A stretch of DNA of 45,118 bases from Flavobacteriales bacterium (lineage in GTDB: Bacteria > Bacteroidota > Bacteroidia > Flavobacteriales_D > Sanyastnellaceae): NCBI GenBank assembly GCA_020437755.1, contig JAGQVX010000011.1, forward strand, positions 1 through 45,118, given 5' to 3'. Positions 1 through 45,118 of this stretch are shown in pieces. The position numbers and the translations under genes were made by a program. How positions within the stretch are numbered: the first letter of the stretch is position 1; each line of letters begins with the position of its first letter. Below the pieces are notes generated by a model that saw only the letters and a list, made by a program, of their open reading frames with translations, ran no database searches and had not been told where the DNA came from.

Positions 1-273
1 GATACCCAGTTGATTGCGGAAGCCGTAGGTGATATGTCCGCTATACCACTCCATTCCAACTACTCCGGAGGTCACTCCTGAGATTTCAGTAGCTGCCAAT
101 TGCCGGGCAGTTTCATCCTGCCAAATATGATCTCCGGTGAAGTATTGTTTCAGCACTCCATCGGCGTTTTGAGGTTTGCTGTAGGACCCTTGAAGATACA
201 AAGTGGAATGCACTTGCGCTGCGACTGATATCCCCATCAGACAGGCAATAGTGATGGTAAGCAGTGTTTTCAT
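1..273 (-). CDS. Secreted protein of unknown function, 5' part only
   Basis: Reading leftwards from an ATG at 273, 91 codons stay open to the window edge, so the gene is cut. The first ~20 residues (MKTLLTITIACLMGISVAAQ) form a classic Bacteroidota signal peptide with cleavage expected after AAQ. The mature part begins VHSTLYLQGSYSKPQ and later has EWYSGHITYGFRNQ, an alternating polar/aromatic pattern that would suit an outer-membrane or surface beta protein; this is only inference. A promoter core lies just upstream at 289-296. No family could be recognised from this fragment. Confidence 0.75.
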   Translation of the reverse strand, partial: MKTLLTITIACLMGISVAAQVHSTLYLQGSYSKPQNADGVLKQYFTGDHIWQDETARQLAATEISGVTSGVVGMEWYSGHITYGFRNQLGI

Positions 274-288
274 GGATATAGTTTTCCT

Positions 289-296
289 CAAACTTA
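289..296 (-). promoter_or_regulatory. Bacteroidota -7 promoter element
   Basis: On the minus strand this reads TAAGTTTG, an exact match to the Bacteroidota -7 consensus TAnnTTTG. It lies 15 bases before the ATG of the secreted protein starting at 273, leaving a short leader. No good TTG -33 box is visible at the usual spacing. Confidence 0.4.
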
Positions 297-702
297 CGCG
301 AAGGCGGTGTTTGATGAAAGAGGAGTTTTTTGGGAAACGTATATTATGGATTAGGGTAAATGATATGGTAAGTGTTGTGATTAGGGGCGTTTTGGTGGTG
401 GAAACGTATGGGAGGGAGGTGTAGGGGTATAGGTTGTGAGGGTGTTGATTGCCGAAGATGGACACTGGTCTTGAAATCAGGAAAGTCCCTTAATAATTGA
501 GAAAAGCATTCTAGATAGCTCGTCCAATTCGGAATAGATAAAGATCTCATTTACACTCACGGAAACTGCACTTTCCTTCAATTCAAAACACAGCGCGTCA
601 GATAAAAAGTAGTTCTTGATCTTCTATCGATTTTCACATCATATATTAATCACCTTACCACTATATTTACATGATTAACCCAGCGAAAGAACACTGAGAT
701 TT
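297..702. other. Intergenic region without recognisable gene
   Basis: About 400 bases between the divergent secreted-protein gene and the asparaginase gene. Short open frames exist on both strands (for example 344-550 minus), but they have no signal peptide, no recognisable motif and atypical composition. The last 100 bases are very A+T-rich and probably contain the asparaginase promoter, although no clean TAnnTTTG core was found. Confidence 0.5.
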
Positions 703-1839
703 GTGGATATGAAGAAGAAAAAGATTGTTGTGATCTACACAGGAGGCACAATAGGATCACTTCCCAATGACTCTGGTCTACTAAGACCGGAGCGGAGTCA
801 GATCATGGAAGACTCGATTCGAGATTACCTTTCAGGAATTGAAAGCCTCGGAGTAAAAATCGGAGAAATAGGAGTCCTACCTGAATTTGAATTTACAGCA
901 ATTGAACGGCCTTTCGATTCTTCCGATTTGGATCCAAAACATTGGGATGTGCTCGGAGCTAAATTGTTTAATGAAATCCAAAAGAGCGACATTGATGGAG
1001 CAGTTGTTCTACATGGCACCGACACTTTAGCTTACACGGCATCAGCACTTGCCTTCATGATTGAAGGGCTCCACTTGCTTAACAAAACCGTGGTGGTGAC
1101 AGGTGCGCAACTTTCTTTTTTTGAGACAAGAAGCGATGCCAAAAACCAACTCATATCTGCCATTTTGCTTGCTTCTAACTCACGATTACGCGAGGTTGTC
1201 GTTTACTTCGACAATAGAGTTCTGCGCGCATGTCGAACCACAAAATCTGATTCATTTTCGTTCAATGCCTTTGATTCTCCTAACTTTCCTGAATTGGCTC
1301 ATTTTGGAGTTACGCTATCAGAACATCCGACCGCAAGATTCTCCTCTCGAGCATGGAACGTTGATCTAACAAGGCGATTTACCAACGGCACGAGGATTCA
1401 GTTCTATAATTTCCGTAATCGAATTTACCGTATAGGGGTTCTCAAGATTTTTCCAGGAATTAGTGAGAACACAATCAACTCATTCTTTTCGGAATATGAC
1501 GCATTAGTAATTGAAGGTTACGGCGCAGGAAACGGACCTATCGGACATGAAGGATTTTTAAGAGCACTCAACAATGGGATTCACATAAGAAAGAAACCAG
1601 CTGTGATCGTCACGCAGTGTGTCAGAGGATCTGTGTCTTTTGACTATTCCACAAGCCTAGAAGGAGTTGGGCTTATCAATGGAAGAGACATGACTACTGA
1701 GGCGGCGGTAACTAAATTACATTATTTGCTTTCCAAATATGGACCTGAAATGGAGAAGGTTCGAAGTAGATTTGATCATGACCTAATAGGAGAAGTAACC
1801 ATCCCGAATCACTTGGTTGAAGAAATAGAATTGAACTAA
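703..1839 (+). CDS. ansA: Type I (cytosolic-type) L-asparaginase
   Basis: Hydrolyses L-asparagine to aspartate and ammonia. The first threonine signature is YTGGTIGS (residues 12-19, nucleophile T13 or T16 by family numbering). The second is HGTDT at 104-108, preceded by the substrate loop FDSSDLDP near 71-78. TGAQ..FFETRSDAKNQLI (~130-150) is the usual following segment. There is no signal peptide, so the enzyme should be cytoplasmic. At 378 residues it is slightly longer than typical type I enzymes (~340). ATG 703 is used; a second ATG two codons later (MKKKKIVV) is equally possible. It stands alone, in a more A+T-rich stretch than the housekeeping genes further right. A role as glutaminase-asparaginase cannot be excluded. 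Confidence 0.88.
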   Translation: MDMKKKKIVVIYTGGTIGSLPNDSGLLRPERSQIMEDSIRDYLSGIESLGVKIGEIGVLPEFEFTAIERPFDSSDLDPKHWDVLGAKLFNEIQKSDIDGAVVLHGTDTLAYTASALAFMIEGLHLLNKTVVVTGAQLSFFETRSDAKNQLISAILLASNSRLREVVVYFDNRVLRACRTTKSDSFSFNAFDSPNFPELAHFGVTLSEHPTARFSSRAWNVDLTRRFTNGTRIQFYNFRNRIYRIGVLKIFPGISENTINSFFSEYDALVIEGYGAGNGPIGHEGFLRALNNGIHIRKKPAVIVTQCVRGSVSFDYSTSLEGVGLINGRDMTTEAAVTKLHYLLSKYGPEMEKVRSRFDHDLIGEVTIPNHLVEEIELN

Positions 1840-2255
1840 TTCCTCATAAGACTCGTTGACCTGCTCGCTCTAATTCTGACTGGCTCTCGCCTCAGATCTT
1901 GTCTGGATTAATCGCATCGCAAGAAATCAACAATTTTATCGGCCACCCTACATAATGCGATTCGAGCAGTGGCGGGACTACATGCTGTTTTGTTGCACTT
2001 TCACAGGGCTCAGCTCACAGCCTTCAACAATAAAAGAAAAACTGGTCCTTTGCCAACTTCCAATTGCTGCATTGCATATAATCAACTCCTAGAACTGGCT
2101 CAGAGGTGCCCATGGACATATTGACTCCAATCATGCTCAGAAATACAACGATGAATTTCATTTTGGATTCAAGCGCAGAATCAGTCATGTTACATCCAAT
2201 TTTACAGCCGTAAAGCGCATAGTGGAGCGGTCTTTGCTACCTCATAGGGAAGCTA
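1840..2255. other. Intergenic region, possible gene remnant
   Basis: Roughly 490 bases separate the asparaginase stop from the next gene, and this covers all but the promoter zone. The only protein-like text is a short minus-strand frame at 2024-2161, listed separately. There is no terminator hairpin with a T-run directly after the asparaginase gene, and no tRNA-like fold was seen. Confidence 0.4.
2024..2161 (-). CDS. Very short ORF with signal-like N-terminus (gene or remnant)
   Basis: 45 codons from ATG 2161 to TGA 2024. The start MKFIVVFLSMIGVNMSMG resembles a signal peptide or a single membrane segment, followed by a short polar tail with two cysteines that ends in FFFYC. The same frame is open 9 codons further upstream to another ATG. 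It may be the broken 5' end of a secreted-protein gene whose remainder has been lost, or a chance ORF. No family is recognised. Confidence 0.2.
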   Translation of the reverse strand: MKFIVVFLSMIGVNMSMGTSEPVLGVDYMQCSNWKLAKDQFFFYC

Positions 2256-2286
2256 TTGGGAAGTAACGCGCTAATCCATATATTTC
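2256..2286 (+). promoter_or_regulatory. Bacteroidota-type promoter of the large nuclease-like gene
   Basis: A TTG (2256-2258) is followed after 20 bases by TATATTTC (2279-2286). This matches the Bacteroidota arrangement TTG-N19/20-TAnnTTTG except for the last base. Transcription would start near 2293, about 38 bases before the ATG at 2331. Confidence 0.45.
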
Positions 2287-2297
2287 AATAACACAAA

Positions 2298-2310
2298 ACA
2301 TATCATATGT
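2298..2310. promoter_or_regulatory. Perfect 13-bp palindrome, candidate operator
   Basis: ACATAT-C-ATATGT is a perfect inverted repeat placed just after the predicted start of transcription and 20 bases before the start codon. The position suits a repressor site acting on the large gene. No regulator gene is adjacent, so the binding protein is unknown. Confidence 0.35.
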
Positions 2311-2330
2311 GTCTCATTTAGCAACCTTAT

Positions 2331-5300
2331 ATGTCTAAAACCCAAGATAAAGGCTTTGATGAAGCCGCCTATTTGAAACAGTTTGAGCCGCAGGAGTTTT
2401 TCTTTTGGCTGCAAGCCTTAATGATTCACCCAAACAACCAGCTATACACTGCCCGGCTTGAGTTTTTAATGGGTTGCCTCTTTTCAATTCCCCCTGCTGA
2501 GTTTGAAAATAAAGTTCCTACGCAGGCAGATTTACAGTTCTTATTTACAGAGATCGAAGAAGAATATAGTGACACCTTTTGGATGTTGGAAGATTTCGAG
2601 GCTTTCGATCAGCGCAAACCCGTTCCTGTTTTCATTGAAGGTAAACGCTATTTCCCTTTTAATATCGGATTAGAACGCCCAGCGGAATATTACAGACATA
2701 TAGCCGATCTGTATTTTCTTCATGAGGATGATGACTTTGATTCCGATCTCTACAACTTCAAAGCAGACTACTTGGAAAGTCTGCAATTTCAATCCGACTT
2801 ACTTCGGAAAATGTTGGCATTACCAGAAAGCAATGAAGAAAGCGAAAATGTCTATGTTCCAAGTCAATCTTTTGTTGATGAACTGAAACCATTTTTTGAG
2901 TATCAGGATCTGGAAAGCGCAGATGCAAGCAGCATTCAATTAGGCTATCACCAGTTAAAAACACAGCAAAAGATATTTGACCTCATTCACCCCTTTGAGT
3001 TGTTCGATTCACCAATTACCACCATAAACGATTCAATGTATTGGTTGTATCCGCACATTCATTTCAACACCTTCCTGAAAAGAGGCGTTGCCTTGCTGAA
3101 AGCCGATGCTAAAAGAAAGAACGCAGTTTATGAGAATTTCAAAACCCGCCTGCGGAACCAATGCCTGAAATTCTTTACCAGTCGAAGCTACATCCCGGCA
3201 ATGTTTGTAAAAGGCTCCGATCAAAATATTCTGGAAGACCAGGTGGAGTTTGCCGTATTGGTCGATACCAACAAACTTTTCCTTTTTTCCGCAATACCCC
3301 ATTCGCCAAAAGAAAACATCAGCAAGGACCTTACTAAAACGATCAACAAACTCCTGAAACTGAAACGGCAAATCCAAAAACAGGAAATGGTCGGTTACTT
3401 TCAGGTCGGATTGAATGAAACCTATGGACTACTTACAAAAGACCTTGAAATATGGTGCTTCCCAATATTTGAAAACACGACCCTAAACTGTTTGGCCGGA
3501 ACAAACGCAGGGAAGGATGGAGATATAATCTTTCCACTCTCATATATGGATTTACAAGCCATATTCAACAGAATTGGCAAGCCCTTCGACTTTCTTAAGT
3601 TTCTGCGGGAGGAACTCCATTTAAAAGAAGGAAAAATGCGCGGGTTTATGGGCGAATTCATGGACAGGTTCGCCTACTACATTGGAAATGACAATTCTTA
3701 CAGCAGGTCGGGAATGAAAATGGATGGGGTGTACTTTGTTCCGCACATTTGGCACGAGTATTTCATGGAAGAACAGTATGCGCTGCATCAAGACGAAGCC
3801 TATGCAATAATTGAAGCTAAGTTTCCCGGCTTCTTCAATATTAAACGCCAATACAAAGAAGACATATACCTGTGCCTCGAAACCTCAAACTTCCATGGAG
3901 CCTACTTAGCGCGAATGAAGAAGCGCGATGTATGGATTCTGCCACCAATGAGCGGCCATGAACAAGACCCAGAAAGCATGCACTTCACATACGATCTCAT
4001 TATGCCATTGTTAGCAGACTACCTCACCGAATTAGACGCGGAGTTTTCAAAGCTGTTCAAAATGAACGATGCCTTTGAATACAATAACTACGAAATGTTT
4101 GTTTTTCCGGTCAACGCTGTAAAAGGAATAGCCAGATATGACTACCTGCAATCCGCAGTTTCAAGAATAAACGATAACAATCCAATCGTTTTTGAAACCC
4201 TGCAATTTCAGCGCGCAAACATTAAAACAGTCGTGGTGTTCGATCATCAGCTATTGCAAAACGTGTTTTCAAGCCCCGAAAATACAGGAGAGCGATTTTG
4301 TATAAAAGAGTTGACCAAATCAATTCTGCTCTTTTGTAACGAATCAGAAGATAAAGCCGAAGCTACAGCGCAGCAGTTAATTGACAGCCATTTGCCGCTG
4401 GACATAAAAGGCTATTCGGTCGAAGCCTTTTTTACACACAACCCCGGTCTGCAAGAGTATAGTTTGCCAAAAGAAATCAACGAAACAGACATTGCCACAG
4501 TAAACAGGAAACTTGCACAGTTCTTAGTAGAACAGGGCTATGAATCGGGTGATTATACCGGCAAAGCAGCCATTGCACTTACGTACAAAATGTATGGTTT
4601 CCTTCAGGAAATGCTCGAAAAAGAAATAGCCAAATACAGCGACCATCTGCTCACCTATGCTTACTCACAACTGGAACTTCTAAAAGGCGAAGCAGAACAG
4701 CACCAACTAAAGTCAGGAATGCAGGCAAAAGGTCGCGTTCGTTACGATATACTCGAATCCACAAAGGAGCGGGAAAACACCCAATCTCAAGTCACCGTCT
4801 CCGCCAAACACATTATTCACACCATACTAAAACAAGGCATTTCGGGCGAGCGATTTGTAACCGCAGAAGTCTGGACAGAACTACTGGCTATTGCCAAAGT
4901 CATCATTGAAACCACCATGATCTACGATCACATCCAGTATGATCTGCGCAAGCACATTCTTCGCCTTACCAGCCAGTATGTTATCGAATCACACGTAGAA
5001 AATGAGGTGATAGATACTTACGCCTACATGCTCCACCGTGCCCAAGTCAAGGTAAGCAACGCAAAAGAGGCTCACACAAGAGCAACAGCAGAGCAAGAAG
5101 TGCATGACGAAGTAAAGCCCATGCCCGAAGAATTGCACGAACTCGATGCAGCATTCTATCAGCAGTTTGGCTTTCACTACGACAACCTGATTTTCATCCT
5201 GCATGCCCTCCGGTCTCTCGGCCTGCAAGACCCACACTATTTCCCGCTCACCATAAAACCAGTGGATGAAATCATTACTAAAATTCAGGAAATAGATAAA

Positions 5301-6059
5301 CTCAATATTCCGGAAAACGAGATAAAAACCGCCATTCAATTCCTTAGCCTAAAAGAAGGAATATACCCGGCAAAAGCCGTTCTCATCCCCTCCGAAGTGA
5401 TGCGATCCAAAGAGCGGATCAATGTTTCTCCATTCATTCAAATGAAAGACGGCCAAATACTCTATGGCAATGAAGTAGTAGCAAATGCGCTGCGCTTTTG
5501 GATGCAACCGTTTCATGGAAACTTCCCTTTCCAGTTGCCCAAAAATTCGGTCGTACAAAAGGCCATAGACAACCGCCATCGTTTACTCGATCAGTACCTG
5601 GAAGAAGACAGCGAAGCAGAAGCAAAAAAAATACTGGGCGAAGAAAATGTAGAAGCGCGAATCCTCAATTTCAAACGGCTTTCTCCTGCATTTAATAAAC
5701 GCGAACCCTGTGGCGAAATAGACCTGTTGTGCATCAACAAAAGCACTAAAAAACTCTTCGTTCTGGATGCCAAAAACATCAACCACCGCTCCAGTGTCTA
5801 TTATGTCCGCCAAAACATTGACGAGTTTTTTAAAGGCGAAAAATCCTACCTCGTCAAGTTGGAAAAAAAGAAGCAGTTTGTTGAAACCAATCTCGCAGAT
5901 ATTCTCGCACACTTCAAGGTTTCAAACCCTGTCCTTTCACAGTGGGTGGTGCGTCAGGCTTTTGTAACAAATACCAGCTATTTTGCTGCCTATTCCAAAG
6001 AAAACCGAGTGGACTTTGTTTTGATCGACCAACTGGAAAATTTCCTGAACGGTAATTAG
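2331..6059 (+). CDS. Large uncharacterised protein with C-terminal PD-(D/E)xK nuclease-like domain
   Basis: 1242 residues, soluble, with no signal peptide or membrane segment. The N-terminal ~1000 residues match no family I know. They are rich in aromatic and acidic residues, with predicted helical stretches (for example a charged segment near 930-960), and contain no Walker A, HNH or zinc-finger motif. The C-terminus has a PD-(D/E)xK-like pattern: GEID at 1128-1131, then a beta strand LFVLDAK with D1146-x-K1148, followed by a helix with Q in YYVRQNIDEFF. This is the layout of restriction-endonuclease-like and NERD-like nucleases. The gene is monocistronic with its own promoter and palindrome, in an A+T-rich accessory stretch beside a decayed toxin locus. 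A role in defence or DNA processing is plausible but unproven. Confidence 0.8.
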   Translation: MSKTQDKGFDEAAYLKQFEPQEFFFWLQALMIHPNNQLYTARLEFLMGCLFSIPPAEFENKVPTQADLQFLFTEIEEEYSDTFWMLEDFEAFDQRKPVPVFIEGKRYFPFNIGLERPAEYYRHIADLYFLHEDDDFDSDLYNFKADYLESLQFQSDLLRKMLALPESNEESENVYVPSQSFVDELKPFFEYQDLESADASSIQLGYHQLKTQQKIFDLIHPFELFDSPITTINDSMYWLYPHIHFNTFLKRGVALLKADAKRKNAVYENFKTRLRNQCLKFFTSRSYIPAMFVKGSDQNILEDQVEFAVLVDTNKLFLFSAIPHSPKENISKDLTKTINKLLKLKRQIQKQEMVGYFQVGLNETYGLLTKDLEIWCFPIFENTTLNCLAGTNAGKDGDIIFPLSYMDLQAIFNRIGKPFDFLKFLREELHLKEGKMRGFMGEFMDRFAYYIGNDNSYSRSGMKMDGVYFVPHIWHEYFMEEQYALHQDEAYAIIEAKFPGFFNIKRQYKEDIYLCLETSNFHGAYLARMKKRDVWILPPMSGHEQDPESMHFTYDLIMPLLADYLTELDAEFSKLFKMNDAFEYNNYEMFVFPVNAVKGIARYDYLQSAVSRINDNNPIVFETLQFQRANIKTVVVFDHQLLQNVFSSPENTGERFCIKELTKSILLFCNESEDKAEATAQQLIDSHLPLDIKGYSVEAFFTHNPGLQEYSLPKEINETDIATVNRKLAQFLVEQGYESGDYTGKAAIALTYKMYGFLQEMLEKEIAKYSDHLLTYAYSQLELLKGEAEQHQLKSGMQAKGRVRYDILESTKERENTQSQVTVSAKHIIHTILKQGISGERFVTAEVWTELLAIAKVIIETTMIYDHIQYDLRKHILRLTSQYVIESHVENEVIDTYAYMLHRAQVKVSNAKEAHTRATAEQEVHDEVKPMPEELHELDAAFYQQFGFHYDNLIFILHALRSLGLQDPHYFPLTIKPVDEIITKIQEIDKLNIPENEIKTAIQFLSLKEGIYPAKAVLIPSEVMRSKERINVSPFIQMKDGQILYGNEVVANALRFWMQPFHGNFPFQLPKNSVVQKAIDNRHRLLDQYLEEDSEAEAKKILGEENVEARILNFKRLSPAFNKREPCGEIDLLCINKSTKKLFVLDAKNINHRSSVYYVRQNIDEFFKGEKSYLVKLEKKKQFVETNLADILAHFKVSNPVLSQWVVRQAFVTNTSYFAAYSKENRVDFVLIDQLENFLNGN

Positions 6060-6061
6060 TA

Positions 6062-6150
6062 GGGCGTGTCCCCCGTACCTCGGGTCGGACTTTCCGCTAT
6101 ATCTCCCCGAATGCTCGGGTAGGATGCCGCTGCAATACCTCACGTTGTTG
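6062..6150. repeat. Structured interspersed repeat of the Bacteroidota GGGCGTG...CCTCACG type
   Basis: Directly after the stop of the large gene lies a block with the landmarks GGGCGTGTCCCC, GGTCGGAC, TTCCGCTATATCT, a small hairpin (CCCGA..TCGGG), GGATGCCGC and CAAT.CCTCACG. I recall near-identical strings scattered between genes in many Bacteroidota, with the middle hairpin varying. It can fold on itself (CCTCGGG, CCCGA and TCGGG segments) and is not protein-coding. A 10-base reverse-complement piece (GACCCGAGGT) recurs at 6735-6744 and may be a fragment of another copy. Confidence 0.6.
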
Positions 6151-6152
6151 AA

Positions 6153-6463
6153 ATGAACGAAGACCTATACTTACCCCTAGTCCGGCTGATCGAAAGCACA
6201 ACTAATAGATTAGTGGCCATGAAAGCCTCCACCTTCACGCTGACAGTTATTTCCTCGGCTTGCACAAAGCTGTTTCCCAACTTATAGGTATAGGTGATGA
6301 AACCTCCCATCAATGGTTCGATATTTACGACCGTTATTTAAAATATGCCCATACGTACCCAATTTCAGATCAACCTTATAGCCTGCTGACCGCCGCTGAA
6401 GAAGGCTACAACCTGATGTGTGCCATCATTTCAATAGAGAACTACCTAATTCCAAACGACTGA
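6153..6463 (+). pseudogene. Frameshifted small ORF, remnant of a hypothetical protein next to SymE-like toxin
   Basis: Two frames each carry half of a convincing protein. From ATG 6153 the first reads MNEDLYLPLVRLIESTTNRL and on to MKAS. Near 6230-6240 the coding text moves by a frameshift to a second frame: LHADSYFLGLHKAVSQLIG, then DETSHQWFDIYDRYL, ending at TGA 6461-6463. Joined, they give about 102 residues of a mostly helical cytoplasmic protein. The second frame has stop codons just upstream of the junction, so it cannot be a separate gene with that N-terminus. The product is not a family I can name. It lies immediately upstream of the SymE-like remnant and may have been its partner. 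Confidence 0.55.
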
Positions 6464-6464
6464 A

Positions 6465-6648
6465 AAGCTAAGGTTGAGGCAATTCAGGAAATTCAAGATT
6501 CACCGCAAGCACCGCTCAAGCAGTTGGAATTACTTAACTGCTCCAGAAATCCACCTTAAAGGTAAGATGGCTAGCTGAAATGGGCTTTATAGAAGGTGAT
6601 AGGGTCCAATTTTAGGAGCAGCTCATCAATCTGAATTTTATCCTTTGA
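6465..6648 (+). pseudogene. Degraded SymE-like toxin gene
   Basis: In one frame (from 6465) the text reads RKFKIHRKHRSSSWNYL, then APEIHLKGK. A single extra base at about 6567 moves the frame, and it continues WLAEMGFIEGDRVQF, followed by TAG (6613-6615) and EQLINLNFIL before a final TGA at 6646. SymE-family type I toxins (SpoVT/AbrB-like fold) have exactly this order: basic N-terminus, P-E-I-x-L-x-G-K-W-L-E-x-x-G-F-x-x-G-D-x-V, then a short hydrophobic strand. There is no start codon, one frameshift and one in-frame stop, so it is not functional as written. A sequencing error could explain only part of this damage. Confidence 0.6.
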
Positions 6649-6754
6649 ATTAATAGCTCCAATGCCGAATAACAGGATGAGCGTCAGGCTTTAGAGGCGT
6701 GAAATGCTAAATTGAGCCAGCGCGCAGCGTTGCCGACCCGAGGTTGCATAAAAC

Positions 6755-6773
6755 AAAAAGACGCCAAAGCGTC
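6755..6773 (-). terminator. Rho-independent terminator of tmRNA
   Basis: On the minus strand GACGC-TTTG-GCGTC is followed at once by TTTTTG. It starts about 12 bases beyond the tmRNA 3' end, as expected for the ssrA transcript. Confidence 0.75.
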
Positions 6774-6784
6774 CTATTGTTTTG

Positions 6785-7182
6785 TGGAGCCGAGGGGAGT
6801 CGAACCCCCGTCCAAACAAGGAATCATTAAGCTTTCTACATGCTTATTCTTCTATTGGTTTTCGATCATTCATTGGTAGAAGACGACCATCTGACTGACT
6901 TAGCCTGTTAAGTTTCGCGTTGACTGCCAGGCTTGGCCACCGCTAGCTTTTATTCACCATGCCCCGAAACTGAAGGTCAAAAGCCAACCTTTCAGAGGAG
7001 CAGCTTGTCTGCCCACCTAGTGGGCTAGATTAAGGTAATTGGTCTTGGACTCAATTACGCAGCAAGCGCGTAAGAAGTGTTGCCATTTATAGGCTGAGTT
7101 GCTGAGATTTGCGAGCCAACAAAACAAAAGCTCGGCATGCTTACATAACCATTCATCTTGCTGTCAAAGCCAAATCGGCCCC
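6785..7182 (-). ncRNA. ssrA: Transfer-messenger RNA (tmRNA)
   Basis: Rescues stalled ribosomes by acting first as an alanyl-tRNA and then as a short mRNA. The mature 5' end (GGGGCCGA, 7182 downwards) pairs with the 3' end (CGGCTCC, 6792-6786) to form the acceptor stem, with one G-U pair. The T arm is the GGTTCGACTCC segment close to the 3' end. The terminal CCA is not encoded. The molecule is about 398 nt and in one piece, with the resume-codon reading frame and pseudoknot-rich middle typical of non-permuted tmRNAs. A terminator follows at 6755-6773 and a promoter core lies upstream at 7230-7237. Confidence 0.95.
7055..7084 (-). other. tmRNA tag-peptide reading frame
   Basis: Within the tmRNA, the frame GGC...GCG-TAA encodes GNTSYALAA followed by a stop. 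The C-terminal YALAA matches the protease-recognition end of Bacteroidota tags such as GENNYALAA. The Gly resume codon is the usual position for this phylum. Confidence 0.9.
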
Positions 7183-7229
7183 GGTCAATATGAATCTGTT
7201 GCCGCATCCGACAACGTGTAAAAGGGGAA

Positions 7230-7237
7230 CAAAGATA
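7230..7237 (-). promoter_or_regulatory. -7 promoter element of ssrA
   Basis: TATCTTTG on the minus strand fits TAnnTTTG exactly. It lies about 48 bases upstream of the mature tmRNA 5' end, which leaves a short leader to be removed by RNase P. No clear TTG box is seen upstream. Confidence 0.45.
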
Positions 7238-7379
7238 CGATCAAATGCGTGTTTGCGACAGAATTACGGGCAATTTTGACATTTTTTAGGGCAATACTCG
7301 CTTCCATAATCATCAATACATGGAGCAATGCTCTCGGAATAGGGCTTAAATTCGCGGTCTGATTTATCGCTTTAGCCAT

Positions 7380-9494
7380 TTGGCTTTATGCCTTATAATA
7401 CCTGAACATATGTCACAAAGTCATCATCGAACTGCTGTCATTCGACTGCTGGAGGAGGGAGCTACGATTCCTTTTATTGCTCGGTACCGGAAAGAACAAA
7501 CCGGGGGTATGGACGAAGTGGAAATCGGGAGGATTCGCGATGAGCATGTGCAGCTGCAGGAACTAAATAAGCGTAAAGAAACCATTCTGTCCACCATTGG
7601 CGAACTCGGAGCGCTGACTCCTGAATTGAAACAAAGAATTGAAGAGTGTACGGATAAATCGGTGCTCGAAGACCTGTACCTTCCTTTCAAGCCCAAAAAG
7701 AAAACGAAGGCAACGGTAGCGCGGGAAAAGGGGCTGGAACCTCTGGCCGGAGCCTTGATGAAACAAGAATTAAATGACCCTGAGAGCTATGCGCAACGAT
7801 TTGTGAAGGGAGAAGTCCCGGATGTCGAAGAGGCGCTTGAAGGTGCGATGCATATTATGGCAGAGTGGATCAGTGAACGGGCATATGCGCGAAATAAACT
7901 TCGTGGAATGTTTATGCGGAACGGCACCATATACTCAGCTGTTGCAAAAGGAAAAGAGGACGCTGTCAAGTTTGCGGATTACTTCGATTATTCATCGCCC
8001 ATCCGACGGACGCCGGGACACAGACTCCTGGCGATGTTGCGCGGTGAGGCGGAAGGTGTGTTGAAGGTGCACGTGGAGCCCGAAAGAAATGAAGCACTTG
8101 ACATGCTCAACGGGATTTTTGTCAAGCAGCGCAATGCCTCGGGATCTTGGGTGGAGAAAGCGGTCAAAGATGCGTACATGCGTCTGCTGCGCGGACCCAT
8201 GGAAACCGAAACACGGCAGCACTATCGCTCCCTGGCCGAGGATGATGCAATTGTTGTTTTCGAACAAAACCTCGAGCAATTGCTTATGGCCCCGCCAGTT
8301 GGTCAGAAAGCTACCCTGGCTATTGATCCCGGTTTCCGCACGGGTTGCAAGGTTGTTTGTCTGGATGAACTGGGCAACTTGCGTGTCAACGCAACCATCT
8401 TCCCGCATCCTCCTCAAAAACAAAAGAAGGAAGCTGCGGCGAAAATCAGTCAGTTTGTTGAAGCGTACAAGATCGATGTAATCGCTGTTGGCGATGGCAC
8501 GGCAGGGAGGGAAACATTGGACTGGGTGCGACAGGATGTGTACAAAAAACGGCCTGTTGAGGTGTATTCCGTAAATGAGGATGGAGCATCGATTTATTCG
8601 GCGTCTGCCGTGGCCAGGGAGGAGTTCCCCAACTACGATGTGACCGTGCGGGGCGCGGTGAGTATTGGTCGAAGATTAATGGATCCTATGGGAGAGCTGG
8701 TGAAGATAGACCCGAAATCGATTGGCGTGGGACAATATCAGCACGATGTGGATCAGCGGAAATTGCAGGACCGGTTGCGGGCAACGGTGGAGCGCGTGGT
8801 GAACCGCGTGGGAGTTGATCTCAATTTGGCCAGCGAGTATTTACTGCGTTATATCTCGGGAATCACGCCGTCGGTGGCGGCCAATATTGTGGATCACCGC
8901 AACTCCGGTGGCGCGTTTCAGTCGCGTGAGGAGCTGCTTCAGGTGAAGGGGCTGGGGCCCAAGGCATTCGAGCAATGCGCGGGATTCCTGCGAATTTCGG
9001 GTGGTGCCGAGCCTTTGGATAATAGTTCGATTCACCCTGAACGCTATGCTTTGGTGAAGCGCATGGCGAAAGATGCGGGTATTTCAAGCGAGGCACTGCT
9101 GCCGGGCAGCTGGATGGATGGCGTGGAATTGAGCTCCTACCTGGGAGATGGCGTGGGACTGCCGACTTTGCAGGATATAGCGCGGGAAATTCAAAAACCG
9201 GGTCGCGACCCGAGGGGAAAAGCTCGTTCTTTTCGCTTTGCTGAAGGCATCCGCCAAATGTCGGATCTGCGCATAGGCATGAAGTTGCCCGGTAAAGTGA
9301 GCAATATTACCCGGTTTGGGGCTTTTGTGGATATTGGAGTAAAGCAGGATGGATTGGTGCACGTATCGAAGCTGGCCAATCGTTTTGTGAGCGATCCATT
9401 GGAAGTGGTCCGCTTGGGACAGGAGGTAGAAGTCACTGTTCTGGAGGTTGATGAATCCCGCAATCGTATCAATTTGAGCATGGTGGAGGCATAA
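7380..9494 (+). CDS. tex: Tex family transcription accessory / RNA-binding protein
   Basis: A cytoplasmic nucleic-acid-binding protein. In order it has: the Tex N-terminal helical region with the hallmark EEGATIPFIARYRKEQTGG (~25-43); the YqgF/RNase H-like domain starting LAIDPGFRTGCK (~312); the helix-hairpin-helix part with ASEYLLRYISGI.PSVAANI and VKGLGPKAFEQCAGF (~480-540); and a C-terminal S1 RNA-binding domain GKVSNITRFGAFVDIGVKQD (~640-704). The start is uncertain. TTG 7380 gives 704 residues, while the first ATG is at 7410, and the frame is open back to a stop at 7347. Tex proteins are usually somewhat longer at the N-terminus, so a non-ATG start at or before 7380 is favoured. The gene is divergent from ssrA. 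Confidence 0.93.
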   Translation: MALCLIIPEHMSQSHHRTAVIRLLEEGATIPFIARYRKEQTGGMDEVEIGRIRDEHVQLQELNKRKETILSTIGELGALTPELKQRIEECTDKSVLEDLYLPFKPKKKTKATVAREKGLEPLAGALMKQELNDPESYAQRFVKGEVPDVEEALEGAMHIMAEWISERAYARNKLRGMFMRNGTIYSAVAKGKEDAVKFADYFDYSSPIRRTPGHRLLAMLRGEAEGVLKVHVEPERNEALDMLNGIFVKQRNASGSWVEKAVKDAYMRLLRGPMETETRQHYRSLAEDDAIVVFEQNLEQLLMAPPVGQKATLAIDPGFRTGCKVVCLDELGNLRVNATIFPHPPQKQKKEAAAKISQFVEAYKIDVIAVGDGTAGRETLDWVRQDVYKKRPVEVYSVNEDGASIYSASAVAREEFPNYDVTVRGAVSIGRRLMDPMGELVKIDPKSIGVGQYQHDVDQRKLQDRLRATVERVVNRVGVDLNLASEYLLRYISGITPSVAANIVDHRNSGGAFQSREELLQVKGLGPKAFEQCAGFLRISGGAEPLDNSSIHPERYALVKRMAKDAGISSEALLPGSWMDGVELSSYLGDGVGLPTLQDIAREIQKPGRDPRGKARSFRFAEGIRQMSDLRIGMKLPGKVSNITRFGAFVDIGVKQDGLVHVSKLANRFVSDPLEVVRLGQEVEVTVLEVDESRNRINLSMVEA

Positions 9495-9662
9495 AGCCAA
9501 ATGGTGGGGCGCCTTCCAGTGGTTTCTTTTTTCACTTTTGATTTCGAATTGGACCCTGTTTGTTGGTCGAACAAAAGAATTTGATCTGTTACTTTTTGGA
9601 CTGTCGTTCGTCCTGCCTATATTGAATCACTATTTGGCCTTGTGCCTGAACTTTAACCAATT

Positions 9663-12044
9663 ATGAAACAAATCGTTACTCTCCTTTGCATTTTCGCAGC
9701 TCTTTCAGCAAATGCGCAGCTCAATTTAACATACCAAGGTCAGGTGAATTATGATCTGGATTTAAGTGATATTTGGGGCTATGCAGCTCCCAATGGCGAT
9801 GAATATGCCCTGGTAGGGGTATATAATGGGGTTTCCATTGTGGATGTAACCGATCCCACCAATCCCACCGAAGTCGCATTTGTGGATGGTGTGAATACCA
9901 TTTGGCGCGATATCAAAACCTGGGGTTCGTACGCGTATGTGACCAACGAAGGCGGTAACGGACTGGAAGTCATTGATTTATCAGATTTACCCAATTCTGT
10001 AAGTTCTTTTTCATGGACGCCCAACTTACCCGGGCTGGGAACCTTGAGTACGTGTCATAATATCTGGATGGATGAAAACGGCTACGCTTACCTTACCGGT
10101 TGCAACGTCAACAATGGAGGTATGCTGTATATCGATGTTTTCACGAACCCCGGAAACCCGTTTTTTGAGGGTGCCGGTCCGGCGGTTTATTCTCACGACT
10201 GCTATGTGCGCGACAATATTGCCTACAGCTGTGAGGTGTATAATGGCGTGTTTGGAGTATATGATGTTACCGATAAGCAGAACACCGTATTGCTTGGCAA
10301 TCAAGAGACTACAGGCGGCGTAACGCACAATTGCTGGCTGAATGATGCCGGAGATGTGCTTTTTGTGACAGATGAAACCAACAACGCACCGGTGGGATCG
10401 TACGACGTCACCGATCCAACCAACATAGTCCATTTGGATGATTTCGTGCCCTATGCTACGTTGGGAGAAGGCGTGATACCGCACAATGTTCATGTGTGGA
10501 ATGATTGGCTGATTATTTCGTATTACACCGATGGATGTATACTGGTTGATGGTTCGAATCCGTCCAATCTGATAGAAGTAGGAAATTTCGATACTTATAT
10601 TCCGGCCAATACCGGATATAACGGAGCGTGGGGAGCATATCCCTATTTACCTTCCGGAGTGGTGTTGGTGAGTGATATTGGGAATGGGTTGTACGTGCTG
10701 GAACCCACCTATGTCAACGCGTGCTGGCTGGAGGGAACGGTTACGAATGCTTCCACAACCGATCCATTGAGCGGGGCTGAGGTTGCGATTTTAACGACTA
10801 CCACGGCGGATCAGACCAATATTTCGGGATTTTATTCGACGGGTTACGCCGTATCAGGAATATACGATGTTGAAGTCAGCAAACCCGGCTTTATTCCGCA
10901 AACTGTGCAGGTGGAACTAATGAATGGTGAAACCGTGGAACTGAATGTGGCTCTCGAGGAATTGCCCAATTTCACGCTGACCGGAAACGTAGTTGATGCT
11001 GTGTCGGGAGATGCGGTACCGTTTGCCCAGGTGAGGGTGTTTAATGACGATTTTGACTTGCAATTCACTACGGATGCCGGTGGTTTGTTCAGTCTGAATA
11101 CCTTCTACGAAGGCACGTATGATGTGTACGGCGGGAAGTGGGGATATAAAACCGCATTTTTGGAAGACGCCGGCCTTACTATCGGTACTCCCACGGTTAC
11201 CATTGAGTTGGATTCCGGGTACGAAGATCCGTTTGCATTGGATTTGGGTTGGAGTACTCAGTTTAACGGCTGGTCGGGAGCCTGGGAACTCGGCGAACCT
11301 ATTGGGGTTTTTGACGATATGTTCAATGCACAGATTATTCCCGAATTTGACGTAGCAGAAGATATCGGTGACGATTGCTACATCACTGGAAATACGTCGG
11401 ATGTATTCAGTGGGGTTTTAGTGGGTGGACAAGCCCGATTGAACTCGCCTTCCATGGACCTTTCGGGTTATGACGATCCTTGGATTAGCTACTATGCGTG
11501 GTTTTGGAGTATAGATACCGAATTTGGAAATCCGGCCGATGGAGAGATGGTGTTGACCATTGACGACGGCAAGGCCAATTTGGGGTTGGATACAGTGGCT
11601 TTTGAAGCCTGGGAGACGCTGGATTGGCAGTTTCGCAGTGTACGAATATTGGATGTTACAACTCCCAATGCTGATATGAGCGTAAGTTTCGTAGCCAATA
11701 CCCCCGGGGATTTCAGTATCGCTTCGGACGCGGTCTTGGATTTCTTTATGGTAACAGAAGGAGATCCCACAATTGTGGACGACAAACCCCGATTGGTTGC
11801 TGGAATACAGATTTACCCCAATCCGTCAAATTCCGACTTTACCCTAAGCTATGACGCCACCTTATTCAGTAGCTCAGCTTATGCAGAAGTATTTGACCTC
11901 AGCGGAAAATTGGTCCAACGCGTTGCCCTGCATCAGCAGCAAGGACAGGTTCGTTGTGGAGCAGATTTGGAAGCCGGAGTTTATGTAGTGCGCATTTCCG
12001 ATGCCACTCTATCTAGTGAAGGAAAACTAGTGGTTAAGCGATAA
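9663..12044 (+). CDS. Secreted LVIVD-repeat (choice-of-anchor B) protein with T9SS sorting domain
   Basis: 793 residues. Signal peptide MKQIVTLLCIFAALSANAQ. Residues ~20-355 are LVIVD-like propeller repeats, seen as recurring units such as VGVYNGVSIVDVTDPTNP, GLEVIDLSDLP and VLVSDIGNGLYVLEP, with His-rich turns (THNCWL, PHNVHVW) typical of choice-of-anchor B proteins. Two carboxypeptidase-regulatory-like beta domains follow (WLEGTVTNAS.. ~355-440 and LTGNVVDAVSGDAVPFAQV ~440-520), then a jelly-roll-like region ~530-700. The end (~712-793) is a type A T9SS C-terminal domain: IQIYPNPSNSDFTL, VFDLSGKLVQR, LEAGVYVVRISD, KLVVKR. It is therefore probably exported by the type IX system to the cell surface or medium. 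It is monocistronic and closed by a strong terminator. Confidence 0.9.
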   Translation: MKQIVTLLCIFAALSANAQLNLTYQGQVNYDLDLSDIWGYAAPNGDEYALVGVYNGVSIVDVTDPTNPTEVAFVDGVNTIWRDIKTWGSYAYVTNEGGNGLEVIDLSDLPNSVSSFSWTPNLPGLGTLSTCHNIWMDENGYAYLTGCNVNNGGMLYIDVFTNPGNPFFEGAGPAVYSHDCYVRDNIAYSCEVYNGVFGVYDVTDKQNTVLLGNQETTGGVTHNCWLNDAGDVLFVTDETNNAPVGSYDVTDPTNIVHLDDFVPYATLGEGVIPHNVHVWNDWLIISYYTDGCILVDGSNPSNLIEVGNFDTYIPANTGYNGAWGAYPYLPSGVVLVSDIGNGLYVLEPTYVNACWLEGTVTNASTTDPLSGAEVAILTTTTADQTNISGFYSTGYAVSGIYDVEVSKPGFIPQTVQVELMNGETVELNVALEELPNFTLTGNVVDAVSGDAVPFAQVRVFNDDFDLQFTTDAGGLFSLNTFYEGTYDVYGGKWGYKTAFLEDAGLTIGTPTVTIELDSGYEDPFALDLGWSTQFNGWSGAWELGEPIGVFDDMFNAQIIPEFDVAEDIGDDCYITGNTSDVFSGVLVGGQARLNSPSMDLSGYDDPWISYYAWFWSIDTEFGNPADGEMVLTIDDGKANLGLDTVAFEAWETLDWQFRSVRILDVTTPNADMSVSFVANTPGDFSIASDAVLDFFMVTEGDPTIVDDKPRLVAGIQIYPNPSNSDFTLSYDATLFSSSAYAEVFDLSGKLVQRVALHQQQGQVRCGADLEAGVYVVRISDATLSSEGKLVVKR

Positions 12045-12064
12045 GAAACATTCATCTCATAAAA

Positions 12065-12090
12065 AAGGCTGCCTCATCAAAGGCAGCCTT
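12065..12090. terminator. Bidirectional rho-independent terminator
   Basis: AAGGCTGCCT-CATCAA-AGGCAGCCTT is a perfect 10-bp stem, flanked by an A-run on the left and TTTT on the right. It lies between the convergent genes ending at 12044 (plus) and 12111 (minus) and can serve both. Confidence 0.9.
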
Positions 12091-12110
12091 TTATGCTTAT
12101 TAAAGTTGAA

Positions 12111-12758
12111 TTAGTCTTTTCCGTATTCCTTTTTCCAGGCTTTGTACTTGTTCTTTTCAATGTCTTGAATGACTTTGTAGTACGAAGCAGCCCAAAAGTT
12201 TCTCAATCCGATACCGCCGGGTACCGTTTCAAATCGTTCTTGCAGCAAGACTTCTTTTGTATTCATGTTAATCACGGCGAAGTGATAAATAGCAATAGGT
12301 GCATTTTTGTCCATGCATTCGGCTATTAAAATCAATCCCAAACCTGTTTTGCCTTCGAAGTCATACGTCTTGGCAATACCTTGAATGTCATCTGGAGAAA
12401 GGGGAGTGTTGGTATAAGCCTCCATTTCAGCTACATCCGCTTCACCGTTTCTTTTCATGACCATCTCAATCGAGTTGGTAATCTTTTCTTTGCGCACCAT
12501 ACCTCGAATGTCATACTTGGCCGATTCGTTAACGATGAGGTAGTTCCACTTTGGGAAATAGGTCTCTTTCACTTGCACTACGCTTCGGTCTCCGGCATCG
12601 GCAAATTCGCTGAAATCACCGATCAGCTTCACCTGTGAATAGTCTATTCCCAGCCAATGAATTTCCGTATCGCTTTTTTGAAAAAGGTCGGAAAGGCTTT
12701 GCGCCTGTAGCGAACAAGTCAGGAGCAATGCGGCAAATAGAGATAGAATTTTGTTCAT
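12111..12758 (-). CDS. Exported protein of unknown function
   Basis: 215 residues from ATG 12758. This start is preferred over an upstream in-frame ATG at 12815 because it gives a proper signal peptide, MNKILSLFAALLLTCSLQAQ. The mature protein starts SLSDLFQKSDTEIHWLGIDYSQVKLIGDF and has a mixed alpha/beta pattern with a conserved-looking core IAKTYDFEGKTGLGLILIAE and a basic C-terminus (KYKAWKKEYGKD). There is no lipobox cysteine and no T9SS domain, so a periplasmic location is likely. I do not recognise the family with certainty. It resembles small Bacteroidota exported proteins annotated only as hypothetical. It is divergent from the lipoprotein gene at 12816. Confidence 0.8.
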   Translation of the reverse strand: MNKILSLFAALLLTCSLQAQSLSDLFQKSDTEIHWLGIDYSQVKLIGDFSEFADAGDRSVVQVKETYFPKWNYLIVNESAKYDIRGMVRKEKITNSIEMVMKRNGEADVAEMEAYTNTPLSPDDIQGIAKTYDFEGKTGLGLILIAECMDKNAPIAIYHFAVINMNTKEVLLQERFETVPGGIGLRNFWAASYYKVIQDIEKNKYKAWKKEYGKD

Positions 12759-12815
12759 TTTAAATAGTTTAGAGGGTTTTGTGTTTAGGAGGACTAAGTT
12801 AGTAAACCTGTTCAA

Positions 12816-15800
12816 ATGGAAAAATTGTCGCGTCGCAGGTGGATGTTGTATCTTCGATACATGATAAGGAGAGCATGTTTACCCGTTCTGTTTGTGTTTA
12901 TAGCCGGGTGTCAGTCGCAGCAGGAAGTTGTTGAGTCTTCGGACAATACCGGGCATTCTCAAATGCCGCTGTTCACCCGGGTGGATCCTTCGCATTCCGG
13001 GGTCGACTTTATGAACCAGGTCATTGAATCTCCGGAACGGAATATTTCTGATTTCGACTACTTTTTCAACGGTTCGGGTGTGGCTGTTGGCGATGTGAAC
13101 AACGATGGGAAACCCGATATATTTTTTGCGGGAAATGATGCTGAGAACCGACTGTACCTGAATAAAGGGAACCTCCGGTTTGAGGACGTATCCGTAAAAG
13201 CGGGAATTATAACAGGGAAGTGGAGCACGGGAGTGACCATGGCAGATATCAACGGAGATGGTTGGCTTGATATTTTCGTGGCCAATAGTGGTCCGGAAAC
13301 ACTTGACCAAAGCATTGCGAATGACGTATTCATCAATCAACAGGATGGAACATTTGCCAATGAAGCCAAGTCACGGGGGTTGGATCATGAAACCTATACC
13401 ACGCAAGGGTATTTTGTAGACATTGACCGAGATGGAGATCTGGATTTGTGGGAGTTGAATCATGCTGAACGCAAGTGGGGAAATTTTGCAAGTGACTGGG
13501 TTTCGCTGGTGAAACAAGCTCCCGATGAACGCAAGCAGCCCCATTACAACCGCTGCTTCGAGCAGCAGGAGGATGGAACATTTATCGATGTTTCGGCTCG
13601 CAATAGCCTGAGAAGTCTGGGGTTCGGTTTGGGTTTGGCGGTATCGGATTTCGACAATAACGGTTTGGCGGATGCCTATTTAACCAACGACTATTTCGTG
13701 CCTGATTATTTATATATGAACTTCAGTCAGGGGAAGTTCAAGGACGAATTGCAACAACGCATGCCACACACGTCGTTTTATTCGATGGGTGCGGATGCAG
13801 CAGACTTCAACAATGACGGTTGGATTGACCTCATGGTTCTCGACATGACTCCCGGCGACTATGTGAGGAGTAAAATCAATATGAGCAGCATGAATGTGCC
13901 CGAGTACCGGTTTCTTACGGAGACTATGGATTTTGTGCCTCAGTACATGTTAAACACCCTTCAACAAAACAAGGGAGGCGGCGTATTCAGCGACGTTGCG
14001 CTATTCACAGGAACGGCTAAAACCGACTGGAGTTGGGCTCCGCTCTTTGCCGATTTTGATAATGATGGCTGGCAGGATTTGTATGTCACCAATGGTATTT
14101 TCAGAGATATAAAAAATAACGACTGGCGCACCCGGATTCGCGAAATGCAAAGGACCCCCGAGTGGTCGCGTGCAGTATACTTCCAGGAACTGCTCAAAGC
14201 ACCGCAAACACCGTTGGTGAATCCACTTTTTCACAATGAAGGTGGACAACACTTTACAGATGTAGCAGCAGAGTGGGGGATGGATGTACCCGGATTTTCC
14301 AATGGGGCAGCCTATGGTGATTTCGATGCGGATGGCGACCTTGATTTGGTCGTGAACGACTTGAATGCAACGGCTGAAATATGGGAGAACCACGCGTCTG
14401 ATCAGCTCAAAAATCATTGGATTCAGGTGAAACTCATTGGTCCGGCAGCGGCCATTGAAGGTTCGCGTGTTGAGGTATATTCTGCCGGGTCGTTTCAAGT
14501 ACGAGAGTGGCGTCATACGCGGGGTTACGAGTCGTGTGTAGAGCCGCTGATCCACGTGGGGGTAGGAGCCATGAAAAAGGTCGATATCACCATCAATTGG
14601 CCCGATGGCACTTCGTCATTTCTCGAGGACCAGTCGGTTGACCGACGGTTGGAAGTGCGTATGGATGAGGTGGAGCATGTGCCCCTTGCTATTGCGCGTC
14701 CAAAGCCGCTGTTCAACGACGTTACAGCAGGAAAGTGCAGTCCGGTGCCTCGTCACAGGGAGAATGTGTGGGATGATTTTGAGGTGGAGGTTTTGCTTCC
14801 TCATCGCATGTCGCGCAACGGTCCGGCTGTGGCCACTGCCGACATTAATGGCGACGGGATCGACGATTGGTTTATGGGCTCGGGCCGGGGAATTCCCGAT
14901 CAATTCTACTTGTCTACCGCCGATGGCAAGTGGCTGAACGCCTCTGAACGGGTGCAATCCGCCCGAACTGCCGAGCCAATCGATGCTGCATTTGTCGATA
15001 TCGATCAGGATGGTGATTTGGACTTGTACATTGCCAATGGCGGAGGAGGGGAGTACGCGGAATTTGCACCGTACACCCGCGACGAATTGCTGATCAACAA
15101 TGGCACAGGAGTTTTTCAGCCATCCGGCAAATGGGAAGCCGATTCCACGTGCAGTCAGACGGTTAAAATCATTGATGTGAATGCAGATGGCCGTCCGGAT
15201 GTGTACGTAGGCGCTGGATTTGTGCCCGGGAAATACGGGTTGAGCCAGCGTTCTTATTTGTATGTGAATACTTCCCGCGGATTGGAAGATCAGACCGAAA
15301 AATGGTTTGGTGCGCACCAGGATCACGGCTCGGTGTATGATGCCGTGGTGGAGGATTTGGACGGTGATGGTCGCATGGATTTGGTTGTTGTGGGTGAGTG
15401 GACCCCTGTGCAGGTTTACATGAATCGCGGAGATCGGTTTGAACGGGTAGAAGATGATGCCATTCGGCAAATGATTGGCTGGTGGAGATGCATTGTTCCG
15501 TGGGACTATGATTCAGATGGCGATGTCGATTTGTTCGTTGGAAATATTGGCGAGAACAACAAGTTTCATCCAAGTCCCGAAAGGCCTCTTCAGTTGTTTG
15601 CCGATGACCTGGATTCCAATGGGACATGGGATGTAGTATTGAGTTCAACCTACAATGGTGTACTAAAACCCGTGAGAGGAAAGGAGTGCTCTACAGCCCA
15701 AATGCCATTTATCAGCGAGAAGTTTGACACGTACGAAGCGTTTGCTACTTCAGGGCTGTACAACATGTTTGCGGAAGAAACACTGGATTACGCAGCACAT

Positions 15801-16193
15801 CAGCAATGCAATCGAATGGAGCACGTGTTGCTTCAGAACGATGGCTCCGGACATTTTACCGAAGTTCCGCTTCCTCACGAAATGCAGTCGGGGCCTGTCT
15901 TCGCAGCTCTTCCGATTTCCTTGCCCCATGGCAAGCCTTCGCTTTTATTGGCCGGTGGAATGAGCTACACCGAGGTTGAAACAACGCCATACGACAGTAA
16001 CAGGGGAATGGTGTTGACCTATGATCCCGGGTCATTGGAAGGCCCTTGGCAGGTGGAGAGCAACGTGGTTGATATGGGGGTGGATTTACAGGGCGATGTC
16101 CAGCACCTGTTGCGGTTGAACGGCCCCGGTCAACAGCCCATATTGGTGGTCAGGAACAGCGTTGAGGTGATGTTTTTGGAGGAGGTGAGGTAG
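12816..16193 (+). CDS. Surface lipoprotein with FG-GAP/VCBS repeats and ASPIC/UnbV domain (CRTAC1 family)
   Basis: 1125 residues. The N-terminus is a lipoprotein signal: basic start, hydrophobic stretch and lipobox FIAGC with C32 as the lipidated residue. Many calcium-binding FG-GAP repeats follow, marked by D-x-N-x-D-G motifs (VGDVNNDGKPDIFFAG, MADINGDGWLDIFVA, FADFDNDGWQDLYV, YGDFDADGDLDLVV), in two blocks (~65-480 and ~655-960). Between them is an ASPIC/UnbV domain (~530-620: NHWIQVKLIG..., VDITINWPDGT). Such proteins are usually outer-membrane-exposed beta-propellers in Bacteroidota; substrates are rarely known. ATG 12816 is used, but ATGs at codons 10 and 16 would also keep the lipobox. 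It ends 21 bases before the convergent toxin gene. Confidence 0.9.
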   Translation: MEKLSRRRWMLYLRYMIRRACLPVLFVFIAGCQSQQEVVESSDNTGHSQMPLFTRVDPSHSGVDFMNQVIESPERNISDFDYFFNGSGVAVGDVNNDGKPDIFFAGNDAENRLYLNKGNLRFEDVSVKAGIITGKWSTGVTMADINGDGWLDIFVANSGPETLDQSIANDVFINQQDGTFANEAKSRGLDHETYTTQGYFVDIDRDGDLDLWELNHAERKWGNFASDWVSLVKQAPDERKQPHYNRCFEQQEDGTFIDVSARNSLRSLGFGLGLAVSDFDNNGLADAYLTNDYFVPDYLYMNFSQGKFKDELQQRMPHTSFYSMGADAADFNNDGWIDLMVLDMTPGDYVRSKINMSSMNVPEYRFLTETMDFVPQYMLNTLQQNKGGGVFSDVALFTGTAKTDWSWAPLFADFDNDGWQDLYVTNGIFRDIKNNDWRTRIREMQRTPEWSRAVYFQELLKAPQTPLVNPLFHNEGGQHFTDVAAEWGMDVPGFSNGAAYGDFDADGDLDLVVNDLNATAEIWENHASDQLKNHWIQVKLIGPAAAIEGSRVEVYSAGSFQVREWRHTRGYESCVEPLIHVGVGAMKKVDITINWPDGTSSFLEDQSVDRRLEVRMDEVEHVPLAIARPKPLFNDVTAGKCSPVPRHRENVWDDFEVEVLLPHRMSRNGPAVATADINGDGIDDWFMGSGRGIPDQFYLSTADGKWLNASERVQSARTAEPIDAAFVDIDQDGDLDLYIANGGGGEYAEFAPYTRDELLINNGTGVFQPSGKWEADSTCSQTVKIIDVNADGRPDVYVGAGFVPGKYGLSQRSYLYVNTSRGLEDQTEKWFGAHQDHGSVYDAVVEDLDGDGRMDLVVVGEWTPVQVYMNRGDRFERVEDDAIRQMIGWWRCIVPWDYDSDGDVDLFVGNIGENNKFHPSPERPLQLFADDLDSNGTWDVVLSSTYNGVLKPVRGKECSTAQMPFISEKFDTYEAFATSGLYNMFAEETLDYAAHQQCNRMEHVLLQNDGSGHFTEVPLPHEMQSGPVFAALPISLPHGKPSLLLAGGMSYTEVETTPYDSNRGMVLTYDPGSLEGPWQVESNVVDMGVDLQGDVQHLLRLNGPGQQPILVVRNSVEVMFLEEVR

Positions 16194-16214
16194 GTGAGCT
16201 TATAATTGATACCC

Positions 16215-16631
16215 TCATGATTCCTGAGATACAAATTCTTCTGCAGTAAAAACCGGAATTTGAGCATTTTTGAAATCTTTCTTGTTTCGGGTTATAATAC
16301 ATTCCATATTATTTTCAATTGCCGTATAGTATTGAATTCCGTCCTCATAGTCTGTGAAGAGTTCATCACTGAGCGACAAATCAATGATTTTACTATCAAG
16401 AGGTAATAATTTTAAGAGAACTCTGAGTTTTCTAAGAATAGCACTGACTTCCTGTCCTTTCTTTTGGCGACTCAGGATGTAATGAATATTTGCAACTGAA
16501 AGTGCAGAGATATGCAGAGTTATTTTTTCTTTATCAGCCAGTGAAAAGAGATCCGCAGCCGAAGTATAAAACGGCTCACGTTCTGAAAAAAGGTCAATTA
16601 CAATGTTGGTGTCGACGAAGATCTGCCTCAT
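16215..16631 (-). CDS. PIN-domain ribonuclease toxin (VapC-like)
   Basis: 138 residues. PIN nucleases cut RNA using clustered acidic residues and Mg2+. Here the N-terminal strand IFVDTNIVIDLF gives D7, the DYEDGIQYYTA segment gives E96/D97, and ITRNKKDF gives D119, in the normal order. The start overlaps the antitoxin stop in the ATGA manner (16628-16631), the hallmark of a translationally coupled toxin-antitoxin operon. Length and architecture are complete, so it is likely active. The target RNA is unknown. Confidence 0.9.
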   Translation of the reverse strand: MRQIFVDTNIVIDLFSEREPFYTSAADLFSLADKEKITLHISALSVANIHYILSRQKKGQEVSAILRKLRVLLKLLPLDSKIIDLSLSDELFTDYEDGIQYYTAIENNMECIITRNKKDFKNAQIPVFTAEEFVSQES

Positions 16632-16873
16632 TTGTATTTTTCAATCAAATAGTTTGTGTAGGCGTTTTTATCTTCGGCTTCTTTTGGGTCGTCAATGATC
16701 CCACTAAGGCTTTTAACCAATGGTGTAATGTCATTGGCAACTTTCTTTTTTCTTGTAAGAGAGGCAAGATACATCTCGATAAGTTTGGAAAGGCTAATAT
16801 CATTCGCTCTAGCGTACATTTTGGCCTGTTCAATTACATTTTCATTCAGGCTCAGAGTGAGTTTCTTATCCAT
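16628..16873 (-). CDS. Ribbon-helix-helix-type antitoxin (DUF6364-like)
   Basis: 81 residues. The N-terminal half, KKLTLSLNENVIEQAKMYA followed by SLSKLIEMYLASL, is a strand-helix-helix pattern of RHH DNA-binding proteins. The C-terminal tail (IIDDPKEAEDKNAYTNYLIEKY) would wrap the toxin. It is the first gene of the operon, with the PIN toxin overlapping its stop codon. A promoter core between two direct repeats lies just upstream, so autorepression is expected. Confidence 0.88.
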   Translation of the reverse strand: MDKKLTLSLNENVIEQAKMYARANDISLSKLIEMYLASLTRKKKVANDITPLVKSLSGIIDDPKEAEDKNAYTNYLIEKYK

Positions 16874-16878
16874 ACTTC

Positions 16879-16913
16879 AATTCTTTACGTGCAAATGTAA
16901 TAATTCTTTACGT
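16879..16913 (-). promoter_or_regulatory. Toxin-antitoxin promoter flanked by direct-repeat operator
   Basis: On the minus strand ACGTAAAGAATT occurs twice (16913-16902 and 16890-16879), 23 bases apart, or about two helical turns. Between them is the -7 element TACATTTG (16899-16892), an exact TAnnTTTG. RHH antitoxins bind such repeated half-sites, so binding here would block the promoter. Confidence 0.6.
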
Positions 16914-16957
16914 ATAAATTAGCAGATTGTTGTGGAGATTAAAAGCTAATTATGCTG

Positions 16958-17359
16958 TCACACTTGGGGGTATAACCTTGGATAGGCAAATATCACCAAG
17001 AACCCATCCGGGTCGCGAAATGTAATTCCGTGGCGATTCCAATAAGGATTTCGGTTGGTGACAAGTGCGATGTTTTCGCGTTCCAAAGTTGCACGTTGAT
17101 CATTTAGTTCTTCCTGAGAGTTGACATACAACACCAGTGCATCATCGGGGTCGGTAGTGTGGACCGGGGGGTGGGGAGAAGTGGTGAATTCCAGGTGCCA
17201 TTGGGCGCCGGTCAAACCAAGGAAGGCTCCGGAGTACGATTCATGATCTTCGAACCGACCCAAGAGCGACAACCCAACAATTCGCTGGTAGAAATTGATC
17301 AATTGTTCGAGGTTGTCCGTGTGTCGTGCAACCCGTAAGGTGTAGTAGCGCATGGTCAT
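16958..17359 (-). CDS. VOC-superfamily (glyoxalase/bleomycin-resistance fold) protein
   Basis: 133 residues, two beta-alpha-beta-beta-beta modules. The opening YTLRVARHTDNLEQLINFY and the closing NPYWNRHGITFRDPDGFLVIFA are the signature ends of the YycE-like VOC subgroup. WHLEF in the middle supplies the usual metal-ligand glutamate region. It starts at ATG 17359, with ATG 17353 (MRYYTLRV) as an alternative. It is a single cytoplasmic gene with no operon partner. The substrate cannot be deduced; annotation as glyoxalase would go beyond the evidence. Confidence 0.82.
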   Translation of the reverse strand: MTMRYYTLRVARHTDNLEQLINFYQRIVGLSLLGRFEDHESYSGAFLGLTGAQWHLEFTTSPHPPVHTTDPDDALVLYVNSQEELNDQRATLERENIALVTNRNPYWNRHGITFRDPDGFLVIFAYPRLYPQV

Positions 17360-17625
17360 CTATTTGGCGAATGCCTCAATTTTCAAATGTACATGAATCA
17401 AAGCAAAAAAAAGATGCCGCCCAACCGTGCTTTCGGGAGCATTTATAAGCGTGCCTGATGAATGATTTTCACCTTTCAGAACCCACGTTGCGACTGTTTT
17501 CAACTTGGGGAAAAATCGGGAAAGGAGTCGATTTTAACAATCGGCGATGTAAATAATTGGCTATGAGCAGTGTAAATAGTGAAATACGATTGTGAGTGCA
17601 ACGGAGAACTTGCCTGAAAAAACCG
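17360..17625. other. Intergenic region between divergent genes
   Basis: About 320 bases lie between the VOC gene and the helicase gene. Apart from the helicase promoter core at 17626-17633, I see only a short hairpin (TGCT-TTCGGG-AGCA near 17430) and no open frame of its own; a long minus-strand frame that enters here is antisense to the helicase gene. Confidence 0.4.
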
Positions 17626-17633
17626 TACTTTTG
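17626..17633 (+). promoter_or_regulatory. -7 promoter element of the DEAD-box helicase gene
   Basis: TACTTTTG fits TAnnTTTG exactly and lies about 50 bases upstream of the helicase start. A TTG at 17610-17612 is closer than the usual -33 spacing. Confidence 0.45.
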
Positions 17634-17681
17634 CAAAAAATTTAATCCGGCATTGTCCGATTTCAACACACTACGTATCCC

Positions 17682-19487
17682 TTGAATAATTTCGAAGCGC
17701 TCGGCTTGTCTGGGCAAACTATCCGTTCCCTGGAAGAAATGGGTTTTGAAAACCCTACTGAGATCCAGGAAAAGTGCATCCCTTTGCTCCTTTCCGGACA
17801 AAAGGACCTTGTAGCCCTGGCACAGACCGGTACCGGGAAGACGGCGTCGTTCGGTTTGCCTTTGCTCGAAATGATCGATGCAAAGCAGAAATCGGTGCAG
17901 GCCTTGATTCTTTCGCCAACACGTGAATTGGGGCAGCAGATTGCCGACCAGATCCAAAAATTTGGTAAGTACAACAAATCGCTGCGTTCGGTGGCCGTGT
18001 ACGGTGGTGCCAGCATTGTGCCTCAGATGAAGGCCTTGAAGCGCGGTGCCCATATTGTAATTGCCACTCCGGGACGATTGATTGACCTTATGGAGCGCCG
18101 GGCTGTGAATTTGGAAGAAATTCGATTCCTCGTTCTCGATGAAGCCGATGAAATGCTGAATATGGGATTCCGCGATGATATTGATCATATCCTGCGTGAT
18201 ACTCCTAGCCACAAATCAACCTGGTTGTTTTCAGCTACGATGCCCGACGATATCCGCAGAATCATTACGGAGTACATGGATGATAATGCCGCCGAGGTTC
18301 ACATAGCGCCCAAGCAGCAGGTCAATGAAAACATCAATCACCAGTACGTGGTGATCAACCGCGACAATAAATTTGATTCGCTTTGTGGGTTCCTTGAATT
18401 GGACTCCGACACACGTGGAATCATCTTTAGCCGAACCAAGCTCGGAGCTCAAAAGCTGGCCGAGCAATTGCGCCGCGCCAATCAACATGCCGATGCCCTT
18501 CACGGCGACTTGTCGCAGGCGCAGCGCGACCGCGTAATGAAGCGTTTTAAAGAACATGAATTGCGCATTTTGGTAGCTACCGATGTGGCAGCCCGTGGTA
18601 TTGACGTGAAGGATCTGAACTTCGTGATTCACTACAACCTTCCCGATCAGCTGGAATACTATACGCACCGCAGCGGACGTACAGCCCGCGCCGGAAAGAA
18701 AGGCGTTTCGGTAGCATTTGTGAGCAAGACGGAGAAGAAGAAAATTAAGTACCTGGAAAAGGATTTGGGTTTGACCTTCACCGAGATTGAAGCACCGCAA
18801 CCTACCGATTTAATGGAGATGCGTGTTTCACAATGGTGCGAACGACTGGTTGACATGCCGGTGTCTGATCAATTGGATGAAACCCTGGTCGATATGGCGA
18901 TGTCGGCTTTTGGAGAGTTTACCAAGGAAGATCTGATTCGCAAGTTGATTGCGGATATCGTTCGTGCCAATGCTCCAACACGCTCGTCGTCGGATGACCG
19001 CGGACGTGATCGTGACCGTGACCGTGACCGTGATCGTGATCGTGACCGAGGCCGTGATCGCGGGGATGACCGTCCGAAACGCGACAGGTCGGATTCACGC
19101 GACAAGAAATCGGATCGTAAGGCAGGGCGTGGAGACATGGCCCGGTTTTTCATCAATATTGGAAAGCGTGATGATATCCACACGGCCGATTTGTTGATGT
19201 TCATCTGCGAGGAAGCCCGAATTGGCAAGCAGGACGTGGGCACTATCACCATTGACCGCAACCACAGTTATTTCGAAGTTGCCAAGGACAAGGTCAAGAA
19301 GGTCAATGCGGCCTTCAAGGACATTGTGGTGGATGGCCGCGAATTGCGCGTGAATCGTGATGGTGGACCGGGAGACAACAATGATCAAGGGGATCAGGCA
19401 TACGCCAAATCGAAAAGAAAGCCCGCACCACGTGGTGGAGGCTTCAAGGGAAAGAAGGGACCAGGAAAGCCCCGTTCAAAGAGATAA
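17682..19487 (+). CDS. DEAD-box RNA helicase with DbpA-type RNA-binding domain
   Basis: ATP-dependent RNA unwinding, probably in ribosome assembly or mRNA turnover. Motifs in order: Q motif GFENPTEIQ (~26-34), Walker A AQTGTGKT (~47-54), PTRELGQQ, VATPGR, DEAD in LVLDEADEML (~149-158), SAT (~181), and HRSGRTARAG in the second RecA domain. After residue ~420 comes a flexible linker with an (Arg-Asp) dipeptide run of about eight units. Next is the DbpA-like domain (MARFFINIGKRDDIHTADLL ... VDGRELRVNRD, ~485-570) and a basic K/R/G tail. The start is a TTG at 17682, because the next Met lies beyond the Q motif. It is followed by typA 54 bases downstream, perhaps co-transcribed. Confidence 0.93.
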   Translation: MNNFEALGLSGQTIRSLEEMGFENPTEIQEKCIPLLLSGQKDLVALAQTGTGKTASFGLPLLEMIDAKQKSVQALILSPTRELGQQIADQIQKFGKYNKSLRSVAVYGGASIVPQMKALKRGAHIVIATPGRLIDLMERRAVNLEEIRFLVLDEADEMLNMGFRDDIDHILRDTPSHKSTWLFSATMPDDIRRIITEYMDDNAAEVHIAPKQQVNENINHQYVVINRDNKFDSLCGFLELDSDTRGIIFSRTKLGAQKLAEQLRRANQHADALHGDLSQAQRDRVMKRFKEHELRILVATDVAARGIDVKDLNFVIHYNLPDQLEYYTHRSGRTARAGKKGVSVAFVSKTEKKKIKYLEKDLGLTFTEIEAPQPTDLMEMRVSQWCERLVDMPVSDQLDETLVDMAMSAFGEFTKEDLIRKLIADIVRANAPTRSSSDDRGRDRDRDRDRDRDRDRGRDRGDDRPKRDRSDSRDKKSDRKAGRGDMARFFINIGKRDDIHTADLLMFICEEARIGKQDVGTITIDRNHSYFEVAKDKVKKVNAAFKDIVVDGRELRVNRDGGPGDNNDQGDQAYAKSKRKPAPRGGGFKGKKGPGKPRSKR

Positions 19488-19541
19488 TCAGAAAAAACAT
19501 AGAAGTACTTCGGTGCTGAAATCATTCGACAATAAACGAAT

Positions 19542-21323
19542 ATGAGTTACGAGATTCGCAACATTGCCATTATTGCCCACGTTGACCACGGGAAAACCAC
19601 GCTGGTTGATAAGATTATCGACGCCTGTAAGGTGCTTGATGAACGCACCGAGCGAAAGGAGTTGTTGCTCGACAACAACGATTTGGAGCGTGAGCGCGGA
19701 ATTACCATTTTGTCCAAGAACGTTAGTGTGAACTACAAGGGAATCAAGATCAACATCATTGATACTCCAGGTCACGCCGACTTTGGAGGAGAGGTAGAGC
19801 GTGTTTTGAAAATGGCCGATGGAGTATTGCTTTTGGTGGATGCCTTCGAAGGCCCCATGCCGCAAACCCGATTCGTACTTTCGAAAGCCATTGATTTGGG
19901 CTTGAAGCCCATTGTTGTGGTGAACAAAGTAGACAAGGAAAACTGCACTCCCGATTTGGTTCAGGAGGCCGTTTTCGACCTCATGTTCAACCTGGGAGCT
20001 ACCGAGGAACAATTGGATTTTAGCACCATTTATGGTTCGGCCAAGAATGGCTGGATGAGCACAGATTGGCAAGCGCCAACTGATAATATTTTCCCCTTGC
20101 TGGATACAATTCTTGAAGTGATTCCTCCCGCTCCCAACTACCACGGAAGTTCGCAAATGCAAATCACTACGCTCGACTTTTCGAGTTTCGTTGGACGAAT
20201 TGCTATTGGAAGAATCTACCGAGGTATCCTGGAAGAAGGAAAAGACTATATGCTGTGCAAGCGTGATGGCCAATACAAAAAATCACGCATCAAGGAATTG
20301 ATGGTTTTCGAAGGTCTGGCCCGTACCAAGGTGCAGTCGGCCCGCAGTGGCGAATTGGTAGCTGTAGTAGGATTGGAAGATTTTGAAATTGGCGATACCA
20401 TTGCCGATATCAACGAGCCGGAGCCATTACCACGTATTGAGGTGGATGAGCCTACCATGAGTATGTTGTTCACCATCAACAATTCACCATTCTTCGGTAA
20501 GGAAGGTAAGTTTGTGACTTCCCGCCACCTGCGCGATCGCTTGTTCAAGGAAATGGAGCGCAATCTAGCTTTACGTGTTCACGAAACCGATACAGAGGAC
20601 AAATTCGACGTATACGGTCGTGGAATTCTTCACTTGTCGGTTCTTATCGAAACGATGCGTCGCGAAGGCTATGAGCTTCAGGTGGGTAAACCTCGTGTAA
20701 TTATTAAGGAAATCGACGGCGTAAAGCATGAGCCTATCGAGCAATTGGTCGTAGATGTGCCTGAAAGTTCATCGGGTAAGGTCATTGAATTGGTAACTCA
20801 GCGCAAAGGCGATTTATTGGCAATGGAGCCCAAAGGTGAATTGTTGCACCTCGAGTTCAGCATTCCATCACGTGGACTTATCGGATTGCGAAACAATGTA
20901 CTTACAGCTACGTCGGGAGAAGCGGTTATGACGCACCGTTTTGTGGAGTTCCAACCCTTCAAAGGCGAGTTGGCGGCCAAATCCAAAGGGGCCCTTTGCT
21001 CAATGGAAACAGGTCAGGCATTGGCATATGCTATTGACCGACTTCAGGATCGTGGACGTTTCTTTGTTTCTCCGGGTGATCAGATTTACAAAGGTCAGGT
21101 AGTGGGAGAACATTCACGTGATAACGATATTGACGTGAACCTCATTAAGGGAAAGAAACTCACAAACATGCGTGCTTCCGGAGCTGATGACTCGGTACGC
21201 ATTGTACCGCGTATTGACTTTTCTCTGGAGGAGGCCATGGAGTACATCCGCGATGATGAATACCTCGAAATTACTCCTGAGAATCTGAGAATGCGAAAGA
21301 TTCACTATATACAGCGCAGCTAA
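19542..21323 (+). CDS. typA: Ribosome-associated GTPase BipA/TypA
   Basis: A translational GTPase involved in 50S assembly and stress or cold adaptation. The 593-residue length is normal. G1 is HVDHGKTT (13-20), switch I is ERERGITI, G3 is DTPGHADF (~76-83) and G4 is NKVD (~129-132). EF-Tu domain 2-like and EF-G C-terminal-like parts follow, then the BipA-specific C-terminal domain containing [19 protein letters not shown] and GPGDQ-like [24 protein letters not shown]. The start at ATG 19542 is clear ([18 protein letters not shown]). It follows the helicase gene closely and is closed by a terminator at 21405. Confidence 0.97.
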
Positions 21324-21404
21324 TACTGCCGCTGATTGTTCAGGAAATAACTACATTTGAATTCCAAATTTTAATGAGCGTTTGAGATTTGGTTGAATTG
21401 AGAG

Positions 21405-21432
21405 TCCCGCCACCGGCGGGATTTTCATTTTA
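21405..21432 (+). terminator. Rho-independent terminator after typA
   Basis: CCCGCC-ACC-GGCGGG forms a 6-bp all-GC stem followed by ATTTTCATTTT, about 80 bases after the typA stop. Confidence 0.75.
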
Positions 21433-21555
21433 CATACCCCTCTGTTTTCCTGCATTTCACGTGATGGACAGATTGATCGGGATGCAATTTTCCACTTGGA
21501 TATGATATATTATTGAAATGCGGTATATTGTGGAAGCCTTAGTCAATCTAAACCT

Positions 21556-22833
21556 ATGAAAAGTTTTGCCCCACAAATCCGCTCGCTTCTCTGTATAATC
21601 ATGGGTTTAACCACCTGTTTTGGAGCTGCCCAATCTACCCAAGGCTGCACTGATTCTATGGCATGCAACTATAATTCTGAGTCAGATCTTGACGATGGTT
21701 CGTGTTGCTATACCAACTGTATCCAATTGGAAATATCAAGTGGTTCCTACGACAGCGAGATATCATGGGAACTGCAGTTATTGAATGACACAGCAATCAT
21801 AGCTTCCGGATTCGCTCCTTTTCAGGCGCTTTTGTGTCTGGAAAACGCATGTTACCAGCTGACTATGTACGATAGTTTTGGAGATGGCTGGAATGGAGCG
21901 GCCTACTCGTTTACCAACGCTGAAGGTACGGTATTGGCTACAGGTTCACACTCGGGAGGTTCTCAGTCTGACGTGATCATTGGAATTGGCGGAATATGCG
22001 GCTGCATGGATTCTACTGCTTACAACTATGATTCAGAAGCTGTATCAGATGACGGCAGTTGTGTTTATGCACCCGACAATGACGAATGCGAATCGGCAAT
22101 GGTTCTTGGACCGGGTTATGTTACCTTGGTGGTGAGTAATGAGGGGGCATCTCCCAGCGAGTATGTTGGTTCACAGTGGGTAGATGGCGAAGCAGAGCAC
22201 GTGGTTTGGTTTTCTTATGTGGTGCCGAATTATCTCAATAGTTTAACTATTTCAACTGATCCATATGGAGTTGGATATGGCGCGGGATATATGACCGATC
22301 CGCAGTTGGCCGTGTGGACCGAGGAATGCGGTGAACTTACAGAGCTCGCATCAGATGATGATGATGGTACGGGCTTACATTCCAAGATTGAATTGTCGTG
22401 TTTCGATGGTGAAATCCCCGAACCGGGCACGGTGATTTATATATCGCTTGATGGTTACAGTGGCCAGCAGGGAGTTGTTGAATTGACTCTCTTTTTTAAT
22501 CAAGGTGAACCGTGTTACGACCCGGACTATGGCTATGAATGGTTTTGCGGAATGGAAGGGATTTGCGATCCTTTTGTCCTCGGTTGTTACGATCCGGTGG
22601 CTTGCAATTACAACTCGGAAGCGACAGAGGATGATGGCTCATGTTTCTATGATTGTTGCCCTCCTGATTTATCGGGGGACGGTGAGGTCAATATAGATGA
22701 CCTGCTCAGTTTTTTAGGTGTTTTTTCGTGTTCAAGTCCTCCTTGTGATGGAGATATCAATGAGGATGGCACCACGAATGTTTTCGACCTGCTGCTGTTG
22801 CTAGGTGCGTATAACACCGTTTGTGAGTACTAG
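21556..22833 (+). CDS. Secreted protein with three Cys-rich DDGSC repeats and C-terminal dockerin-like EF-hands
   Basis: 425 residues with an N-terminal signal (hydrophobic stretch to ~24, FGAAQ). Three copies of a 23-residue unit, of the form GC-x-D-x-x-A-x-NY-(N/D)-SE-x5-DDGSC-x-Y, start at residues 30, 149 and 343. Between them lie beta-rich domains (~55-140 with YDSFGDGWNGAAYSF, and ~175-320). The last 60 residues hold two EF-hand-like loops, DLSGDGEVNIDDLLSFL and DINEDGTTNVFDLLLLL, joined by a Cys-containing linker and ending in VCEY. This dockerin-like end replaces a normal T9SS domain. It is probably surface-bound or secreted and calcium-stabilised. It is convergent with the glycan operon, 34 bases away. 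Confidence 0.87.
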   Translation: MKSFAPQIRSLLCIIMGLTTCFGAAQSTQGCTDSMACNYNSESDLDDGSCCYTNCIQLEISSGSYDSEISWELQLLNDTAIIASGFAPFQALLCLENACYQLTMYDSFGDGWNGAAYSFTNAEGTVLATGSHSGGSQSDVIIGIGGICGCMDSTAYNYDSEAVSDDGSCVYAPDNDECESAMVLGPGYVTLVVSNEGASPSEYVGSQWVDGEAEHVVWFSYVVPNYLNSLTISTDPYGVGYGAGYMTDPQLAVWTEECGELTELASDDDDGTGLHSKIELSCFDGEIPEPGTVIYISLDGYSGQQGVVELTLFFNQGEPCYDPDYGYEWFCGMEGICDPFVLGCYDPVACNYNSEATEDDGSCFYDCCPPDLSGDGEVNIDDLLSFLGVFSCSSPPCDGDINEDGTTNVFDLLLLLGAYNTVCEY

Positions 22834-22867
22834 AAATCTGTGCAAGTTCTTACCTCACGGACTCCAA

Positions 22868-25261
22868 TCACCCCATGCCGTTCACCGTACGTTTCAGACG
22901 CATCCGTATTCCAAACCGCCAATTGCCCATTTTTTCAAGAATATGACGCCACCATAAGGTTTGCCATGGCCATTTGAATTCCATGGTTCGGTAGTCGGTA
23001 AGAAGGGTGGCTGCATGTGTAATTCCTTGTTTTGCAGCGTATTGGTTGGTGTTCTCAATGTCGTCGATTTCGGAATACTGGTCACGAAAAAGGAAGATCC
23101 AGTATTTGGCGAATGCCTGAACTTTATCCATCAATTTCGAATCATTTCGAGGGGGTAGATCGATAAAAACATAGTCAAAATCATGGTTGAGATAACGAAT
23201 GATCTCACCCATCCAATGCGAAGACACGACTTCTTCCAAACCGTCAATTTCGCGGCCCATAAAGACTTCCGCTACCGTCTGATGCGTGTCAACAAGGTCT
23301 TCGTAAGCGCATTTGCCTTGTGCTAAATCCACAAAACCATAATGAATAGTGTCGTTGGGCTTGGAGAGATTCAAAATAGCTACTCGCTTGTTATTCAATG
23401 ACATGGCATGCGCCAAATGGGAAATTGCCGAGGATAAACCTGTGTTTTTTTGGATGGCATTGAAAGCAATTATATTGTTTTCCCGCGCATAATACTCCAA
23501 CGACAGCGCTAGCATTTCCCAGTGTTCACGCTCTTGAGAAGGAGAGTTGTTGTTCAGAAACCGCTCGCGATGCTTTTTCCGCACATGTGGCGTGAACCCA
23601 ATAAGCGGAAAGGCACTGAGCTTTGTGACGGCGTCCAGATTGCTGACTTTAGCCGATACCAAGCCTTTGATCAGGATAATGACGAAGGGAATCATCAGGC
23701 CTACCATGAACATCATGAGGTGCGACAGTCCGGTGAGTGGGGCTACAATTTGATTGCCTTTTACGTGGGCGCGTTCCCAAATCTCACAATCGGGGATGTT
23801 GGAGGCCAATGCAAGTTCTGCCTGACCTTTTTTCTTGCGCAGGTATTTGAGCAGGCTGAATTGGTTGTTGATCTTTCGGTACGAAGCCAGCATCTCCCGT
23901 TCCAGAGCCGGAAGCCGGGCAATGCGCGATTCATTCAGTGCAACCTCTCGGTTAATTCCGCCTATTTCCAGTTCAGCTCTTGAAATCAATCCGTTGATGC
24001 TTTCCACAATAGACAGCCGACTTTGCTCCACCTGAGCGTTCAGCCGCTGTAAGTGGGGATTGAGTGGGCCGGCATGAAAAAGAACCTCTTCCCGGTCAAG
24101 TTGAAGAGCAGTGTGTTGTTGAATCAATTCAATGAGGAGCACATCGTTCACCCCGGCCAATGAAGGACTCAACAACGTGTCGAGTCGTGTTTGCTTTTGA
24201 GCGTAGTTGAGCAAGTAGCGGTAGTATTCGAGTTTGGTATTTTGCTCATGCATGCGCTGTTCCAACCGGTCTGCTTCATTCATCAATTGTGCAGCATGGC
24301 GTGATAAATCGAGCATGTTATGGTCACTCTTCACCGTGGCTATATCTAGTTCTTCCTCATCGATTCGAGCCTGGATGCTGCGAATCTGCCCTTCCAGAAA
24401 GCGCACCGTATTGCGGGCCATTCCATTCTTTGCTTCCAGATCGCGCGATTCGTACACCTCCATCATGCGGTTAATAAGATCGGCATCTTCGTCTTTTTTG
24501 GCCGTGGTGATGCCCAGTGTGAGGATCGATGCCCCTTTGTTGAGTGTCTTAACGCGCAGCCGCTGCTTGTAGTCATGTGCCAATACGCTTGGATCCACCA
24601 ATTTGAAAGCATATCGTGCAGAATCTTCCGACGACGAAAATGCTCGTTGCGGCTCGATGCTCAGCGATAGCTCACCGATGTTGAGTTGTTCTTGGAAGGC
24701 CAGGACCGTATCCACGCTAAAAGCCATGGCCGGTCGATCGGTAACGGTATTCAGGCGGTAGTCAAAAACCTCCACCGGCTGGGGCGTAGCTTTCAATCGA
24801 ACCCGTTCTTGGTCGATTTGCTCAATAGCAAAGCGCACATTGGTCAGATTTCTACCTGTTCTATTGACCACCACGCGATAGGGGGCTTCATTATAATTGG
24901 ATTGTCCATTTCGCGAGTATTCCACATCAAAATCCAGGTCGTACAGTGCTTCATATAGCACCGAGTACGTATCTACGGATCCAATGTAGTTGTAGATATT
25001 GGCGATCTTGGCGTGCAATCTTAAACCGGTGATGCGGTTCTCTGCACCATGTGTTGGAAAGTCAAATTCTCGATGCACCTTGAACGAAGCATCGACAATG
25101 TATTTAAAGTCGGCTCCACGCATCAAGTACACGGATGCCGCGATAAAAAAGGGAATCGTAAGCACGAAGTAAAACCAGTGTTCACGTACCGACTTGAGAA
25201 TGCCCAGTCCGTTGAAACTATTATCCACACGGAAGTAACGTTCCCGTGGAATCAGCTTCAT
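22868..25261 (-). CDS. Wzz/Wzc-like polysaccharide chain-length protein with degenerate kinase domain
   Basis: 797 residues, inner membrane. The first membrane segment is ~27-47 (HWFYFVLTIPFFIAASVYL) and the second ~513-533. Between them lies the large periplasmic Wzz/GumC region with long coiled coils (~270-480). The cytoplasmic part resembles bacterial tyrosine kinases, but the ATP motifs are missing. The Walker A place reads QKNTGLSS (~604-611) instead of GxxGxGKS, and the Walker A' place reads VAILNLSKPND without its usual Asp. Only the Walker B-like FIDLPP (~699-704) survives. No Tyr cluster ends the protein. It should control chain length or export without kinase activity. Last gene of the glycan operon, overlapping asnB by 4 bases (ATGA). 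Confidence 0.87.
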   Translation of the reverse strand: MKLIPRERYFRVDNSFNGLGILKSVREHWFYFVLTIPFFIAASVYLMRGADFKYIVDASFKVHREFDFPTHGAENRITGLRLHAKIANIYNYIGSVDTYSVLYEALYDLDFDVEYSRNGQSNYNEAPYRVVVNRTGRNLTNVRFAIEQIDQERVRLKATPQPVEVFDYRLNTVTDRPAMAFSVDTVLAFQEQLNIGELSLSIEPQRAFSSSEDSARYAFKLVDPSVLAHDYKQRLRVKTLNKGASILTLGITTAKKDEDADLINRMMEVYESRDLEAKNGMARNTVRFLEGQIRSIQARIDEEELDIATVKSDHNMLDLSRHAAQLMNEADRLEQRMHEQNTKLEYYRYLLNYAQKQTRLDTLLSPSLAGVNDVLLIELIQQHTALQLDREEVLFHAGPLNPHLQRLNAQVEQSRLSIVESINGLISRAELEIGGINREVALNESRIARLPALEREMLASYRKINNQFSLLKYLRKKKGQAELALASNIPDCEIWERAHVKGNQIVAPLTGLSHLMMFMVGLMIPFVIILIKGLVSAKVSNLDAVTKLSAFPLIGFTPHVRKKHRERFLNNNSPSQEREHWEMLALSLEYYARENNIIAFNAIQKNTGLSSAISHLAHAMSLNNKRVAILNLSKPNDTIHYGFVDLAQGKCAYEDLVDTHQTVAEVFMGREIDGLEEVVSSHWMGEIIRYLNHDFDYVFIDLPPRNDSKLMDKVQAFAKYWIFLFRDQYSEIDDIENTNQYAAKQGITHAATLLTDYRTMEFKWPWQTLWWRHILEKMGNWRFGIRMRLKRTVNGMG

Positions 25262-27144
25262 TTTTCGCCTTTTTGAGTGTTGGCTATAGTTGCCATTTCA
25301 GTTGTTTGTGCTTTGAACCAATAGTGAAGCACGGTGAGCAAATAGAGTTGTTTCTCATAATTCACTTTGCCTTCACGGTGTGCATTGAACAGCGAAGCAA
25401 TGTAACTCTCGCTGAAGAAGCTACCGAACAAGGTATTGGATGCCGACATTTCTTCTTGCAACTGATAGGAACGTGAGCTCTTGAACCACTCGTTTTGTGG
25501 TGTGTAGAAGCCCTTTTTCTTTCGGTAAATAATGCCATCCGGCAAATATTTACGCGCCAGCTTTTTGTGCAGTATTTTGTTGTTGAACATGTCCACTTTC
25601 ATGCGATCGGGCAGACATTCCACAAAGTGGGTTAGTTCCGTATCCAGGAATGGCACGCGCAATTCGAGGGCGTGATACATGGAGATTTTGTCGGTGTACA
25701 GCAAGAGGTCGTCGCTCAAATTCATGCGCAAATCCATACTGCTCATGGCTTTTACGGCCGAAAGATCGTCGAGATCATACAGTTCGTAGCGCTTTTCAAT
25801 GAGTCGGTGTAATTCCAGGTAGTTGTCGCGCGAAAAGCGATCGCCGCACAGGGCCATGATCATGCTGTCGTCAAATAGCGAATACGATTCAATGAACCGC
25901 GTAATGCGATCGTTTTCGAGGACGGCATTGAGCCCTCTTCGAACCTTGTCACCCAATGATAGTGACTTCAACATGCGTAAAGGAGGGGTGATGCCGCGCG
26001 GAACTTTGTCGATAAAGTTTTGGACGTTGTACCGCCCATAGCCGGCCCACGGTTCGTCCACGCCTTGTCCGGTAAGTGCTACCTTAAATCCGGCGTCATG
26101 AATCGCTTTCGATAAGAAATAGATCGGGAAAATGGAAGATGAGCCGTTGGGTTCTTCAACAATGCTGATGAACTTCTCAAAGTTGGAGAAAAAGTCTTCT
26201 TCACGGAGGATTACCTCATGATGACGTGAGCCCAGGAATTTGGCCGATTCGCGGGCTTCTTCAAGCTCGTTGGCATCGGTATCAATATCAAATCCTGCGG
26301 TAAACGTGTCGATTTTTTCGCCTCCCAGCTCCTGGGCCAGATGGCACAGTAATCCGGAATCAACCCCACCACTCAACAGCATCGCAATAGGAACATCCGA
26401 AAGCAATTGGCGCTCAACGGCCCGGTTGAGCATCTCGTCATAGCACACAAGGGCGTCCTGTTCGAGTATGTTGTATTCCACATTGGGGGTGTAGGAGTAG
26501 AATTCCTTTTTGTAATTCAGATTGTTCAACTCTATGCACAAATAATGGCCCGGTTCCAGTTTGGAAATGCCTTTCCAAATTGTGTGTGGTGCCGGAACAT
26601 AGCGCAGTTTCAGGAACTGGTACATAGCGTTTTCATCGATTTCATTGATGGAATCGATTGCTCGTAAGGTTTTGAGCTCAGATGACCAGCTCCAGCCATT
26701 GGAGTCTTGGGTGTAGTAGAGTGGTTTTACTCCGTATGGATCGCGTGCCAAGTAGAGTTTGCCCCGGCTGTGATCCAGGAAAGCAAACGCAAAAATACCG
26801 TTGAAGTCGGCAACGCCCTGAATGCCTTTTTGAGCCAGGTAGTGAAGTAGGGTCTCCGTATCGGAATGACCTCTCCAGTTTACGTCCGATACCTTAGCGC
26901 GCAAGTCGAAATGGTTGTACACCTCACCGTTGAAAATAATGGAGTATTTACCGTCAGGGGTGGACATGGGCTGCGCCCCTGCGGCGCTCAGATCCTGAAT
27001 AGACAACCGGGTGTGTCCGAAGAACACGTGGCGTTTTCCAAGTTCGTAGTGCTCCAATCCGTTGGAGTCGGGTCCGCGGTGATGGATGAGTTCAACCACA
27101 TCTTGATTGAGCTTCTTATCTATTGTTCCTACAATTCCACACAT
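25258..27144 (-). CDS. asnB: Asparagine synthetase B-type glutamine amidotransferase
   Basis: 628 residues. The N-terminal glutaminase domain has the catalytic C2 (MCGIVG), HHRGPDSNG (21-29) and FNGEVYN (71-77). The C-terminal synthetase domain has the ATP-pyrophosphatase loop SGGVDSG (258-264). Classic activity is aspartate + glutamine + ATP to asparagine. Its place inside a glycan operon suggests instead, or in addition, amidation of a uronic acid, as proposed for AsnB-like WbpS in Pseudomonas O-antigen loci; that is inference from context. 28 bases follow the acyltransferase stop, and its own stop overlaps the Wzz-like start. Confidence 0.9.
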   Translation of the reverse strand: MCGIVGTIDKKLNQDVVELIHHRGPDSNGLEHYELGKRHVFFGHTRLSIQDLSAAGAQPMSTPDGKYSIIFNGEVYNHFDLRAKVSDVNWRGHSDTETLLHYLAQKGIQGVADFNGIFAFAFLDHSRGKLYLARDPYGVKPLYYTQDSNGWSWSSELKTLRAIDSINEIDENAMYQFLKLRYVPAPHTIWKGISKLEPGHYLCIELNNLNYKKEFYSYTPNVEYNILEQDALVCYDEMLNRAVERQLLSDVPIAMLLSGGVDSGLLCHLAQELGGEKIDTFTAGFDIDTDANELEEARESAKFLGSRHHEVILREEDFFSNFEKFISIVEEPNGSSSIFPIYFLSKAIHDAGFKVALTGQGVDEPWAGYGRYNVQNFIDKVPRGITPPLRMLKSLSLGDKVRRGLNAVLENDRITRFIESYSLFDDSMIMALCGDRFSRDNYLELHRLIEKRYELYDLDDLSAVKAMSSMDLRMNLSDDLLLYTDKISMYHALELRVPFLDTELTHFVECLPDRMKVDMFNNKILHKKLARKYLPDGIIYRKKKGFYTPQNEWFKSSRSYQLQEEMSASNTLFGSFFSESYIASLFNAHREGKVNYEKQLYLLTVLHYWFKAQTTEMATIANTQKGEK

Positions 27145-27172
27145 AGGGTTTCGTTTTCGGGCTTTCGCGATT

Positions 27173-27745
27173 CTACTTTCTTTTCTTGATGACTTTTGCA
27201 GGAACTCCGCCTACAATGGAGTAGGGCTCCACGTCTTTTGTGACCACGGCTCCGGCGGCAGCAATTGACCCTCTGCCGATTCGTACACCGGGCATCACAA
27301 TGACATTCCGTCCCAGCCACACGTCGTCTTCCAATACAACCGGTTGTTCTTCGGTTTCTCCCTGGAGCGACATGGGGATTTGTGCATTGGTATGTTCATG
27401 ATTCTTAGAGAGCAAAACGGTTCCGGGAGCCACCATACAGTGATTGCCAATTACCGCCGCCTGAATGAACACGTTTTCGTTGATCTGACAACCCACCCCA
27501 ATTTTCACCTTGCCTGGTCCGGCGATATACACACGTTCTTCGAAATAGGTATGACTGTCGCGTTGAATGACGCCCAGGATTTTATCCAAATACCAACAGC
27601 GAATTTTATTGAACAAGCCCGCAAATCGACTGTTGGGTAGTTTGTTGATCAGTAAATAGTAACCGAGGTATCCCAGTTTGGTGGTTAGTCCTGCACGTTG
27701 TGTTTCACGCAATTCTAAAGGGACGGTAAGTTCTTTTGTTGCCAT
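27173..27745 (-). CDS. Hexapeptide-repeat acyltransferase (WbbJ/LacA type)
   Basis: 190 residues from ATG 27745 (MATKELTVPLELRE). Longer upstream openings run into the glycosyltransferase gene and are not needed. The body is a left-handed beta-helix with [LIV]-G-x-x-x-x repeats: VYIAGPGKVKIGVGCQINEN, VIGNHCMVAPGTVLLS, then VLEDDVWLGRNVIVMPGVR and AAAGAVVTKDVEPYSIVGG, which is the acyl-CoA-binding end. NHEHTN (~115) supplies the likely catalytic histidine. It probably O-acetylates (or otherwise acylates) a sugar of the glycan made by this operon. It begins 4 bases after the GT4 stop. Confidence 0.9.
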   Translation of the reverse strand: MATKELTVPLELRETQRAGLTTKLGYLGYYLLINKLPNSRFAGLFNKIRCWYLDKILGVIQRDSHTYFEERVYIAGPGKVKIGVGCQINENVFIQAAVIGNHCMVAPGTVLLSKNHEHTNAQIPMSLQGETEEQPVVLEDDVWLGRNVIVMPGVRIGRGSIAAAGAVVTKDVEPYSIVGGVPAKVIKKRK

Positions 27746-27749
27746 TGAT

Positions 27750-28829
27750 TTAAGAGTTGGTTGTGTATTCCATTCCACGCAGCTCTTCGGAGCACAGTTT
27801 CCGGTACATGTTGAGGAATGTGTTGCACACATTTTGAAGGCTGAATTCGGCATTGGTGCGTGCCGTATAAGACGCAATCTCGTCATATGCTTCATCCGTC
27901 AAATCCATACATGTATTCAATTGTTGGGCAATTCCCAAAGGCGTGTGGTCTTCGAAAATGAACCCATTGTGGCCGTTTCGGATTTGGTATTGTGCCCCTC
28001 CATGCGCCCAAACAATAGCCGGAGTGCCGCAAAAAATCGCTTCGGTCACGACGAGGCCAAATGCATCTCCACGTGAGGGAAACAGCAAAAACTTGCTCTT
28101 CCAATAGAGTTCACGCAGCTCGTCCTGGGTTTTATTTCCTGCCAGCTCCACATTGTAGTTTTTTTGAAGCTGACGAACCTCCTTTTCAAGCGGACCGTTG
28201 CCCACGAAGCAAAATCGGGCTTGCTTGTTTTTCAAATGCGGAAACGCATCAATTAAAACGTCCAGCCCTTTCACAGGGAGAAAAGATCCGACCACCAAAA
28301 AGTCAATCTCTTTCACAGGATGGTTCTTGGTAAAAAAGATGCGCTTGTCCACTCCGGCACAGAGGGTAAAATCGGGTCGGGCACCTAGTTTGCGAAGCAA
28401 CGGTTCATGCAGGGAATGTCCCACCGGAAGAATACGGTCGAATTTCTTAATCCATTTACGATACAGGCGGTTTTTCAAACCGTGCTCCGGAAGGTCGTCG
28501 TTCACATCACCACCGTGAAGCGTGAGCAGTAGTTTGGTACGGGGATGGAAGAACCGGTACAATATGGCAGCCGGGGCGAGGATACCATAGAAGTGAACAT
28601 GGAGTACGTCGTATCGGCGAAACAATACCGGAATAAAGCGCAGGTAAGCCAAAATATACTTGAAGTACGACCCCACCCTGGAGCTGATCACTTGGCGCAT
28701 AAAAAAGATGTCAAAATGCTCCCCGGGTTCGGCCAGTTCCGTCAGTAATTTGTACTGCGCTTTTACAAACACTCCGGAGTACGGCAATTGCCGCGAAGGA
28801 TACATGTTGGTGACTAGTAATGTTCTCAT
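27750..28829 (-). CDS. Glycosyltransferase family 4 (GT-B fold)
   Basis: 359 residues from ATG 28829, where MRTLLVTNMYPSRQLPYSGVFV is the typical GT4 opening; the longer frame adds 36 unlikely residues that overlap the epimerase gene. HVHFYGILAP and LTLHGGDVND mark the N-terminal acceptor domain. The C-terminal nucleotide-sugar domain has FLVVGSFLPVKGLDVLIDAF, FCFVGNGPLEKEV, and the E-x7-E motif in SRGDAFGLVVTEAIFCGTP. It probably adds one sugar to the undecaprenyl-linked precursor in the cytoplasm. It is the only clear sugar transferase in the operon besides the initiating enzyme, so the other transferases must be elsewhere. Confidence 0.92.
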   Translation of the reverse strand: MRTLLVTNMYPSRQLPYSGVFVKAQYKLLTELAEPGEHFDIFFMRQVISSRVGSYFKYILAYLRFIPVLFRRYDVLHVHFYGILAPAAILYRFFHPRTKLLLTLHGGDVNDDLPEHGLKNRLYRKWIKKFDRILPVGHSLHEPLLRKLGARPDFTLCAGVDKRIFFTKNHPVKEIDFLVVGSFLPVKGLDVLIDAFPHLKNKQARFCFVGNGPLEKEVRQLQKNYNVELAGNKTQDELRELYWKSKFLLFPSRGDAFGLVVTEAIFCGTPAIVWAHGGAQYQIRNGHNGFIFEDHTPLGIAQQLNTCMDLTDEAYDEIASYTARTNAEFSLQNVCNTFLNMYRKLCSEELRGMEYTTNS

Positions 28830-28839
28830 AGTTAGTGGG

Positions 28840-29889
28840 TTAGGATATTTTTCGAACCAGCCATACGAAGTCTGTGTAGGCGATATAAGCCGGATAAATG
28901 ATATAGTTCTTCGAGCTGTTGTCGCGGTAGTTCTCAAACTTCACAGCATAGGTCCTAAAGGTTTCTTGTCCGGTAATGTTGTAAAGCGCTTTCACCTGAT
29001 TGGTATGGAGCTTTTGATACCACGGCGAGCAGTAATTCCAGTGATTTCTGAGATTGGATTCGCGGTTCAAACTGTACAATGTCCAATCGCCTGTATCAAA
29101 CAAAGGCAGCGCATTTTGCAATCCGTTGATTCCTTCCTGAAACAGTGCCAAAGCCTCGGTGTTATTGTCAAACAGGTAGAGATCGTACAATCCGAACAAG
29201 GAATAAACGAATCCGTTGAGGACATGCGTGGGGTTCTCAGGAAGTGGGTATTCTTCGTAGAACACTCCAAATTCGTTGGTCGTGCGCACTCCACCGGCTG
29301 TTATATCCGTGTAGAATGGTGCCAATGCTTTGCGCGCTGTTTCGGCATACGCCAAATGTCCGGTCTCTCCATACGCTCTCGCCAGCACGGAGATGCCAAG
29401 TCCCTGCGCCAGCCCCGAGCACCAGGGAGCTTTGACGGTATATTGTCCGACGGACACATCTTGGGTTAATATCCATTCTCCTTTGTCATTGATGTTTTCG
29501 ACAAGCCAGTTGGCATTCGCCAAAAAGACCTCGCGCTCGTACGTGTCTTGATTTAGTATCCATTTTTGGTAGGACCGAATGGCATTAAGTGCCAGAGTTA
29601 CCGGACTATACACCAATTGGTTGGAAACTCCCAAGGACTTGATTTTGGAGTAGTCGACGTAGTATACCAGGTTGGAATCGAGCTGTATGGCCTCTTTTTC
29701 CTTCACATGTCCGAAAGTGAAGTAGTAGTTCTTTTTGTAATCGGCCACGTTTTCAGAGAGCATCTCCCCATTACTTAGACGATAGGTTTGAATGCTCCTC
29801 CCCACCAGGAAAGCCAGGTAGGCGGTGAACATCACCGATGCCGAAACACGGAATATCTTAAATGCCCGCGAGCGCCATAAATTTTTCAT
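28840..29889 (-). CDS. D-glucuronyl C5-epimerase-like protein
   Basis: 349 residues from ATG 29889 (MKNLWRSRAFKIFRV); ATG 29895 or 29919 would add a few residues. An N-terminal membrane anchor (~18-38, SVMFTAYLAFLVG) is followed by an alpha/alpha-barrel domain. It has the features of the glucuronyl C5-epimerase C-terminal family: YVDYSKI, APWCSGLAQGLGISVLARAY, THVLNGFVYSLFGLYDLY, and a Tyr-rich end with WNYCSPWYQKLHTNQVKALY. Such enzymes convert D-glucuronate to L-iduronate in a polymer, as in heparan sulphate. Activity here is inferred from family resemblance and the glycan setting. It overlaps the end of the upstream gene by 32 bases. Confidence 0.82.
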   Translation of the reverse strand: MKNLWRSRAFKIFRVSASVMFTAYLAFLVGRSIQTYRLSNGEMLSENVADYKKNYYFTFGHVKEKEAIQLDSNLVYYVDYSKIKSLGVSNQLVYSPVTLALNAIRSYQKWILNQDTYEREVFLANANWLVENINDKGEWILTQDVSVGQYTVKAPWCSGLAQGLGISVLARAYGETGHLAYAETARKALAPFYTDITAGGVRTTNEFGVFYEEYPLPENPTHVLNGFVYSLFGLYDLYLFDNNTEALALFQEGINGLQNALPLFDTGDWTLYSLNRESNLRNHWNYCSPWYQKLHTNQVKALYNITGQETFRTYAVKFENYRDNSSKNYIIYPAYIAYTDFVWLVRKIS

Positions 29890-31144
29890 CCTCATGAATT
29901 TTGTTGTACCCCACCACAAAGAAGTATCCCACTACAATAGCCGTGGAAACCGTGGGGCTGTTAATTGCATGTCCGGCCGAAAACGAGTGCAGGCAAAAAA
30001 GCCCAATCATCACGGCGAAAGCCATATCCCGAAACTTCCTCCCGGCTGTCAGAAACTTGAATCCTAAAAAAACCAGACAACCCACGGGAAACCCCAGCAT
30101 CATCCCCCCCACAACCCATCCGTAGGAACCGATCATATCCATAATATCCTGCTCCACCCATTTGCCCTTGGCATATGTTTTCCCCCCTGTATTACCAATC
30201 TCAACATACTTGTGAAAGGCATACGTCCCCTCACCGAAAACCCTGAGAATCAGCGGACGGTCATCAATGCGCTCTTGTGCCGCTTTTTCAAGGTGGGCAC
30301 GCGCACTTTCCTCTCCCATCGACTCGAATTTCTCGAGCATATAGGGGTATTCCTGAATGTAGTCGTAGGCTACCTTTATGATCGCCATCGTTCCGGTGAG
30401 CATAATCGAGAGCATGCTGACTTTGAAGACCTGGCTCATATTCATATTGCCCCTTCCATAGAAAATGGGGACTACAAGAAAAAAGAACATTACCGCTGCA
30501 GCCCCTGCTGTACCTGTTCGCGACCCGGTAACGAGGAGTCCAATAAAGCACGTAGCAGCTTGTATGGCCTTGAATGCTGAGAAGTCGGCCAACATACGGT
30601 ACATGCTGGCAGCGAAACACATGAGCAGACAGAGTCCGATGTCATTTACCGCGATGAAGAATGATTTTACACCATAACTATTGTCATCGTACGTTTTCAT
30701 TCCCACTCCGGTCACGAATGAAAAAACCAGGAAGCACCCTACGATGAAACCAAACAGGTTGAGCCATTTGACGATATCATCAAATTTCAGAAGGTAGTTT
30801 TCCTGCAGATAAAGGAAGTAGGCCAGAAGGAAATAAGGGAACATTATCCGGGACAGGAATTCCAGCTCGGTCTTGAGCTCGATAAAATCGGCGAAGTAGT
30901 TCCAGATCACAAAGCTCACGCAAAAGAGAAAGAACATACCTCCGATCCACAGCTTGACAAACTTGTTCTTTACCAGAAAGACAAAAGGTAGAGTAAGCCC
31001 AAGCAGCGCAACCCGGTACAACGCTCCAATTGAAACTTCTGCACCGGTGACAAAGAATACCAGTCCGTTGAAGAAATCAACAAGAACCGGAATCACCAGA
31101 ATCAGGAAATTCAGCAGGATAAATATGTTGGATCGTGTGAGCAA
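29858..31144 (-). CDS. O-antigen ligase / polymerase-like membrane protein (Wzy/WaaL type)
   Basis: 428 residues with about 10-12 hydrophobic membrane segments spread along the length, among them ILLNFLILVIPVLVDFF and IGGMFFLFCVSFVIW. The motif GLLVTGSRTGTAGAA (~203-217) is the typical R-containing loop of the Wzy_C/O-antigen ligase family. A large periplasmic loop follows (~265-330: YDYIQEYPYMLEKFESMG ... WVEQDIMDMIGSYG). It either polymerises undecaprenyl-linked repeat units or ligates them; the two cannot be told apart by sequence. Starts 3 bases after the wcaJ-like stop. Confidence 0.85.
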   Translation of the reverse strand: MLTRSNIFILLNFLILVIPVLVDFFNGLVFFVTGAEVSIGALYRVALLGLTLPFVFLVKNKFVKLWIGGMFFLFCVSFVIWNYFADFIELKTELEFLSRIMFPYFLLAYFLYLQENYLLKFDDIVKWLNLFGFIVGCFLVFSFVTGVGMKTYDDNSYGVKSFFIAVNDIGLCLLMCFAASMYRMLADFSAFKAIQAATCFIGLLVTGSRTGTAGAAAVMFFFLVVPIFYGRGNMNMSQVFKVSMLSIMLTGTMAIIKVAYDYIQEYPYMLEKFESMGEESARAHLEKAAQERIDDRPLILRVFGEGTYAFHKYVEIGNTGGKTYAKGKWVEQDIMDMIGSYGWVVGGMMLGFPVGCLVFLGFKFLTAGRKFRDMAFAVMIGLFCLHSFSAGHAINSPTVSTAIVVGYFFVVGYNKIHEDEKFMALAGI

Positions 31145-31147
31145 GAT

Positions 31148-32515
31148 CTAGTAGGCGTTTTCTTCTCCTTTAAACACGTTGACCACAGTGAGCACAATCA
31201 GCTTGATATCGAACCAGATACTCCAGTTTTCAAGGTAGTACACGTCGTGTTTTACACGTGCCTCCATCAGTTCGGGAGTTTCTGTGCCACCGCGGTATCC
31301 ACTTACTTGAGCATAACCGGTAATTCCGGGTTTAACCAGGTGGCGAACCATGAACTTGTTAATCATTCGGCCGTAGTCTTCGGTGTGCTTGAGCATGTGC
31401 GGACGAGGTCCCACTACGCTCATGTCGCCTACGAGCACATTAAAGAACTGGGGTAGCTCATCGATACTCGTTTTCCTCATAAATGCCCCCCATTTGGTGA
31501 TTCGGGCGTCGTTCTTTTGAGCTTGTTGTGTATCGGATGCCTTATTGACCGTCATCGAACGGAACTTGAGGCATTTGAACGTCTTATTGTCGCGTCCTGA
31601 TCGTTCCTGTGCAAAGAAGATGGGTCCGGGCATGGTGATTTTCATAATCACGAACACTACCGGAATAACAAATGGAAACAGGAATAAGATGACGCCAAGT
31701 GAGAAGCCAATGTCAAAGGCTCTTTTCAAAAAGCGGTTCCATGCACTTTCAAGTGGTTCTTTGCGGTACGTGAATACAGGAGTACTATTGAAGAATTCCA
31801 ATTCAGCATTCCGGCTCAAGAAACCCTGAAAGTTCATCGCAAATTTGAACCGGATGAGGTTATTGTCGGCAAAGGACACAATCTCTTTTATGAGCTCCTG
31901 ACTCAGATTGCTATGTGCGTAATAAATCTCATGGATATCGTTGAACTTGCAAAAGGATTTAAGGTCTGACACATACTTTCCCGGATCGTTATTCCATTGG
32001 AAGAATCCCTTGAATTTGTAGCCTAGAAGTCGCTGTGTATTGAAGAACTCCTTGAGTTCGAGTGCAACCGGACCGCTCCCCAGAACAACCACATTTTTAT
32101 TGGTGAATGTGGCGGGTTTGAAATGCTGAATCCATATTCTGAAAAGGATACGGATTAAAGCAAGCGATAGAATGATGAGCGTGAGGTTGGTGAACAGCGA
32201 GATCTTGGGGAGGTAGAAGTTTTTCGAGAAGATTACATAGGCCATCACGAGAAAGGTCTGGGCTCCCAAAGTTTTGATCAGCCCGCTGAACAGGCGATCC
32301 ATGCGTTCGAGGTTTTTGATGTGATATGTTCTCACGAGAATGACCGATGCCAGCCATGACACATTGAAGAAATAGAGTAGGGAAAGATCATTGCCAAATG
32401 GATCAAAGATTCCCCTGGAAGAAGAGAAAAAGGTGTACCTGAAGATCAGGTTTATGGTTATAAATTCAAGTACAAACAGGAACATCTGGCTGTACCGCAT
32501 GATTCGCTTATCCAT
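31148..32515 (-). CDS. Polyprenyl glycosylphosphotransferase (WcaJ type)
   Basis: Starts the glycan by moving a sugar-1-phosphate, probably glucose-1-phosphate, onto undecaprenyl phosphate. 455 residues: four to five N-terminal membrane helices (to ~120), a CoA-binding-like middle domain (NVVVLGSGPVALELKEFF, ~145-165), then the catalytic bacterial sugar transferase domain. This last has KRAFDIGFSLGVILFLFPF, PGPIFFAQERSGRDNKTFKC, FRSM, RKTSIDELPQFFNVLVGDMS, GPRPHM and PGITGYAQVSGYRG. First gene of the operon; a hairpin occupies its leader at 32517-32565. The sugar specificity is assumed from the family. Confidence 0.92.
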   Translation of the reverse strand: MDKRIMRYSQMFLFVLEFITINLIFRYTFFSSSRGIFDPFGNDLSLLYFFNVSWLASVILVRTYHIKNLERMDRLFSGLIKTLGAQTFLVMAYVIFSKNFYLPKISLFTNLTLIILSLALIRILFRIWIQHFKPATFTNKNVVVLGSGPVALELKEFFNTQRLLGYKFKGFFQWNNDPGKYVSDLKSFCKFNDIHEIYYAHSNLSQELIKEIVSFADNNLIRFKFAMNFQGFLSRNAELEFFNSTPVFTYRKEPLESAWNRFLKRAFDIGFSLGVILFLFPFVIPVVFVIMKITMPGPIFFAQERSGRDNKTFKCLKFRSMTVNKASDTQQAQKNDARITKWGAFMRKTSIDELPQFFNVLVGDMSVVGPRPHMLKHTEDYGRMINKFMVRHLVKPGITGYAQVSGYRGGTETPELMEARVKHDVYYLENWSIWFDIKLIVLTVVNVFKGEENAY

Positions 32516-32516
32516 G

Positions 32517-32565
32517 CCAACAGTAAATTGTAAGTTCTACATTCAAGAGCGAATGTAGCCGTTGG
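32517..32565 (-). promoter_or_regulatory. Stem-loop in the leader of the glycan operon
   Basis: On the minus strand CCAAC (32565-32561), a perfect hairpin CTACATTC-GCTCTT-GAATGTAG (32558-32537) and GTTGG (32521-32517) form a nested structure ending one base before the first ATG. It is not followed by a T-run, so it is not a terminator. It could mask or present the start codon of the initiating transferase gene. Confidence 0.45.
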
Positions 32566-32736
32566 ATGGCGCGGGCGAAGTGAGCTTGCCGCTGTAGTTC
32601 ATGTGTGAAATGGATGACAGGTGTGGGAATATTCTCACGCCTTTGCCCATGCACTCACCTTGTCCTGTCGGACTTTTGTACTTCGGTCAATAGTGAATTA
32701 CAGGATTCTGTACTGAGTACACTGCGGCGACAGGTT

Positions 32737-33717
32737 TTATTCGCGGTCGTCGTAGTGGATCAGTGCGTAAGCCACACCGTTCACCACCTTGTTCATTCGT
32801 TGAAAGTCGAGAGTTTCGGGAGTGTCAGTGGGCTCGTGGTAATTGCGGTTGCGGTAAAAGGATGTGTTGGTAACCATTATTGCCCGGTAATCTTGTGACC
32901 AATAATTCAAGTGATCGGAAAAGTCGATGCCAGGCATAGAAGCTGGGGCTGAAATGCTCTCCACAGGAAGATCGCTGCTCGCCTTCATCAATGATTTGAT
33001 TCTTCTGATATAGGATTCATGTCCTATCTCGCCTACAAGGGCAATGTAGTTCCCCACGCTGGGATAGATTAATTCGAGCCCATCTTGAGGGTAAGCCTGA
33101 CTGTTCTCATCATCAGTGAAATAGCCGATCATTTCCAGACAAACCATGAGTTCCATTTCGATTTTGTTTCTCCGGCAATACCGTGCATGATGTGCACTCC
33201 CCATGTCAGAAGTCCGAAAATAGGGTGGTTCCTCAAGAGTGAAGGCAACCAGTTCGTAGGTCCTTTTCAGCGATTCGCGGTTTTCAGACAGTATCCTGCA
33301 CAACTCCAATAATCCGGCAACGCCGCTGGCATTGTCATCTGCACCGGCCTGATTATTACAAACATCATAATGGGCACCGATCACCATGCAAGGTTCGGTG
33401 CCTGCCTCGATAGTAGCAACTACATTACGATAGGTGGTTCCGGCTACTTCAAACTCCTGATAATAGACCGAGTCCGCATATTGGCTGAATACATTGAATA
33501 TGTACTCAGCGGCCAGATTCAGCGATTCCAGATTACGGAAATTGCGGAATTCAGGGGTGTTGCATAGGAATTCTACATGAGCACGCAGACTATCTTCATT
33601 CGAAGCTTCAAAAGACTCTTGAGCAGATTTTATACAAACGGGGGTGGTGACGATGTACCAGGCAAAAGCAGGGATCAGGAGGAAAAGGATAAGGGCAATG
33701 AATGCAAACTTTTTCAT
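32737..33717 (-). CDS. M28-family zinc aminopeptidase-like protein, membrane-anchored or exported
   Basis: 326 residues from ATG 33717 (MKKFAFIALILFLLIPAFAWY), giving a signal or anchor helix; an upstream in-frame ATG at 33795 lacks this logic. Zinc-site motifs of the M28 fold are in order: GAHYDV with H116, GADDNASG with D127 (bridging), EE at 162-163 (FTLEEPPYF, catalytic base), E195 or nearby, and HEPTDTPE near the C-terminus with the last His ligand. It probably cleaves peptides in the periplasm or outside. It is preceded by a divergent small plus-strand gene. Confidence 0.9.
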   Translation of the reverse strand: MKKFAFIALILFLLIPAFAWYIVTTPVCIKSAQESFEASNEDSLRAHVEFLCNTPEFRNFRNLESLNLAAEYIFNVFSQYADSVYYQEFEVAGTTYRNVVATIEAGTEPCMVIGAHYDVCNNQAGADDNASGVAGLLELCRILSENRESLKRTYELVAFTLEEPPYFRTSDMGSAHHARYCRRNKIEMELMVCLEMIGYFTDDENSQAYPQDGLELIYPSVGNYIALVGEIGHESYIRRIKSLMKASSDLPVESISAPASMPGIDFSDHLNYWSQDYRAIMVTNTSFYRNRNYHEPTDTPETLDFQRMNKVVNGVAYALIHYDDRE

Positions 33718-33822
33718 AGTGGCACTTTTCAGGGAAAGATATATCATCTGAATCAAAACGGAGATGTTGCTATCGATACGGGGCGAAACCTTCACAATAA
33801 TTCGCGATTCAATATTACACTT

Positions 33823-33915
33823 ATGGGCAAAATCTCAACACTTACAAAAAAGTTGACCCGGATTGTTGGGGATTTGATGAGGTGGGACCCTTTTCAGGGT
33901 ATCATTGTGAGGTAA
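33823..33915 (+). CDS. Candidate small protein of 30 residues
   Basis: ATG 33823 to TAA 33915. The product begins MGKISTLTKKLTRIVGDL and ends MRWDPFQGIIVR: an amphipathic basic helix followed by a short W-D-P-F turn and a hydrophobic end. It is too short for normal gene calls. It sits in the gap upstream of the divergent M28 gene and is followed on the same strand by a nested hairpin (33916-33961) and a strong terminator (34008-34038), which together look like a complete small transcription unit. No family is recognised. The same frame is open upstream, but that part is antisense to the peptidase gene. Confidence 0.45.
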   Translation: MGKISTLTKKLTRIVGDLMRWDPFQGIIVR

Positions 33916-33961
33916 TCAGGTAAATATATCAAGCTTCATTTTGCTTGTGAAGCCAACCTGA
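33916..33961 (+). other. Nested stem-loop downstream of the small ORF
   Basis: Outer arms TCAGGT (33916-33921) and ACCTGA (33956-33961) enclose inner arms GCTTCA (33933-33938) and TGAAGC (33948-33953). There is no T-run after it. The structure suggests a structured 3' region or small RNA rather than a second terminator. Confidence 0.35.
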
Positions 33962-34007
33962 GAGCAATTACGAGCATTCGTAACTATGAATATTGCCACT
34001 TGAAAAG

Positions 34008-34038
34008 GTCTGTTCTTCGTTGAGCAGACTTTTTTTTA
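34008..34038 (+). terminator. Rho-independent terminator, strongest on the plus strand
   Basis: GTCTGTTC-TTCGTT-GAGCAGAC (8 bp including one G-U) is followed by nine T on the plus strand. On the minus strand it is followed only by CTTTTC, so it may also weakly end the lipoprotein gene at 34087. A plus-strand transcript ending here must start in the 33.7-33.9 kb gap. Confidence 0.75.
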
Positions 34039-34086
34039 CGATTTCGTTTTCGCATGAGGACCGGCCTCAACATTTTATTTCGGTTG

Positions 34087-34770
34087 TTACTCCATGTACA
34101 CGCTCCTGTCTGCACATCGATATCGGGCAATAAGGATTCCATCCGCTGAAGTAGCTTCCTGAATACCGGGTGAAGCAGAACGTTCCATAATCCATGATGC
34201 ATTGCCTTCCGGTAAAAGGAGTAAATCATCACTTGCCATGACGATAGACGAGGCTCCTTGACTCGATTCAACGAACAAGTGCTCATCGCCTTCCAGTGCA
34301 CCGTCAACCCAAACTGAAACAGCTTCACCTGAACCCAGGGCAGTTCCGTCCCAAACCAGTTCAAAGGCCTCATTTCTGGGGACAGAATCTAATGATGCCG
34401 GGAAATTGACGGTAGGTACAGCGATTGAGTTGGTGTAATCGTTGCCTTCCAGGTCAGTATAGGTGAAGGTTCCTGAACTTTGAAAGCCCGGAAGTTCCAT
34501 TTCATAGTAGGCCAGTCCGTTGTTCCAGGGAATAAGTTCATCATTAAAACGAACCTCTGCACCTTCCGATAGCTCCAACTTGGTGCCGGCTGCATTCGAA
34601 AAGCGGAATGTGGCACGTGCATAACTTTTGCTTTCGTTATCATCGTAGAACAACTCATAGCGGGTCCAGATAGTATCCTGGTTCACGGTGTCAGAGTCTT
34701 CCCGTTTACAGGAGGTCATATTCAGAATGATGAGGGTCATCACCCATATCACGTTCAGCTTACGATTCAT
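34087..34770 (-). CDS. Lipoprotein of unknown function
   Basis: 227 residues from ATG 34770 (MNRKLNVIWVMTLIILNMTSC); the upstream ATG at 34794 would spoil the signal. C21 after MTS is a plausible lipidation site, followed by KREDSDTV, a charged stretch common in Bacteroidota surface lipoproteins. The mature part is beta-rich: YELFYDDNESKSYARATFRF, VRFNDELIPW, an Ig-like arrangement in the middle (FTYTDLEGNDYTNSI), and a C-terminal part ending in YRCADRSVYME. No enzyme motif was seen. Single gene between the small unit and sucD. Confidence 0.82.
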   Translation of the reverse strand: MNRKLNVIWVMTLIILNMTSCKREDSDTVNQDTIWTRYELFYDDNESKSYARATFRFSNAAGTKLELSEGAEVRFNDELIPWNNGLAYYEMELPGFQSSGTFTYTDLEGNDYTNSIAVPTVNFPASLDSVPRNEAFELVWDGTALGSGEAVSVWVDGALEGDEHLFVESSQGASSIVMASDDLLLLPEGNASWIMERSASPGIQEATSADGILIARYRCADRSVYME

Positions 34771-34880
34771 GGAGTACCATATTAGACCGCACAAAGCAAT
34801 CGATTTTTGCGAAAATTACGCAATAATCCCAAGAGTTATGGGGAAGGTCTTGAGCTGCTTGTGAGGAGATCCGTTTCGAA

Positions 34881-35750
34881 TTAGCCGATTACCTCAGCCA
34901 TTCGCTTGCCGATCTCAGCCGGAGAATCTACAACGTGAATTCCGCATTCGGCCATGATTTTCTTTTTGGCGGCTGCCGACTCACCCTCTCCCGAAACGAT
35001 GGCACCGGCGTGTCCCATGGTGCGACCTTTAGGAGCGGTCTCTCCGGCAATGAATCCTACTACCGGCTTGGTTCCGTTTTCCTTGATCCAACGCGCAGCT
35101 TTTGCCTCTAAATCACCACCGATTTCTCCAATCATAACGATTCCCTTGGTTTCAGGATCATTCATGAACAATTGAACAGCTTCCAATGTGGTTGTGCCAA
35201 TGATCGGATCACCACCGATTCCTATGGCCGTTGTAATGCCGAGTCCGGCTTTAACGATCTGGTCGGCTGCTTCATAAGTCAGTGTGCCCGACTTCGAAAC
35301 GATACCGATTTTTCCCGGTTGGAAAACGAATCCGGGCATGATGCCTACCTTGGCTTCTCCGGCGGTGATAACACCCGGACAGTTGGGGCCAATGAGGGTA
35401 CAGTCTTTTCCGTTGAGGTATTCTTTTACCATCACCATGTCTTTCACCGGAATGCCTTCTGTAATGGCTACGATGACACGAATGCCTGCTTCAGCAGCCT
35501 CCATAATGGCGTCACCGGCAAATGCAGGCGGAACAAAAATGATTGAGACATCAGCACCAGTGGCTTGCACTGCGTCATGAACCGTATTGAATACAGGCTT
35601 GCCCAGGTGTTCCTGACCACCTTTGCCCGGAGTTACTCCTCCTACGACATTGGTTCCGTATTCCAGACATTGCTCAGCGTGGAACGTCCCTTCTTTTCCG
35701 GTGAATCCCTGAACAATGACTTTTGAATTTCGATTAACTAGTACGCTCAT
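34881..35750 (-). CDS. sucD: Succinyl-CoA ligase (ADP-forming) subunit alpha
   Basis: TCA-cycle enzyme subunit; with SucC it interconverts succinyl-CoA and succinate with nucleotide phosphorylation. 289 residues is normal. CoA-binding Rossmann part: VIVQGFTGKEGTFHAEQ (~12-28) and GGVTPGKGGQEHLG. Ligase part: IGPNCPGVI, SKSGTLTYE, GIGGDPIIGT, and the phosphorylated histidine H247 in MGHAGAIVSG. sucC is not adjacent, which is usual in many Bacteroidota. It has its own leader; TACCTTCG (35778-35771, minus) may be its promoter core. Confidence 0.97.
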   Translation of the reverse strand: MSVLVNRNSKVIVQGFTGKEGTFHAEQCLEYGTNVVGGVTPGKGGQEHLGKPVFNTVHDAVQATGADVSIIFVPPAFAGDAIMEAAEAGIRVIVAITEGIPVKDMVMVKEYLNGKDCTLIGPNCPGVITAGEAKVGIMPGFVFQPGKIGIVSKSGTLTYEAADQIVKAGLGITTAIGIGGDPIIGTTTLEAVQLFMNDPETKGIVMIGEIGGDLEAKAARWIKENGTKPVVGFIAGETAPKGRTMGHAGAIVSGEGESAAAKKKIMAECGIHVVDSPAEIGKRMAEVIG

Positions 35751-35822
35751 GTCTCATTTTTTTGCGAGTGCGAAGGTATAAAATACCTCATAAAATGCGG
35801 GGCGAATTGCGATCTAAATGGA

Positions 35823-35854
35823 AAAGGCTGCTTCATGGTATTGAAGCAGCCTTT
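35823..35854 (-). terminator. Rho-independent terminator of the thioredoxin-fold protein gene
   Basis: AAAGGCTGCTTCA-loop-TGAAGCAGCCTTT is a perfect 13-bp stem with a 6-base loop, starting 29 bases after the stop of the gene at 35883. T and A runs flank both sides. Confidence 0.85.
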
Positions 35855-35882
35855 CAAGTTTATTTACAGCAGGACTTAATCC

Positions 35883-36665
35883 TTAGTGCATTACCGTGAT
35901 TTTCTTGCGAATCATTTCCGACCCACTCTCAACACTCAAAATGTAATGTCCGTTTTCAAGCTCACTTACGTCAAGTGAAACAGTGCTCTGAGCAGTTGTA
36001 GTTGAAAGCACGCGCTCGCCTACAATTGAGTACAAGGTTACTTGTGAGATACCGGATGCGCCTTCGAGTTGAACTTGAAGAACGTCCTTAGCTGGTACTG
36101 GGAAAGCAACCACATCGGCCACACCGCTCGCTTCGTCCACTGAAGTGCTGCATTCCATTTGGCTTATGCCATAAGAATCCAAAACACCAGCGAGAATAGA
36201 TGCACTCATTGGCCAAATGTCCTGTTCCACGATTGATTGATCAGGGGCAATTAGAATGTAAGTTGGAAACAGTTGTATTCCATAGGTTGCGTGAACATCG
36301 CCACCGCCACCGTCCAACCCGCTTACCGCCGGAGGAGGGTTGTTGCCGGAATAAGAAGTCTCGAACGTTTCTGTTTGAGCGGTGCTTCCTTCGTATTCAA
36401 CCGACAAGAAAATGACTTCGCCGTCGTTACAGCCATACTCGTGAAATACCTGAGTGAACTGTGGAGCAGTTGTCTGACAAGGCCCACACCAGTAGGCGAA
36501 GAAATCGATGCACACGTACTTACCGTCATTCAGGTAATCGAATAACGTATGCTCGTGACCTTCGAGGTCAGTTACGGTGAAGTCTACAGCTGTGCTTAGG
36601 CTTGTCTGCGCCCCGGCAGCTCCGATCATCCCCATAAAGATTGAAAAGAGTACATATTTTCTCAT
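35883..36665 (-). CDS. Secreted thioredoxin-fold protein with T9SS sorting domain
   Basis: 260 residues. Signal peptide to ~20 (MRKYVLFSIFMGMIGAAGAQ). Residues ~25-165 form an AhpC/TSA-redoxin or TlpA-like domain with the redox motif WCGPC at 59-63 in a strand-helix setting (VCIDFFAYWCGPCQTTAPQF) and the cis-Pro loop LFPTYILI. The last ~75 residues are a T9SS type A domain (VVAFPVPAKDVLQVQ, VTLYSIVGERVLS, LENGHYILSVESG, IRKKITVM). It should therefore act as a disulphide oxidoreductase at the cell surface or outside. GAAAGGTA at 36692-36699 (TACCTTTC on the minus strand) may be a near-consensus -7 box. Confidence 0.9.
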   Translation of the reverse strand: MRKYVLFSIFMGMIGAAGAQTSLSTAVDFTVTDLEGHEHTLFDYLNDGKYVCIDFFAYWCGPCQTTAPQFTQVFHEYGCNDGEVIFLSVEYEGSTAQTETFETSYSGNNPPPAVSGLDGGGGDVHATYGIQLFPTYILIAPDQSIVEQDIWPMSASILAGVLDSYGISQMECSTSVDEASGVADVVAFPVPAKDVLQVQLEGASGISQVTLYSIVGERVLSTTTAQSTVSLDVSELENGHYILSVESGSEMIRKKITVMH

Positions 36666-36868
36666 AAATGCAGGTTTTATTGATTCGAGAAGAAAGGTAC
36701 TGCTAATCGTACATTCCGGTGAACAGTAAAGGACAGGATGCTTGAATTGCTATTCAAATCCCTCAAGGACGATGAACGCTCAAAGTGATGTTATTTACGT
36801 CTGTATGCATTGGTGTCTTGACAATCCAAGGAAATCCGGAGTGGATTATTCTTGAATTCCCAAGAGTT

Positions 36869-39800
36869 CTACAAACACGAGTTTCCAAACATAGCGAGGA
36901 ACAGAAGTAAGTCAATGGAATTCACCACTGCATCTCCATTAAAGTCCTTGTCTCCGCAATTGGAAGAACAGCCGAAATCCTGCAAGAACAAAAGCAGATC
37001 CAGCGAATTCACTTCAAGATCATTGTTGAAATCGCCCTCACAACCTACACTTTCAACATTATGAAACACGAATTCAAATGTCCCTTTTTGATTCTGCCAA
37101 CCGGAAATCATTACCTGATAGCCTTGATTTGGATTCAGTCCGCTGATGATGCCGCTTTCGTTCTGATTATCGCCTAGTGCATTGATGCACCCAACTTCTA
37201 CCGGATCAGGGCAACCGTCGCTCATGTCCCATACCGACATGCGCACGTTGAACGGACCGTTCAGCTGGACAATAGAGCATTCCAACTCAACAGCTCCCGA
37301 AGGTGGAGCCTGGAAGTCATACCACAAGCTCCTTCCCGGATCTGTGGTACATGAGCTTAATACGTCATCAACGGCCTGTGTTGCGCAATCGAGTTTTCCG
37401 ATTACGGGAATATCGGCATCTATCGGACGCGGTTCGGAGCAGGAATCATTTGAAGGAGCGCAGCACGGTGTTTGCACAAAATCGGTGATTTGGCTGGAAA
37501 CATTGCTTCCCTCAACAGAAATAGCCAGATCGATGAAATCTCCGTCTGCAATCAAATCATAAAGCACAATGTACTGCGGAGAAGCTTCGATAGGGAAGAG
37601 CGTGTTGTTGATTTTGAAGTACGAGAAGGCTTCTGTATTGGCATGGTGCACAACAATTTGCTGATCATACGTCGAATAGGGAGCATCTTCGTAACAATCC
37701 GACTGCTGGGTAGGGGCAACAGACACAATCTCCGGAATCAATGGAATGAGGTTGAGCTTAAGTGGTTGCGGAACTCCCCATTGGAAAACCTGAACATACA
37801 CATCCGCGCCCGGGTTAAAAAAGTCGTTTATAAACAGACTTTGATCACAGGTGATTGCTGGGGAGGTGCACGATTGATGCAAGGAAAAAGAAGCGCCGGC
37901 TAGTGGTGAATCAGGTGAGTCTCCAAGATAACATTGTAGAATGTTGTCGGGCATGGTGAAGTGATACCACCTCGAACGGGCATCCTGTCCTCCACAGAAC
38001 CCGGAGTAATCCGCATCCGGAGTTGCGCAGCTCATATCAAGGGTGAGCATCAGCGCTGTGCTCACATCGAGTTCCGTAGCAGTGCTGCATACATCATTCG
38101 GAGGCGCACATGGCAAGTTAAATTCATAGGCTCCCATATCGACCGAGGTATCATGGATTCTGGGGTCGCCATCTATATCCAATTCTCCGTAGATGAAGTC
38201 ACTACTTCCATTATTGATACACGGACTATCAACGGTAAGATTGAAGTCCCATGTAGCCGGACTGGCGAAATTGGGATTGGCGCTGATATTCCCTTCTCCG
38301 GGAGTGGTTGAGCTCATGCAACTGTACTTGACCTGGATCGATGCCTCCCCCTGCATGTAGGCGAAGTCGTCGTCATTCTCCCAAAAGATGGAGTTGTAGC
38401 ATCCGCACGTTCCGCCTACGTACAGTCCTTCTTCATGTCCATACACGGTGCTGTTGAACAGTTCGATGGAGCCGTACATTTCCATTCCATCACCTTGTAC
38501 AGTAGCGGTATTTTGCTGAAGTAAGGAATTGGCGAAAATGTACTGGCCTCCGTCGGCATATATCCCGCCGCCGTTGGCGGCATTGTTAAACAGGAATGTG
38601 CTGCGATCGATCGTCGTTGCAGAATTGATGATTCCGGAACCGGACACGCACAACGCGCCTCCTTTTTGGGTGGCAGTATTGAAGGCAAACTCACAATCCC
38701 GCACTTCTAACTGGGCATCCTGGGTGGCGAAAATGGCGCCACCGAGGGTAGCATTATTCGCCTGGAATGAGCAGTTCTGAATAAGCGCAGAACCTCCGGA
38801 CATATACACTCCCCCTCCACTGGCAAAGGTGCCTGTTCCATCGGCCCGACCAAAAGTAATGCGTACTCCATCAATGACTATATTTTCCGATCCCGAAGCT
38901 ATGGTGAACACATGAAAAGCGTCGTCTGTTGTGGTTGAGGTGGTTCCATTGTACCCGGAGATGGATACGTTGTTGTTTTCAACGTCTCGCTGGCTTCTAT
39001 AGGTTTCGAATCCGGCGAAACCTCCGTAGATCTTGGTGTTATCCCCAAGTGAAAACGTTGCGTATCTATCGACACCGGCATTTTCATTGGGCCAGTACAT
39101 ACCTTCTGCAATCCAAATTTCCGAATGGTCGCATGTGTTGCTCAGGGCATCGTGCAGACTGATAAAAGCATCCTCCCACGAAGTTCCGTCATTTGCCCCT
39201 GTGGCATCTTTATCAACGTAAACCACCCATTTTGAGTCACCGGCATATTCATAGCACCCCATGTCCAATTCGTTGTTGACTACACGTGGATTGCCGTCAA
39301 GATCGGTATCGACCAAGGAAATGTTGATAGAGGTATTGTCCACAGCAGGTGAACACTCCGTGAGATGCCAGTCGCCATTGTCGGGATCCACAAACATGGG
39401 ATCGGCCACCATATAGTTTCCTCCAGCCCCGTCGAACGGTTCCTGGAGAATGCAATTAATGACGATAGTAAAAGGGTCGAACAAAAGGGTTTCACCTCCG
39501 TTGCTCACATTGCCATAAAATATCGTGTTCGTGAAATTACCGTAGTAAACCAGGTGATTATTCATGGTATTATTGACCAATGTGGAATTCACAACGGTAG
39601 TCTCTACCCATACTACCGGAAAAGTAGTGGTGAAGGTGCATTGGTCCATCAAACAGGAATTCAGTGTGCAGTACCAGTTGCTGAACATTTCGAATACACA
39701 ACTCTTAAAAGAGGTGTTGCTTAAGGTGGTTTGTTTGAAAAAAGCCTCGTGCTGCACATCGCTTCCGAAAACACAGGTGTTGAATGCACAATCATTGAAG

Positions 39801-40432
39801 ACACAATCGGCCTCTTCCCATTCATTCACAGCTTCATCGCCAACATGCACAGCGGAAAATTCACAGTTGTCAAATAAGAATTCAGAGGAGTAGGTAGAGG
39901 GATCATTGCTGAGTGTGATCAGGTAGTCCTCCAGGAACAGATTCTCGAAGACACAATTTCGGAATGTGAGTTCACTAGGAACGCCGGCTCCGATCAATCG
40001 GGTCATATTGTTGGTGAAACCCCACCCAAGAAAATGGGCGCCGTCCAGAACTCCAATTGCGGGAAGATTGTTCCAAGAATTCGAAACCGCAATAATGCTG
40101 CTTATATTGTATGTATTAAAACTTTGGGTGAACGTGACTACATTGTTCTCCCAGTCGCGTTGCGAAAGGTCGAATTCCCAACCTTCGAAACCACAATAAA
40201 TCTGAATTCCTCTGCCCATGAAAAGAGCCTGCGGTGTGGCGTATGTGCCTTCAGCTACCCAGATTTGGTCACCGTTGCTCGCTGCTAAGTAGGCGTCATA
40301 CATATTGGTATAGGCCGTAGCCCATGAATTACCATTAGGATTGCTCACTGGAGAGTCAATGTCCACACGGATGATTCCGGCGTGGAGGGTGAATGATAAC
40401 AGGAGGGTGGTGAGGGTTAATAAGTGCTTCAT
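36869..40432 (-). CDS. Large secreted beta-helix (choice-of-anchor Q) protein with C-terminal dockerin-like pair
   Basis: 1187 residues. Signal peptide MKHLLTLTTLLLSFTLHAG. Two tandem right-handed beta-helix modules (~20-400 and ~405-770) each open with an equivalent phrase (GNSWATAYTNMYDAYLAASNGDQIWVAEGTY and DGTSWEDAFISLHDAL..EIWIAEGMYWP) and close with DGNPRVVNNELDMGCYEY or DGDPRIHDTSVDMGAYEF, as in choice-of-anchor Q proteins. Then come Cys-containing domains around PPNDVCSTATELDV and PSNDSCSEPRPIDA (~775-1110). The last 60 residues are two EF-hand-like loops (DFNNDLEVNSLDLLLFL and DFNGDAVVNSIDLLLFL) separated by GCSSNCG. Probably a calcium-binding surface adhesin or polysaccharide-binding protein; no catalytic residues were identified. 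Confidence 0.87.
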   Translation of the reverse strand: MKHLLTLTTLLLSFTLHAGIIRVDIDSPVSNPNGNSWATAYTNMYDAYLAASNGDQIWVAEGTYATPQALFMGRGIQIYCGFEGWEFDLSQRDWENNVVTFTQSFNTYNISSIIAVSNSWNNLPAIGVLDGAHFLGWGFTNNMTRLIGAGVPSELTFRNCVFENLFLEDYLITLSNDPSTYSSEFLFDNCEFSAVHVGDEAVNEWEEADCVFNDCAFNTCVFGSDVQHEAFFKQTTLSNTSFKSCVFEMFSNWYCTLNSCLMDQCTFTTTFPVVWVETTVVNSTLVNNTMNNHLVYYGNFTNTIFYGNVSNGGETLLFDPFTIVINCILQEPFDGAGGNYMVADPMFVDPDNGDWHLTECSPAVDNTSINISLVDTDLDGNPRVVNNELDMGCYEYAGDSKWVVYVDKDATGANDGTSWEDAFISLHDALSNTCDHSEIWIAEGMYWPNENAGVDRYATFSLGDNTKIYGGFAGFETYRSQRDVENNNVSISGYNGTTSTTTDDAFHVFTIASGSENIVIDGVRITFGRADGTGTFASGGGVYMSGGSALIQNCSFQANNATLGGAIFATQDAQLEVRDCEFAFNTATQKGGALCVSGSGIINSATTIDRSTFLFNNAANGGGIYADGGQYIFANSLLQQNTATVQGDGMEMYGSIELFNSTVYGHEEGLYVGGTCGCYNSIFWENDDDFAYMQGEASIQVKYSCMSSTTPGEGNISANPNFASPATWDFNLTVDSPCINNGSSDFIYGELDIDGDPRIHDTSVDMGAYEFNLPCAPPNDVCSTATELDVSTALMLTLDMSCATPDADYSGFCGGQDARSRWYHFTMPDNILQCYLGDSPDSPLAGASFSLHQSCTSPAITCDQSLFINDFFNPGADVYVQVFQWGVPQPLKLNLIPLIPEIVSVAPTQQSDCYEDAPYSTYDQQIVVHHANTEAFSYFKINNTLFPIEASPQYIVLYDLIADGDFIDLAISVEGSNVSSQITDFVQTPCCAPSNDSCSEPRPIDADIPVIGKLDCATQAVDDVLSSCTTDPGRSLWYDFQAPPSGAVELECSIVQLNGPFNVRMSVWDMSDGCPDPVEVGCINALGDNQNESGIISGLNPNQGYQVMISGWQNQKGTFEFVFHNVESVGCEGDFNNDLEVNSLDLLLFLQDFGCSSNCGDKDFNGDAVVNSIDLLLFLAMFGNSCL

Positions 40433-40460
40433 GGCACGGTGTTTAAAGTGTTTGGTACAC

Positions 40461-40468
40461 CAAAACTA
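40461..40468 (-). promoter_or_regulatory. -7 promoter element of the beta-helix protein gene
   Basis: TAGTTTTG on the minus strand fits TAnnTTTG and lies 28 bases before ATG 40432. Just upstream, two overlapping hairpins (40483-40499 and 40489-40508) separate this gene from the response regulator. Confidence 0.45.
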
Positions 40469-40482
40469 CCTCGTCCATACCA

Positions 40483-40508
40483 TTCGGGCCTCACCCGAAA
40501 GTGTGAGG
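40483..40508 (-). other. Two mutually exclusive hairpins after the response-regulator gene
   Basis: On the minus strand CCTCAC-ACTTTCGG-GTGAGG (40508-40489) and TTCGGG-TGAGG-CCCGAA (40499-40483) share bases, so only one can form at a time. There is no T-run, so a classical terminator is doubtful. They begin 4 bases after the stop of the response regulator. Confidence 0.35.
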
Positions 40509-40512
40509 TGAA

Positions 40513-41145
40513 TTATTTACCCAACGGACCTTTCCCCCGGGCCAATTGTTCCAATCGATACAGGGCGTCAGTTCGGTTGGCAGCATCCAATTTGGCGAAT
40601 GCATGATATAAATGACTCTTCACCGTATTCAATGAAATGCCCAGGGAATCGGCTACATCCTGGTTGGATCCCCCTTTCTTCAATTCAATGAGCAGCTCGT
40701 ATTCGCGCTGCGACAACGGACTGGGAAGTTGTTCGTTCAATACATCCAATTGAGGGAGGTCAGAAGACTCATGATTGAACAAGGCTACTTCAATGCTGCT
40801 CAGCAATCCGGCGCGGGTGAAGGGCTTGAGCAGGTATCCCCCGGGGCGGGTTTGTTTGGCATCCGCCAAAGTATTCTTGTCGGCATGCGAAGTCAGAAAA
40901 ATAAACGGGATGTGGATTTGAGCATTGATGAATTGAGCCACTTCTACGCCGCTCATTTCTCCTTTCAGACGAATATCCAGAATCGCCAGATCAATATCCC
41001 GTCGGGAAAGGAGGTGGCAGGCCGATTTACCATTGTAGGCAATGTCCACCACTTCGTAGCCTCCCTCTTCAAGATGTTCCCTGATATCTTCGGCAATCAT
41101 CGCTTCGTCCTCTACGATGAGTATTTTATTATTGTTCTTCAGCAA
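40513..41145 (-). CDS. Response regulator with LuxR-type DNA-binding domain
   Basis: 210 residues. Receiver domain: acidic pair E12/D13 (ILIVEDE), phospho-acceptor D57 (LAILDIRL), T85 (FIFLTSHAD), K107 (YLLKPF). The output domain is a LuxR/NarL helix-turn-helix (LSQREYELLIELKKGGSNQDVADSLGISLNTVKSHLYHAFAKL, ~143-190). It should be phosphorylated by a histidine kinase and then regulate transcription. The best candidate partner is the TPR kinase at 42773-44647, on the same strand but now separated by a two-gene restriction-modification cassette. Confidence 0.93.
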   Translation of the reverse strand: MLKNNNKILIVEDEAMIAEDIREHLEEGGYEVVDIAYNGKSACHLLSRRDIDLAILDIRLKGEMSGVEVAQFINAQIHIPFIFLTSHADKNTLADAKQTRPGGYLLKPFTRAGLLSSIEVALFNHESSDLPQLDVLNEQLPSPLSQREYELLIELKKGGSNQDVADSLGISLNTVKSHLYHAFAKLDAANRTDALYRLEQLARGKGPLGK

Positions 41146-41173
41146 TGGGTCTTTTTCCTCAGATTATCAATGA

Positions 41174-41785
41174 TCATTTAGACTCATTTCCTTTTGTGTT
41201 AGCTAGCATTTCTCGTGTTTGATTTGGGAATTTTCTTATAAGCCATTCCAAAATATCAACTTGGTCTTTTGCAGGCGCCCTTCGTACCTGTGCAACAAGT
41301 TTAATAGCACTTGGTCTATTCAAAGTCAGATTCGATGCGCCTTCATTGCAGACAGAGCAGACAGCCCTGAGATTTCCAACATCATCAGAGCCTCCCATTG
41401 ATTTATCAATGATATGACCTATGTGCAATCGTGTTTTTCTCTGATTGTCAAATGGATGTGGTTCACCTGCTGCCGCGCCACACATTTGACATGTAAATCC
41501 ATTTCGATCCAATACAAATGCCCTGATCTCCTTGGATATACTTCGCTCAAAAGAGGGGATAGGAGTCGCGCTTAAAAGCAGGTATTCACCTGGTTTTAAG
41601 TCGCTTCTGTCGTTGTGTGTCAGGATATTGAGACCTTCTTCGTTTCTTAGCTCACGCACCCTGCGTGCCCATTCACTAATACCTGCAATTTTTCGTAGGT
41701 CATCTGAATGTAAGATGTTACCAATATTGGTTAAGAAGTAGTTTCGAAGTTTAGCTCGAGCACCCGATTTCTTTGATGTTGCCAT
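41174..41785 (-). CDS. HNH endonuclease, restriction partner of the adjacent methyltransferase
   Basis: 203 residues from ATG 41785 (MATSKKSGARAKLRNYF). The N-terminal ~75 residues (LHSDDLRKIAGISEWARRVRELRNEEG) look like a winged-helix specificity or DNA-binding part. The nuclease core is a zinc-stabilised HNH domain: C99-x2-C102, HIGH with H121/H124, GGSDDVGNLRAVC (N138) and C143-x2-C146-N. Its start lies 55 bases inside the methyltransferase gene, so the two are translationally linked. HNH plus a C5-methyltransferase is a common type II restriction-modification design. The cut site is unknown. Confidence 0.87.
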   Translation of the reverse strand: MATSKKSGARAKLRNYFLTNIGNILHSDDLRKIAGISEWARRVRELRNEEGLNILTHNDRSDLKPGEYLLLSATPIPSFERSISKEIRAFVLDRNGFTCQMCGAAAGEPHPFDNQRKTRLHIGHIIDKSMGGSDDVGNLRAVCSVCNEGASNLTLNRPSAIKLVAQVRRAPAKDQVDILEWLIRKFPNQTREMLANTKGNESK

Positions 41786-42732
41786 GGGTTTTTGTTTTCT
41801 CTTTTCAATGCGGAGATAATACTCTTTCCAATTTCTCTTGCAACGGGTGGGGGAAATGCATTTCCCACTTGCCGGTATGCGGCTGTTTTCTTGCCGTAGA
41901 ATTCCCAATTGGAAGGGAACCCTTGTACCAAAGCTGCCATTTTTACTGTCAATTTTGGCATGCCAGTAAAATCAGCGTCAGGAGCTTCGTTTGCAAGGCT
42001 ACTCCCATTGACTCCCAAGACCGCCCAAGCTTTTCTTGCTCTAGTAGGTCCAAGATCTGGACCCCCATGTTTTTTTGATCCTCCTACTAAGGTTGGAGCT
42101 ATCTGACATGCCTTCGCCTTCCAGGAATCAGATTCTTTCCAACCATTTGAAGACATCTCTTCAAATAGCAATTCACCGATGGTTGGTGGATTTATTATTC
42201 GTTGTGGCCAACTAAAATAATCCAAGTAGTCATCGAGAAAAGCCACAAATATTGCCCTTGGTCTTAACTGGGAGACGCCGAAGTCCGATGAATTTACGAG
42301 CTTCCAAACACCACGATACCCAAGTTTTTCGAATTCATCTTCTATGTGGTTCCTATATGAGTCGAATTTGTTGGACATCAATCCTTTCACGTTCTCGATC
42401 ATTATTGCTCTTGGTAAGCATTCACCAGCAAGTCGAATCATCTCTGGAAACAGATCTCTTTCGTCTTCCTGGCCCATTTGCTTTCCAGCTACGGAAAATG
42501 GGGGGCATGGAACACCTCCAGCCAGAAGATCAATATTTGAAAGCATATTTGCCGAAAAACTCCTAACATCAGCCTCAATTACATTCCAAGTGGGCCTATT
42601 CAACTTAAGTGTGCAACATGCAGCATTTTCGATTTCTACTAAATAACTATGGTGAAACCCAGCTTGTTCTAGACCTAAGGCTTGTCCACCAGCTCCCGCA
42701 CAGATTTCAATAGTGGTATAAGTAGATGACAT
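41731..42732 (-). CDS. DNA (cytosine-5) methyltransferase
   Basis: 333 residues. Motif I EICAGAGGQALGL (9-21) binds S-adenosylmethionine. Motif IV is GGVPCPPFS with catalytic C76, motif VI is IENVKG (E113), and motif VIII is QLRPR (155-159). The variable target-recognition region is ~170-260, and motifs IX-X are in LTVKMAALVQGFP and RQVGNAFPPPVA near the end. It protects the host genome from the HNH nuclease encoded downstream. TAAATTTG at 42745-42738 looks like a promoter core but lies only 5 bases before the ATG. Codon use is more A+T-rich than in the flanking kinase gene, consistent with transfer. The recognition sequence cannot be read from the protein. Confidence 0.95.
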   Translation of the reverse strand: MSSTYTTIEICAGAGGQALGLEQAGFHHSYLVEIENAACCTLKLNRPTWNVIEADVRSFSANMLSNIDLLAGGVPCPPFSVAGKQMGQEDERDLFPEMIRLAGECLPRAIMIENVKGLMSNKFDSYRNHIEDEFEKLGYRGVWKLVNSSDFGVSQLRPRAIFVAFLDDYLDYFSWPQRIINPPTIGELLFEEMSSNGWKESDSWKAKACQIAPTLVGGSKKHGGPDLGPTRARKAWAVLGVNGSSLANEAPDADFTGMPKLTVKMAALVQGFPSNWEFYGKKTAAYRQVGNAFPPPVAREIGKSIISALKRENKNPWQHQRNRVLELNFETTS

Positions 42733-42737
42733 CGGTT

Positions 42738-42745
42738 CAAATTTA
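42738..42745 (-). promoter_or_regulatory. Possible -7 element of the restriction-modification cassette
   Basis: TAAATTTG on the minus strand is an exact TAnnTTTG, in the 40-base gap between kinase stop and methyltransferase start. Its closeness to the ATG would make the transcript nearly leaderless, so a chance match is possible. Confidence 0.3.
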
Positions 42746-42772
42746 GCGATAATTTAGCGTCCGTAGTACTTG

Positions 42773-44647
42773 TTAAATGAATGGGATTATGAATCGGATC
42801 TTCGTTCCGGCTCCGGGTTCAGATTCTATGGTTAATGTGCCTTCCAAACTTTCCGTGAAAGCCCGCATCATGGTCATGCCAAATGATCGACTGTTTTGCT
42901 GAGATGCGTCGAAGCCTTGGCCATTGTCTTGAATACTCATTTCCAAAGCACTGTTGGATTTTTGAAGCACTACGTTCACATGGCCGGGTTGATCGGTCGA
43001 AAAGGCATGCTTCATCGCATTCGTGAAGGCTTCATTGAGCATGAGGCCCAATGCCACCGCTGTATCCATATCTACCTGAAGATCTGCTATTTCTCGATCC
43101 ACGGTGATTTGCTCCGTATCGAAACTCTGCATCAGGTTGTTAATGAGTTTGTTGAGGTAATCAGGTAGGGCGACATGCGCCAAATTTTCGTCGCGGTACA
43201 AATGTTCATGAATCAGCGACATGCTGTTGACGCGGTGCTGGCTATCGATCATTCCCGATTTCGCATCCTGGTCGCTCACGCGTCGGCTTTGCATGCTGAG
43301 CATGCTCGAGATGATTTGCAGATTGTTCTTCACGCGGTGATGGATTTCGCGCATGAGCACTTCACGCTCTTGAAGCGATTTGGTGACTACCGCATTTTTC
43401 TCAGCAAGGGCTTGATTCTTTCGCCGGTTCGCAATCGCAAGACTGCCAGCCAGGACGAAAAGCAACAATGCTGCCGCTCCGATAATGATCCATAGTCGGG
43501 TTTTTCCTTTTTGATTTTCGAGGTCTATGGCCTGGATTTTCAGCGCGTTTTCTTTCTCTTTGGTGAGGAACAAGGCTTCATATTTTTCTTGCAATTCCTT
43601 TTCTTCGGTCGTGTTGAGGTCTTCTTCCACGGCTTGGAGAGCCTTCATTACTTCGTAGGCTTCCGCCAGGCGTCCGGTGCCTGCCAAGGCATTAGATTTG
43701 GCCAGGTACACGTCGCGGAGCAGGGGAGCGTGGTATTGATCGCCGAGGATGTCTTCTACCGTGCCAATCATGACAAGGGCGCTATCGAATTGCTCACTGG
43801 CATTGAAAATATTGGCGCGATAGGTAAGGGTAATGAGGAAATCCAGCGAGGGTCTCATTTGCCGGCGGATAACAAGGGCCGAATCGATATACCTGGCAGC
43901 GGAGTCGAAGGCGTCAAATTTATAGTACATCTCACCGATATTGTTGGCCACCAATTTGGCCTCCAGGGTGTCTCCGGTGGCAAGGTATAAGGCATTCGCC
44001 AAATGGTAATAAGCCAAAGCACTGTCTTGATTCTGCAGTTGCACGAATACATTTCCCAGATTGATGTAGTTGTTGGCCAATCCAACGCTATCGCCCAATG
44101 TTTTTTTCATGGCGATGGCCTTGTTCAGCGTTTGAACCGAACCTTGATGATCGCGCAACTTGTTTTGCACCAGCGAAAGGTTGTTGTACATTCTGGACAG
44201 GTTCAGCCAGTCCTTCCGTTCTTCGGCAATGTTTATGGCATCGAAGTAGTATTCAAGGGATCTTCCATAGCTTCCCAATTGATAGAGCAGGGATGCTTTT
44301 CCGGCATACGCCGAATAGAGATTCTGTTGATCATCGAGGCGTGATGCATCATCAATCATCATGTCAAACAAGCTATCGGCCTCCGATGTATAGCCCCATT
44401 GCACAAGGTACCAGATATACAGGCGTTGGTTCTTGAGTTCAAAATGGGGATTCCCGGTGCTGTCGGCAAACGCCTCCGCCCTCTTCAAAACCTCAATAGC
44501 CGCAATCGAGTCGGTTCTTCCCACGGCAAATCCCTCATTCATAATCACCATATAATTGGCACTGTCACGGGAGAACGTGGTGTTTTGTCCGTTGGAAGCC
44601 CCAAGAAACACCAAGAGAAGCAAGCACGTACCGACGAAGCTTTTCAT
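42773..44647 (-). CDS. TPR-containing sensor histidine kinase (HisKA_2 family)
   Basis: 624 residues from ATG 44647 (signal peptide MKSFVGTCLLLLVFLGASNGQ); the frame runs 121 codons further upstream, but that part is repeat DNA. The periplasmic region carries about six TPR-like units (~60-340, such as LNLSRMYNNLSLVQNKLRDHQGSVQTLNKA). A coiled coil (~355-385), a membrane helix (LWIIIGAAALLLFVLAGSLAI, ~390-412) and a short coiled linker follow. The HisKA_2 dimerisation region has MREIHHRVKNNLQIISSML (phospho-His 436/437). The ATPase domain has the N box LNEAFTNAMKHAF, DNGQGFD and the G-rich GAGTKIRF. It probably phosphorylates the response regulator at 40513. Confidence 0.92.
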   Translation of the reverse strand: MKSFVGTCLLLLVFLGASNGQNTTFSRDSANYMVIMNEGFAVGRTDSIAAIEVLKRAEAFADSTGNPHFELKNQRLYIWYLVQWGYTSEADSLFDMMIDDASRLDDQQNLYSAYAGKASLLYQLGSYGRSLEYYFDAINIAEERKDWLNLSRMYNNLSLVQNKLRDHQGSVQTLNKAIAMKKTLGDSVGLANNYINLGNVFVQLQNQDSALAYYHLANALYLATGDTLEAKLVANNIGEMYYKFDAFDSAARYIDSALVIRRQMRPSLDFLITLTYRANIFNASEQFDSALVMIGTVEDILGDQYHAPLLRDVYLAKSNALAGTGRLAEAYEVMKALQAVEEDLNTTEEKELQEKYEALFLTKEKENALKIQAIDLENQKGKTRLWIIIGAAALLLFVLAGSLAIANRRKNQALAEKNAVVTKSLQEREVLMREIHHRVKNNLQIISSMLSMQSRRVSDQDAKSGMIDSQHRVNSMSLIHEHLYRDENLAHVALPDYLNKLINNLMQSFDTEQITVDREIADLQVDMDTAVALGLMLNEAFTNAMKHAFSTDQPGHVNVVLQKSNSALEMSIQDNGQGFDASQQNSRSFGMTMMRAFTESLEGTLTIESEPGAGTKIRFIIPFI

Positions 44648-44746
44648 GGGGTGAAGGTAGGGAAAATGAGGGGGGTGCAGTGAGGTTTTGACTTTCTGTT
44701 TCAGCATGGAGAGTTTTTTTGATTTACCATATTCCCGACTTCCGCG

Positions 44747-44838
44747 CTTACTTAAACTCATTATCAGCAGCTCAGAGTATCGGGCGAAAAAGGAAGGCAG
44801 AGTAGAACATGGAATTAAGGGAATACCGGAATAAGGCA
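44747..44838. repeat. 92-bp direct repeat, copy 1
   Basis: Begins CTTACTTAAACTCAT and ends GGAATAAGGCA. It is nearly identical to 45015-45106, with the right half (AAGGAAGGCAGAGTAGAACA onwards) almost perfect. Both copies contain an ATG after a purine-rich AAGGAAGG stretch, starting a short frame MELREYRN; in this copy it stops after 15 codons. Confidence 0.8.
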
Positions 44839-44873
44839 ACAGGTAAACTGGAATGAGATTTTTGATGTGATAA

Positions 44874-44987
44874 GTTTCACGCAAAGCCGCAGAGACGCAA
44901 AGAGAGGAAAGTGACTGAAAAAGAACTATCAAGAACAATTGTAAACACAACCCATAACCTCTGCGCCTTTGCGCCTTTGCGTGAAAC
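44874..44987. repeat. Palindromic CGCAAAG-type intergenic element
   Basis: The ends GTTTCACGCAAAG (44874-44886) and CTTTGCGTGAAAC (44975-44987) are exact 13-bp inverted repeats. Inside, further CGCAAAG / CTTTGCG copies and AGAG / CTCT extend the pairing imperfectly. Translation yields the HAKAQRRR- and CVSAALRET-like strings that often pollute protein databases, a sign of a widespread non-coding repeat. Confidence 0.75.
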
Positions 44988-45014
44988 AAAAAAGTGGAAC
45001 TCCAGACCACCGTC

Positions 45015-45106
45015 CTTACTTAAACTCATCATCAGCCACTCAGCATACAGGGCCAAAAAGGAAGGCAGAGTAGAACATGGAATTAAGAGAATACCGGAAT
45101 AATGCA
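45015..45106. repeat. 92-bp direct repeat, copy 2
   Basis: Second copy of the repeat at 44747-44838, same orientation, differing at about a dozen positions that are mostly in the middle. Its MELREYRN frame stays open to the window edge, so it could be the true 5' end of a gene continuing beyond the window, with copy 1 a duplicated fragment. Confidence 0.8.
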
Positions 45107-45118
45107 GCCGGGAAAGAG

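Follow-up and report, generated by a model that had tools for sequence, protein, structure and literature searches.

In B. thetaiotaomicron, intergenic small RNAs (sRNAs) average 35% GC and 27 of the 49 high-confidence ones are strain-specific, as given in the available part of PMC7366714; like other sRNAs of this bacterium, GibS (RF04182), 145 nt in length, is intergenic, low in GC and closed by an intrinsic terminator (same part of PMC7366714), and its seed, near the 5' side, is single-stranded. In Flavobacterium psychrophilum, the portion of PMC9723704 available describes 45 non-antisense independent transcripts, short and transcribed on their own, 18 of them strongly folded; Rfp18, which is conserved in its genus, regulates metalloproteases. 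Given the counts in these two species, a species-specific sRNA would be ordinary. Besides sRNAs, a generic type of terminator, composed of an AAAAG-stem-CTTTT hairpin and a T run, is found in Flavobacteriales at the 3' ends of protein genes (loci L067, L096, L098 and L103).

The locus considered here belongs to a window of 45,118 nt, i.e. the whole stretch of DNA analysed, and comprises the following features:

32737..33795, minus strand: M28 family peptidase (ORF as listed; Pfam PF04389, E 1.2e-22)
33810..33817, minus strand: TAATATTG, putative -7 box for the M28 gene, divergent from the candidate RNA (pattern scan)
33823..33915, plus strand: 30-codon ORF, judged a chance frame (ORF listing, homology searches, codon score)
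33873..33876, plus strand: TTTG, putative -33 element, separated by 23 nt from the -7 box that follows (pattern scan)
33900..33907, plus strand: TATCATTG, possible -7 box, 5 of the 6 fixed positions of TAnnTTTG (pattern scan)
33911..33997, plus strand: predicted RNA body, an outer helix around two hairpins (minimum-energy and centroid structures agree)
33912..34037, plus strand: candidate small RNA, about 126 nt, predicted (fold, GC)
34002..34037, plus strand: intrinsic terminator with a 14-pair stem, a 6-nt loop and 8 T (sequence, fold, terminator scan)
34087..34794, minus strand: 235-aa protein, no family match, next to sucD (ORF listing; Pfam, NCBIfam)

The initial annotation had proposed a small plus-strand transcription unit at this place. 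The elements it described, namely the ORF at 33823, the nested hairpin in 33911-33997 and the plus-strand terminator, are present in the sequence, and both flanking genes, the M28 peptidase and the 235-aa gene, are indeed on the minus strand in the ORF listing; the T run behind the terminator counts eight residues (34030-34037) and not nine. The M28 peptidase more likely starts at an ATG near 33720, and its protein was matched in 5 of 25 genomes at E 1e-10, namely its own and four of the order, the other family genomes searched among these 25 giving no match at this threshold. The 235-aa protein, which appears to begin like a lipoprotein, belongs to no known family of Pfam or NCBIfam; a first scan of the genome contigs with this protein as query returned nothing, and it was matched in 14 of 60 genomes, its own counted.

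The reading tentatively favoured here, at a shade under an even chance, is that of a lineage-specific intergenic sRNA of about 126 nt on the plus strand, with its own promoter and terminator. A housekeeping-type Bacteroidetes promoter, TTTG-23 nt-TATCATTG at 33900-33907, would drive plus-strand transcription from about 33912 to the intrinsic terminator at about 34037, and the resulting sRNA would, if other Bacteroidetes sRNAs are a guide, base-pair with mRNAs encoded in other parts of the genome; since this promoter would be located inside the 30-codon ORF, the latter would not be part of the transcript. It is from the sequence that we infer the transcription of this RNA, the activity of its promoter and whatever target or function it may have. 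As expected of an intergenic trans-acting sRNA, an intrinsic terminator is found on its own strand, and the candidate resembles GibS and other B. thetaiotaomicron sRNAs in its intergenic position, its length and its low GC (0.36 for 33912..34037 vs 0.47 for the window). Unlike GibS, its 5' end is predicted to be paired. Like the F. psychrophilum independent transcripts, it is short and would be independently transcribed; compared by description with Rfp18, it differs in being unconserved and in showing no unusual pairing with the M28 gene. Pairing with the M28 coding sequence (z -0.3) or with that of the 235-aa protein (z -1.2) was nothing unusual, and the best z among the 24 translation-start regions of the window, -2.1, is what the lowest of 24 values would be expected to reach. 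Membership in known families was rejected for GibS (RF04182; 17.4 bits vs a gathering score of 115, E 5.5) as well as for the threonine leader (16 bits vs 55, the match ending on the terminator). The only Rfam family reaching its gathering score in the window is tmRNA, at 6782-7182 on the minus strand; its tag peptide is GNTSYALAA, and a terminator-like hairpin follows the gene at 6758.

Regarding the fold, the segment 33910-34038 reaches a z of -4.6, none of 200 shuffles being as stable (-4.5 on repetition), and 33910-34000, with the terminator left out, reaches -2.1; the fold strength is mostly that of the terminator. Among the 694 tiles of 130 nt in the window, 2 fall below z -4 and 12 below -3, the tile from 33931 on the plus strand ranking sixth at -3.6. 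Part of the RNA body folds on the minus strand too, which would suit elements that are there by chance or that take part in minus-strand regulation of the M28 gene, e.g. as a long 5' leader. The minus-strand fold is however weaker (z -2.6 vs -4.5 on the plus strand; -1.1 for 33800-34010) and a promoter-like site is found nearer to the M28 gene, at 33817, so that this explanation is improbable.

The terminator hairpin, at about 34002-34035, has an energy of -17.7 kcal/mol on the plus strand vs -7.8 on the minus strand; it is plus-directed because three G-U pairs, counted by reading the sequence together with the predicted fold, turn into A-C mismatches on the other strand. A simple terminator scanner missed it and listed two others, 2.7 being expected by chance; a second scan, our own, did detect it. 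Orphan terminators are not rare in the window: 5 of the 9 intergenic hits of our scan, 34002-34037 included, are opposite in strand to the nearest upstream gene. By its core energy (-12.7) the terminator ranks third of these nine, the strongest hit, at 12065 (-17.9), standing behind a same-strand gene. The frequency of such orphans, as well as the occurrence of the same make-up at the ends of genes in other genomes of the order, argues for the main rival explanation, a terminator without an RNA gene. Such a terminator would be either what is left of a plus-strand gene that was once convergent with the 235-aa gene, or a barrier protecting the minus-strand genes from stray antisense transcription; this is a distinct possibility, if more doubtful than probable. 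Unlike the generic terminators of the order, the one described here has its nearest genes on the other strand. Such an element may in addition serve the minus-strand 235-aa gene as a weak terminator, although the hairpin is weak on that strand.

Upstream of the fold, promoter-like sites were searched for on both strands of the window as TTG, 17-23 nt and TAnnTTTG with at least 5 of the 6 fixed positions, TAnnTTTG being the commonest promoter box in F. psychrophilum according to the available part of PMC9723704; the TTTG consensus was based on what is available of PMC7366714, and the rules for start spacing on partial texts of PMC6847099 and PMC9723704. By these rules, transcription from the site at 33900 is predicted to start at 33912 or 33913, i.e. 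where the outer helix of the predicted fold begins. Over the whole window the motif is not enriched (40 sites on the two strands vs 40.8 in shuffles); the sites are denser between genes, with 12 in 6,686 intergenic bases and 28 in the rest, a difference that may be due to base composition. When the ORF stretch was shuffled 5000 times, 0.8% of the shuffles had a site at most 4 nt from 33900 and 5.9% had a site anywhere, figures to be read with the facts that the promoter was searched for once the fold was known, that it has one mismatch and that its spacer is at the limit of the scan. The positional coincidence of promoter-like site and fold is suggestive at most.

The 30-codon ORF, from the ATG at 33823 to the TAA at 33913-33915, overlaps this promoter-like element. 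It is unremarkable, because 264 ORFs of 30 aa or more begin with ATG in the window and because its frame is already open from 33577; these 112 open codons, of which the ORF forms the 3' end, run antisense over the beginning of the M28 gene. A small mRNA for a 30-residue protein, or an RNA of dual function that encodes this protein at the 5' end, would be in line with a frame intact from its ATG and with a codon score of 0.08 bits per codon, above 74% of off-frame pieces; the same score is below 90% of true 30-codon pieces (mean 0.25 for 402 pieces of real genes, -0.03 for 611 off-frame stop-free pieces) and frame +2 of the stretch scores equally well, hence an ambiguous result. Read by eye, the start context has A at -6 and -12 and C at -3 and -13, i.e. 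two of the four adenines favoured under the rules drawn from the available part of PMC6847099, where A is favoured at -3 of the start in Flavobacterium johnsoniae. Upstream of the ORF, the stretch examined gave no promoter-like site that could serve it. The fold of the ORF stretch is unexceptional at z +0.8. A literature search on small proteins in Flavobacteriales returned nothing. Against the small mRNA stands the want of relatives: none was credible in 114 family genomes, its own included (best other E 0.034), or in 399 order genomes, its own included, none was found in the one same-genus genome, none in phage and plasmid collections at E up to 10, and there was no match in Pfam or NCBIfam. 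We read the match at E 0.034, a short frame in L032, as chance; L032, L033 and L034 were rejected as homologues since they are short frames of weak similarity whose context is not shared, and a further match, L035, had E 0.76. The ORF is thus most likely a chance frame, the small-protein reading is unlikely, and an mRNA coding for it, alone or with a second function, has a very low probability.

For the favoured sRNA, relatives were sought at the DNA level and with a covariance model built on the single sequence. Matches at E up to 1 occurred in 44 of 60 genomes, the own genome G000 included, and those outside it were all short, with E values no better than 0.004; across the order, 9 of 399 genomes, G000 included, gave matches at E up to 0.01. 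Among these DNA matches, L067 and L068 are matched over the terminator end and L072 over the terminator stem, G143 is matched as well, the L070 match is intergenic with an E of 0.0025, about chance level for 399 genomes, and the L073 match is inside an ORF. The matches in L069 and L071 fall in genes which we take to be tRNA-dihydrouridine synthases, an antisense resemblance for which the own genome gave no match. With the covariance model, 12 of 249 genomes were matched at E up to 0.1, G000 included, leaving 11 others; in the 8 of these 11 alignments and the 4 ORF maps inspected, the matches are carried mainly by the terminator, and we read the 11 matches as probable terminators, the one in G147 also having scattered agreement upstream. 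Applied to the window and 26 loci, 13 named M28 loci among them, the model gave six hits with E no higher than 10, namely the unit and its own minus strand, position 12058 of the window, L060 (E 0.011), L061 (E 0.032) and L067. As far as the matches were inspected, there is no credible RNA homologue in the 60 or 399 genomes searched by DNA or in the 249 searched by covariance model, and neither conservation nor covariation therefore backs an sRNA. Since only terminators and chance matches were found, the feature is confined to the species within the genomes searched, and conservation therefore cannot separate an sRNA from a bare terminator.

In the only same-genus genome met, G001, the 235-aa gene is 58% identical and sucD 91% identical, the two being adjacent as here; by eye, relatives of the window's next two genes (31148-32515 and 29858-31144) come after them in the same orientation. 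Where the M28 gene and the RNA would be expected, G001 has a plus-strand gene, L055:4561-5262, convergent with the 235-aa gene and followed by a hairpin of similar make-up; from its sequence we take this gene for carbonic-anhydrase-like. Such an arrangement speaks for a terminator without an RNA gene, as does that of G012, where a 297-aa gene points toward the 235-aa gene, and by position that of G031 and G002. The own genome gave no match to the carbonic-anhydrase-like protein, in a search without positive control whose empty result shows little. On the other side, the DNA search for the RNA in G001 gave chance-level hits only, and an unselected relic would presumably hardly retain a 14-pair stem and eight T while the neighbouring protein fell to 58% identity. 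The presence of an M28 gene in one genome and of a carbonic-anhydrase-like gene in the other, between conserved neighbours, amounts to gene replacement at a syntenic site. That a young, lineage-specific RNA would have two functions, encoding an amphipathic peptide of 30 residues and carrying a structured 3' part with a regulatory role, where the sister species has another gene, is hardly probable at all. Of note, the intergenic region L055:4030-4275 of G001 contains near-identical repeats with AAGCCTTCGGCAAATGC, and in G012 a short minus-strand frame at about 3838-4034 of L056, with a coiled-coil-like translation by eye, is located downstream of the relative of the 235-aa gene.

Altogether, the small plus-strand unit of the initial annotation stays plausible through its directional terminator and the promoter-like element at the start of the fold, and its small protein is not supported: no relative was found, the stretch examined upstream gave no promoter-like site for it, and its start has C at -3. 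Conservation of the frame in relatives, which had been set beforehand as decisive, was found neither in the same genus nor in the family or the order, and the RNA is equally unconserved. More generally, a short ORF that looks tidy next to a terminator need not be a gene: it can be where the promoter of an RNA lies, or nothing at all. If transcribed, the candidate would add a further species-specific intergenic sRNA to a flavobacterial family that has been little studied, and would be of value mainly for annotation.
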